The notes: generated by a model from the letters alone, not told the origin. A DNA stretch of 41,194 nucleotides from Gemella bergeri ATCC 700627 (GCF_000469465.1 NZ_KI271820.1:1-41194), one strand, 5' to 3'. Shown: positions 1 to 41,194, numbered from the stretch's first letter. Program-made: numbers and translations.

Positions 1-7
1 TGCACTT

Positions 8-625
8 TTATTTGCAATTCGTCAAATAAATATAATTATAGCCATAATCTATCAATGTTATTAAAAGCATTGTTGTAAAAAATATATACATTCCGGTAAA
101 TACTACCAATAGAACAATATATCCAAAAAATGAACCATTAACAAAACTAAAGATATTATTTTCCGGTACAAAATCATCAAAATTAGCACCTTTCCTTACT
201 TTAAATCCTGTTAGAATATAGCTTACTACGGTGTATATCAATAGTACAATATAAAAAAATACAACAGGTAACAATGAAACTCTTATTTTTAAAGTAAGCA
301 GATATTTATTTATACTCTTACTTTTTCCAATTAAATATTTAAAACTCTTATTTTTTATTTTATTATATTTATATAAAGCAACTACTATCATCAAAGGTAA
401 TAATAAAATCGTATAATCAATTATCGCTCTATACATTACAGCCGGATCATAACTTGAGGAGAAAAATCTATTTCTCAGCGCCACCCCATCAGCCGTTAAA
501 TCCAGTGCATTTGTATCAAATTGATAAAATTCAACTAATTCTTTTAAATCTCTTAGTACAAAATACAATATCAAGAAAAAAATAGAATAAAAAATTATTT
601 CTTTTATTTTAATATATTTGCTCAT
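8..625 (-). CDS. Four-helix membrane protein, possibly an ABC-2-type permease fragment or immunity protein
   Basis: This is a 205-residue integral membrane protein with hydrophobic stretches at about residues 9-24, 66-86, 115-139 and 165-192. Residues 93-115 (a basic stretch ending in NKYLLTLKIRV, followed by a helix) resemble the cytoplasmic turn seen in small ABC-2-type permeases of peptide transporters; this is a weak resemblance and no family is certain. It starts one base after the stop of the small peptide gene at 627-728, and its ribosome binding site AGGAGA lies inside the end of that gene, so the two are very probably translated together. There is no His/Cys pair typical of AgrB. Its role may be export of, or immunity to, the peptide; this is inference. 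Confidence 0.6.
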   Translation of the reverse strand: MSKYIKIKEIIFYSIFFLILYFVLRDLKELVEFYQFDTNALDLTADGVALRNRFFSSSYDPAVMYRAIIDYTILLLPLMIVVALYKYNKIKNKSFKYLIGKSKSINKYLLTLKIRVSLLPVVFFYIVLLIYTVVSYILTGFKVRKGANFDDFVPENNIFSFVNGSFFGYIVLLVVFTGMYIFFTTMLLITLIDYGYNYIYLTNCK

Positions 626-626
626 G

Positions 627-728
627 TTATTCTCCTATATTTCTCACTTGAGTATTTGGTAAATGAGTTGCTCCTGCCATTCCAAACAAAACTGCTATTA
701 CTAAAATTTTCTTTATTATTTTACTCAT
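627..728 (-). CDS. 33-residue secreted-type peptide
   Basis: A 33-codon gene with an excellent ribosome binding site (AAGGAG, 9 bases before the ATG at 728). A longer reading frame runs upstream, to 878, but lacks a ribosome binding site at its start. The product has a basic start (KIIKK), a hydrophobic core (residues 8-19) and an AGA motif that could be a signal peptidase site, leaving a mature peptide of about 13 residues, THLPNTQVRNIGE. It contains no cysteine, so it is not a classic AgrD, thiolactone or disulfide bacteriocin precursor. Being coupled to a membrane protein gene suggests a pheromone, a small bacteriocin or a leader peptide. No family is recognised. Confidence 0.5.
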   Translation of the reverse strand: MSKIIKKILVIAVLFGMAGATHLPNTQVRNIGE

Positions 729-794
729 ATTTAATTTCTCCTTAATGTTGTTTATCTCCCACCTGCACCACAAATACACCATATATATATCAAA

Positions 795-812
795 CACTTT
801 TATTTGCAATTC
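795..812 (-). repeat. 18-base repeat of the end of the membrane protein gene
   Basis: Bases 795-812 are identical to 3-20, the region around the stop codon of the gene at 8-625. On the - strand the second copy can be read as IYLIDMMNCK-stop beside IYLTNCK-stop of the intact gene, which suggests the remnant of another copy of the same membrane protein upstream of the small peptide, i.e. a decayed tandem duplication. Confidence 0.45.
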
Positions 813-840
813 ATCATATCTATTAAATATATTTAAAATT

Positions 841-888
841 TTTAAAAAATAGTTGGAACAGAAAAACTTCCGCTCCAACTATTTTTTA
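841..888 (-). terminator. Rho-independent terminator after the LytH-like gene
   Basis: An 11-base-pair perfect stem (847-857 with 874-884, core ATAGTTGGA / TCCAACTAT) ends in a T run on the - strand, directly after the stop codon of the LytH-like gene. It should end the rel-dtd-lytH transcript. Confidence 0.8.
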
Positions 889-2331
889 TTTGCTGAATGC
901 CCACGCTTGTAATAAATTATTTTCCACATCATTTTTAGTAAATCCGTTATAACTATTCAGCTTAACATCATCATCATTTGGATCGTTAATATAAAATTTT
1001 TCATCTTCATAACCACGAATAACTTTATATGTTGCCTTATCTCCAAACAATCCACTCTTCATTCGTACTAAAACAGGTTTATTATCTTTTAATGCCTGCT
1101 CAATATCTTCTATTTTACCAATATCGACTTTTTCCGCTTTTAGATTATACTTGTCTGCAAACGCCGAAACAATACTTCCATATGTTCCTTGATTTTTAAT
1201 ATAATACTTATTGCCTGCCCAATTCACAATATCATCAACACTTGGCGAATTATCTCCAATTAAATAATTAGCTATCATTACCAAAGAAACAATCGCATCT
1301 CCATTTTCTTCTATTGTTTTCTTACCGTCTAAACCATATGAAATATTTCTATAATTATCCTGTTTAGTATAATACATTGGTATATTTAACCCTTTTTGTG
1401 GAAGATTTAGGAGCTGTTCTTTTCTCTTGGTGTTGTAATTATCAATATTAATAAGATAATATAAATAAGATTCAACACCTTCTTTTAATGCTGTAATATA
1501 CTGTTCATTAAATATTTTATCATTTAGTATATCTACATCAACCTTATCAGCTAAATTACCTGACATAATTTTTACTTGTGGTAAATTTTCGCTTAATTGA
1601 TCAAAGTTATTTTGTTTTTCCGCTGAAGATATTTTAGAAATATATCTTGTTTTTAAGTTTTTTTCTAATGCACGGGCTATCCTTGATGATTCTGTTGTTA
1701 AATAATGTATTTTAAGTCCTTCACTGTTTTTATTTGTTGCATTATTTACATCAAATTCAAGTAATACATCCGCTTTATTATCTACTGAAATTTTCTTAAT
1801 TTCATCTTTTGTCGGAATAACGTCGTTATTTTCTCTTGTTAATATTACCTTTACACCGTCATTAGATAATTTTTTTTGTAAATTTTTTGCTATTTCTAAA
1901 TTATAATTTTTTGGATAAATATTTTTATAGTCAGGCTGTTCTTCTTTTTTTATTATCGGATTTATTACTACGGTATATGTAGCAAGTTTTTCTTTATTTT
2001 TATCTTCCGGGCTTTTTATATCACTTCCTAATATTGCCCACCCCGGTATCCAGCCTACATACTTATCGTTAGTTTCCACTTCATACCAAACATCCATTTT
2101 GCTTAGCATTTTTACATTATCACCGGCAAAAATCTTTTTAAGCGATGGATAGGAGTCATCCGGTCCTGTTCTAACTTCTATTTCTTTAGATATAGCCAGA
2201 TTGTTTTCTTCATTCATGTTTTGCGGATTTGTTTTTTTTGAAAAATAATACATTCCTCCAACTAAACAAAATAAGGTAATTAACCCTAACATTAATAATA
2301 AAATTGAATTATTTGTTTTTCTTATTTTCAT
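886..2331 (-). CDS. LytH-like membrane-anchored SH3-amidase-C39 protein with both enzyme sites lost
   Basis: A 481-residue protein with an N-terminal membrane anchor (about 11-30), a bacterial SH3 domain (about 50-101), an Amidase_3-like fold (about 118-293) and a Peptidase_C39-like domain (about 313-480). Its place after rel and dtd, and its anchor-SH3-amidase order, match LytH of staphylococci. Amidase_3 enzymes bind zinc through a His in a DPGHGG-type motif, a Glu and a second His in an S-x-H-x-N motif; here the first motif reads VVINPIIKK (121-129), the second LLEFDVNNA (190-198), and no His is present at either. In the C39-like part the GCGPTS-type motif reads GDAIVS (344-349), with Asp345 where the catalytic Cys would be, and the His position reads DKATYKVI (431-438); the NDPN (449-452) remains. 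It is probably a structural or regulatory pseudoenzyme. It starts 3 bases after dtd. Confidence 0.75.
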   Translation of the reverse strand: MKIRKTNNSILLLMLGLITLFCLVGGMYYFSKKTNPQNMNEENNLAISKEIEVRTGPDDSYPSLKKIFAGDNVKMLSKMDVWYEVETNDKYVGWIPGWAILGSDIKSPEDKNKEKLATYTVVINPIIKKEEQPDYKNIYPKNYNLEIAKNLQKKLSNDGVKVILTRENNDVIPTKDEIKKISVDNKADVLLEFDVNNATNKNSEGLKIHYLTTESSRIARALEKNLKTRYISKISSAEKQNNFDQLSENLPQVKIMSGNLADKVDVDILNDKIFNEQYITALKEGVESYLYYLINIDNYNTKRKEQLLNLPQKGLNIPMYYTKQDNYRNISYGLDGKKTIEENGDAIVSLVMIANYLIGDNSPSVDDIVNWAGNKYYIKNQGTYGSIVSAFADKYNLKAEKVDIGKIEDIEQALKDNKPVLVRMKSGLFGDKATYKVIRGYEDEKFYINDPNDDDVKLNSYNGFTKNDVENNLLQAWAFSK

Positions 2332-2334
2332 ACA

Positions 2335-2787
2335 TTAATTTCCTGCCGATAATTTTTCATAAATAATAGTAACCGGACCGTCATTTACTATATTTACTTC
2401 CATCATAGTTTGAAATATCCCGGTTTCTACATCAATACCTTCTTCCCTTAAATATCCATTAAAGACTTCATACAATTCTTTTGCTTTTTCTGCCGTTGCT
2501 GCATTCGTAAAACTAGGTCTTTTACCTTTTTTAGTATCAGCATAAAGGGTAAATTGAGATACCGACAAGATGCTTCCTCCAACATCTTTTAATCCCAAAT
2601 TTAATTTTTCATTTTCATCTTCAAATAATCGTGCTTCCGCTATTTTTTTCGCAAGATACTTTGCATCTTCTTTCGTTGAACTTTTATGAACTCCAACTAA
2701 AAGACAATACCCTTTACCTATGGTACCGACAATTTTCTCATCAACACTGACACTTGCTTTTTTTACTTTTTGTAATACTATTTTCAT
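2335..2787 (-). CDS. dtd: D-aminoacyl-tRNA deacylase
   Basis: A 150-residue protein of normal length for Dtd, which removes D-amino acids (and glycine mischarged on tRNA-Ala) from tRNA in the cytoplasm. The two signature segments are present: SVSQFTLYA (75-83) and the Gly-cisPro motif NDGPVTI (135-141), which lines the active site. The order rel-dtd-lytH is conserved in many Bacilli. It begins 7 bases after the rel stop codon and ends 3 bases before the LytH-like gene, so all three are probably one transcript. Confidence 0.95.
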   Translation of the reverse strand: MKIVLQKVKKASVSVDEKIVGTIGKGYCLLVGVHKSSTKEDAKYLAKKIAEARLFEDENEKLNLGLKDVGGSILSVSQFTLYADTKKGKRPSFTNAATAEKAKELYEVFNGYLREEGIDVETGIFQTMMEVNIVNDGPVTIIYEKLSAGN

Positions 2788-2794
2788 ATTTCAC

Positions 2795-4975
2795 CTATTT
2801 TACTATTCTTTCCACATTATAAACGTCTGCTAATTGTCTTAGTTTTTTTATAATAAAATCACATTCATCAACATTTTTTACGTAGATTCCCAAATTAATC
2901 ACACATGTTTTATTAAGTTTAGATTCCGAATTAAGTTTTTTTATTTCTACTCTGCTCTCATTTAAAGTTAACAATACTTGCTGTAATAATAAATCTCTGT
3001 CAAAAGCATGAATTTGTAATGTAACGCTATAACGTCTATGATTAAGACTTTGTACCCATTCCACATCTAAAAATCTATCCTTATCTTCTTCACTAAGATT
3101 CGGACAATTACTTCTGTGAACTGTAACACCACGTCCTTTTGTTATGAAACCGACTATTTCATCCCCCGGAATTGGCTGACAACATTTAGATAGTCTTACT
3201 AAAATATTATCAACACCTTTTACATAAACACCTGTTTCCGTAATAATATTTTTATTATCATCTTCAGCATTTACCAATTTCTCCAGTTTAGCTTGTGCCA
3301 TTCTTTCTTTTCGAAGTTTTTCAGTTAAACGAGTTACAACTTTATTGGCAGTAAGACCACCATATCCAATCGCAGCATAAAGTTCTTCTATACTGGAAAA
3401 CTTATAACGTGATAAGGCAATTTCTATATTTTCTTGTGTTAACACTTCATCAATATCAAAATTATTCGCCTTAATTTCATCTTTAAGAAGTATTTCACCT
3501 TTTATTAGATTTTCTTCTCTAGCTGCCTTTTTAAAGAACGATTTTATTTTTGATTTTGTCTGAGAAGATGTTGCTATATCAAGCCATGAACGTTTCGGAC
3601 CGGTAGAATTTTTACTCGTTCTAATATCACAAATTTCTCCTGTAGATAATTTATAATCAAACGGTTCTATCTTATCATTTACCGTTGCTCCGATCATTTT
3701 ATTTCCGACTTCTGAATGAATAGCATAAGCAAAGTCAACAATACACGAACCTTTAGGTAATTCTATAATATCGCTATTCGGTGTAAAAACATATATTTTA
3801 TCACTTAATAAATCTACTTTTAGAGATTCCATAAAACTTTCGGCTGTAGTTTCAGTTTCATCGTTAGCAGCCATTTGTTGAAACCAGTTTAATTTTTCAT
3901 AAAAATTATTTTTTTTATTGACTTTTTTACCTTCTTTATACGCCCAGTGAGCAGCAATACCTTTTTCAGCTATTTCGTGCATTTCGTAGGTTCTAATTTG
4001 CACTTCAAGTGTTTGTCCGTCAGGTGCTATTACTGTCGTATGTAACGACTGATACATATTTGGTTTAGGCATTGCTATATAATCTTTAATCCGCCCCGGG
4101 ATAGGAACCCACAAGTTATTTACAAGCCCCAAAGTTGCATAACAATCAGCGATGCTATCTACCAATACACGTACAGCTAATAAATCATAAATTTGATCAA
4201 ACGTTTTATTTTGTTTTATCATTTTTTTATAAATACTGTAAATATGTTTCGGTCTTCCATTTACTTGAGCTTTAATATTATTCTCCCTTAGTAATTCGGT
4301 AATACTAAAACATGCCTCTCTTATGCTCTCTTCTCTTGCACTACGTTTTTGTTTCATCATACCGACAATAGAAAAATATTGCGCCGGATACATGTATCTT
4401 AATGATGTATCCTCAAGTTCCCATTTTATAGAACTTATCCCTAATCTATGAGCAAGCGGTGCATAAATTTCTAATGTCTCACTAGCTATTTCACGTTGTT
4501 TTTCTTCTCTCATATATTTAAGAGTTCTCATATTATGAAGTCTATCAGCTAATTTTACAAATATTACTCTTAAATCTTTAGCAATTGCTACAAAAAGTTT
4601 ACGATGATTCTCCGCTTGAGATTGTTTTTTAGAACGAAATTTTACCTTATCTAATTTTGTAACACCGTCCACTATTACGGAAATATCTTCACCAAACTCA
4701 TTTTGAATATCTTCTAATGTAAATTTAGTATCTTCTACTACATCATGTAAAAAACCTGCACATATAGTGGCATAATCTAATTTAAGTTCCGTCAAAATCC
4801 CTGCAACTTGAATAGGATGCAAGATATAAGGTTCTCCTGATTTTCTAAATTGATTCTCATGTGCAATTTTCGCAAATTCATATGATTTTTTTATAATATT
4901 TATCTGCTCTTGCGATAAATATTTTCTTGCCATATCTTCAACATTTTTGTAGTCATAAGGGTATTCAAGATTCAC
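2795..4975 (-). CDS. rel: Bifunctional (p)ppGpp synthetase/hydrolase Rel
   Basis: A 726-residue long RSH enzyme that makes and degrades the alarmone (p)ppGpp. The N-terminal HD hydrolase domain carries HP (53-54) and the FLHDVVEDT motif (75-83), so hydrolase activity is expected. The synthetase domain holds GRPKHIYSIYKKM (240-252) and RIKD (295-298), the RxKD form typical of bifunctional enzymes rather than E. coli RelA. TGS (about 390-453), a Cys-rich zinc-finger region (SKCCQPIPGD) and a C-terminal ACT domain follow. The start is set at a GTG (4973-4975) with GGAGG 7 bases upstream. An ATG 17 codons earlier is unlikely because the likely promoter -10 (5015-5020) lies inside that extension. 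Confidence 0.95.
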   Translation of the reverse strand: MNLEYPYDYKNVEDMARKYLSQEQINIIKKSYEFAKIAHENQFRKSGEPYILHPIQVAGILTELKLDYATICAGFLHDVVEDTKFTLEDIQNEFGEDISVIVDGVTKLDKVKFRSKKQSQAENHRKLFVAIAKDLRVIFVKLADRLHNMRTLKYMREEKQREIASETLEIYAPLAHRLGISSIKWELEDTSLRYMYPAQYFSIVGMMKQKRSAREESIREACFSITELLRENNIKAQVNGRPKHIYSIYKKMIKQNKTFDQIYDLLAVRVLVDSIADCYATLGLVNNLWVPIPGRIKDYIAMPKPNMYQSLHTTVIAPDGQTLEVQIRTYEMHEIAEKGIAAHWAYKEGKKVNKKNNFYEKLNWFQQMAANDETETTAESFMESLKVDLLSDKIYVFTPNSDIIELPKGSCIVDFAYAIHSEVGNKMIGATVNDKIEPFDYKLSTGEICDIRTSKNSTGPKRSWLDIATSSQTKSKIKSFFKKAAREENLIKGEILLKDEIKANNFDIDEVLTQENIEIALSRYKFSSIEELYAAIGYGGLTANKVVTRLTEKLRKERMAQAKLEKLVNAEDDNKNIITETGVYVKGVDNILVRLSKCCQPIPGDEIVGFITKGRGVTVHRSNCPNLSEEDKDRFLDVEWVQSLNHRRYSVTLQIHAFDRDLLLQQVLLTLNESRVEIKKLNSESKLNKTCVINLGIYVKNVDECDFIIKKLRQLADVYNVERIVK

Positions 4976-5014
4976 AGAAATTCCTCCTTCTTTAAAATTT
5001 TCTTTATCCCTATT

Positions 5015-5023
5015 ATCATACCA
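5015..5023 (-). promoter_or_regulatory. Extended -10 promoter of rel
   Basis: On the - strand TGG-TATGAT is a good extended -10 element about 40 bases before the GTG start of rel. There is no clear -35. Transcription from here would begin downstream of the alternative ATG at 5026, which supports the GTG start. Confidence 0.5.
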
Positions 5024-5090
5024 CAAAAACTAACAAATTTGTTGTATTTTATTAAATTTTAAGTTAAAACACCTTTGAATTAAATGATTT

Positions 5091-5133
5091 AACCCCAAAA
5101 AATTAGATTATTTTTGTTTAACTTTTTGGGGTT
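5091..5133 (-). terminator. Stem-loop between lysP and rel
   Basis: A 15-base-pair stem (5091-5105 with 5119-5133; AACCCC and GGGGTT at the base, A/T pairs towards the loop) lies 30 bases after the lysP stop codon. It has no T run after the stem on the - strand, so it is a terminator-like or processing hairpin rather than a classic terminator. Confidence 0.5.
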
Positions 5134-5162
5134 GATATAAAATCAAAGATGTCTATTATTTA

Positions 5163-6653
5163 TTATTTAGTTTCCACATCTTGAGATAAGTCAACCTCGT
5201 TTAGTGGAATAATTTTAGTTTTATATTTTACTTTATGATATATATAGAAGAATAAAAATATCGGAATTCCCATATATGTGGTTAGCATACCACTCCAATT
5301 TACTATACCTTTTGTTATTAATTCTGTATCCTGTCCAACAATTACAATAATACAAAGTACTAGAGCAATAATCGGACCAATCGGAAACCATTTTGCACGA
5401 TATTTCAGATCTTCTAAATTTTTACCTTGGGCTGTATATGCTTTTCTGAAACGATAATGACTAATTGCTATTCCTAACCAAGCAATAAATCCAGTAAGCC
5501 CACTGGCTGCCACAATGTAAGTATACGCATTTTGATTAGTAAGTTGAACTAGAAAAATTACAAACACTACTGTAGCGGTAGTAAGCAAAGAAATAACCGG
5601 TGTCCCGTATTTAGTTACTCTACTAAATATCGGATAAGCTAATTTCTCTTTACTCATGGCATAAAGCATTCTTGTTGAAGCATACAATCCTGAATTACCT
5701 GCTGATAAAATAGAGGTTAGTATAACCGCATTCATTACACTGGCAGCCAAAGCAAAACCGGCGTTTTTAAACACTATAGTAAATGGCGATTTTGCTATTT
5801 CTTCTGTACTGCCGGCACCTAATAAGTCCGGTGAAGTGTATGGGATAAGTAATCCTATTACCAAAATAGCCAGCACGTAAAAAATTAATATTCTCCAAAA
5901 AACTTGTTTTACAGCTTTTGGAATACTTTTTTCCGGATTTTCACTTTCTCCTGCTGTAATACCGATTAATTCTGTACCTTGGAAAGAATATCCGGCAATT
6001 AAAAATACACCGAGTGTTGCTAATATCTGTCCTGATAATGAATTATTTTCTCCAATAAACGGAGCATCTCCTACAGTCAAATTTTTAAATCCGATATAAG
6101 GTCCGCCCAAGATTCCAAAAATTGTTAAGCAACCTACTACTAAAAATATTATAACTACTACTACTTTAATTAATGCAAACCAATATTCACTTTCACCATA
6201 GACTTTAACACTCAGAGAATTTAACAAGATAATTAATGCTAGAAAAATTAAACTCCAAGCCCAACTTGGTAAAATACGCATCGGTTCCCAATAACTGACT
6301 GCCAATGCCGATAATTCTACGTCCGCCGCTACTGTAATAACCCAATTAAACCAGTAGTTCCACCCAAGGGCAAATCCCAATGACGGATCCACATATCGTG
6401 AAGCATATGTACTAAACGACCCTGAAGTCGGTAAATACGTAGCCATCTCACCCAAAGATGTCATTAAAAAATATACCATAAGACCGATACAAAGGTATGC
6501 GACAATCGCACCTCCCGGCCCGGCACTGTGAATTGCTTGACCACTTGTCATAAATAATCCACTACCGATACAACCACCAATAGCGATCATACTTATGTGA
6601 CGTGATCTAAGATTTCTTTTTACTTCTGTTGCATTGCTATTATTATTTGTCAT
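5163..6653 (-). CDS. lysP: Lysine-specific permease (APC superfamily)
   Basis: A 496-residue amino acid permease with about 12 membrane segments. It follows E. coli LysP closely along its length: RHISMIAIGGCIGSGLF (18-34), AGPGGA, VYFLMTSLGEMA, FALGWNYWFNW, GYSFQGTELIGITAGESENP, AVKQVFWRI, SAGNSGLYASTRMLY and GFIAWLGIAISHYRFR are all LysP-type blocks. Its function should be proton-coupled L-lysine uptake. This is strongly supported by the lysine riboswitch directly upstream (6668-6933). The ribosome binding site is AAGGAGG, about 8 bases before the ATG. It is a single-gene transcript with its own promoter and a stem-loop downstream. Confidence 0.95.
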   Translation of the reverse strand: MTNNNSNATEVKRNLRSRHISMIAIGGCIGSGLFMTSGQAIHSAGPGGAIVAYLCIGLMVYFLMTSLGEMATYLPTSGSFSTYASRYVDPSLGFALGWNYWFNWVITVAADVELSALAVSYWEPMRILPSWAWSLIFLALIILLNSLSVKVYGESEYWFALIKVVVVIIFLVVGCLTIFGILGGPYIGFKNLTVGDAPFIGENNSLSGQILATLGVFLIAGYSFQGTELIGITAGESENPEKSIPKAVKQVFWRILIFYVLAILVIGLLIPYTSPDLLGAGSTEEIAKSPFTIVFKNAGFALAASVMNAVILTSILSAGNSGLYASTRMLYAMSKEKLAYPIFSRVTKYGTPVISLLTTATVVFVIFLVQLTNQNAYTYIVAASGLTGFIAWLGIAISHYRFRKAYTAQGKNLEDLKYRAKWFPIGPIIALVLCIIVIVGQDTELITKGIVNWSGMLTTYMGIPIFLFFYIYHKVKYKTKIIPLNEVDLSQDVETK

Positions 6654-6667
6654 TATAAAACCTCCTT

Positions 6668-6933
6668 AGATAAAAATAAAAAAGCACAACATCTACCATA
6701 TTTGTACGGAGTCATACTTCAACAATTATCTCTCCAAAACAAGATACTAGTAGCTCAACATAGCACAACATGGCTATGACAGTCCTATACCTATTAAGTA
6801 TAGTCCCAACAATATTAATATAGGATTAATACCATTTCGGCGACGTTTCCTTTCTGATAATGTCATAAAGCCCTATACTTTCAATTATCATACTATTAAA
6901 AATCGCGACCTCTACCTCACTCATTTCGTGAGG
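6668..6933 (-). promoter_or_regulatory. Lysine (L-box) riboswitch controlling lysP
   Basis: On the - strand the leader contains the L-box core in the right order: GAGGTAGAGGTCGCG (6904-6918), GTCGCCGAAATGG (6832-6844), TTGGGACTATAC and AGGACTGTCATAG (within 6774-6809), and a closing TTGAGCTAC (6750-6758) that can pair with the first block. These match the conserved joining regions and stems of lysine riboswitches such as that of B. subtilis lysC. A T run follows at about 6668-6682, consistent with a transcription terminator as the output. A possible terminator stem pairs 6742-6755 with 6683-6694, with two bulges, but it overlaps the P1 strand, so the switching mechanism is left open. A small hairpin (CCTCAC / GTGAGG) sits at the 5' end. 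Confidence 0.88.
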
Positions 6934-6957
6934 CATATATTTAATTTTATGGTTCTA

Positions 6958-6986
6958 ATTATAGTATAGTTTTTTGGGGTTGTCAA
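6958..6986 (-). promoter_or_regulatory. Consensus sigma-A promoter of the lysP riboswitch transcript
   Basis: On the - strand a perfect TTGACA (6981-6986) and a perfect TATAAT (6958-6963) are separated by exactly 17 bases, just upstream of the riboswitch. Such a strong promoter fits a gene whose control lies after initiation. Confidence 0.85.
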
Positions 6987-7139
6987 TAGAGAAAATTTAT
7001 TTTTAATAATAATGTTCACTAAGCTAGAACTCATATTGCTATACATAACCACCCATATCCGCCATCTTTATACAGAATATTAACAACATACTTTATATGC
7101 AATAAATTATATATTTTCCTTTTTTGTATTGTTAAACCA

Positions 7140-7188
7140 AATAAAAATCTTTAGTATTTTATCAATTATAACACCAAAGATTTTTATT
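7140..7188 (-). terminator. Terminator after ssb
   Basis: A perfect 13-base-pair stem (7140-7152 with 7176-7188, AATAAAAATCTTT and its complement) lies 12 bases after the ssb stop codon. The T-rich arm ends the hairpin on the - strand. The bases from here to the lysP promoter (7139 to 6987) show no convincing gene. Confidence 0.6.
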
Positions 7189-7199
7189 AATTTAATTTT

Positions 7200-7565
7200 T
7201 TATTGCCCTAACACAAAAACATCACTAGCTTGTTCTTCTTTTTTATTTCCCCTACTTAAAAATGAAACTTTATTAGCAATTATAGATAATTGATAATGAT
7301 TTACTCCATTCTTATCTTTATAAACATTGTTGCTAAGGCTGCCTACTATATTCAACAAACTACCTTTATCACAATACTTAACCGTATTTTCTGCATTTTT
7401 CCCAAAGGTGGTAAATTCTAGAAATTCTGTTTCATATTCACCATCTTTGTTTTTATAATCAGACTGTACTGCTAATGTTGCTTTTAAATAATTTTTCCCG
7501 CTTTCACTTTCTCTTAATTCCGGTTTTTTCACTAATCTTCCAATCAATATTACTTGATTCAACAT
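7200..7565 (-). CDS. ssb: Short single-stranded DNA-binding protein without the acidic tail
   Basis: A 121-residue OB-fold SSB: MLNQVILIGRLVKKPELR (1-18) and FLEFTTFGKNAENTVKYCDKG (48-68) are characteristic. It binds single-stranded DNA. The housekeeping SSB of Bacilli is about 160-180 residues and ends in an acidic tail with a DDIPF-type tip that recruits repair and replication proteins. This protein ends at about residue 106 of the fold plus a short tail finishing FVLGQ, with no acidic tip. It is therefore more like the short competence SsbB/YwpH type. It stands alone, away from rpsF/rpsR, which also argues that it is a secondary SSB. Confidence 0.85.
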   Translation of the reverse strand: MLNQVILIGRLVKKPELRESESGKNYLKATLAVQSDYKNKDGEYETEFLEFTTFGKNAENTVKYCDKGSLLNIVGSLSNNVYKDKNGVNHYQLSIIANKVSFLSRGNKKEEQASDVFVLGQ

Positions 7566-7617
7566 ATTATTACTCTCCCTTTATTTATTATTAAAATTCT
7601 TATTAGATTTTTTATCA

Positions 7618-7902
7618 CTATTTATGAATTAATGTAACAAATACTTCGCCCGCTTCTAAAAATTCTGCATTAATATAATTATCTCCATCAAAATGCAAAA
7701 CTTTTCCCGGTTCTACTATGTGAATTTCAGTTTCATTAAGATGCACTTCAACTTTTCCCTTAACAACTGTAAATATTACTAATGCTTCCGGATGATTATG
7801 TTTAGGTATTTTATCACCCTTATTCCCAACTTTTTTTACTAATTTAAATCTATCATGTGTTTTTAATAATCCTGCTTCATTAAAAACTGTTCCTATTTGC
7901 AT
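7618..7902 (-). CDS. Small cupin-domain protein
   Basis: A 94-residue single-domain cupin. The first cupin motif is visible as PKHNHPEALVIFTVVKGKVEV (33-53), with His35, His37 and Glu39 as likely metal ligands; the second motif around EPGKVLHFDGD (67-77) is less canonical. Such small cupins bind a metal and either act on or sense small molecules; no substrate can be named. It starts 18 bases after the methyltransferase gene with a ribosome binding site AAGGAG, so the two form an operon. Confidence 0.75.
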   Translation of the reverse strand: MQIGTVFNEAGLLKTHDRFKLVKKVGNKGDKIPKHNHPEALVIFTVVKGKVEVHLNETEIHIVEPGKVLHFDGDNYINAEFLEAGEVFVTLIHK

Positions 7903-7920
7903 TTTAAATACTCCTTTATT

Positions 7921-8682
7921 TTAGTTATTTTTAGTTTTTTTATTGATAAAACAAACGTAGTTCATGTCGTTTTTTAACTTACCAAATGTCGTTTTCATTT
8001 TAATAAATTGTTCTCTGTTCTCAGGTTTTAGCCCATTTTTTACAATTCGTAATGCGTTAACTATGCCCTCATCTTTAATCATTCCTTCCGGAGTCATTAA
8101 AGTAAGTTCACCTTGAAGAGAATTTACAATTTTAAAACCGTGTTCTTCAAATAGTTCCTTCCATTCATCTTTTGGAAGTGGAAAAACATTGATATTTATT
8201 GAATCTGATAATATTTTTCTCGTTTCTTCATAATTATTTATCAATATTATATCGTGTGTTAATAATAATCCTCCCGGTTTTAATACTCTAAAATATTGTT
8301 TAAGTGCTCTTTCTTTACTTTTATTACTGCACATTGTTAGCATCGCTTCATTAATTACATAGTCAAAACTATTATCAGGAAATTCTAAATGAAAAGCATC
8401 TGCACGTAAAAATTTAATATTTTTAAACCCTTTTTTAACCGCCAGTTCTGTTGCTTCTTGTATTGATGCTTTATCAACATCTATCCCTATAAATGCAGTT
8501 GCCGGGTATTTACCGGCTAATTCCAAGAGATTTACTCCCCTATTGCAAGCTACCTCAAGAACACTATCTCCCGGTTTGAAATTAGTATGTGCTAATAAAA
8601 AATTTGTTCCTGTTACTCCTCCGGGCCTTAGTCTTCTTTTACCGAGTTTTTTTAAAAACTGATGACCTTGCTCTTTTTTCAT
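7921..8682 (-). CDS. Class I SAM-dependent methyltransferase
   Basis: A 253-residue Rossmann-fold methyltransferase. SAM-binding motif I is VLEVACNRGVNLLELA (41-56); an acidic residue follows strand 2 (IGIDVDKASI); motif II/III lies near FDYVINEAMLTM and LKPGGLLLTHDII. The family is that of small-molecule methyltransferases (Methyltransf_11/25 type), and the substrate cannot be told. A strong AGGAGG site precedes the ATG. It is the first gene of a two-gene unit with the downstream cupin; pairs of this kind suggest joint action on, or detoxification of, one small molecule, which is inference. Confidence 0.85.
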   Translation of the reverse strand: MKKEQGHQFLKKLGKRRLRPGGVTGTNFLLAHTNFKPGDSVLEVACNRGVNLLELAGKYPATAFIGIDVDKASIQEATELAVKKGFKNIKFLRADAFHLEFPDNSFDYVINEAMLTMCSNKSKERALKQYFRVLKPGGLLLTHDIILINNYEETRKILSDSININVFPLPKDEWKELFEEHGFKIVNSLQGELTLMTPEGMIKDEGIVNALRIVKNGLKPENREQFIKMKTTFGKLKNDMNYVCFINKKTKNN

Positions 8683-9007
8683 AATACTTACCTCCTAATT
8701 AAATTATTATCATCACCCTTTATTTTATAACATATCAATTTATAAAGCCAGTTTTTTATAGCGTTTTACAAAAAATTAGATGTAATAAATAATATATATA
8801 GTAGTATCACCTATGTAAATATTGTTAAACTCCCTTTAATATTTTTATCTCGTAATAATTAACTCTAACAGCCCGTTTAAAAACATTTATAAAATATCTT
8901 AATGTTATTACTTATTTGAATTATAATTATTCCCGATTAGTAAGTTTATTACTACAAAATAAAAAAATTAATACCTAATATGTACTAATTTTTTTACTTA
9001 TTATCTT
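8683..9007 (-). other. Intergenic stretch with one terminator
   Basis: About 325 AT-rich bases between the methyltransferase and DUF1304 genes. An 11-base-pair stem (8964-8974 with 8982-8992, one G-T pair) followed by a long T run on the - strand is a good terminator for the DUF1304 gene. Nothing else convincing was seen in 8700-8957. Confidence 0.6.
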
Positions 9008-9367
9008 TTAAAAAAGCAGTGAAATTAATGCTAAAATGGGTAATCCGCCTTGTTTTAAAATAATTTTTTTGTCACTTGTTAAACTACCGTAGATTGCCAC
9101 TAAAATAATATATATTAATAGCATAGCCACAACTTCTTTAGAATTATTTGAAATAAATGCTCCATACAATAAAGCAATACCCAGCAAACCATTATAAATT
9201 CCTTGATTTTTAAATAATACATTTAAAGCTGGTTTTCTTAATTCTTCTTGACTTATATTAAATACCCTGCTTGTACTTTGAGAATCTGTCGCAAATGTTT
9301 CTAAATACATAATATAAAAAAACAATAGTGCTACCAATACCGTTAAAATCGTTGATATAATATTCAT
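9008..9367 (-). CDS. DUF1304 family membrane protein
   Basis: A 119-residue protein with about four membrane helices (roughly 4-24, 53-72, 77-95 and 103-119). The block LFKNQGIYNGLLGIALLYG (51-69) is the signature of DUF1304 (YqjF-like) proteins, whose function is unknown. It starts 18 bases after the MarR gene and is probably expressed with it under MarR control. Confidence 0.85.
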   Translation of the reverse strand: MNIISTILTVLVALLFFYIMYLETFATDSQSTSRVFNISQEELRKPALNVLFKNQGIYNGLLGIALLYGAFISNNSKEVVAMLLIYIILVAIYGSLTSDKKIILKQGGLPILALISLLF

Positions 9368-9385
9368 TTTTAATACCTCTTTACT

Positions 9386-9793
9386 TCATATTTTTTTAAA
9401 TTTATTTAATAATGATACTAAATTCTTTAAATCATCATGTGTAAACTCTGAATTTAATATATTTTTTAAATCATATTCTTTCTCACAGTTATCAATTTTC
9501 ACTTTAGCATACTCTGTTATCTCCACATTCATTTCTCTATTATTTTGTTCATTTCTACACCGTTTAATGTACCCTCCTTGTTCTAAAATTTTTAAATGTC
9601 TTGTTATAGCTGCACCATCTATTTGCAATACATCACATAATTTTCGTTGGATACACGCTGAATTTTTCCTTAAATACATAAGGATTTGATAACGTGTTAG
9701 GCTAACACCAATTTCATTTTCAAATAAATACGTCAGTTGTTGATCGATTATCTTTAAGTTATATAGTAAGTCACTAAATTCTTCTACTTTCAT
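9386..9793 (-). CDS. MarR-family transcriptional regulator
   Basis: A 135-residue winged-helix repressor. The DNA-binding part runs from about 30 to 95: LTRYQILMYLRKNSACIQRKLCDVLQIDGAAITRHLKILEQGGYIKRCRNEQNNREMNVEIT contains the recognition helix (AAITRHLKILEQ) and the beta-wing (RNEQNNREMNV). It heads an operon with the DUF1304 gene. Two inverted repeats (9810-9825 and 9851-9870) sit over its own promoter, so it probably represses itself and its partner. One of the two cysteines (residue 47) lies in the DNA-binding domain; redox or ligand sensing is possible but not shown. Confidence 0.9.
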   Translation of the reverse strand: MKVEEFSDLLYNLKIIDQQLTYLFENEIGVSLTRYQILMYLRKNSACIQRKLCDVLQIDGAAITRHLKILEQGGYIKRCRNEQNNREMNVEITEYAKVKIDNCEKEYDLKNILNSEFTHDDLKNLVSLLNKFKKI

Positions 9794-9809
9794 AATTACT
9801 CCTTTTGAT

Positions 9810-9825
9810 TATTGATAAGTCAATA
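9810..9825. promoter_or_regulatory. Operator 1 for the MarR regulator
   Basis: Inverted repeat TATTGA-taag-TCAATA in the leader of marR, sharing the TTGA-TCAA core with the site at 9851-9870. A dimeric winged-helix regulator would bind here just downstream of the transcription start. Confidence 0.55.
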
Positions 9826-9837
9826 GTTCTTCTAATA

Positions 9838-9866
9838 AGTATAATCCATAATTATTGACTTGTCAA
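9838..9866 (-). promoter_or_regulatory. Promoter of marR-DUF1304
   Basis: On the - strand TTGACA (9861-9866) and TATACT (9838-9843) are spaced by 17 bases. The -35 lies inside the palindrome at 9851-9870, so a bound repressor would block it. Confidence 0.8.
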
Positions 9867-9870
9867 TAAT
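9851..9870. promoter_or_regulatory. Operator 2 for the MarR regulator
   Basis: A perfect inverted repeat with 9-base arms, ATTATTGAC-tt-GTCAATAAT, overlapping the -35 of the marR promoter. The position and the near copy at 9810-9825 make autorepression by MarR the simplest reading. Confidence 0.65.
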
Positions 9871-9873
9871 TTT

Positions 9874-9896
9874 AATGTAAGAAATTTTCTTACATT
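9874..9896. promoter_or_regulatory. Perfect 23-base palindrome upstream of the glpT promoter
   Basis: Arms AATGTAAGAAA and TTTCTTACATT around one central T, 45 bases before the glpT -35. Another half-site (AATGTAAG) follows at 9898-9905. The position suits an activator site for glpT; the nearby NarL-type response regulator is the obvious candidate, by inference only. Confidence 0.6.
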
Positions 9897-9941
9897 CAAT
9901 GTAAGGCTTTTTCTAATTCTCAAAAACTTTGATTTATAGAC

Positions 9942-9970
9942 TTTACAATCGTTTTCTAGTTTTCTATAAT
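9942..9970 (+). promoter_or_regulatory. Promoter of glpT
   Basis: TTTACA (9942-9947) and a perfect TATAAT (9965-9970) with a 17-base spacer, about 46 bases before the ATG; the ribosome binding site AAGGAGG is at 10000-10006. Confidence 0.8.
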
Positions 9971-10016
9971 TGTAATTACAAATTAAAAATATTTTAACCA
10001 AGGAGGAAACAAAAAT

Positions 10017-11363
10017 ATGTTTTCATTTCTTAAAGCATCTGCCCCTAAACCCAGAATTGAAAATTCTAGGACGGACGCTGAATATAAAAAACTTCGATGG
10101 CAAGTATTTTCCGGTGTATTTATAGGCTATGCAGCATACTATTTAATAAGAAAGAATTTTTCTCTTGCTATTCCATATTTAATTGATCAATATGGTTATA
10201 CTAAAGCTGATTTAGGTAAAGTTTCTCTTGCTTTATCTCTTGCATACGGATTTAGTAAATTTATTATGGGGAACGTATCGGATAGAAGTAATCCCAAGTA
10301 TTTTATTACTATCGGATTAGTTGCTTCTGCACTTGTTAGTTTAATATTCGGGCTGGTGCCGGCTGTACTTTCATCGCTTACATTTATGATTGTTTTATCT
10401 GCACTTAACGGTTGGTTCCAAGGTATGGGGTATCCTCCGGGAGCTAAAACAATGACAAACTGGTTCTCAACTTCAGAACGTGGAGCTTGGTGGAGTTGGT
10501 GGAATATTTCTCATAATCTTGGTGGAGGACTAATCGGACCTCTTGCACTATTAGGATTATCTATATTCGGTGCTTGGCAATCATTATTTTACTTACCTGC
10601 AATAATTGCAATCATTCTGGCAATTATTATGTTCTATTTAATGAAAGATACTCCGGAATCAGAAGGTTTACCTCCTGTTGATGAATGGAAAGGTGAAAAA
10701 ATTATAGAAAAAATCGAATCTGCTCACACATTATCAGCTAAAGATATTTTCTTTAAATACATTATTAATAATAAATTTTTATGGGCTATAGCTATCGCTA
10801 ATGTGTTCGTATACTTTGTACGCTATGGTATCATTGACTGGGCACCTACATATTTAAAAGAAGTTAAACACTTCTCAGTTGATAAACAAAGTTGGGCTTA
10901 TTTCTTATATGAATATGCCGGTATTTTCGGAATGTTAGCCAGCGGTTATTTGAGCGATAAAGTGTTTAAAGGACACCGTGCTCCACCTATGTTATTATTC
11001 TTAGTTGGTGTACTTATTGCTGTGTTTATTTACTGGAAAAATCCTCCGGGTAATCCGCTTATTGACAATGCTTGTCTTGTAGCTATTGGATTTTTAATCT
11101 ACGGACCTGTTATGATGATCGGCTTACAAGCTGCCGATCTTGTCCCACGTGTCGCTACAGGAACGGCAACAGGGCTTACCGGACTATTTGGGTATCTACT
11201 GGGTTCTGCCAGTGCAGGCTATGTAATGGGTAAACTTGTTGACCTGTTCGGATGGAACGGTGGTTTTTATGCGTTAATTCTTTCTTGTATTTTGGCATTT
11301 ATCTTCATCGGTTTAACACTATTCAAAAAAACTTCTAAACAGTTAGAAACTAAAACAAAATAA
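10017..11363 (+). CDS. glpT: Glycerol-3-phosphate transporter (organophosphate:phosphate antiporter)
   Basis: A 448-residue, 12-helix major facilitator of the organophosphate:Pi antiporter family. It follows E. coli GlpT more closely than UhpT: KLRWQVFSGVFIGYAAYYLI, GWFQGMGYPPGAKT, WAYFLYEYAGIFG and the SDKVFKGHRA loop are GlpT-type. The substrate-binding residues known from GlpT are in place: Arg45 (in LIRKNF), His166 (in SHNLGGG) and Arg269 (in FVRYGI). It should exchange glycerol-3-phosphate for phosphate at the membrane, and such carriers also let fosfomycin in. It is the only confident + strand gene in the window and converges with the sensor operon at 11490-14377. Confidence 0.93.
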   Translation: MFSFLKASAPKPRIENSRTDAEYKKLRWQVFSGVFIGYAAYYLIRKNFSLAIPYLIDQYGYTKADLGKVSLALSLAYGFSKFIMGNVSDRSNPKYFITIGLVASALVSLIFGLVPAVLSSLTFMIVLSALNGWFQGMGYPPGAKTMTNWFSTSERGAWWSWWNISHNLGGGLIGPLALLGLSIFGAWQSLFYLPAIIAIILAIIMFYLMKDTPESEGLPPVDEWKGEKIIEKIESAHTLSAKDIFFKYIINNKFLWAIAIANVFVYFVRYGIIDWAPTYLKEVKHFSVDKQSWAYFLYEYAGIFGMLASGYLSDKVFKGHRAPPMLLFLVGVLIAVFIYWKNPPGNPLIDNACLVAIGFLIYGPVMMIGLQAADLVPRVATGTATGLTGLFGYLLGSASAGYVMGKLVDLFGWNGGFYALILSCILAFIFIGLTLFKKTSKQLETKTK

Positions 11364-11369
11364 TATTAC

Positions 11370-11417
11370 AAAAGCTATAGGTTCGGTATTTGTCCGATTA
11401 TCTATAGCTTTTGTATC
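11370..11417 (+). terminator. Terminator after glpT
   Basis: Stem AAAAGCTATAG (11370-11380) with CTATAGCTTTT (11402-11412), with additional CGG/CCG pairing in the middle, followed by a T-rich run on the + strand. Its symmetry would also stop the converging sensor operon. Confidence 0.8.
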
Positions 11418-11489
11418 TTTTTATACTGTTAAATAAACTTTGTAATTTTCTTTTTATTAGTAAAAGTAACCATTTTATCTATAAATAAT

Positions 11490-12107
11490 TTATAATATTA
11501 TATTATGTTTTAAATATTCCACTAATTCACTTCGTTTCTTTGTATTGGTTTTTTCCATAAGACGCTTTTTATAAGTATCTATCGTTTTTACACTTAAAAA
11601 TAATTTCTCTCCTATTTCTGTTAAAGTATATCCCATTAAAATATATTTTGCCACTTCTTTTTCCCTTTCACTAAGTTCAGATATTGCTTTTTCTTGATAT
11701 AATTCATAAAAAATACCGCCATATTTCTTATTTATATATATTTCACCATTATTCATAACCCTATCTATTGCTGTTAATATTTCCTCATGTGCATTACTTT
11801 TTGTTATATAGCCTCTAGCACCTAATCTTAAAGCTTTTTTTACATAGTTCTTATCTTCATACATACTTAAAATCAAAACTTTTGAATTAATATTCAATTC
11901 AGTTACTTTTTTTAATATGTCATATCCTGTTCCGTCCGGTAATGATATATCACAAATTATTAAGTCATAATTCATATTTTTTATCTTTTCTATTGATTCT
12001 TCTACTGTTGAACAATCTTCTACTACTTCCTTACTATAATGATCTTCCAATAACACTTTAATTCCTATTTTTATCAATTTATGATCATCTATAAGTAATA
12101 TTTTCAT
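11490..12107 (-). CDS. NarL/FixJ-type response regulator
   Basis: A 205-residue two-component response regulator. The receiver domain (1-120) has Asp7/Asp8, the phosphoacceptor Asp53 (in IICDISLPDG) and Lys103. The C-terminal LuxR-type helix-turn-helix is LSEREKEVAKYILMGYTLTE through SVKTIDTYKKRLMEK (about 144-192). It overlaps the end of the kinase gene by 23 bases, so the two are co-translated. Its partner kinase is of the NarX/UhpB type, as expected for this class. The neighbouring glpT is a plausible target; UhpA, the E. coli regulator of uhpT, belongs to the same class. Confidence 0.92.
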   Translation of the reverse strand: MKILLIDDHKLIKIGIKVLLEDHYSKEVVEDCSTVEESIEKIKNMNYDLIICDISLPDGTGYDILKKVTELNINSKVLILSMYEDKNYVKKALRLGARGYITKSNAHEEILTAIDRVMNNGEIYINKKYGGIFYELYQEKAISELSEREKEVAKYILMGYTLTEIGEKLFLSVKTIDTYKKRLMEKTNTKKRSELVEYLKHNIIL

Positions 12108-13473
12108 CAGTTTTTCCCTCCACCATATTTCTTCTAAATTTACATTTTAAAATGGTTGTATATTCTAAATTATTAGCTAATTCAAATTGACCGTCAAAAT
12201 CCAATACTCTTTCTCGAATTCCATAAATTCCTAATCTACCTTCTTTTCTTGCCTTTTCTACTCTATCTAAAGTTAATCCTACTCCATTATCCGAAATCGC
12301 TAGCGATATATAGTCCGAATTAATATAAAATTTTATATCAACTTTTGTAGCCTGTGAATGTTTTCTTATATTTGTTAAGGTTTCTTGAATAATTCTATAA
12401 ATAGTTATATCAAAATTGCTATTTTTTAAATCAATATAATTCGTATCAAATGCAACATCTAAATTGTAGAGTTCTTTGTAATCTTCTATATATTTTAAAA
12501 TTGTTTCTTTTAGACCATGTTCTTCCAAGCTTGCAGGTCTTAAATTCACCGCAATATTTCTTATATTTGTTAAACTTTGTTCTATCTCATTTTTTATCAA
12601 ATTTAACCTTTCTTTCTTTGTTTCATCTTTTTCTTTTTCAATTAAATTACTCAATAGAAACAATAAACTGGCTAAAGATTGACTTACTTCATCATGAAGC
12701 TCTCGTGAAAGCATTGCTCTTTCTTTTTCTTGAACTTTAAAAACTTTATTTAATAAATGATTATTTATTTTTTTATTACTTCTATTACTCTCTACCATTT
12801 CATTTATGGAGTCTACTAACTCATAAAAGTCTTTACTATAGCTGTATTTATTAACTTTATTTTTATAATCACCTTTATTTATTATTTCATTTGTTACTTT
12901 TGTTAAATCTTCGACCGGTCTTTCTATCATTTTTGATATACGATACGCTATTATTAACAAAAATACAAAGACTATAATGTTTAATGCTATTATTTTTATA
13001 AACTCAAGATAAGTTAAATTGTATATTTCTTTTGTGTAAAACCCTATTCTTATATACCCTATATTCACTTCATCTATACCGGAAGTAAAGTCCATAATTT
13101 CTCCATTATTACTTCGATATATTTTAAATTTATCATTCTCCACTTTCACTTCTGATAGCTTCTTAGGTAGTTCTTTTAAGGTTTTTCCTAAAACATTTTT
13201 TTCATTGTCATAAATAATAATATAGGAAACCTCCTTATTAGAACTGAGATTTTGAATTTTTTGATGAATTTCATATGTATTATTCGTTCGTATATCTTCA
13301 GACAGCATACTTGATAATTGATAATATACTTGGTTTATCCTGTTTTTCATAGCGTCTTCTAAAATAATTTTATTATTTTTATATGTATAGGACAAAATTA
13401 TACTGGTATATATAGTATAGATAACAATAAAAAAAATTATAATTTTATTTTTTATTTTTAATTTACCTAACAT
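12085..13473 (-). CDS. Sensor histidine kinase (HisKA_3, NarX/UhpB type)
   Basis: A 462-residue membrane kinase. Two helices (about 10-28 and 158-178) frame an extracellular domain of about 130 residues; a HAMP-like linker (178-235) follows. The dimerisation/phosphoacceptor segment ERAMLSRELHDEVSQSLASL places the phosphorylated His at 260. The ATPase part carries NIRKHSQATKV, SDNGVGL and GRLGIYGIRERV (N, G1 and G2 boxes). It starts 11 bases inside the end of the upstream binding-protein gene and overlaps the response regulator, so the three are one translation-coupled operon. The extracellular domain probably reads the ligand state of the binding protein. Confidence 0.92.
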   Translation of the reverse strand: MLGKLKIKNKIIIFFIVIYTIYTSIILSYTYKNNKIILEDAMKNRINQVYYQLSSMLSEDIRTNNTYEIHQKIQNLSSNKEVSYIIIYDNEKNVLGKTLKELPKKLSEVKVENDKFKIYRSNNGEIMDFTSGIDEVNIGYIRIGFYTKEIYNLTYLEFIKIIALNIIVFVFLLIIAYRISKMIERPVEDLTKVTNEIINKGDYKNKVNKYSYSKDFYELVDSINEMVESNRSNKKINNHLLNKVFKVQEKERAMLSRELHDEVSQSLASLLFLLSNLIEKEKDETKKERLNLIKNEIEQSLTNIRNIAVNLRPASLEEHGLKETILKYIEDYKELYNLDVAFDTNYIDLKNSNFDITIYRIIQETLTNIRKHSQATKVDIKFYINSDYISLAISDNGVGLTLDRVEKARKEGRLGIYGIRERVLDFDGQFELANNLEYTTILKCKFRRNMVEGKTDENITYR

Positions 13474-14377
13474 CTTTAACCTCTTCTAATAGAGTCGGAT
13501 AGTCTTCTATTTTTGTATCTTCAAAATTTTTAATTTGCAATCTTTCTAATACGGCTTTTATGGTGCTATCTTTATCTATATTAAATAAAATATTCTTTAA
13601 TTTTTCTTTATCCTTATAATTTTTGTGCGTTACTACCGGTCCAGTTGCAACTTCCGGAAATATTTTTATTACTTTTATATTATCTTTTATGTTAGAATCT
13701 TCATTTGCTAAATTTTGCAATGCCCAGTCATCTATACTTGCTGCGTAAACCGCTCCGCTAAGCACCTGTTTTATAGAATCTTCATGACTGTATGTAAAAT
13801 AATATTTATTATTAAAAAATTTATTAATGGTTGTATTTTGTTGTTTAAAGTAATTATTCACTGCCAAATAACCTGAATAACTATAATTATCTACAAAAGC
13901 AAAATTTTTATCTTTTAATTCTTCAAAATCTTCTATTTCGGAATCTTTTCTGGTAATAATTATCGGATGATAATATGCTTTTCCTCTGTTCGGTCTGGCT
14001 ATTAATTCTAAATCTTTTTTATCTTCATATAAAGAATAAGCACCCGTCGATAAAAAGGCTATATCTATTTGATTATTTTTTAATAAAGTATTTATTTCTT
14101 TATAACTTTTTTTCTGAACCAATTTAACTTTTTTGTTTAACTTTTTACCGATATAACTTACCAATTCTTTTTCAGATACGTAACCTTTATTTCCTCCGGT
14201 TACAGATATAATTCCTATTGTTACTATATCCTCAGGTATTGAATAATTTTCATTAATATTCACCGTATCTTTAAAATCTATATATTCTGTATTGGTTTTA
14301 TTATTTAAAGAGGTTATTAAGAATAACAGCAGCAATGCTACAACACTATATACAAAATATAAAATCTTTTTACTCAT
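13463..14377 (-). CDS. Membrane-anchored PhnD-like binding protein, sensory
   Basis: A 304-residue protein with one N-terminal helix (about 5-23) and a periplasmic-binding-protein fold of the PhnD (phosphate/phosphite/phosphonate) type: DIVTIGIISVTGG, IDIAFLSTGAYSLY, YYHPIIITRKDS, FAFVDNYSYSGYLAV and ATGPVVTHKNY follow the family pattern. It has no lipobox Cys, so it is anchored by its helix. No ABC permease or ATPase lies nearby; instead it is coupled to a histidine kinase and response regulator. This is the layout of HptA-HptS-HptR of S. aureus, where a similar protein works with the kinase to sense hexose phosphate. Strong ribosome binding site GGAGGG. Confidence 0.85.
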   Translation of the reverse strand: MSKKILYFVYSVVALLLLFLITSLNNKTNTEYIDFKDTVNINENYSIPEDIVTIGIISVTGGNKGYVSEKELVSYIGKKLNKKVKLVQKKSYKEINTLLKNNQIDIAFLSTGAYSLYEDKKDLELIARPNRGKAYYHPIIITRKDSEIEDFEELKDKNFAFVDNYSYSGYLAVNNYFKQQNTTINKFFNNKYYFTYSHEDSIKQVLSGAVYAASIDDWALQNLANEDSNIKDNIKVIKIFPEVATGPVVTHKNYKDKEKLKNILFNIDKDSTIKAVLERLQIKNFEDTKIEDYPTLLEEVKDVR

Positions 14378-14414
14378 ATTGTCCCTCCTAAAATAATTTT
14401 CTTACTTATTATAC

Positions 14415-14459
14415 AATAAAAAGTATATTTTAGAAATCTCTAATAATATACTTTTTATT
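14415..14459 (-). terminator. Terminator after alkD
   Basis: A perfect 15-base-pair inverted repeat (14415-14429 with 14445-14459) six bases after the alkD stop, rich in A/T, with ATAAAAAGTATA arms. It separates alkD from the sensor operon. Confidence 0.65.
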
Positions 14460-14464
14460 TCAAT

Positions 14465-15121
14465 CTATAAATATTTACCTGCTTCTTTTATACTAAGATT
14501 AGACATCTGTTTATAATATTTTTCTATAAAACTTTTTACCCACTTAGGATTTGTTTTTGAGTAATCCCTTAATGCCCATCCTATTGCTTTATTTACAAAA
14601 AATTCCGTATGGTTTAAATTATTAATTAGTATTTTCTCTAATAAATCTACGTTGGTGTTTTCTTTTCTTAATAATTGATGATCAATTGCGACTCGTCTAA
14701 GCCAAATATTATCATCCATACTCCACTCTAAAATTACATTTTCCAATTCTGAATACCGACTAATCAGGCTACCAATAACCCTATCAAGAATATCAACGCT
14801 ATCCCACCATGATTTTGTAACAACAAGGGATTTTAATTTAGGTAAATCTTCTTTTACCAAAAACTTCTGCATTGTTTTTAAATAATATCCTGCTATATAT
14901 TGGCACTCTCGTTTATCATGTTCCCAACAATATTTTATAAAATTCCAATCAATATTTTTAGTTTTTTTCGCTTCTTTAAAATACGGTGCCCATAATTCTT
15001 TTCTTTTCGGAGCCTGGATACCAAAAAACAAAAACTTATTTTTCATATACTTTTCCATAAATTTTGCTTGGGTTGGATTAGCATTTTGTTCAAATTCTTT
15101 TATCAAATTTTCTAAATTCAT
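14465..15121 (-). CDS. AlkD-like DNA alkylation repair protein
   Basis: A 218-residue all-helical HEAT-like repeat protein of the AlkD (DNA_alkylation) family of glycosylases, which release alkylated purines without flipping the base. The residues important in Bacillus cereus AlkD have counterparts: SWWDSVD gives Trp106 and Asp110, WLRRVAI gives Arg142/Arg143 and AIGWALRDY gives Trp182. It is a little shorter than B. cereus AlkD (about 235). It starts 4 bases after the pyrG stop codon, so it may be read through from pyrG; the ribosome binding site is weak (GAAGAT). Confidence 0.88.
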   Translation of the reverse strand: MNLENLIKEFEQNANPTQAKFMEKYMKNKFLFFGIQAPKRKELWAPYFKEAKKTKNIDWNFIKYCWEHDKRECQYIAGYYLKTMQKFLVKEDLPKLKSLVVTKSWWDSVDILDRVIGSLISRYSELENVILEWSMDDNIWLRRVAIDHQLLRKENTNVDLLEKILINNLNHTEFFVNKAIGWALRDYSKTNPKWVKSFIEKYYKQMSNLSIKEAGKYL

Positions 15122-15125
15122 AATT

Positions 15126-16810
<1,685 letters not shown>

Positions 16811-16817
16811 GTCTATT

Positions 16818-16846
16818 ATTCTAACACAATGTAGTAGTTTAAGCAA
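16818..16846 (-). promoter_or_regulatory. Promoter of pyrG
   Basis: On the - strand TTGCTT (16841-16846) and TAGAAT (16818-16823) with a 17-base spacer place the start seven bases downstream, exactly at GGGC. Confidence 0.8.
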
Positions 16847-16871
16847 TTAAAAACCTTTAATATTTTTCTAA

Positions 16872-17429
16872 TTAAAAGAATTTAAACGACTTAAGCGGAT
16901 AGTATCTTAAACTTACTTTTCCTATCATAGCTTCTTTTTTTACAAAACCAAAAACACGACTATCTGTACTATGCTGTCTATTATCTCCCATTACGAAATA
17001 TGTTCCTTCCGGAACGGTTTTTGATTTTGTACTGCTTAAATATTCTATATTAAAATCCGGTGTTAATGGTGAATTGCCTTGTGTTTTCGCTTCTTTTATC
17101 TTCTGCTCAAGATATGGTTCATCCACTTTTTGACCATTTACATATAGTACATCATTTTTATATTCAATCGTATCTCCCGGAACACCAATAATACGCTTAA
17201 TGTAATCGTCTGTTTCATTAGCATGGAAAACCACTTCATCTCCACGTTTGTAATTTTTACTTAATTTATTAACGAACACCTTATCATTATCTGCAAATGT
17301 ATAGTCCATTGAATGACCTTTTACGGTAAACGGAGCAATTACGTACGTACTCAATACTAAATAAATAAATATAGATACGACAACGACAACTATCCATTCC
17401 AAAATTTCTCTCAAAAATCTCACTGTCAC
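16872..17429 (-). CDS. lepB: Type I signal peptidase
   Basis: A 185-residue membrane peptidase that removes signal peptides from exported proteins. One N-terminal helix (about 11-31) is followed by the catalytic Ser40 (in VKGHSM) and Lys78 (in DYIKRIIGVPGD), and by the FVMGDNRQHSTDSR box; these are boxes B, D and E of the Gram-positive SipS/SpsB family. The start is a GTG at 17429 or the GTG two codons later, which is better spaced from GAGGG. It has its own promoter and is not coupled to pyrE. Confidence 0.95.
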   Translation of the reverse strand: MTVRFLREILEWIVVVVVSIFIYLVLSTYVIAPFTVKGHSMDYTFADNDKVFVNKLSKNYKRGDEVVFHANETDDYIKRIIGVPGDTIEYKNDVLYVNGQKVDEPYLEQKIKEAKTQGNSPLTPDFNIEYLSSTKSKTVPEGTYFVMGDNRQHSTDSRVFGFVKKEAMIGKVSLRYYPLKSFKFF

Positions 17430-17461
17430 AATCCCTCTTTTTTATATTATTATGATTTCTA

Positions 17462-17490
17462 ATTTTATCACACTTCTCGGCAAAAATCAA
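17462..17490 (-). promoter_or_regulatory. Candidate promoter of lepB
   Basis: On the - strand TTGATT (17485-17490) and TAAAAT (17462-17467) with a 17-base spacer, about 33 bases before the start codon. Confidence 0.55.
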
Positions 17491-17606
17491 AAATGTCTTG
17501 TCGTACTATTATAGTTTCTAAACATTAAGTTAACTTTAAAGAAACAATATATTTTGATGATTTCTATATACTTATATCATTACATTTGAGAAATTATAAA
17601 GATATA

Positions 17607-18221
17607 TTACAAATCATTTCTCCATTTAAGAAGTTTTTCTACATCTCCTTTTTTTATATAACCGCTATTAAGGGCTTCTTCTATTAAATAATTATAATCT
17701 GTCAGCGTGTGGTACACCACATTATCTTTAGCAAATGCTTCTTTTGCTTTTAATAAATCATAACTAAATATTGCTACAACTCCCAAAACTACTGCCCCTG
17801 CTTCTTCCAGAGCTTTTACTACCTTTAACGATGACAATCCTGTTGAAATTAAATCTTCGATAACAACAACCTTTTGTCCGGCTACTAAATGTCCTTCTAT
17901 CTGATTGGTCTTACCGTGTTTTTTCTTTGAATCTCTCACATAAACCATAGGTAAATCCAGTATCTCACTCACCCATGCAGCATGTGGAATACCTGCTGTA
18001 GCTGTACCTGCTACTACTTCTACATCTGAGAAAAATTTTTCAATCAATTTTGACAATCCGTTAGCTATTTCTCTTCTTGTTGTTGGATATGACATTGTTA
18101 TTCTATTATCACAATATATAGGAGATTTAATTCCTGACGTCCACGTAAAATAATCGTTGGGTCTTAATGTTACCGCTCCGATATCCAGTAAATGCTTTGC
18201 TATTTGGTTTTCTGTATTCAT
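17607..18221 (-). CDS. pyrE: Orotate phosphoribosyltransferase
   Basis: A 204-residue type I phosphoribosyltransferase joining orotate and PRPP to give orotidine 5'-phosphate. The PRPP-binding motif is [15 protein letters not shown] (118-132); the flexible catalytic loop [13 protein letters not shown] (99-111) and the N-terminal [16 protein letters not shown] (25-40) are typical of PyrE. Last gene of the pyr operon, 13 bases after pyrF, with ribosome binding site AAGGAG. No clear terminator was found after it. Confidence 0.97.
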
Positions 18222-18234
18222 AGTTTACTCCTTT

Positions 18235-18942
18235 TTACTCATTATTATTTGCAAATTGCTCTTTAATAAATTTATATATTTTTTGGGGATTACTCACTTT
18301 AGTTATTGAACGACCGACTACAATATAGTTACTGCCTTTTTCGTTTGCTATTCGAGGTGTAGCTACACGTTTTTGATCTTCCGTTCTATCGTTTTTCAAT
18401 CTTATCCCCGGAGTTATTTTTAAAAAATTTTCTCCACACTCTTCATTAATCAACCCAACTTCCCATACTGATGATACAACTCCGTCAAGCCCCGCTTTTT
18501 TTGTCAAACGTGCATAATTTCTCACATTTTCTTCTAATGACACAGACACAAGTTGCTCTTTTTTCATATTTTCTTCCGACGTTGATGTAAGTTGAGTAAT
18601 AGCTATTACTTTTGTATTTTTCCCACCGCCATCTATCATACCTTGTTTAGCAGCTTTTAACATTTCAAATCCACCTGCCGCATGTACAGTCAATATATCT
18701 ACATTAAATTTAGCTAACCCTTTTGTTGCACCATAGACTGTGTTGGGTATATCATGAAGTTTTAAATCTAAAAATATTTTATGCCCTAAATTTTTTATTT
18801 TTTCTATTATTATCGGTCCATTTTGTAAATATAATTCCATACCAATTTTTACGAATAGTTTTTCTTCTCCAAACTTTTCTAAAAATTCCAGTGTCTCTTC
18901 TACTGTCGGAAAATCTAAAGCTATAATAACATCTTTTTGCAT
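18235..18942 (-). CDS. pyrF: Orotidine 5'-phosphate decarboxylase
   Basis: A 235-residue TIM-barrel decarboxylase that forms UMP. The catalytic Asp-Lys-x-x-Asp array is in IFLDLKLHDIPNTV (57-70): Asp59, Lys61 and Asp64, with Lys32 in FVKIG. The phosphate-binding end is seen at RIANEKGSNYIVVGRSIT. Length and motifs are those of the Bacillus-type group 1 enzyme. It precedes pyrE by 13 bases and follows pyrD by 55. Confidence 0.97.
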   Translation of the reverse strand: MQKDVIIALDFPTVEETLEFLEKFGEEKLFVKIGMELYLQNGPIIIEKIKNLGHKIFLDLKLHDIPNTVYGATKGLAKFNVDILTVHAAGGFEMLKAAKQGMIDGGGKNTKVIAITQLTSTSEENMKKEQLVSVSLEENVRNYARLTKKAGLDGVVSSVWEVGLINEECGENFLKITPGIRLKNDRTEDQKRVATPRIANEKGSNYIVVGRSITKVSNPQKIYKFIKEQFANNNE

Positions 18943-18997
18943 TACATATTTCTCCTTTTGTTATACTTAATAATAATTTATTAACAGACAACAATCT

Positions 18998-19921
<924 letters not shown>

Positions 19922-19925
19922 TCAC

Positions 19926-20690
19926 CTATACCGCTATCTCATCCGCTTTATACACTGGACCGTCATAGCATACTCGGGATACCATACCGTCTATTTTATT
20001 ACAAACACAGGCGTAACACGCTCCCACACCACATGCCATTCTCTCTTCCAATGAAATATAACCTATATGCTCACTGTCCATATTTTTTAATGCCTTTAAC
20101 ATTGCTAAAGGACCACAGCTGTAATATTTATCATACTGAATATTGTATTTTTTTATTATATCGGTAACGAATCCTTTTTCACCATATGTTCCATCTGCCG
20201 TTGCGACGTAAGTAGTTCCTAATTTTTCAAATTTGTCTTTGTAAAAAACATCTTTTTTATTATTAAAACCTAAAACATGAATAGTGTTTACCCCTTTTTC
20301 ATTGAATTTTTTTGCCAGTTCGTATAATGGTGGAACACCTATTCCACCTCCTACTAAAAGTGCTGTTTCTCCTTTAATTAAAGTAGTAATGTCATATCCC
20401 TTACCTAACGGACCTAGGACATCAACCATGTCCCCTACATTAAGTTTTGAAATACACTTTGTCCCCTCTCCATTTACCCGATATACTATAACAAAAGTTT
20501 GTTCTTCTTTATTTATTTCACAAATTGATATTGGGCGACGTAATAAAAACTCTCTTCCTTTACCAACTTTTATATTTACAAACTGCCCTGCTGTGTCCAT
20601 CTCATTTACTATACTTCCTTCTAAGGTTAACTTATATATTTTATCTGCTATTTTCTTATTTTCTACTACTTTAACTAATTGTACTTGCAT
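19926..20690 (-). CDS. pyrK: Dihydroorotate dehydrogenase B, electron transfer subunit
   Basis: A 254-residue FAD and 2Fe-2S protein. The FAD-binding motif is FLLRRPISIC (48-57), the NAD(H)-binding domain starts LLVGGGIGVPPLYELAKK (111-128), and the C-terminal cluster ligands are Cys220, Cys225, Cys228 and Cys241, with the CX4CX2CX12C spacing of PyrK. It passes electrons from the PyrD FMN to NAD+. It lies between carB (14 bases) and pyrD, as in Bacillus subtilis. Confidence 0.97.
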   Translation of the reverse strand: MQVQLVKVVENKKIADKIYKLTLEGSIVNEMDTAGQFVNIKVGKGREFLLRRPISICEINKEEQTFVIVYRVNGEGTKCISKLNVGDMVDVLGPLGKGYDITTLIKGETALLVGGGIGVPPLYELAKKFNEKGVNTIHVLGFNNKKDVFYKDKFEKLGTTYVATADGTYGEKGFVTDIIKKYNIQYDKYYSCGPLAMLKALKNMDSEHIGYISLEERMACGVGACYACVCNKIDGMVSRVCYDGPVYKADEIAV

Positions 20691-20704
20691 TAAAATCCTC
20701 CTAC

Positions 20705-23700
20705 TTATGATGGTAATATACTAAATGAAATTGATTCAAGAACTTTTAATAAAGCATTCGCCGTATCAAGTGACGTCATACATACAATCTCTTGTTCACT
20801 CGCTACCCGACGAATTTTAAAGCCGTCTTTTGTTACATCTTTATCTTTTGATGTTGTATTAATAACTATATCAACATCTCCATTATATATTGCATCTAAC
20901 ACACTGTATTCACTTTGATTAATTTTTCCGACAGCTGTTACTCTCAAATCATGTTGTTGTAAAAATTTTGCCGTCCCTTCTGTTGCTAATAAGTTGTATC
21001 CTAAAGCTGAGAAACGTTTTGCAAGCATCAGTGCTTCTTCTTTATCATCATCGCTTATTGTAAATAATATATTACCTTGGTCGCTAACTCTAATTCCTGC
21101 AGCTACCAACCCTTTATATAATGATTTTTCCAAAGTTGTATCACTACCTAATACTTCACCTGTTGATTTCATCTCCGGACCAAGGGTAGTATCTACGTCT
21201 TTTAATTTTTGAAAACTAAATACCGGTACTTTTGTATAAAAATTATTGCTTTCAGGTAATAATCCTGTTTCATACCCTTGTGATTTTAATGTTTTTCCTA
21301 TTATCGTACCAGCTGCAAGTTTCGCCATAGGTACGCCTGTAATTTTGCTTAAAAATGGTACTGTACGTGAACTACGAGGATTTACTTCAAGAACAAATAC
21401 TTCTCCTTTGCTTATTACATATTGGATATTTAACAATCCTACTATGTTTAAACCTTTCGCTAATTTTATTGTATATTCTATCAATTTCTCTTTTTCAAAA
21501 TATGACAGTGTTTGTGGTGGATATACCGAAATCGAATCACCTGAATGTACACCCGCACGTTCAATATGTTCCATTATTCCCGGTATTACAACAGTTTCCC
21601 CGTCACTAATTGCATCAACTTCTATTTCACGCCCTACTAGGTAACGATCCGTTAACACCGGATGTTCCGGCGTTAATTTAACCGCTGTTTTCATATAACG
21701 GCGTAATTCTGATTCTTCATAAACTATTTCCATAGCACGACCACCTAATACGTACGATGGTCTTACTAATACCGGATATCCTATTTCTTTTGCATTTTTA
21801 AGTGCCGTTTCAACATCAAATGCTGTTTTTCCTAACGGTTGTGGAATAGCTAACTTATGAAGTAAGGCTTCAAACTTATCTCGATCTTCCGCATTATCTA
21901 TTTCCTCAAGTGCCGTACCTAAAATGTTCACCCCATGTTTTTCTAATTTATCCGCTAAATTAATTGCCGTTTGACCACCAAATTGTACTACCACTCCCAG
22001 CGGTTTCTCGTGATTAATAATTGCCATTACATCTTCTTCAGTTAGCGGTTCAAAATAAAGTTTATCTGAAATGGTAAAATCCGTTGATACGGTTTCCGGA
22101 TTATTATTAATAATAATAGCTTCATATCCCGCTTCTTTTATCGCCATTACAGCATGCACCGTCGCATAGTCAAACTCAACACCTTGTCCTATTCTTATTG
22201 GACCGGAACCGAGAACTATAATTTTTTCTTTATCACTGACGATTGACTCCTGTTCCTGCTCATAACTTGAATAAAAATACGGTGTTTCTGATACAAATTC
22301 CGCTGCACATGTATCAACCATTTTAAACACCGGAATAATATTATTTTTTTGACGTAATTTATATATATCACTTTCTGTCATATTCCAACGATGTGCAATT
22401 ACTCTATCGGAAAATCCATATTTTTTAGCATATTCTAATAACGCTAAGTTACCGATATTTTCTTTTAATTCATGCTCAATATCAATTATATTTTTCATTT
22501 TTTCCAAGAAAAATATATCAATTTTGGTAATTTCATGTATATCTTGGGTACTTTGCCCACGACGTAATGCCTCACCAATAAAAAATAATCGCTCATCACC
22601 TGCTTGTCTTACTTTTTCTAATATTTCTTCTAATGTAAAATCTCCACCATTCGGTAACCCTAAGTGGTGAACTCCATATTCTAATGAGCGTATTGCTTTT
22701 AATAAACTTTCTTCATACGTTCTTCCTATTGCCATAACCTCACCGGTTGCTTTCATCTGTGTTCCAAGTTTTCTATCAGCATTTTCGAATTTATCAAACG
22801 GAAAACGTGGTATTTTACTTACAACATAATCAAGCGTTGGCTCAAAGCAAGCATACGAATTTTTAGTTACAGGGTTAATAATTTCATCTAATGTTAATCC
22901 AACGGCTATTTTTGCGGCTATTTTTGCTATCGGATAACCGGTCGCCTTTGAGGCAAGTGCTGATGAACGCGATACCCGAGGATTTACCTCTATAATATAG
23001 TATTCAAATGATTTTGGATCTAATGCCAGTTGCACATTACACCCACCCTCAATTTTTAAAGCTCTAATAATTTTCAATGATACATCACGTAACATATGAT
23101 ATTCTCTATCTGTTAATGTTTGTGACGGTGCTACCACTACAGAATCTCCGGTATGAATACCAACCGGATCTATATTTTCCATATTACAAACTACAATTGC
23201 CGTATCATTACTATCACGCATCACTTCATATTCTATTTCTTTAAATCCTGCAATTGATTTTTCCAACAAACACTGTGTAACCGGTGAATAATGTAATCCG
23301 CTACTTACAATTTCATTTAAATCATTTTCATTATAACAAATTCCACCTCCGGTACCACCCATGGTAAATGCCGGACGAACAATAACAGGAAACCCTATTT
23401 TCTCAACAAAAATATATGCCTCATCTAACGTTGTGACAATTTCCGACTCCGGTACGGGCTCGTCTAATTTATTCATTAAATCTCTAAATAACTCCCTATC
23501 TTCCGCTCGTTCTATTGAACTTAATTTCGTACCTAATAACTCTACTCCATAGCGTTCTAATATGCCGCTCTTATGTAATTCAACAGCAAGATTTAACCCC
23601 ACTTGTCCTCCTAATGTCGGTAGTAGAGCATCAGGACGCTCTTTACGAATTATTTTACTGACAAACTCTAACGTTAATGGTTCCATATACACTTTATCTG

Positions 23701-23881
23701 CAATTTCTTTATCTGTCATAATCGTTGCAGGATTCGAGTTTACTAAAATAACTTCATATCCTTCTTCTTTTAGTGAAAGGCAAGCTTGAGTCCCCGCATA
23801 ATCAAATTCTGCTGCTTGTCCAATAATAATTGGTCCTGACCCGATTACTAATATTGTTTTAATATCTTTACGTTTTGGCAT
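20705..23881 (-). CDS. carB: Carbamoyl phosphate synthase, large subunit
   Basis: A 1058-residue subunit that makes carbamoyl phosphate from bicarbonate, ammonia and two ATP. It has the tandem layout of the family: two ATP-grasp halves (about 1-400 and 550-935), each opening with a GSGPI-IGQ motif ([21 protein letters not shown] near residue 10 and [21 protein letters not shown] near 550), an oligomerisation segment between them, and a C-terminal MGS-like allosteric domain (about 935-1058) where UMP and PRPP act in relatives. The start is the ATG at 23881, preceded by AAGGAG; a frame extending to 23944 overlaps carA and has no binding site. Confidence 0.97.
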
Positions 23882-23915
23882 TATTGTCGTTCTCCTTGTA
23901 TCATCTTTTCTCTTG

Positions 23916-25010
23916 CTATTTCTTTTTAATCGCTTTATATTCACTCATATTTTCTATAAATTGATCAAATAGATAGTTTGGATCATGTGGCCCCGGTGAT
24001 GCCTCCGGGTGATATTGTACCGAGAATACCGGATAATATCTATGTCTTACACCTTCACAAGTTTTATCATTAACTGACAGATGCGTTAATTCCAAGTCGG
24101 TATTCTCCAAAGATTTTATATCAACACTATATCCATGATTTTGCGATGTTATATCAACTTTTCCGGTTAGTAAATTTTTTACTGGGTGATTAGCTCCACG
24201 ATGACCAAATTTTAATTTATAAGTTTTTGCACCGCCCGCAAGAGAGATTAACTGATGTCCCATACATATTCCAAATATCGGTAATTTATCCATTATCTCG
24301 TTTATCATTGCGATTGTTTCCGGTACGTCTTCAGGATCTCCCGGTCCATTACTCAACATAACTCCATCCGGATTTAAGTGTAGCAGTTCTTTAGCTGTGA
24401 TATTATACGGTACAACTACAATATCACACCCACGTGCATTTAATTCGCGTAAAATCCCTGATTTCATACCTAAATCAACTAAGACTACTCTATATCCTTT
24501 CCCAGACGATTGATAAGCACGTTGGATTGATACTTGAGAAATTTGATCCGTTGGAAGATTTGAAATTTGTAATTTTTTAAGCACTTTATCACTATCTGCA
24601 CGAAGATCGGTAATTACACCCTTTATTGTTCCATGTTCCCTTATTTTTCTCGTTAAACTACGAGTATCAATCCCTGAAATTCCCGGAATTTTCAAATCTT
24701 TTAATACATCATGAAGAGTATACTCTGTTCTAAAATTTGATGGTTTTTTACAAACTTCTCTTACTATTAACCCTTTAATACTTGGTGTTATTGTTTCAAA
24801 ATCATCTCTGTTAATTCCGTAATTTCCTATTAAAGGGTAGGTAAATGTTACTATTTGTCCATTATATGAGGGATCTGACAATGTTTCTTGGTATCCTGTC
24901 ATTCCGGTGTTAAAGACGACTTCTCCTATTGTTTCTACATCGGCACCAAAGCCGTAACCTTTATATACCGTACCGTCTTCCAAAATTAACTGCTTATTAT
25001 AACTATACAT
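23916..25010 (-). CDS. carA: Carbamoyl phosphate synthase, small (glutaminase) subunit
   Basis: A 364-residue subunit that hydrolyses glutamine and passes ammonia to CarB. The N-terminal small-subunit domain (to about 150) is followed by a class I amidotransferase domain with Cys249 ([10 protein letters not shown]) and His334/Glu336 ([11 protein letters not shown]). The start is taken at the ATG at 25010, preceded by GAGAG; an ATG six codons upstream has no ribosome binding site. The 152-base gap before it, after pyrC, is the largest inside the operon after the pyrR-pyrB leader; a weak promoter-like pair (TTGTAC, 17 bases, TAAGAT) lies there. Confidence 0.96.
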
Positions 25011-25162
25011 AACTTTTCTCTCTTTCATTAATTTTTTTGCAAAATTTATTTCAACATTTAATAATGATAAAGTATCTTACCTAACTCATATATGGCGTAC
25101 AAATACCATATCTTAATTTAAAAATTTCCCTGTATATTGTCATTTCTATTATATTTTCACCA

Positions 25163-26452
25163 TTATAAATATTTTATATCAAACACTTCTTCATCTTTAT
25201 ATGCTATTTTGCCTTCACTTAATGTTAATACAGGTATCCCATAAATCTCTTCATCTACATAAGGGGTATTGCGTCCTTTTGATAAAAAATTATCCGGATT
25301 AATTGTTAAACTTTTTTCTAAATCAATTACTACCAAATCAGCATACCCATTTTCTTCCAATGTACCGAAAGGTAAGTCGAAAATATCTGCAACACGCTTT
25401 GTCATAACTTCTACTAAAAAATCCAATGAGAAAATTCCTGTTTTTACAAATTTTGTATATAGCTGACTAAATGCTGTTTCACTGCCGACAATACCAAATG
25501 CTGCTTTTTGCATTGGTAACTCTTTTTCATAAGTTGCATGTGGTGCATGATCTGTTGCTATTATATCAATAGTACCATCTAACAGCCCGGCTATTAACGC
25601 TTTTCTGTCCTCACGTGAACGTAATGGTGGATTCATCTTCCACATACCGTTATTATCCGGAATATCCATTTCATCACTAATCAAATGATGCGGGCATACT
25701 TCGCACGTTACTTTTATACCGTCTTTTTTCGCCTCTTTTACTATTCTCACAGATTCTTTTGTTGATACGTGACACACGTGATAGTGACAACCGCTCGCTT
25801 CTGCCAACAATACATCACGAGCTATTTGAACTGATTCACATATTGACGGTATCCCCGGCAAACCAAGTTCACGACTACGACGACCACAGTGCATACAACC
25901 TCCTCGTATTAACGAATTATCTTCGCAATGTGCTACGATTGCCTTCCCTAATTTAGCTGCTACTTTCATCGATTCATACATCATATTTGCATTCTGTACC
26001 CCACGACCATCATCACTGAATGCAAAAACATATTTTGCCAACTCTTTAAATTCTGCATATTCCCTACCTTGCTCTCCCTTAGTTATTGCACCGTAAGGAA
26101 TAGCACGAATAACTGAATCTCTTTCAATAATATCTAATTGCAATTTTAAATTTTCGTAATTATCCGGCACAGGATTCAAATTAGGCATTGGCATAACCGT
26201 TGTAAAACCACCACGAGCCGCTGCACGAGAAGCATGATAAATATTTTCTTTATATTCAAAGCCCGGTTCTCTCCAATGTACATGAACATCTATAAATCCG
26301 GGGGAAACAAATTTTCCTGCTAAATCAAGCACCCTGTCCACCTTTTCCTCAATGTTTTCAGCTATCTTTAAGATTTTCTTACCGTCAACTAAAATATCTT
26401 TTTTCACCAATATTCCATTTTCTAATATTTGACCATTTTTTAGTAGTAACAT
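25163..26452 (-). CDS. pyrC: Dihydroorotase (class I)
   Basis: A 429-residue amidohydrolase that closes carbamoyl aspartate to dihydroorotate. The metal ligands begin at His57 and His59 (PGFIDVHVHWREPGFEYKE, 51-69), continue with AHCEDNS and HVSTKESV, and end with IATDHAPH. Length and motifs are those of the Bacillus/class I enzyme, not the shorter E. coli type. It starts 16 bases after pyrB. Confidence 0.96.
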   Translation of the reverse strand: MLLLKNGQILENGILVKKDILVDGKKILKIAENIEEKVDRVLDLAGKFVSPGFIDVHVHWREPGFEYKENIYHASRAAARGGFTTVMPMPNLNPVPDNYENLKLQLDIIERDSVIRAIPYGAITKGEQGREYAEFKELAKYVFAFSDDGRGVQNANMMYESMKVAAKLGKAIVAHCEDNSLIRGGCMHCGRRSRELGLPGIPSICESVQIARDVLLAEASGCHYHVCHVSTKESVRIVKEAKKDGIKVTCEVCPHHLISDEMDIPDNNGMWKMNPPLRSREDRKALIAGLLDGTIDIIATDHAPHATYEKELPMQKAAFGIVGSETAFSQLYTKFVKTGIFSLDFLVEVMTKRVADIFDLPFGTLEENGYADLVVIDLEKSLTINPDNFLSKGRNTPYVDEEIYGIPVLTLSEGKIAYKDEEVFDIKYL

Positions 26453-26468
26453 ACTGTACTCCTTTTTA

Positions 26469-27350
26469 TTATAAATTATTATCTTTAATTATTTTTTCTA
26501 TCATTGCCTGACGCATAAACATACCATTTTTCATCTGTTCAAAAATAACTGATTTTGAGGATTCAACTAACTCATCAGCAATCTCCATACCACGGTTCAC
26601 CGGTGCCGGATGCATAACAATTGCCGTATCTTTCAGGTATTTATACCGCTCAAGAGTTAGACCGTAATTTTTGTGATATTCCTCTTTTGTTAAACTCATA
26701 TGTTCACTATGTCTTTCGTGCTGTACACGTAATAGCATACAAATATCCACTTTTTCAATTATTTCATCAAAATCTACGACTTTCCCAAGTGATTCATCTT
26801 TAAAACACTCCGGACAAACAAAACTAACCTTTGCACCAAGGCGTGTCAACATATTATAATTACTACGTGCAACACGAGAATTTTTAATATCTCCGACAAT
26901 AACAATATTTAAATCATTAAATTTACCAAATCTTTCGTATATAGTCATTAAATCGAGTAAACACTGACTTGGATGTTCACCACTCCCATCTCCTGCATTA
27001 AGTATCGGTATATTTAAACTTCTTAGTTCTTTATAATATTTCTCTTGGTTATGTCTTATCACCAACATATTACAACCTATCATCTCAAGAGTTTTACATG
27101 TATCATAGAAAGTTTCGCCTTTATTAACTGATGATGTCGCTATATCAAAATTAATAACATTAAGTCTATGTTTATGCTCAGCTACTTCAAAACTATGTTT
27201 TGTTCTTGTTGAATTTTCAAAAAATAAATTTGCAACATATAAATCTTCACGCGGTGTTACTTTTTTACCTCTTTTCAATTCTAATGCACGTTTAACAAGA
27301 GAATATACCTCCTCATTTGTTAAATCTAACATTGATACTATATTTTTCAT
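26469..27350 (-). CDS. pyrB: Aspartate carbamoyltransferase, catalytic
   Basis: A 293-residue catalytic chain that joins carbamoyl phosphate and aspartate. The carbamoyl-phosphate site is FFENSTRTKHSFEVAEHK (43-60); HPSQCLLDLMTIYERFG and the C-terminal HPAPVNRG are also present. No pyrI regulatory chain is encoded nearby, as usual in Bacilli. The start is the ATG at 27350 with GGAGG five bases upstream; the frame runs open to 27455 but through the attenuator. Expression depends on the PyrR-controlled leader at 27379-27506. Confidence 0.97.
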   Translation of the reverse strand: MKNIVSMLDLTNEEVYSLVKRALELKRGKKVTPREDLYVANLFFENSTRTKHSFEVAEHKHRLNVINFDIATSSVNKGETFYDTCKTLEMIGCNMLVIRHNQEKYYKELRSLNIPILNAGDGSGEHPSQCLLDLMTIYERFGKFNDLNIVIVGDIKNSRVARSNYNMLTRLGAKVSFVCPECFKDESLGKVVDFDEIIEKVDICMLLRVQHERHSEHMSLTKEEYHKNYGLTLERYKYLKDTAIVMHPAPVNRGMEIADELVESSKSVIFEQMKNGMFMRQAMIEKIIKDNNL

Positions 27351-27378
27351 TACTACCTCCAGTTTAATGTTTATGAAT

Positions 27379-27506
27379 AAAATACCTTGAAGTACAGGCT
27401 TCAAGGTATTTTGGTTATAATATTTCTTAATTTTATAAATATATATTTCTATCAATAAAAAATATATATTCTTACCAATCCCTTGCTAGCCTCTCCGGAC
27501 TATCTT
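27379..27506 (-). promoter_or_regulatory. PyrR attenuator between pyrR and pyrB
   Basis: On the - strand AGTCCGGAGAGGCT (27488-27501) matches the PyrR-binding anti-antiterminator loop exactly, followed by GCAAGG. Downstream a 14-base-pair terminator stem (27379-27392 with 27399-27412, AATACCTTGAAG and complement) ends in a T-rich run before pyrB. PyrR with UMP bound should favour the terminator. Confidence 0.92.
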
Positions 27507-27521
27507 AAAAAGATTTTTTAT

Positions 27522-28046
27522 CTATATTAGTAATATTTCTTCACTGTTGTCCACTTCATTTAAAAGCACTTTAACATTTTCTTTTTTTGAAGTTGGAATA
27601 TTTTTTCCGATATAATCTGCACGTATCGGTAATTCTCTATGCCCACGATCTACTAATATCGCAAGTCTTATCGCTTGCGGTCGACTAACGTCCATAATTG
27701 CATCAATCGCTGCACGAACTGTTCGTCCGGTATACAATACATCATCAACTATAATTACAGTTTTTTTATTCAAATTCATTTTAAACTTAGGCGTCTTTAT
27801 TTCCGGATCTTGTGATTGTTTTTCCAAATCGTCACGATAAAATTTAATGTCCAATACCTCTACCGGAACATTGAAGTTTTCTATTATCTTAATTTTTTCT
27901 TTTAAACGTTTAGCCAAATAGACACCACGTGTTTTTATGCCGACAAGAACAACATCATTGATATCGTTACGCTCTAAAATTTCGTTTGCTATACGCGTTA
28001 TCATCCGTGCTATCATCGTTTCGTCAAATAGTACCCTCTTTTTCAT
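27522..28046 (-). CDS. pyrR: PyrR, RNA-binding regulator of the pyr operon
   Basis: A 174-residue protein with a phosphoribosyltransferase fold. The PRPP-type motif is [18 protein letters not shown] (98-115), with [12 protein letters not shown] (37-48) and the C-terminal [20 protein letters not shown]. PyrR binds the leader RNA of the pyr operon when UMP is high and causes termination; many also have uracil phosphoribosyltransferase activity. Two PyrR-binding leaders flank this gene (28067-28165 upstream and 27379-27506 downstream), so it controls itself and the rest of the operon. Confidence 0.97.
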
Positions 28047-28066
28047 CTCTCACCTCATAAAAAATA

Positions 28067-28165
28067 TCCTACTCGTATGAGCAGGACAACAATATACTAT
28101 ACACCTAGATTAATTAAATGTGGTTATTTTAATCACGTATCTTTGCTGACCTCTCCGGATCACAT
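28067..28165 (-). promoter_or_regulatory. PyrR attenuator upstream of pyrR
   Basis: On the - strand GATCCGGAGAGGTC (28148-28161) followed by AGCAAAG is the PyrR-binding loop. A terminator follows: TCCTGCTC (28079-28086) pairs with GAGTAGGA (28067-28074) around a short loop, then TATTTTTTA. The same loop core (TCCGGAGAGG) occurs in the pyrR-pyrB leader. Confidence 0.9.
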
Positions 28166-28191
28166 TAAAGATTGTTATTCAAATTATCGTT

Positions 28192-28220
28192 AGTATATAC
28201 CATAATATTCTTATTGTCAA
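28192..28220 (-). promoter_or_regulatory. Promoter of the pyr operon
   Basis: On the - strand a perfect TTGACA (28215-28220), a 17-base spacer and TATACT (28192-28197), about 30 bases before the first PyrR-binding loop. Confidence 0.88.
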
Positions 28221-28275
28221 ATAATATGGTGAGCAAAAATAATCTTCCTATTCATCTATAATAATAATTTAAAAT

Positions 28276-29373
28276 TTATACTTTAATTATTTTTACTATA
28301 TCTTCACAGATTTTTTCCGTTGCATTTGTCAGATAATTTTGCGCCATATTATTTTTTATTTCGATTAACTGTTGTTTATTTTCCAATAATTCACTTATTA
28401 TATCGACTAGTTTTCTATTTTTATCTGCTATTTTTGCCATATTATTTTTTTCAAAATATAAGGCATTCTCTTTTTCTTGTCCCGGAACAGGTTTTAATAA
28501 AACTAGTGGAATATTACTGGCTAAACTTTCTGTAATAGTTACGCCTCCAGCTTTCGTCACAATTATTGTTGATACTTGCATCCACTCTCTCATATTAGTA
28601 GTGTATCCTAAAACTTTAACATGAGAGTTTTCTTTATATAATCTTTGCAATAAATTTTTCAATTTTATATTTTTTCCGCAGATTATCACCAACTGTACAT
28701 TTTTATTTCTCATCAGTATAGCATTTACTATTTTATTAAAATTTTTTAATACTCCAAATGCTCCTGCCACCAAAAGTAAGGTTTCTTTCTTAATATCTAA
28801 ATTGTTTTTAGCTAACCATTGTTTTTGGGATATTTGTATATCAAATTTTTCTGAAATCGGTAACCCCAAAACCTTTATATTTTTTCCCTCTACACCTGCT
28901 TCTGTAAACTGTATTTTTGTATTTTCGCATGGAACAAAATATTTTAAGGCATCTTCAGTCAACCAACTTTTGTGAAAATGATAATCTGTCACTACATTAA
29001 CTACAGGTATTTTTCTATTTTTTAAAAGTGTTAATGCCGGCGTTGGAAATGTTGATACTATTATATCAGGTTTGAATTTCTCTATTTTACTGTATAAATA
29101 ATGGTAACTGAAATATCTATAGACAGATGTTTGTTTATTATTTTTACCCATGTAGTACAAGTAGCCATAAACATCTTTAAAATATGAAAAACTATATAAA
29201 TATAATTTTCTCAATACTGAAGTTAAGCATGGATGAGCTTGTAAAAACAGATCACATTCATCTACTATAACCCTATCTTTATATTTTTTTTCAAACATTT
29301 CTTTTAAATTGCCTGAGACTTGTAAATGACCATTACCGAAAGAACCCGTAATTAATAATATTCTTTTTTTCAT
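28276..29373 (-). CDS. Diacylglycerol glycosyltransferase-like (MGDG synthase family, GT28)
   Basis: A 365-residue glycosyltransferase of the family that holds plant MGDG synthases and bacterial UgtP/YpfP. The N-terminal acceptor domain opens KRILLITGSFGNGHLQVSGNLKEMF (with the GxGH motif) and has VNVVTDYHFHKSW; the C-terminal nucleotide-sugar domain carries VTKAGGVTITESLASNIPLVLLKPVPGQEKENA, typical for UDP-sugar binding. It should add glucose or galactose to diacylglycerol at the inner face of the membrane, giving glycolipid and possibly the lipoteichoic acid anchor. Its start overlaps the stop of the upstream phosphatase gene by one base. Confidence 0.82.
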   Translation of the reverse strand: MKKRILLITGSFGNGHLQVSGNLKEMFEKKYKDRVIVDECDLFLQAHPCLTSVLRKLYLYSFSYFKDVYGYLYYMGKNNKQTSVYRYFSYHYLYSKIEKFKPDIIVSTFPTPALTLLKNRKIPVVNVVTDYHFHKSWLTEDALKYFVPCENTKIQFTEAGVEGKNIKVLGLPISEKFDIQISQKQWLAKNNLDIKKETLLLVAGAFGVLKNFNKIVNAILMRNKNVQLVIICGKNIKLKNLLQRLYKENSHVKVLGYTTNMREWMQVSTIIVTKAGGVTITESLASNIPLVLLKPVPGQEKENALYFEKNNMAKIADKNRKLVDIISELLENKQQLIEIKNNMAQNYLTNATEKICEDIVKIIKV

Positions 29374-29999
29374 TATTTTTTACCGTACTTGTATAATGGA
29401 CTTTTATAAAATACCCAATAATAAAACACCACTACCGTTATCCCAAGTGCTGCTCCAGCTATCGTATCAGTAGGATAATGTACACCTAAGTATATTCTTG
29501 TAAATATTATAAACACTATTCCAACTGTTGCTATAGTTAATGTAACTTGTTTCGTTAATTGTTGATATATTTTTACAATAATTAATGCCATTGAAAAATA
29601 TAGTATTGTCGCCGACACTGTATGACCGCTTGGAAAACTATATCCCGAAATCTCCGCCAATCTATGAATTTGTGGTCTGGGACGCTGGATAAAATTTTTA
29701 ATACCCGTTACCAACAAACTACATGTCAACATACTCATTGTTAAATACAACGCTTCTTGTTTATATTTTTTCAAATATAATACGATAACTATTATTATCG
29801 TAATTATAATATTTTGAATTGTATCTGATACATTCGTTAATAATGCCAATATTTTTGTGAGAATTGGTGTTTCTAAACTTTGCACTATTTTTATAATTGT
29901 CATATCTAATGGAATTAACATATTATTAAAACCCAACACTACTATAATAAAAACTGTTAAACTGCATACCGGTAGCAATATATATATCTTTCCTGTCAT
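29373..29999 (-). CDS. PAP2-family membrane phosphatase
   Basis: A 208-residue membrane protein with six helices and the three PAP2 phosphatase motifs: KNFIQRPRP (KxxxxxxRP), YSFPSGHT (PSGH) and RIYLGVHYPTD (SRxxxxxHxxxD-like, with Arg and His in place). It may dephosphorylate phosphatidic acid, phosphatidylglycerol phosphate or undecaprenyl diphosphate. It is coupled by a one-base overlap to the glycosyltransferase gene, which uses diacylglycerol, so release of diacylglycerol from phosphatidic acid is an attractive reading, but is inference. Confidence 0.85.
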   Translation of the reverse strand: MTGKIYILLPVCSLTVFIIVVLGFNNMLIPLDMTIIKIVQSLETPILTKILALLTNVSDTIQNIIITIIIVIVLYLKKYKQEALYLTMSMLTCSLLVTGIKNFIQRPRPQIHRLAEISGYSFPSGHTVSATILYFSMALIIVKIYQQLTKQVTLTIATVGIVFIIFTRIYLGVHYPTDTIAGAALGITVVVFYYWVFYKSPLYKYGKK

Positions 30000-30078
30000 C
30001 TATTACCTCTTTAATATAAATTTTAAGTTATATCTAATCATTTTATTATTAAAATATTTATTTAATTTTCTAACAACA

Positions 30079-31011
30079 TTATTCTATTATTTTTAACCTA
30101 CCTCTGAATTGTTCTAAACTTGTATATCCTTTTTCTTTCATTATAACTTTAAGTTCTTCATTTAATCTGGTAAAGACATCTACACCTTCTTTATGCAAAG
30201 TTGTTCCGACCTGAACTAAGTCCGCTCCGCACAATATATGTTCAAAGACATCTTTACCGTTAATTACTCCACCGGTCCCAATAATTTTAATATTAGGGTT
30301 TAATCTTTCTCTAAATGCTCTCACATTAGCCAATGCTGTCGGTTTAATATACTCACCGCCAAGTCCGCCAAAACCACCTTTTGGCTTAATTACAACTTGT
30401 TCTTTATCAATATTAATACATAATCCATTTCCGATGCTATTGACACTATTTACATAAGTTAAAGGAAATTTATTTAAAATAGTTGCCATTTCATCAAAAT
30501 GTGCTATATCAAAATACGGTGGCAGTTTCACACCAAGCGGCTTTGTAAAGAATGTGAAAACTTCACTGAGAAGTTTTTTTGTTAGCTCAAAATCATACGC
30601 AATTTGAGGTTTACCGGGTACATTCGGACATGATAAATTAAATTCTGTAACTCCTTGATAACCGCTTCTTTGAATTTTACTAAGCAAATTTATATTCTCT
30701 TCATAACTCATTTCTGTTACTGATAAAAATTGCAACTGAGTACCTTGTTGTTGGCGTTCAATCACATAATTCAAATAATAATCAAGTCCCTTATTTGGTA
30801 ATCCCATCGAATTAATACTACCTAATTTTGTATCATAATAGCGAGGTTTTGAATTACCTTCTCGCTCAAGTTGTGTCGCCGTTTTTGTAATAAAAGCTCC
30901 CGCTTGACTATTTGCAAGTTCTTCTAATTCTTCAATAGACATACAATGAACACCGGAAGCATTCATCAACGGGCTGGCTAATTCTACTCCTAAAAAATTA
31001 GTTTTTAACAT
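30079..31011 (-). CDS. pyrDA: Dihydroorotate dehydrogenase A (fumarate-type, class 1A)
   Basis: A 310-residue FMN enzyme with the features of class 1A enzymes of Lactococcus and Streptococcus: [14 protein letters not shown] (7-20), [18 protein letters not shown] (42-59), [15 protein letters not shown] (66-80) and the active-site Cys128 in [13 protein letters not shown] (124-136). Class 1A enzymes are homodimers and pass electrons to fumarate, without PyrK. It lies outside the pyr operon, with its own AGGAGG site, and no PyrR-binding loop was seen upstream. It follows the ABC unit's terminator and is 79 bases before the PAP2 gene. Confidence 0.93.
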
Positions 31012-31153
31012 TCTCTAAACCTCCTGTATATATTAAAAACAGTTTAACATAAAAATCGAATAATAACCATTACTAATTTTTATTTATCTAAAAATATATT
31101 TTAAAAACTCTGCGTCCAACTGATTTATAAATTTTATAACCCTCAAATATTAT

Positions 31154-31191
31154 AAAAATGAAGCCTAATATTATTTTTAGACTTCATTTTT
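31154..31191 (-). terminator. Terminator after the ABC transporter pair
   Basis: AAAAATGAAG-CTA and its complement (31154-31167 with 31178-31191, one mismatch) lie ten bases after the stop of the second ABC gene and end in a T run on the - strand. Confidence 0.75.
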
Positions 31192-31201
31192 ATTTAATCT
31201 T

Positions 31202-32920
31202 TTAATAAGTAAATTTTTCTACTGCATGTGCTTTATCAACTAATTTTTTATAAATAGTTGAGTTGTCCAATAAATATTTATGTGTTCCTTGACATTCTAC
31301 AACACCATCATTAAGAACAACTATTTTATCAGCATTTTCTATTGATTTTAATCTATGAGAAATAACCAACACTGTTTTATTAACAGTTAGTTTATTTAAA
31401 CTTTCTTGAATTTTTTTCTCAGTTTCTACATCAAGAGCCGCTGTAATTTCATCTAAAATAATTATTGGAGCATTTTTCAAAAATGCACGTGCTATTGATA
31501 AACGTTGACGTTCCCCACCTGATAGGGTAGCGCCGTTTTCTCCGATAATGGTATCGTAACCGTCCGGCAATTTATCTATAAAATCACAATATGCCAATTT
31601 GGCAGCCTCTTTTACTTCTTCATCCGTTGCATCCTTACGTCCAATACGAATATTTTCTAATATTGAAGTGTTAAATAATACAACATCTTGAAAGACTATT
31701 GAAATATATTTGAATAGTGAATCTGTCGCTATACCTTTAATATCATGGTTATCTATTGTTATGCTCCCCTTATCGTAATCATATAATCGTGATACTAATT
31801 TTAAAACACTGGTTTTTCCACAGCCGGATACACCCACTAAAGCTGTAACTTCGTTTTGTTTAGCTACAAAACTTACATCTTTTAGAACCTTACTATTTTT
31901 ATCATATGCAAACTCTACATTTTTTAATTCTATATCAAAATTATTAAATTCTACATTTTTCCCTTCTTGTAAAGGAAATTCTTTTATTTCTTTTATTCTT
32001 TTTATTCTTGAGTCAAGATAAAATATTTCTGTAGTATTAGCACTTAAACCATCTACTGCTTCTTTTATTTTTGTAGCAGCAAAAATATAACCTAGTAGGT
32101 ATAAAAGATTTATACTTCCATTTGCGTATAATATAGTTCCTACAACTATTACCCCCGCTAAAGATAATTGAGATACTATCCACGAGAAAAGCATAGGTAC
32201 AAATAAAACTACTTCTGCTTTTAAATGTATTTTCTCACTTTCTTCCATTTTTTTATCTAAACTTTTTCTAATTTTCTCAGATAATCCAAAACTTTTTATA
32301 TCTTGTTGTAACTCAATTGCTTCTTGAAAACTTTCTGAGTTTGCTCTTAATTTTTCATAATGCTTCTTATTGGCAGAAAGTTGTAGTTTTTTTGAGATTA
32401 CTATAAACATATAACTTACAGCAACCGATACAATAACGGTAAGCCCAAGCCAAACATTTCCGAGTAATAACAATATAGATATAATAGGGAAAAATATGAA
32501 AAATCCTATCACTTTAGCCATAGCGTGACTCATAGCATGCTCTATTGCTTCGACGTCTTTCATTACAGTTTGACTTATATCAGATAAATCGTGTTTTGAA
32601 AAATATGACAGAGGTAACTTACTAATTGTTGTTGCTATATCTATTCGTAAATTTGCACTTTCTCTATACGTAGAATTAAACAGAGAATCATACTCTTTGT
32701 CTAATAATATATACATAACTATTAAAACTACTATAGATATACCTAAATATTCATATTTATTTTTTATATGGTCTAACAACAATCCATCTATAAAATACAT
32801 TAATAATATTGCCGGGAACATATTTATAAAATACACTAAAAATGAGTATGTACTGGCTCTCATTAAATCCTCGGCTCCTTGATCGGTTAATGCAAATAAA
32901 TTTTTAATCTTATTTTTCAT
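31202..32920 (-). CDS. ABC exporter half-transporter (membrane plus ATPase), second subunit
   Basis: A 572-residue type IV half-transporter: about six helices in residues 22-290 followed by the ATPase with Walker A GVSGCGKT (363-370), signature LSGGE (466-470), Walker B IIILDE with Glu491, and the H-loop ISHRL. All ATP-site residues are intact. The start chosen (ATG at 32920) has GGAGGG seven bases upstream; a start ten codons earlier is possible. It overlaps the end of the partner gene by 11 bases, so the two are made together as a heterodimer. The substrate is unknown; iron-chelate transporters of the YbtPQ/IrtAB kind have this two-gene form, as do many drug exporters. Confidence 0.88.
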   Translation of the reverse strand: MKNKIKNLFALTDQGAEDLMRASTYSFLVYFINMFPAILLMYFIDGLLLDHIKNKYEYLGISIVVLIVMYILLDKEYDSLFNSTYRESANLRIDIATTISKLPLSYFSKHDLSDISQTVMKDVEAIEHAMSHAMAKVIGFFIFFPIISILLLLGNVWLGLTVIVSVAVSYMFIVISKKLQLSANKKHYEKLRANSESFQEAIELQQDIKSFGLSEKIRKSLDKKMEESEKIHLKAEVVLFVPMLFSWIVSQLSLAGVIVVGTILYANGSINLLYLLGYIFAATKIKEAVDGLSANTTEIFYLDSRIKRIKEIKEFPLQEGKNVEFNNFDIELKNVEFAYDKNSKVLKDVSFVAKQNEVTALVGVSGCGKTSVLKLVSRLYDYDKGSITIDNHDIKGIATDSLFKYISIVFQDVVLFNTSILENIRIGRKDATDEEVKEAAKLAYCDFIDKLPDGYDTIIGENGATLSGGERQRLSIARAFLKNAPIIILDEITAALDVETEKKIQESLNKLTVNKTVLVISHRLKSIENADKIVVLNDGVVECQGTHKYLLDNSTIYKKLVDKAHAVEKFTY

Positions 32921-34658
32921 GACTAACCCTCCATTCATTTGCCTGTCCATAAACCCTTTGAAACTCTTTATATGAACTATCTATAGACATTAATTCTTCA
33001 TCAGAACCTCGTTCGATAATTTTTCCATTATCAACTACAAGTATCTCATCTACATTTCTTATACTTGATAAACGATGGGCGATCATTATCACCGTTTTAT
33101 CTTTAATAAGATTTGCAAAAGCTCTTTGTAGTTCATACTCATTATCAGGATCCACCGCTGCACTTGCCTCGTCCATAATTATTATTTTTGCATCTTTTAA
33201 AATAGCTCTGGCAATTGCTATTCTTTGTTTTTCTCCGCCTGATAGATATACTCCTTTAGTTCCGATTACGGTATTTTCTCTATCTTTAAATTTATCTAAA
33301 ATACTATCACACCCTGCAAGATGAAGAGCCTCCATAACTTCTTCATATGTTGCATCATCTCTTCCTAATTTTACATTTTCATAAATACTATTTTTAAATA
33401 ATTTTACACTTTGAAATACAAAAGAAATATTTTTAATAAGTGCTTCTTCTTTATATGATTCTATATTTTCACCACCAATTTTTACAGCTCCTGAACTGAT
33501 TTTGTAAAAACCGGAAATAAGTTTAGCTATAGTTGATTTACCACTTCCTGAAGAACCTACAAAAGCATAACTTTTATTTTCTTCAAGTTTAAAACTTAAA
33601 TTGTTTAAAATAAGTTTTTCATTATAACCAAAATTAACATTTTCAAATTCTATATCAAAGTTTTTAAATTCTTCTTTATCTCCAAAACTTAATTTATTGC
33701 TCTGCATTTCACCAAAAATATTTTCTAATTTTTCTACCACAGAAGTTCCTAAGTATGCGTACATCGAAACATACATTATTCCCATAATAGATACAAATAA
33801 AACTCCACTTAAAAACAGTATCATTATTAATTCAACGGTTAATTGTCGTGGATTACTCATATCAATAAAAAATACAACAATTGGTATTATTATAGCTATA
33901 AAACCGTAAAAGAACAGTTGAAAACCGACATATCCTCTCTTACAACTCATAGAATAATCAAGAGCATATTTTGAATAATCTTTTATGGCATTGTGTAAGG
34001 CTTTAAATGATAAAACGTTAATACCGAAAATTTTTATTACCTGTATACCTCTTACGTACTCAACAGTTTCACTACTAAGTCTTTCTAAAGATTTTTGGTA
34101 AATATCCATAAAGTTCTTTTTACCCATCATAAGTGATAATGCCAAACCGCTAACTAAGCATAAAACCACCAGTGATACTCCTACTTTCCAGTTCACTACA
34201 AACCCTAATATTAAAATTAAAATCGGCGTTAATATCGCACGTGCATTATCCGGAATTAAATGTGCCACTATCATGTGAGTTTGTTCTGCATTATCATCAA
34301 TAATTTTTCTTGTTTTCCCTGAAGTATGGGTATCAAAAAAACTGAAACTTGCATTTGATAATCCATTTATTCCATATTTTCTAAGATTTGTTTCTAATCT
34401 AAATCCTAAAACATGAGTTATTATACCTGAAATTCCATATAATATAGAACTACCAACCAAGAAACCTACTATTACAAACGCATAGTATTTAGAATCGGAT
34501 ATATTATTATCAATGACCAATTTATTTAGAAATTCATTAAAATAATAATATGCACTTATAGTTGAAATAACAGAAAATATAGAAAACAATATCCCTAGAT
34601 AAACTAAATAACGTTCTTTTGGTACATAATATAATATTTTTTTATAAACGTTTAGCAT
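32910..34658 (-). CDS. ABC exporter half-transporter (membrane plus ATPase), first subunit
   Basis: A 582-residue half-transporter with helices in residues 18-300 and an ATPase with Walker A GSSGSGKS (368-375), Q-loop FVFQSV, signature LSGGE (472-476), Walker B IIIMDE with Glu497 and H-loop IAHRL. It is the first gene of a two-gene operon. Both partners keep a full set of catalytic residues, unlike many heterodimeric exporters in which one site is degenerate. The ribosome binding site is AAGGAGG. The promoter at 34746-34774 has a Fur-like repeat just upstream, which hints at metal control. Confidence 0.88.
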   Translation of the reverse strand: MLNVYKKILYYVPKERYLVYLGILFSIFSVISTISAYYYFNEFLNKLVIDNNISDSKYYAFVIVGFLVGSSILYGISGIITHVLGFRLETNLRKYGINGLSNASFSFFDTHTSGKTRKIIDDNAEQTHMIVAHLIPDNARAILTPILILILGFVVNWKVGVSLVVLCLVSGLALSLMMGKKNFMDIYQKSLERLSSETVEYVRGIQVIKIFGINVLSFKALHNAIKDYSKYALDYSMSCKRGYVGFQLFFYGFIAIIIPIVVFFIDMSNPRQLTVELIMILFLSGVLFVSIMGIMYVSMYAYLGTSVVEKLENIFGEMQSNKLSFGDKEEFKNFDIEFENVNFGYNEKLILNNLSFKLEENKSYAFVGSSGSGKSTIAKLISGFYKISSGAVKIGGENIESYKEEALIKNISFVFQSVKLFKNSIYENVKLGRDDATYEEVMEALHLAGCDSILDKFKDRENTVIGTKGVYLSGGEKQRIAIARAILKDAKIIIMDEASAAVDPDNEYELQRAFANLIKDKTVIMIAHRLSSIRNVDEILVVDNGKIIERGSDEELMSIDSSYKEFQRVYGQANEWRVSHEK

Positions 34659-34745
34659 AAATTTCCTCCTTATTTTTTTATGGTAAAACTACCACTATTT
34701 TATTTTTTTATATATTAACCAATTTTATAAAAAATTTATATTACT

Positions 34746-34774
34746 ATTGTATCACTACAGCTATTAATTGGCAA
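34746..34774 (-). promoter_or_regulatory. Promoter of the ABC pair
   Basis: On the - strand TTGCCA (34769-34774) and TACAAT (34746-34751) with a 17-base spacer. Confidence 0.75.
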
Positions 34775-34789
34775 TAATAATTACTATCA
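34775..34789 (-). promoter_or_regulatory. Possible Fur-type box at the ABC promoter
   Basis: On the - strand TGATAGT-A-ATTATTA differs at two positions from the 7-1-7 Fur-family consensus TGATAAT-N-ATTATCA, and abuts the -35. In DNA this rich in A and T such a match may be chance. Confidence 0.35.
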
Positions 34790-34827
34790 ATTAAGAAAAA
34801 AGGGGCTGTATTTAAAATAAATTGTAT

Positions 34828-34884
34828 AGGAGCGACTTAATAAAATCAATTTCCAATAAAATCATGATTTTTTCAGTCACTCCT
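34828..34884 (-). terminator. Terminator-like stem-loop after the MMPL gene
   Basis: AGGAGTGACT (34875-34884, - strand) pairs with AGTCGCTCCT (34828-34837) through one G-U pair; the same stem on the + strand would have a C-A mismatch, which supports - strand use. It lies 15 bases after the MMPL stop codon. The T run after the stem is poor. Confidence 0.5.
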
Positions 34885-34898
34885 TTTTAAATATTATA

Positions 34899-37868
34899 TT
34901 ATTTTTTAGTTACAATATTTTCACCATAACTCAATTTAACAACTGCCGACATAATAATTGGCAACACAACTGCAAGTATAGCTAGACCCACTATTACACC
35001 AAGTGCCACGTGAATAAGTGTAGTAATGCCTGATGGATAAAGTGCTGCGAATGTTCCGCCAAGAATAATAGCAGCCGAAATAACAACACCTCCGATTGTT
35101 CCTGAAGCGTGGTAAATAGCGTCCTTAGGTGTTAGATGAGCTAAATTTATATTTTCTTTATAACGCATTGCTAAAAATATACTATAGTCCACTCCTAGTG
35201 CTATTAGCATAATAAAGATAAAGAATGGTGCATTCCATGCTAAATGTTCTTTGCCTAATATTAATTTAGATAACCACTCCGCTACACTTAATGAAGCAAA
35301 ATAAGTTCCGATTAATGTTCCTACTATGGCAATAGGTTGAACGATTGAACGAGTAATAGCTATAAGCATAACGGCAATACCAATTAACATAATTGTTGCC
35401 GAACGGGTAAAATCTTTATTGGTTAAATTTTCCAAATCATTTATTTGTGATGTTTGCCCTCCAATAGCTATTTTAGCATCTTTCAATGATGTTCCTGCCG
35501 TAATAGTTTTTAACTCATCATCTAAACTGTTAATTACCTTAGCTGAATCCAAGGTACTTGGCTTATCTTTCAACACTACGGTTAATTTTGTTACTTTTTT
35601 ATCTTTTGATAAATATTGATCAAAACTACGATTAAGTTGTCCTGAATTTAATACTGAATTAGGAACATAGAATGTATTTCCGACAAATGATTCTCCTAAT
35701 TCTTTTAAATAACTGTTAGCATCTGTTATACCTGTGTCAATTGTTGATAATCCTGTATTAGCTTTAGATAATCCGTTTGTCAGTTGGTCCACACTACCAC
35801 CCATTTGTTGCAATGCGTTATTTAATTGGTTTGTTCCGTCACTTAGTTGCTTACTTCCTGTTTGAATTTTATTCATTTCACTAAGAAGGGTATCCCCTCC
35901 CACTCTTATTTTAGTTATCGGTTCATTTAAAGTTTTTGTTTGTTGAACAAGTGCTGTTACTTCACCGGTTAATTCCCGACTCTGAGCTTTCAATGTGGTC
36001 AACTGCTCTGTTATTTGTGATAAAGTTGTTACTTTTTCCTCTAATTTTGTTAATCTCGGATCATTTATATTAGCATTGATTTTATCAATCAATAATGACA
36101 ATTTAGCTAATTTATTGCTAATTACCTCACCTTTAATTCCCAAACTGTCTATTTTTTTTGATAAATCTGATAAATGCTGCATTTGTTCCCCCAGCATTGC
36201 TATTTTTGGATTGGTCATTATACTTTCTATATTACTATTAAATGTATCAACCCCATTAACATATGTACCTAATCCTGAATTAAACTTGTCTGTTCCGTCT
36301 GCCAATGTATTAGCTCCATCTGCTAATTTATTTACCTGTCCTAATTTACCAGCAACATCTTGATCTTCTATTTTAGTTTTAGCTGTGCTCAACCCACTAT
36401 TAATTTTTTTAATACCATTTTGAGCCTCACCAACCCTTTGCACCAATGTATTAAATTGATTTTTTAAATATAAAGCGTCAATTTTTTCACCTGTAGGCTC
36501 CGTTACAGAACGCACTTTATCTACTTCATTTTTATTTTTTAAATATGTCGTAATTTTATTTATTTCACTTAAATCTTCTTTATTAGTAAGTTCTCTATCT
36601 GTTCCTATATATATTGATACCGGAGCAATCATTCCTTTGGAAAAATGTTTTTCTACAACTGTATATCCTTGTTTGGCAAAGTTAGTTTCCGGTAATTCGT
36701 CCGCATCATTATAATTTAATGTACGACTTGATAACTGCATTAAAAACGGTATTATTAACACTAGCATTAGCCCTAACATTACTACGGGTTTTTTTAATGT
36801 TATACCCGATAATAATGACCACAATTTACTCTCCTTATGACCGGCGGCTTTTCGATTTGGAAGAAACATTTTTTCACCAAGTACGGTCATAAAAAACATA
36901 TTAAGTGTTAATAAATTAAGCAATAACACCGCTATCCCAATCGCTACACTAACCGCAGATTGATAAATAATAAAATCTGCTAATCCCAATACGGCAAAAC
37001 CTATGAATACGGATGAACCACTGTATATAATTGTTTTCCCTGCTGTTCTTAGTGCTATCTTAGCCGCTTGTATTTTTCCTATACCGCTTGTTAACTCTTC
37101 TTTAAATTTTGTATATAATAAGATGTTATAATCCGTTCCAATACCGAGTAATACAACAACTAAAAATACTTGTGTAAAATTAGACAACGGCAACTCATAA
37201 TGCCATGCTAAATTCATAGTAATATTTAGCGATACAATCAACGAAATTCCAACTGTAATCAATGATAGAAGCGGTGCAACCCATGAACGAAAAACAATAA
37301 TTAACACTGCTAAAATAAACACGATTGAAATAATTTCTGTTTTTTTTATACCTTTTTGCGTTTCATTAGCAAATTCATGCGTTAAAACATCACTACCTGT
37401 TACATAGGTATTTAACCCTTCTGTTTTTAATTCCGTATTAATATTTTCACTCATTTCTCTTACTTTATCTTTATCAACCGAAATAAGTGCTAATTCTGTC
37501 GTTTTATCTTCACTTAAAAGTTGTTTTTCGGCTTCTTTACTATCTGAGGCACTTGTTATACCTTTAATAGAATAATAATCCTTTTTATCTTTTAAACGAT
37601 TTAAAATTTCAACAATATTTTTACGATTATCATCCGTTAATCCGTCGTTACGATTAAAGACGGCAATTACTTGACTGGTATTTTCATTGTTATTATATTC
37701 AATTGACAATTTATTAGCTATCTGACTTTGTAAGTTTTCAGGTAATTTAATCTGTCCTTTTTCTCCGACAACTTTTGAAATACTTGGCATTGTCAGTAAA
37801 GAAATAATCAGTATACCTAACCACACTATTAATATTGATGTATATTTATTTTTTAATATTTTTCTCAT
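34899..37868 (-). CDS. MMPL/RND-family exporter with a YhgE-like repeat domain
   Basis: A 989-residue membrane protein with two MMPL units: an N-terminal helix, an outer loop (about 35-175), five or six helices (about 175-345), one at about 360-380, a large outer domain (about 390-790) and a second helix bundle (about 815-980). The two GxxxDY motifs of the proton path are visible: GIGTDYNILLYTKFKEE and ALGVDYSIFLAMRYKEN. The second outer domain has coiled-coil and Gly/Asp-rich repeats (LADGANTLADGTDKFNSGL, LSDGTNQLNNAL) like YhgE/Pip proteins. Such Gram-positive proteins (YdgH/YdfJ, FarE) export lipids, fatty acids or membrane-active compounds. A TetR gene lies directly upstream with an operator between them. 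Confidence 0.9.
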   Translation of the reverse strand: MRKILKNKYTSILIVWLGILIISLLTMPSISKVVGEKGQIKLPENLQSQIANKLSIEYNNNENTSQVIAVFNRNDGLTDDNRKNIVEILNRLKDKKDYYSIKGITSASDSKEAEKQLLSEDKTTELALISVDKDKVREMSENINTELKTEGLNTYVTGSDVLTHEFANETQKGIKKTEIISIVFILAVLIIVFRSWVAPLLSLITVGISLIVSLNITMNLAWHYELPLSNFTQVFLVVVLLGIGTDYNILLYTKFKEELTSGIGKIQAAKIALRTAGKTIIYSGSSVFIGFAVLGLADFIIYQSAVSVAIGIAVLLLNLLTLNMFFMTVLGEKMFLPNRKAAGHKESKLWSLLSGITLKKPVVMLGLMLVLIIPFLMQLSSRTLNYNDADELPETNFAKQGYTVVEKHFSKGMIAPVSIYIGTDRELTNKEDLSEINKITTYLKNKNEVDKVRSVTEPTGEKIDALYLKNQFNTLVQRVGEAQNGIKKINSGLSTAKTKIEDQDVAGKLGQVNKLADGANTLADGTDKFNSGLGTYVNGVDTFNSNIESIMTNPKIAMLGEQMQHLSDLSKKIDSLGIKGEVISNKLAKLSLLIDKINANINDPRLTKLEEKVTTLSQITEQLTTLKAQSRELTGEVTALVQQTKTLNEPITKIRVGGDTLLSEMNKIQTGSKQLSDGTNQLNNALQQMGGSVDQLTNGLSKANTGLSTIDTGITDANSYLKELGESFVGNTFYVPNSVLNSGQLNRSFDQYLSKDKKVTKLTVVLKDKPSTLDSAKVINSLDDELKTITAGTSLKDAKIAIGGQTSQINDLENLTNKDFTRSATIMLIGIAVMLIAITRSIVQPIAIVGTLIGTYFASLSVAEWLSKLILGKEHLAWNAPFFIFIMLIALGVDYSIFLAMRYKENINLAHLTPKDAIYHASGTIGGVVISAAIILGGTFAALYPSGITTLIHVALGVIVGLAILAVVLPIIMSAVVKLSYGENIVTKK

Positions 37869-37963
37869 TACTATTTATCTTTATTATCCTTTCAAAATAA
37901 TTTCTACATTTTTTTTATTAATAAATAATTTATTTTTGTTAGAAATTAAAAATTTTCGCCTAC

Positions 37964-37981
37964 AATGAACAATCGTTCATT
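37964..37981. promoter_or_regulatory. TetR operator before the MMPL gene
   Basis: Inverted repeat AATGAAC-aatc-GTTCATT between tetR and the MMPL gene. It is nearly identical to the site at 38620-38637, including the aatc spacer. Confidence 0.75.
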
Positions 37982-38006
37982 TTGTTGGAAAATTTTTTGC
38001 GGTTAT

Positions 38007-38573
38007 TTAATTTCTAACCGCATGCCAACAACTTTCCCTTAATTCCAACAATATATCTTCCGATAAATCAAGCATATTATTATGTTGCAAACAAATTGCC
38101 ATCTCTATCGGCGCATAAACAAGTGCAATATATGCATTGTTAGGTAAATTTTTAACAATTCCTTGCTGTTTAAAATTTTCCAAATCTTTAAAAATAAACT
38201 CAAAAAAATTTGTCAAACAATTATTACTTTCTTTCGTTAAATAATATGAATACGAGTTATCATTAATAAACAAAAATGCTCTGTTGTTCTCTTTACAAAA
38301 TTCGTATAATTTATCAAAAATATAATAAAATTTTTCTTTTGCTGTATATCCCGCAGGATAGTCTTTCATTATAAAACGACTTAATTTATTTACCGTTTCC
38401 TGAAAGAGTTCATTTACCAAACTCTCCTTACTTTCAAAATAACGATAAATTGTCCCAACGCTAACTCCTGCCGCTTTTGCTATCGGTGGAATAGCTGTCC
38501 CGTCGTAACCTCTATGTAAAAACATTTCCAATGCAGCTCGAAGTATTCGCTCACGCTTATCATTTTTCTCCAT
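38007..38573 (-). CDS. TetR-family transcriptional regulator
   Basis: A 188-residue repressor. The N-terminal helix-turn-helix domain is clear: RERILRAALEMFLHRGYDGTAIPPIAKAAGVSVGTIYRYFESKESLVNELF (about 5-55). The C-terminal ligand domain (about 65-188) is not recognisable by sequence. The start is taken as the ATG at 38573, six bases after AGGTG; a GTG three codons upstream is possible. Two copies of one operator (38620-38637 before this gene, 37964-37981 before the MMPL gene) suggest that it controls itself and the exporter, as FarR does with FarE. Confidence 0.9.
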   Translation of the reverse strand: MEKNDKRERILRAALEMFLHRGYDGTAIPPIAKAAGVSVGTIYRYFESKESLVNELFQETVNKLSRFIMKDYPAGYTAKEKFYYIFDKLYEFCKENNRAFLFINDNSYSYYLTKESNNCLTNFFEFIFKDLENFKQQGIVKNLPNNAYIALVYAPIEMAICLQHNNMLDLSEDILLELRESCWHAVRN

Positions 38574-38933
38574 TAAATTCACCTACCATTTTAACTAATT
38601 CAAAAAAATTTAGTTCTAAAATGAATAATCATTCATTTTTTTACTAGTATAACATGTGTTACATATATTGTAAAGAGAAAATCGTAGAAATTCTTTCTTA
38701 ATCAATTTTATTAAATTATAAAATAATATATATTTCTTATTTAATATTTCGTAATTAATCAATATCTCCTTGTTTAATTGTACCAGTCTATTTTTCACTA
38801 AGTTATACTATTAAATACATTATAAACTTATCATATCTATCAAACAACATCATTTTTTATAAGTATACTTTTGTTTTAACATACCCGAACTTTACTAATC
38901 TCTCCAAATTAGAATTATACTAACCAAGCTGTA
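38574..38933 (-). other. Intergenic stretch before tetR
   Basis: About 360 bases of very AT-rich DNA between the oxidoreductase gene and tetR. Apart from the TetR operator at 38620-38637 no gene was seen; a 60-codon reading frame at 38616-38798 has no ribosome binding site, runs through the operator and resembles nothing known. Confidence 0.5.
38620..38637. promoter_or_regulatory. TetR operator before tetR
   Basis: Inverted repeat AATGAAT-aatc-ATTCATT, 46 bases upstream of the tetR start, matching the site at 37964-37981 in arms and spacer. Confidence 0.75.
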
Positions 38934-39974
38934 TTACATCTCTTTTACAACTTCTGCCAACAGTTGATATGAATAATGTTGAGCCTGTTCATCGTAAATA
39001 TATGAGTTAATCAACAATTCATCAAAGTTCACTCTACGTTTCAAATTTTCTATTTGTTTTCTTACAGTATCTTTACTGCCGATAAAAGAAATTTTTGTCA
39101 TGTGTTCAACAATACTCTTTTCGTGATCTACAATCTCATTGTAATCAAATTCTATCGGACCGAAATGCGGTACCTTTGTTGCAATTGCATAATTTTTCCA
39201 TACAGATTCTTCTGAATTTAAAGGTGGCTGTAACCCTTGGGGATTATTAGTTACTATGTTAACAAACGCTTGTAATTGAGTTGTTGATAATTTCTTGGCT
39301 TCTTCATCAGTATCAGCTACAACCGCATTAGCGCCGAGAATTACATATGGTTGTTTCAAATTACTTGACGGCTTAAAATAATGACGATATATAGCTATCG
39401 CATTTTCCATCATACTAGGTGCAAAATGTGCTGCAAATGAATATGGTAAACCTAACTCTGCTGCTAAATAAGCACTATCTGTACTTGAGCCTAATATATA
39501 TAGTGGTACATTACGTCCAGCCGCCGGATAAGCATGAACAGGTCGTTCATCTTTAAAATATTCCGCCAACTCATTTACTTCCTTTTTGAAATCCAATTCT
39601 TCACTTTTTACCCTTCGGATAGCACGTGACGTATTATAATCCGTTCCCGGAGCTCTACCTAGCCCTAAATCTACCCGTTTAGGATATAGTGTATCAATAG
39701 TTCCATATTGTTCAGCAACAATGTACGGGCTATGGTTCGGTAACATAACACCACCGGATCCAACACGAATTTTATCAGTATTAGCTAATGTATGTTGAAT
39801 TAAAAGTTGTGTTGCACTGCTTGCAACATTTTTCATATTATGATGTTCGGCTATCCAATAACGTGTATATCCTAATTTTTCTACTTTTTTTGCCAATCTG
39901 ACCATTGCATCCATAGCATCTTTAAAACTTTCATCTTGACGTAATGGTACTAAATTTAATACTGATAATCTCAT
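38934..39974 (-). CDS. Luciferase-like flavin-dependent oxidoreductase
   Basis: A 346-residue member of the bacterial luciferase-like family (MsnO8/YhbW-type LLM class). Family blocks include SVLNLVPLRQDESFKDAM near the N-terminus, KLGYTRYWIAEHHNMKNVASSA, IRVGSGGVMLPNHSPYIVAEQYGTID and RVDLGLGRAPGTD. The family uses FMN and often oxygen; the substrate is not known. The start is the ATG at 39974, six bases after GGAGG. It is a single gene; the nearest promoter of good quality upstream is a MerR-type one at 40292-40322, about 310 bases away. Confidence 0.9.
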   Translation of the reverse strand: MRLSVLNLVPLRQDESFKDAMDAMVRLAKKVEKLGYTRYWIAEHHNMKNVASSATQLLIQHTLANTDKIRVGSGGVMLPNHSPYIVAEQYGTIDTLYPKRVDLGLGRAPGTDYNTSRAIRRVKSEELDFKKEVNELAEYFKDERPVHAYPAAGRNVPLYILGSSTDSAYLAAELGLPYSFAAHFAPSMMENAIAIYRHYFKPSSNLKQPYVILGANAVVADTDEEAKKLSTTQLQAFVNIVTNNPQGLQPPLNSEESVWKNYAIATKVPHFGPIEFDYNEIVDHEKSIVEHMTKISFIGSKDTVRKQIENLKRRVNFDELLINSYIYDEQAQHYSYQLLAEVVKEM

Positions 39975-40291
39975 ATACAACCTCCTTTTATACTTAAAAA
40001 TTATGTTAAAATAATAAAACTACTATTACTAATTTTATACAGATAATGCTTTACATATTATTTTAAATAGCTCTATAAAAATACCTATATTTTCCTGTAT
40101 ATAAATTTACTTTTATATTGCAGAATAATAATAATAATAATATCTTTCTTAATTATAATTTAGTAATTAATTTCTTCAATTATAAAAATATTAAATAAAC
40201 TGCACTTAACACCATTTTTTGTTTACATACACATTATAATCTTATAAACTAAATTTCGCTAAATTTTATCAACTATATATTATCATAGTTC

Positions 40292-40322
40292 ATTATACTG
40301 CTTGAAGTTAACTTTAAGTTAA
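40292..40322 (-). promoter_or_regulatory. MerR-type promoter with a 19-base spacer
   Basis: On the - strand TTAACT (40317-40322) and a perfect TATAAT (40292-40297) are 19 bases apart, with the palindrome CTTAAAGTT-AACTTCAAG (40301-40318, one mismatch between arms) filling the spacer. The over-long spacer and the central operator are the hallmark of promoters activated by MerR-family regulators, and the sequence resembles AdhR/NmlR-type sites. It points towards the oxidoreductase gene. Confidence 0.55.
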
Positions 40323-40475
40323 ATTATTTTACAATGTACTAATTAAAATAAAAGCTAGAATAATATAATTTTATGAAGATTATATAATATCAGCAATGTA
40401 CCTACTAAAAAATTGCACTATAGATGTTTTAAAACACTTCACTAAAAATCAGTATGAGAAAATTATGAAAAATTT

Positions 40476-40512
40476 GCTGACTACATTTATGAATTTATGT
40501 AGTCAGCTTTTA
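40476..40512. terminator. Strong hairpin between the carboxylesterase and the oxidoreductase
   Basis: A perfect 11-base-pair stem GCTGACTACAT (40476-40486) with ATGTAGTCAGC (40497-40507). A T run follows on the + strand (TTTTATT), and AAATTTTT on the - strand. It could end the carboxylesterase transcript from the right, or an unidentified + strand transcript. Confidence 0.6.
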
Positions 40513-40678
40513 TTCAATTTATCACATCAATAAATTTTAAAATTAATAAACTGTACAAGAAAAATTTGATAAAACCACTTTCTTACGAAGTCGTGATTTT
40601 TAAGCCTTTCTCATTATCCGTTGAAATTACACTTTAAAACTTTTATTCGGTTATTTACTTATTTATAACCACCTTTTA

Positions 40679-41194
40679 CTATCTGCGATTACTTATATAT
40701 TCTTTTCTCAGTTTATCAGCAATACCGCTATTTTGAGTACGATGGATAAGATCTGCATGTGGAAATGGTACAGCTTTAATCTCTTTATCGTACAGTATAA
40801 TTTTATCCGTTTCATTAAAAAGCGGACGCCCCTCTATTTTTCCTGATTTTATAAATTCTATCCAATCCTTTTGAATTGAAATAACTGCTCTTCTATTCTC
40901 ATCGGTAATTTGTATATTCATCTTATCTATAGTTCCAAAGAAAAATGCAAGTTCTGCTCCATGATAGGAACCGCGAAGTCCATTATATAGATTAGGAACA
41001 TAATTCATTCTATATCCGTATACAGGACATTTTTTCTCTAACGTTTCCATAAGAAATAATGTACTTGAATGAAATACAAAAAGCTCCATAATCTGAACCT
41101 GTAAATCAACAACTCCAGTTGCTTCCATTTTAAATTCATTTTCAAGTATTTCTGCAAATTCTCCATATTTTTTAAAAAGATAAGTTGTAAAATA
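40679..41194 (-). CDS. Carboxylesterase type B, C-terminal part (cut by the window edge)
   Basis: The frame is open through the right edge, so 171 C-terminal residues of a longer protein (family about 450-550) are seen. The block GLRGSYHGAELAFFFGTID has the GxxHGxELxFxFG pattern of type B carboxylesterases (para-nitrobenzyl esterase family), in which this His is the catalytic one; the following TDENRRAVISIQKDWIEFIKSGKI is also typical. The catalytic Ser and Glu would lie outside the window. The protein probably hydrolyses carboxylic esters in the cytoplasm. The stop codon is a good distance (about 170 bases) from the hairpin at 40476-40507. Confidence 0.82.
   Translation of the reverse strand, partial: YFTTYLFKKYGEFAEILENEFKMEATGVVDLQVQIMELFVFHSSTLFLMETLEKKCPVYGYRMNYVPNLYNGLRGSYHGAELAFFFGTIDKMNIQITDENRRAVISIQKDWIEFIKSGKIEGRPLFNETDKIILYDKEIKAVPFPHADLIHRTQNSGIADKLRKEYISNRR

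Follow-up and report, generated by a model that had tools for sequence, protein, structure and literature searches.

What does a PhnD-type binding protein do beside glpT when no ABC-transporter gene adjoins it? The question is raised by a 41,194-nucleotide stretch of the Gemella bergeri ATCC 700627 genome (hereafter the window), in which such a protein is encoded with a histidine kinase and a response regulator. Among sensors of external phosphate esters, the transporter-like receptor UhpC and HptA of Staphylococcus aureus are the best known, and the original prediction held that this locus mixes an Hpt-type sensor with a Uhp-type kinase and regulator. Our analysis recovered glpT and the trio as predicted, with no ABC-transporter gene beside the binding protein (Table 1), but placed the nearest relatives of the sensor elsewhere, with ArrX and AioX rather than HptA. 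With a probability of about 0.78, we read the trio as a branch of the ArrXSR-type three-component systems that would sense organophosphates and activate phosphate-ester antiporters of the OPA family.

The trio genes are co-directional on the minus strand (14377-11490) and face glpT. The binding-protein frame overlaps the kinase frame by 11 bp, and the kinase frame overlaps that of the regulator by 23 bp, in keeping with the translational coupling that had been proposed. Because the trio and glpT are convergent, with a stem-loop separating their 3' ends, control of glpT has to be exerted at its distal promoter (about 9942-9970). The neighbours are glpT, marR, DUF1304, alkD, and pyrG, and no arsenic genes occur at the Gemella locus. 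An alignment search of genome contigs found the same locus in two named Gemella contigs; a single-sequence contig search found no relatives, near records possibly lying outside the search set.

Table 1. Features of the glpT-trio locus, numbered from the first nucleotide of the window.
Feature	Position	Strand	Evidence or remark
Operator site 1, TGTAAGAAATTTTCTTACA, inverted repeat upstream of glpT	9876-9894	+	Kept in 7/7 glpT-bearing Gemella
Operator site 2, TGTAAGGCTTTTTCTAATT	9900-9918	+	Phylogenetic footprint in 7/7 Gemella
glpT promoter, TTTACA - 17 bp - TATAAT	9942-9970	+	Conserved in 7/7 Gemella
glpT, OPA-family glycerol-3-phosphate:phosphate antiporter, predicted target gene	10017-11363	+	MFS_1 match
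Stem-loop AAAAGCTATAG...CTATAGCTTTT, probable terminator, just after glpT	11370-11420		Direct sequence reading
Response regulator, NarL/FixJ type, receiver and LuxR-type HTH	11490-12107	-	PF00072 (Response_reg), PF00196 (GerE/LuxR)
Sensor histidine kinase, HisKA_3 class	12085-13473	-	PF07730 (HisKA_3), PF02518 (HATPase_c)
PhnD/ArrX-type binding protein, predicted ligand sensor	13463-14377	-	PF12974, 170 bits

Domain searches agreed with the assignment of the kinase and regulator to the NarX/NarL-like class, finding HisKA_3 and LuxR/GerE domains. The kinase carries an extracytoplasmic Cache/PDC-like domain (about residues 30-160) between two membrane helices, and in a low-confidence model (pLDDT 53) this outer domain matched WalK/Cache domains with Z scores of 9-11.5. 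The sensor was modelled with a pLDDT of 62, and fold matches of both models serve as support only. Residue H260 of the kinase is invariant in Gemella, as is D53 of the regulator in seven Gemella genomes.

Seven of nine Gemella genomes carry glpT next to the trio; the other two lack all of these genes, and there marR directly adjoins alkD. Since the genes are thus kept or missing together, their pairing is not due to chance. Six genomes of the sister genus contain neither. The predicted link between the trio and glpT is upheld by this synteny and co-occurrence, by trios beside OPA carriers elsewhere, and by an operator shared with carrier genes of other families. Across Gemella, identity to the G. 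bergeri locus is 94-100% for glpT and 58-98% for the trio. Against most other Gemella species, glpT is 94-95% identical, and the adjoining trio only 58-73%.

The region upstream of glpT contains a paired conserved operator, TGTARGNNNTTTTCYKACA. When the upstream regions of seven Gemella genomes were aligned, it appeared as a TGTAAG-N7-CTTACA footprint within otherwise variable sequence; a further copy, of the same orientation but more degenerate, lies 24 bp downstream of site 1 and is followed by the promoter. Site 1 is the only exact operator match in the genome. Scanning the genus with at most one mismatch found the glpT promoter in all seven trio-bearing genomes and perfect copies upstream of a second, PgtP-like carrier in two of these seven, and little else; one trio-less genome gave a single imperfect match, and the other gave none. 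Operator-like matches elsewhere in the Gemella genome were taken as chance, the one examined (C27:5579) lying inside a tsaB-like gene. A cre-like sequence across the glpT promoter spacer is not claimed here, its reading being weak and its core varying between species. Between marR and glpT there is also a MarR-type inverted repeat, TATTGACTTGTCAATA (9853-9868), a similar copy of which lies near marR. Its conservation across Gemella, including genomes without glpT, makes it a probable element of marR.

The carrier itself is 55% identical to E. coli GlpT (1pw4) and keeps all of the substrate-site residues Arg45, Lys80, His165, and Arg269. Two of the observations that count against our preferred reading concern this carrier and its substrate: (i) the Gemella carrier scores 600 bits against TIGR00712 (glpT), slightly below the curated cut-off of 632.55, although GlpT models are its best-scoring by far, and (ii) a search of all nine Gemella genomes found no GlpD/GlpO C-terminal domain (PF16901), which makes oxidation of imported glycerol-3-phosphate by the usual route improbable. 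The second, PgtP-like OPA carrier occurs in genomes G002 and G004 (L045:7188-8525, minus strand; L046, near 7444-8769, plus strand), scores 708 of 750 bits, and has no adjoining trio. In both genomes a perfect glpT operator copy precedes it, making it a likely second member of the regulon.

Among solved structures, the best relatives of the binding protein are ArrX (1e-31) and AioX (1e-23), followed by PtxB (4e-10) and PhnD (4e-8), and ArrX is also the top fold match of its low-confidence model (Z 15.8; pLDDT 62). The Gemella protein is probably membrane-anchored, because all seven Gemella orthologues have an N-terminal membrane helix and no lipobox cysteine; relatives in some other Bacilli are, in contrast, lipoprotein-like. 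Five AioX residues common to PhnD (Y88, Y131, S161, S163, and H192) line one side of the oxyanion site (PMC5908839), and all five are kept in Gemella, as Y92, Y136, S166, S168, and H198. These positions support a phosphoryl-type pocket. The position of AioX Cys106, which bonds arsenite, is occupied by Ser110 in Gemella and by Ser in all 13 carrier-linked sensors, whereas 24 of 25 molybdoenzyme-linked sensors, ArrX and AioX among them, have Cys; the Fisher value calculated for this split takes no account of kinship among the sequences. At the position of AioX Pro240, whose PhnD counterpart Asp205 touches the ligand tail, the carrier-linked group has mostly Gly (Gly246 in Gemella), or Ser. The two substitutions lie towards the variable end of the ligand and would suit a phosphate ester, a larger ligand; our best guess is glycerol-3-phosphate or another phosphate ester.

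The trio is no peculiarity of Gemella. In surveys covering 398 Bacilli and 398 Bacillota genomes, with 44 loci inspected, the module of binding protein, HisKA_3 kinase, and NarL regulator proved widespread, and in several Bacillota families the same branch adjoins OPA carriers, among them GlpT and PgtP. The majority of trio loci adjoin arsenate/tetrathionate-type molybdoenzyme genes and nine adjoin OPA carriers, proportions that are not unbiased frequencies, as the Bacillota query included carrier-linked sensors. The adjoining carriers are PgtP at three loci (L078, L080, and L081) and GlpT at two (L121 and L122), in each case over the curated cut-off, the latter two being clostridial-type carriers that exceed TIGR00712; other OPA carriers adjoin the trio at L123, L124, L126, and L131.

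The 13 binding proteins linked to carriers formed one clade in a 45-row tree (support 97/93; 96% of bootstrap trees), a group that an earlier 16-row sensor tree had left unresolved. The carrier-linked kinases likewise formed one clade (100/99), in a tree whose Gemella branch is long and whose bootstrap did not fully converge. By these phylogenies, carrier-linked sensors and kinases each stand apart from those linked to arsenic or molybdoenzyme genes. Other arrangements were also seen. Genome G032 has three separate XSR trios (L079, L082, and L083) near different molybdoenzyme genes, and the trio at L086:3091-6567 lies near a gene read by eye as an NhaC-like antiporter, rather than near a carrier or molybdoenzyme. 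The trio at L147:5978-9290, sister to the carrier-linked clade, lacks Cys106 and the Ser signature alike, and its surroundings contain no carrier or molybdoenzyme; another ligand class is possible there.

An operator matrix trained on twelve Gemella sites only was run on the nine non-Gemella carrier-linked loci (12-13 kb each). In all nine, the best match of the entire locus lay 70-310 bp upstream of the carrier start, a score that shuffled upstream regions attained in 0 to 8 of 500 trials; at the remaining trio loci the best match was usually weaker, and it was intragenic in 25 of 29. Seven trio loci fetched later, which are not independent, several being from one genus, all had an adjoining carrier and a sensor with the Ser-Thr-Gly-Ala-Tyr signature, and six had the operator upstream of the carrier. 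At L177, a trio with a carrier, no clear operator was found upstream of the carrier, which counts against our reading. An operator-like sequence, TGTAGGGGTTTTCCTTACA, is also present at an Arr-linked locus, between the molybdoenzyme genes and the regulator gene (L077:2890-2910, minus strand). This site suggests that the operator predates the organophosphate branch, and that branch may not be alone in using it, a further point against our reading.

These data bear on three other readings of the trio. It could sense inorganic phosphate or its absence, with glpT induced as a phosphorus source or exchanger; phosphate is indeed exchanged by GlpT. The AioX pocket also binds phosphate (PMC5908839), and the relatives PtxB and PhnD, to go by the titles of their structures, bind phosphite or phosphate. 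We nevertheless think such a sensor unlikely, as the branch tracks several kinds of OPA carrier (GlpT, PgtP, and other), and as its tail-facing positions shift together, the change at Cys106 in all members and that at Pro240 in most, which would suit, though it does not prove, a larger ligand. Closest solved kinship and an identical module order would instead favour an arsenic-oxyanion sensor like ArrXSR or AioXSR, lying beside glpT by accident. This we hold to be very improbable, for every carrier-linked member has replaced Cys106, the Gemella locus is devoid of arsenic genes, sensor and kinase fall into separate clades, and the operator sits at carrier genes.

The third reading, an HptASR-type hexose-phosphate sensor with a swapped regulator, draws on a real resemblance: in S. 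aureus, too, a secreted sensor, a kinase, and a regulator are encoded alongside an organophosphate antiporter whose promoter is preceded by an operator (PMC6291074, PMC8774646). HptA, however, is described as a putative metal-binding protein, and comparing the Gemella sensor with the PDB by sequence, profile, and fold did not bring it up, though such an absence is no proof; the regulator here is of the NarL type (LuxR/GerE), not the AraC type; and genomes of the same order in the class survey (Staphylococcales, judging by kinship) gave no match to the family profile at 1e-20. We give this reading hardly any weight, slightly less than the arsenic one.

Under the organophosphate-sensing reading, we infer the ligand, the transfer of the signal, the binding of regulator to operator, and the direction of control as follows. 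The membrane-anchored binding protein would capture a small extracellular phosphate ester, the most likely being glycerol-3-phosphate or a closely related substrate of the neighbouring transporter, and, once loaded, would contact the outer Cache-like domain of the HisKA_3 kinase. The kinase would then autophosphorylate at His260 and pass the phosphate to Asp53 of the NarL-type regulator, which would bind the paired TGTARGNNNTTTTCYKACA sites, centred about 92 and 68 bp before the inferred transcription start, and activate glpT. GlpT would import the ester in exchange for phosphate.

With less confidence, though still on balance in its favour, we extend this proposal to a widespread, undescribed Bacillota family in which PhnD/ArrX-type sensors have turned from arsenic oxyanions to organophosphates and control GlpT/PgtP-type carriers through TGTARG-N7-CYKACA, each branch tuned to the ester of its partner carrier. 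Searches of the open-access literature for PhnD-type sensors accompanying glpT or pgtP in Firmicutes found no description; an earlier one may exist elsewhere. If correct, the proposal would add a separate, Bacillota-wide solution to phosphate-ester sensing, akin to the arsenic sensors, and the predicted operator would make its regulons readable from sequence. As GlpT is one of the main routes by which fosfomycin enters cells, the trio would influence how susceptible Gemella and other members are to the drug. The Ser/Cys and Gly/Pro differences in the pocket, moreover, provide a testable case of a binding-protein sensor changing its ligand.

Among known systems, UhpABC-uhpT of Escherichia coli resembles the Gemella locus in that a NarL/UhpA-type regulator and a HisKA_3-type kinase control an OPA carrier, but its receptor is the transporter-like UhpC, where the Gemella trio uses a binding protein. 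HptASR-uhpT of S. aureus is likewise a three-part extracellular phosphate-ester sensor by an antiporter gene, and there too the operator precedes the promoter: the reach of HptR on uhpT, -67 to -96, is similar to the distance of the Gemella sites (PMC6291074). It differs in regulator class and in responding to hexose phosphate rather than serving a GlpT-type carrier. The two systems would work alike, and kinship between HptA and the Gemella binding protein was not detected by sequence, profile, or fold. The arsenite-oxidation systems AioXSR and ArxXSR have the same binding-protein fold and five pocket residues in common with the Gemella sensor; unlike the trio, they have AtoC-type regulators with an AAA+ domain and the arsenite-binding Cys106, and they control arsenite oxidase. 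Closest is ArrXSR of arsenate respiration (e.g., in Chrysiogenes arsenatis), which also unites a PhnD/AioX-fold binding protein, a sensor kinase, and a FixJ-type HTH regulator in one module, and whose putative ArrR site, tcaggtttttccctga, resembles the Gemella operator core (Badilla et al. 2018, PMC5908839). The original prediction is supported, as far as sequence goes, in the link to glpT and in the function class, but its comparison needs correction, since the architecture pre-exists in ArrXSR. ArrXSR targets a molybdoenzyme, the Gemella trio, by our reading, a carrier; the Gemella branch also has Ser for the conserved Cys, its own sensor and kinase clades, and no arsenic genes. Because Cys106 and an arsenic molybdoenzyme gene, which define the arsenic members, are both missing, the Gemella trio is best classified as a system of the XSR kind that forms a distinct branch.
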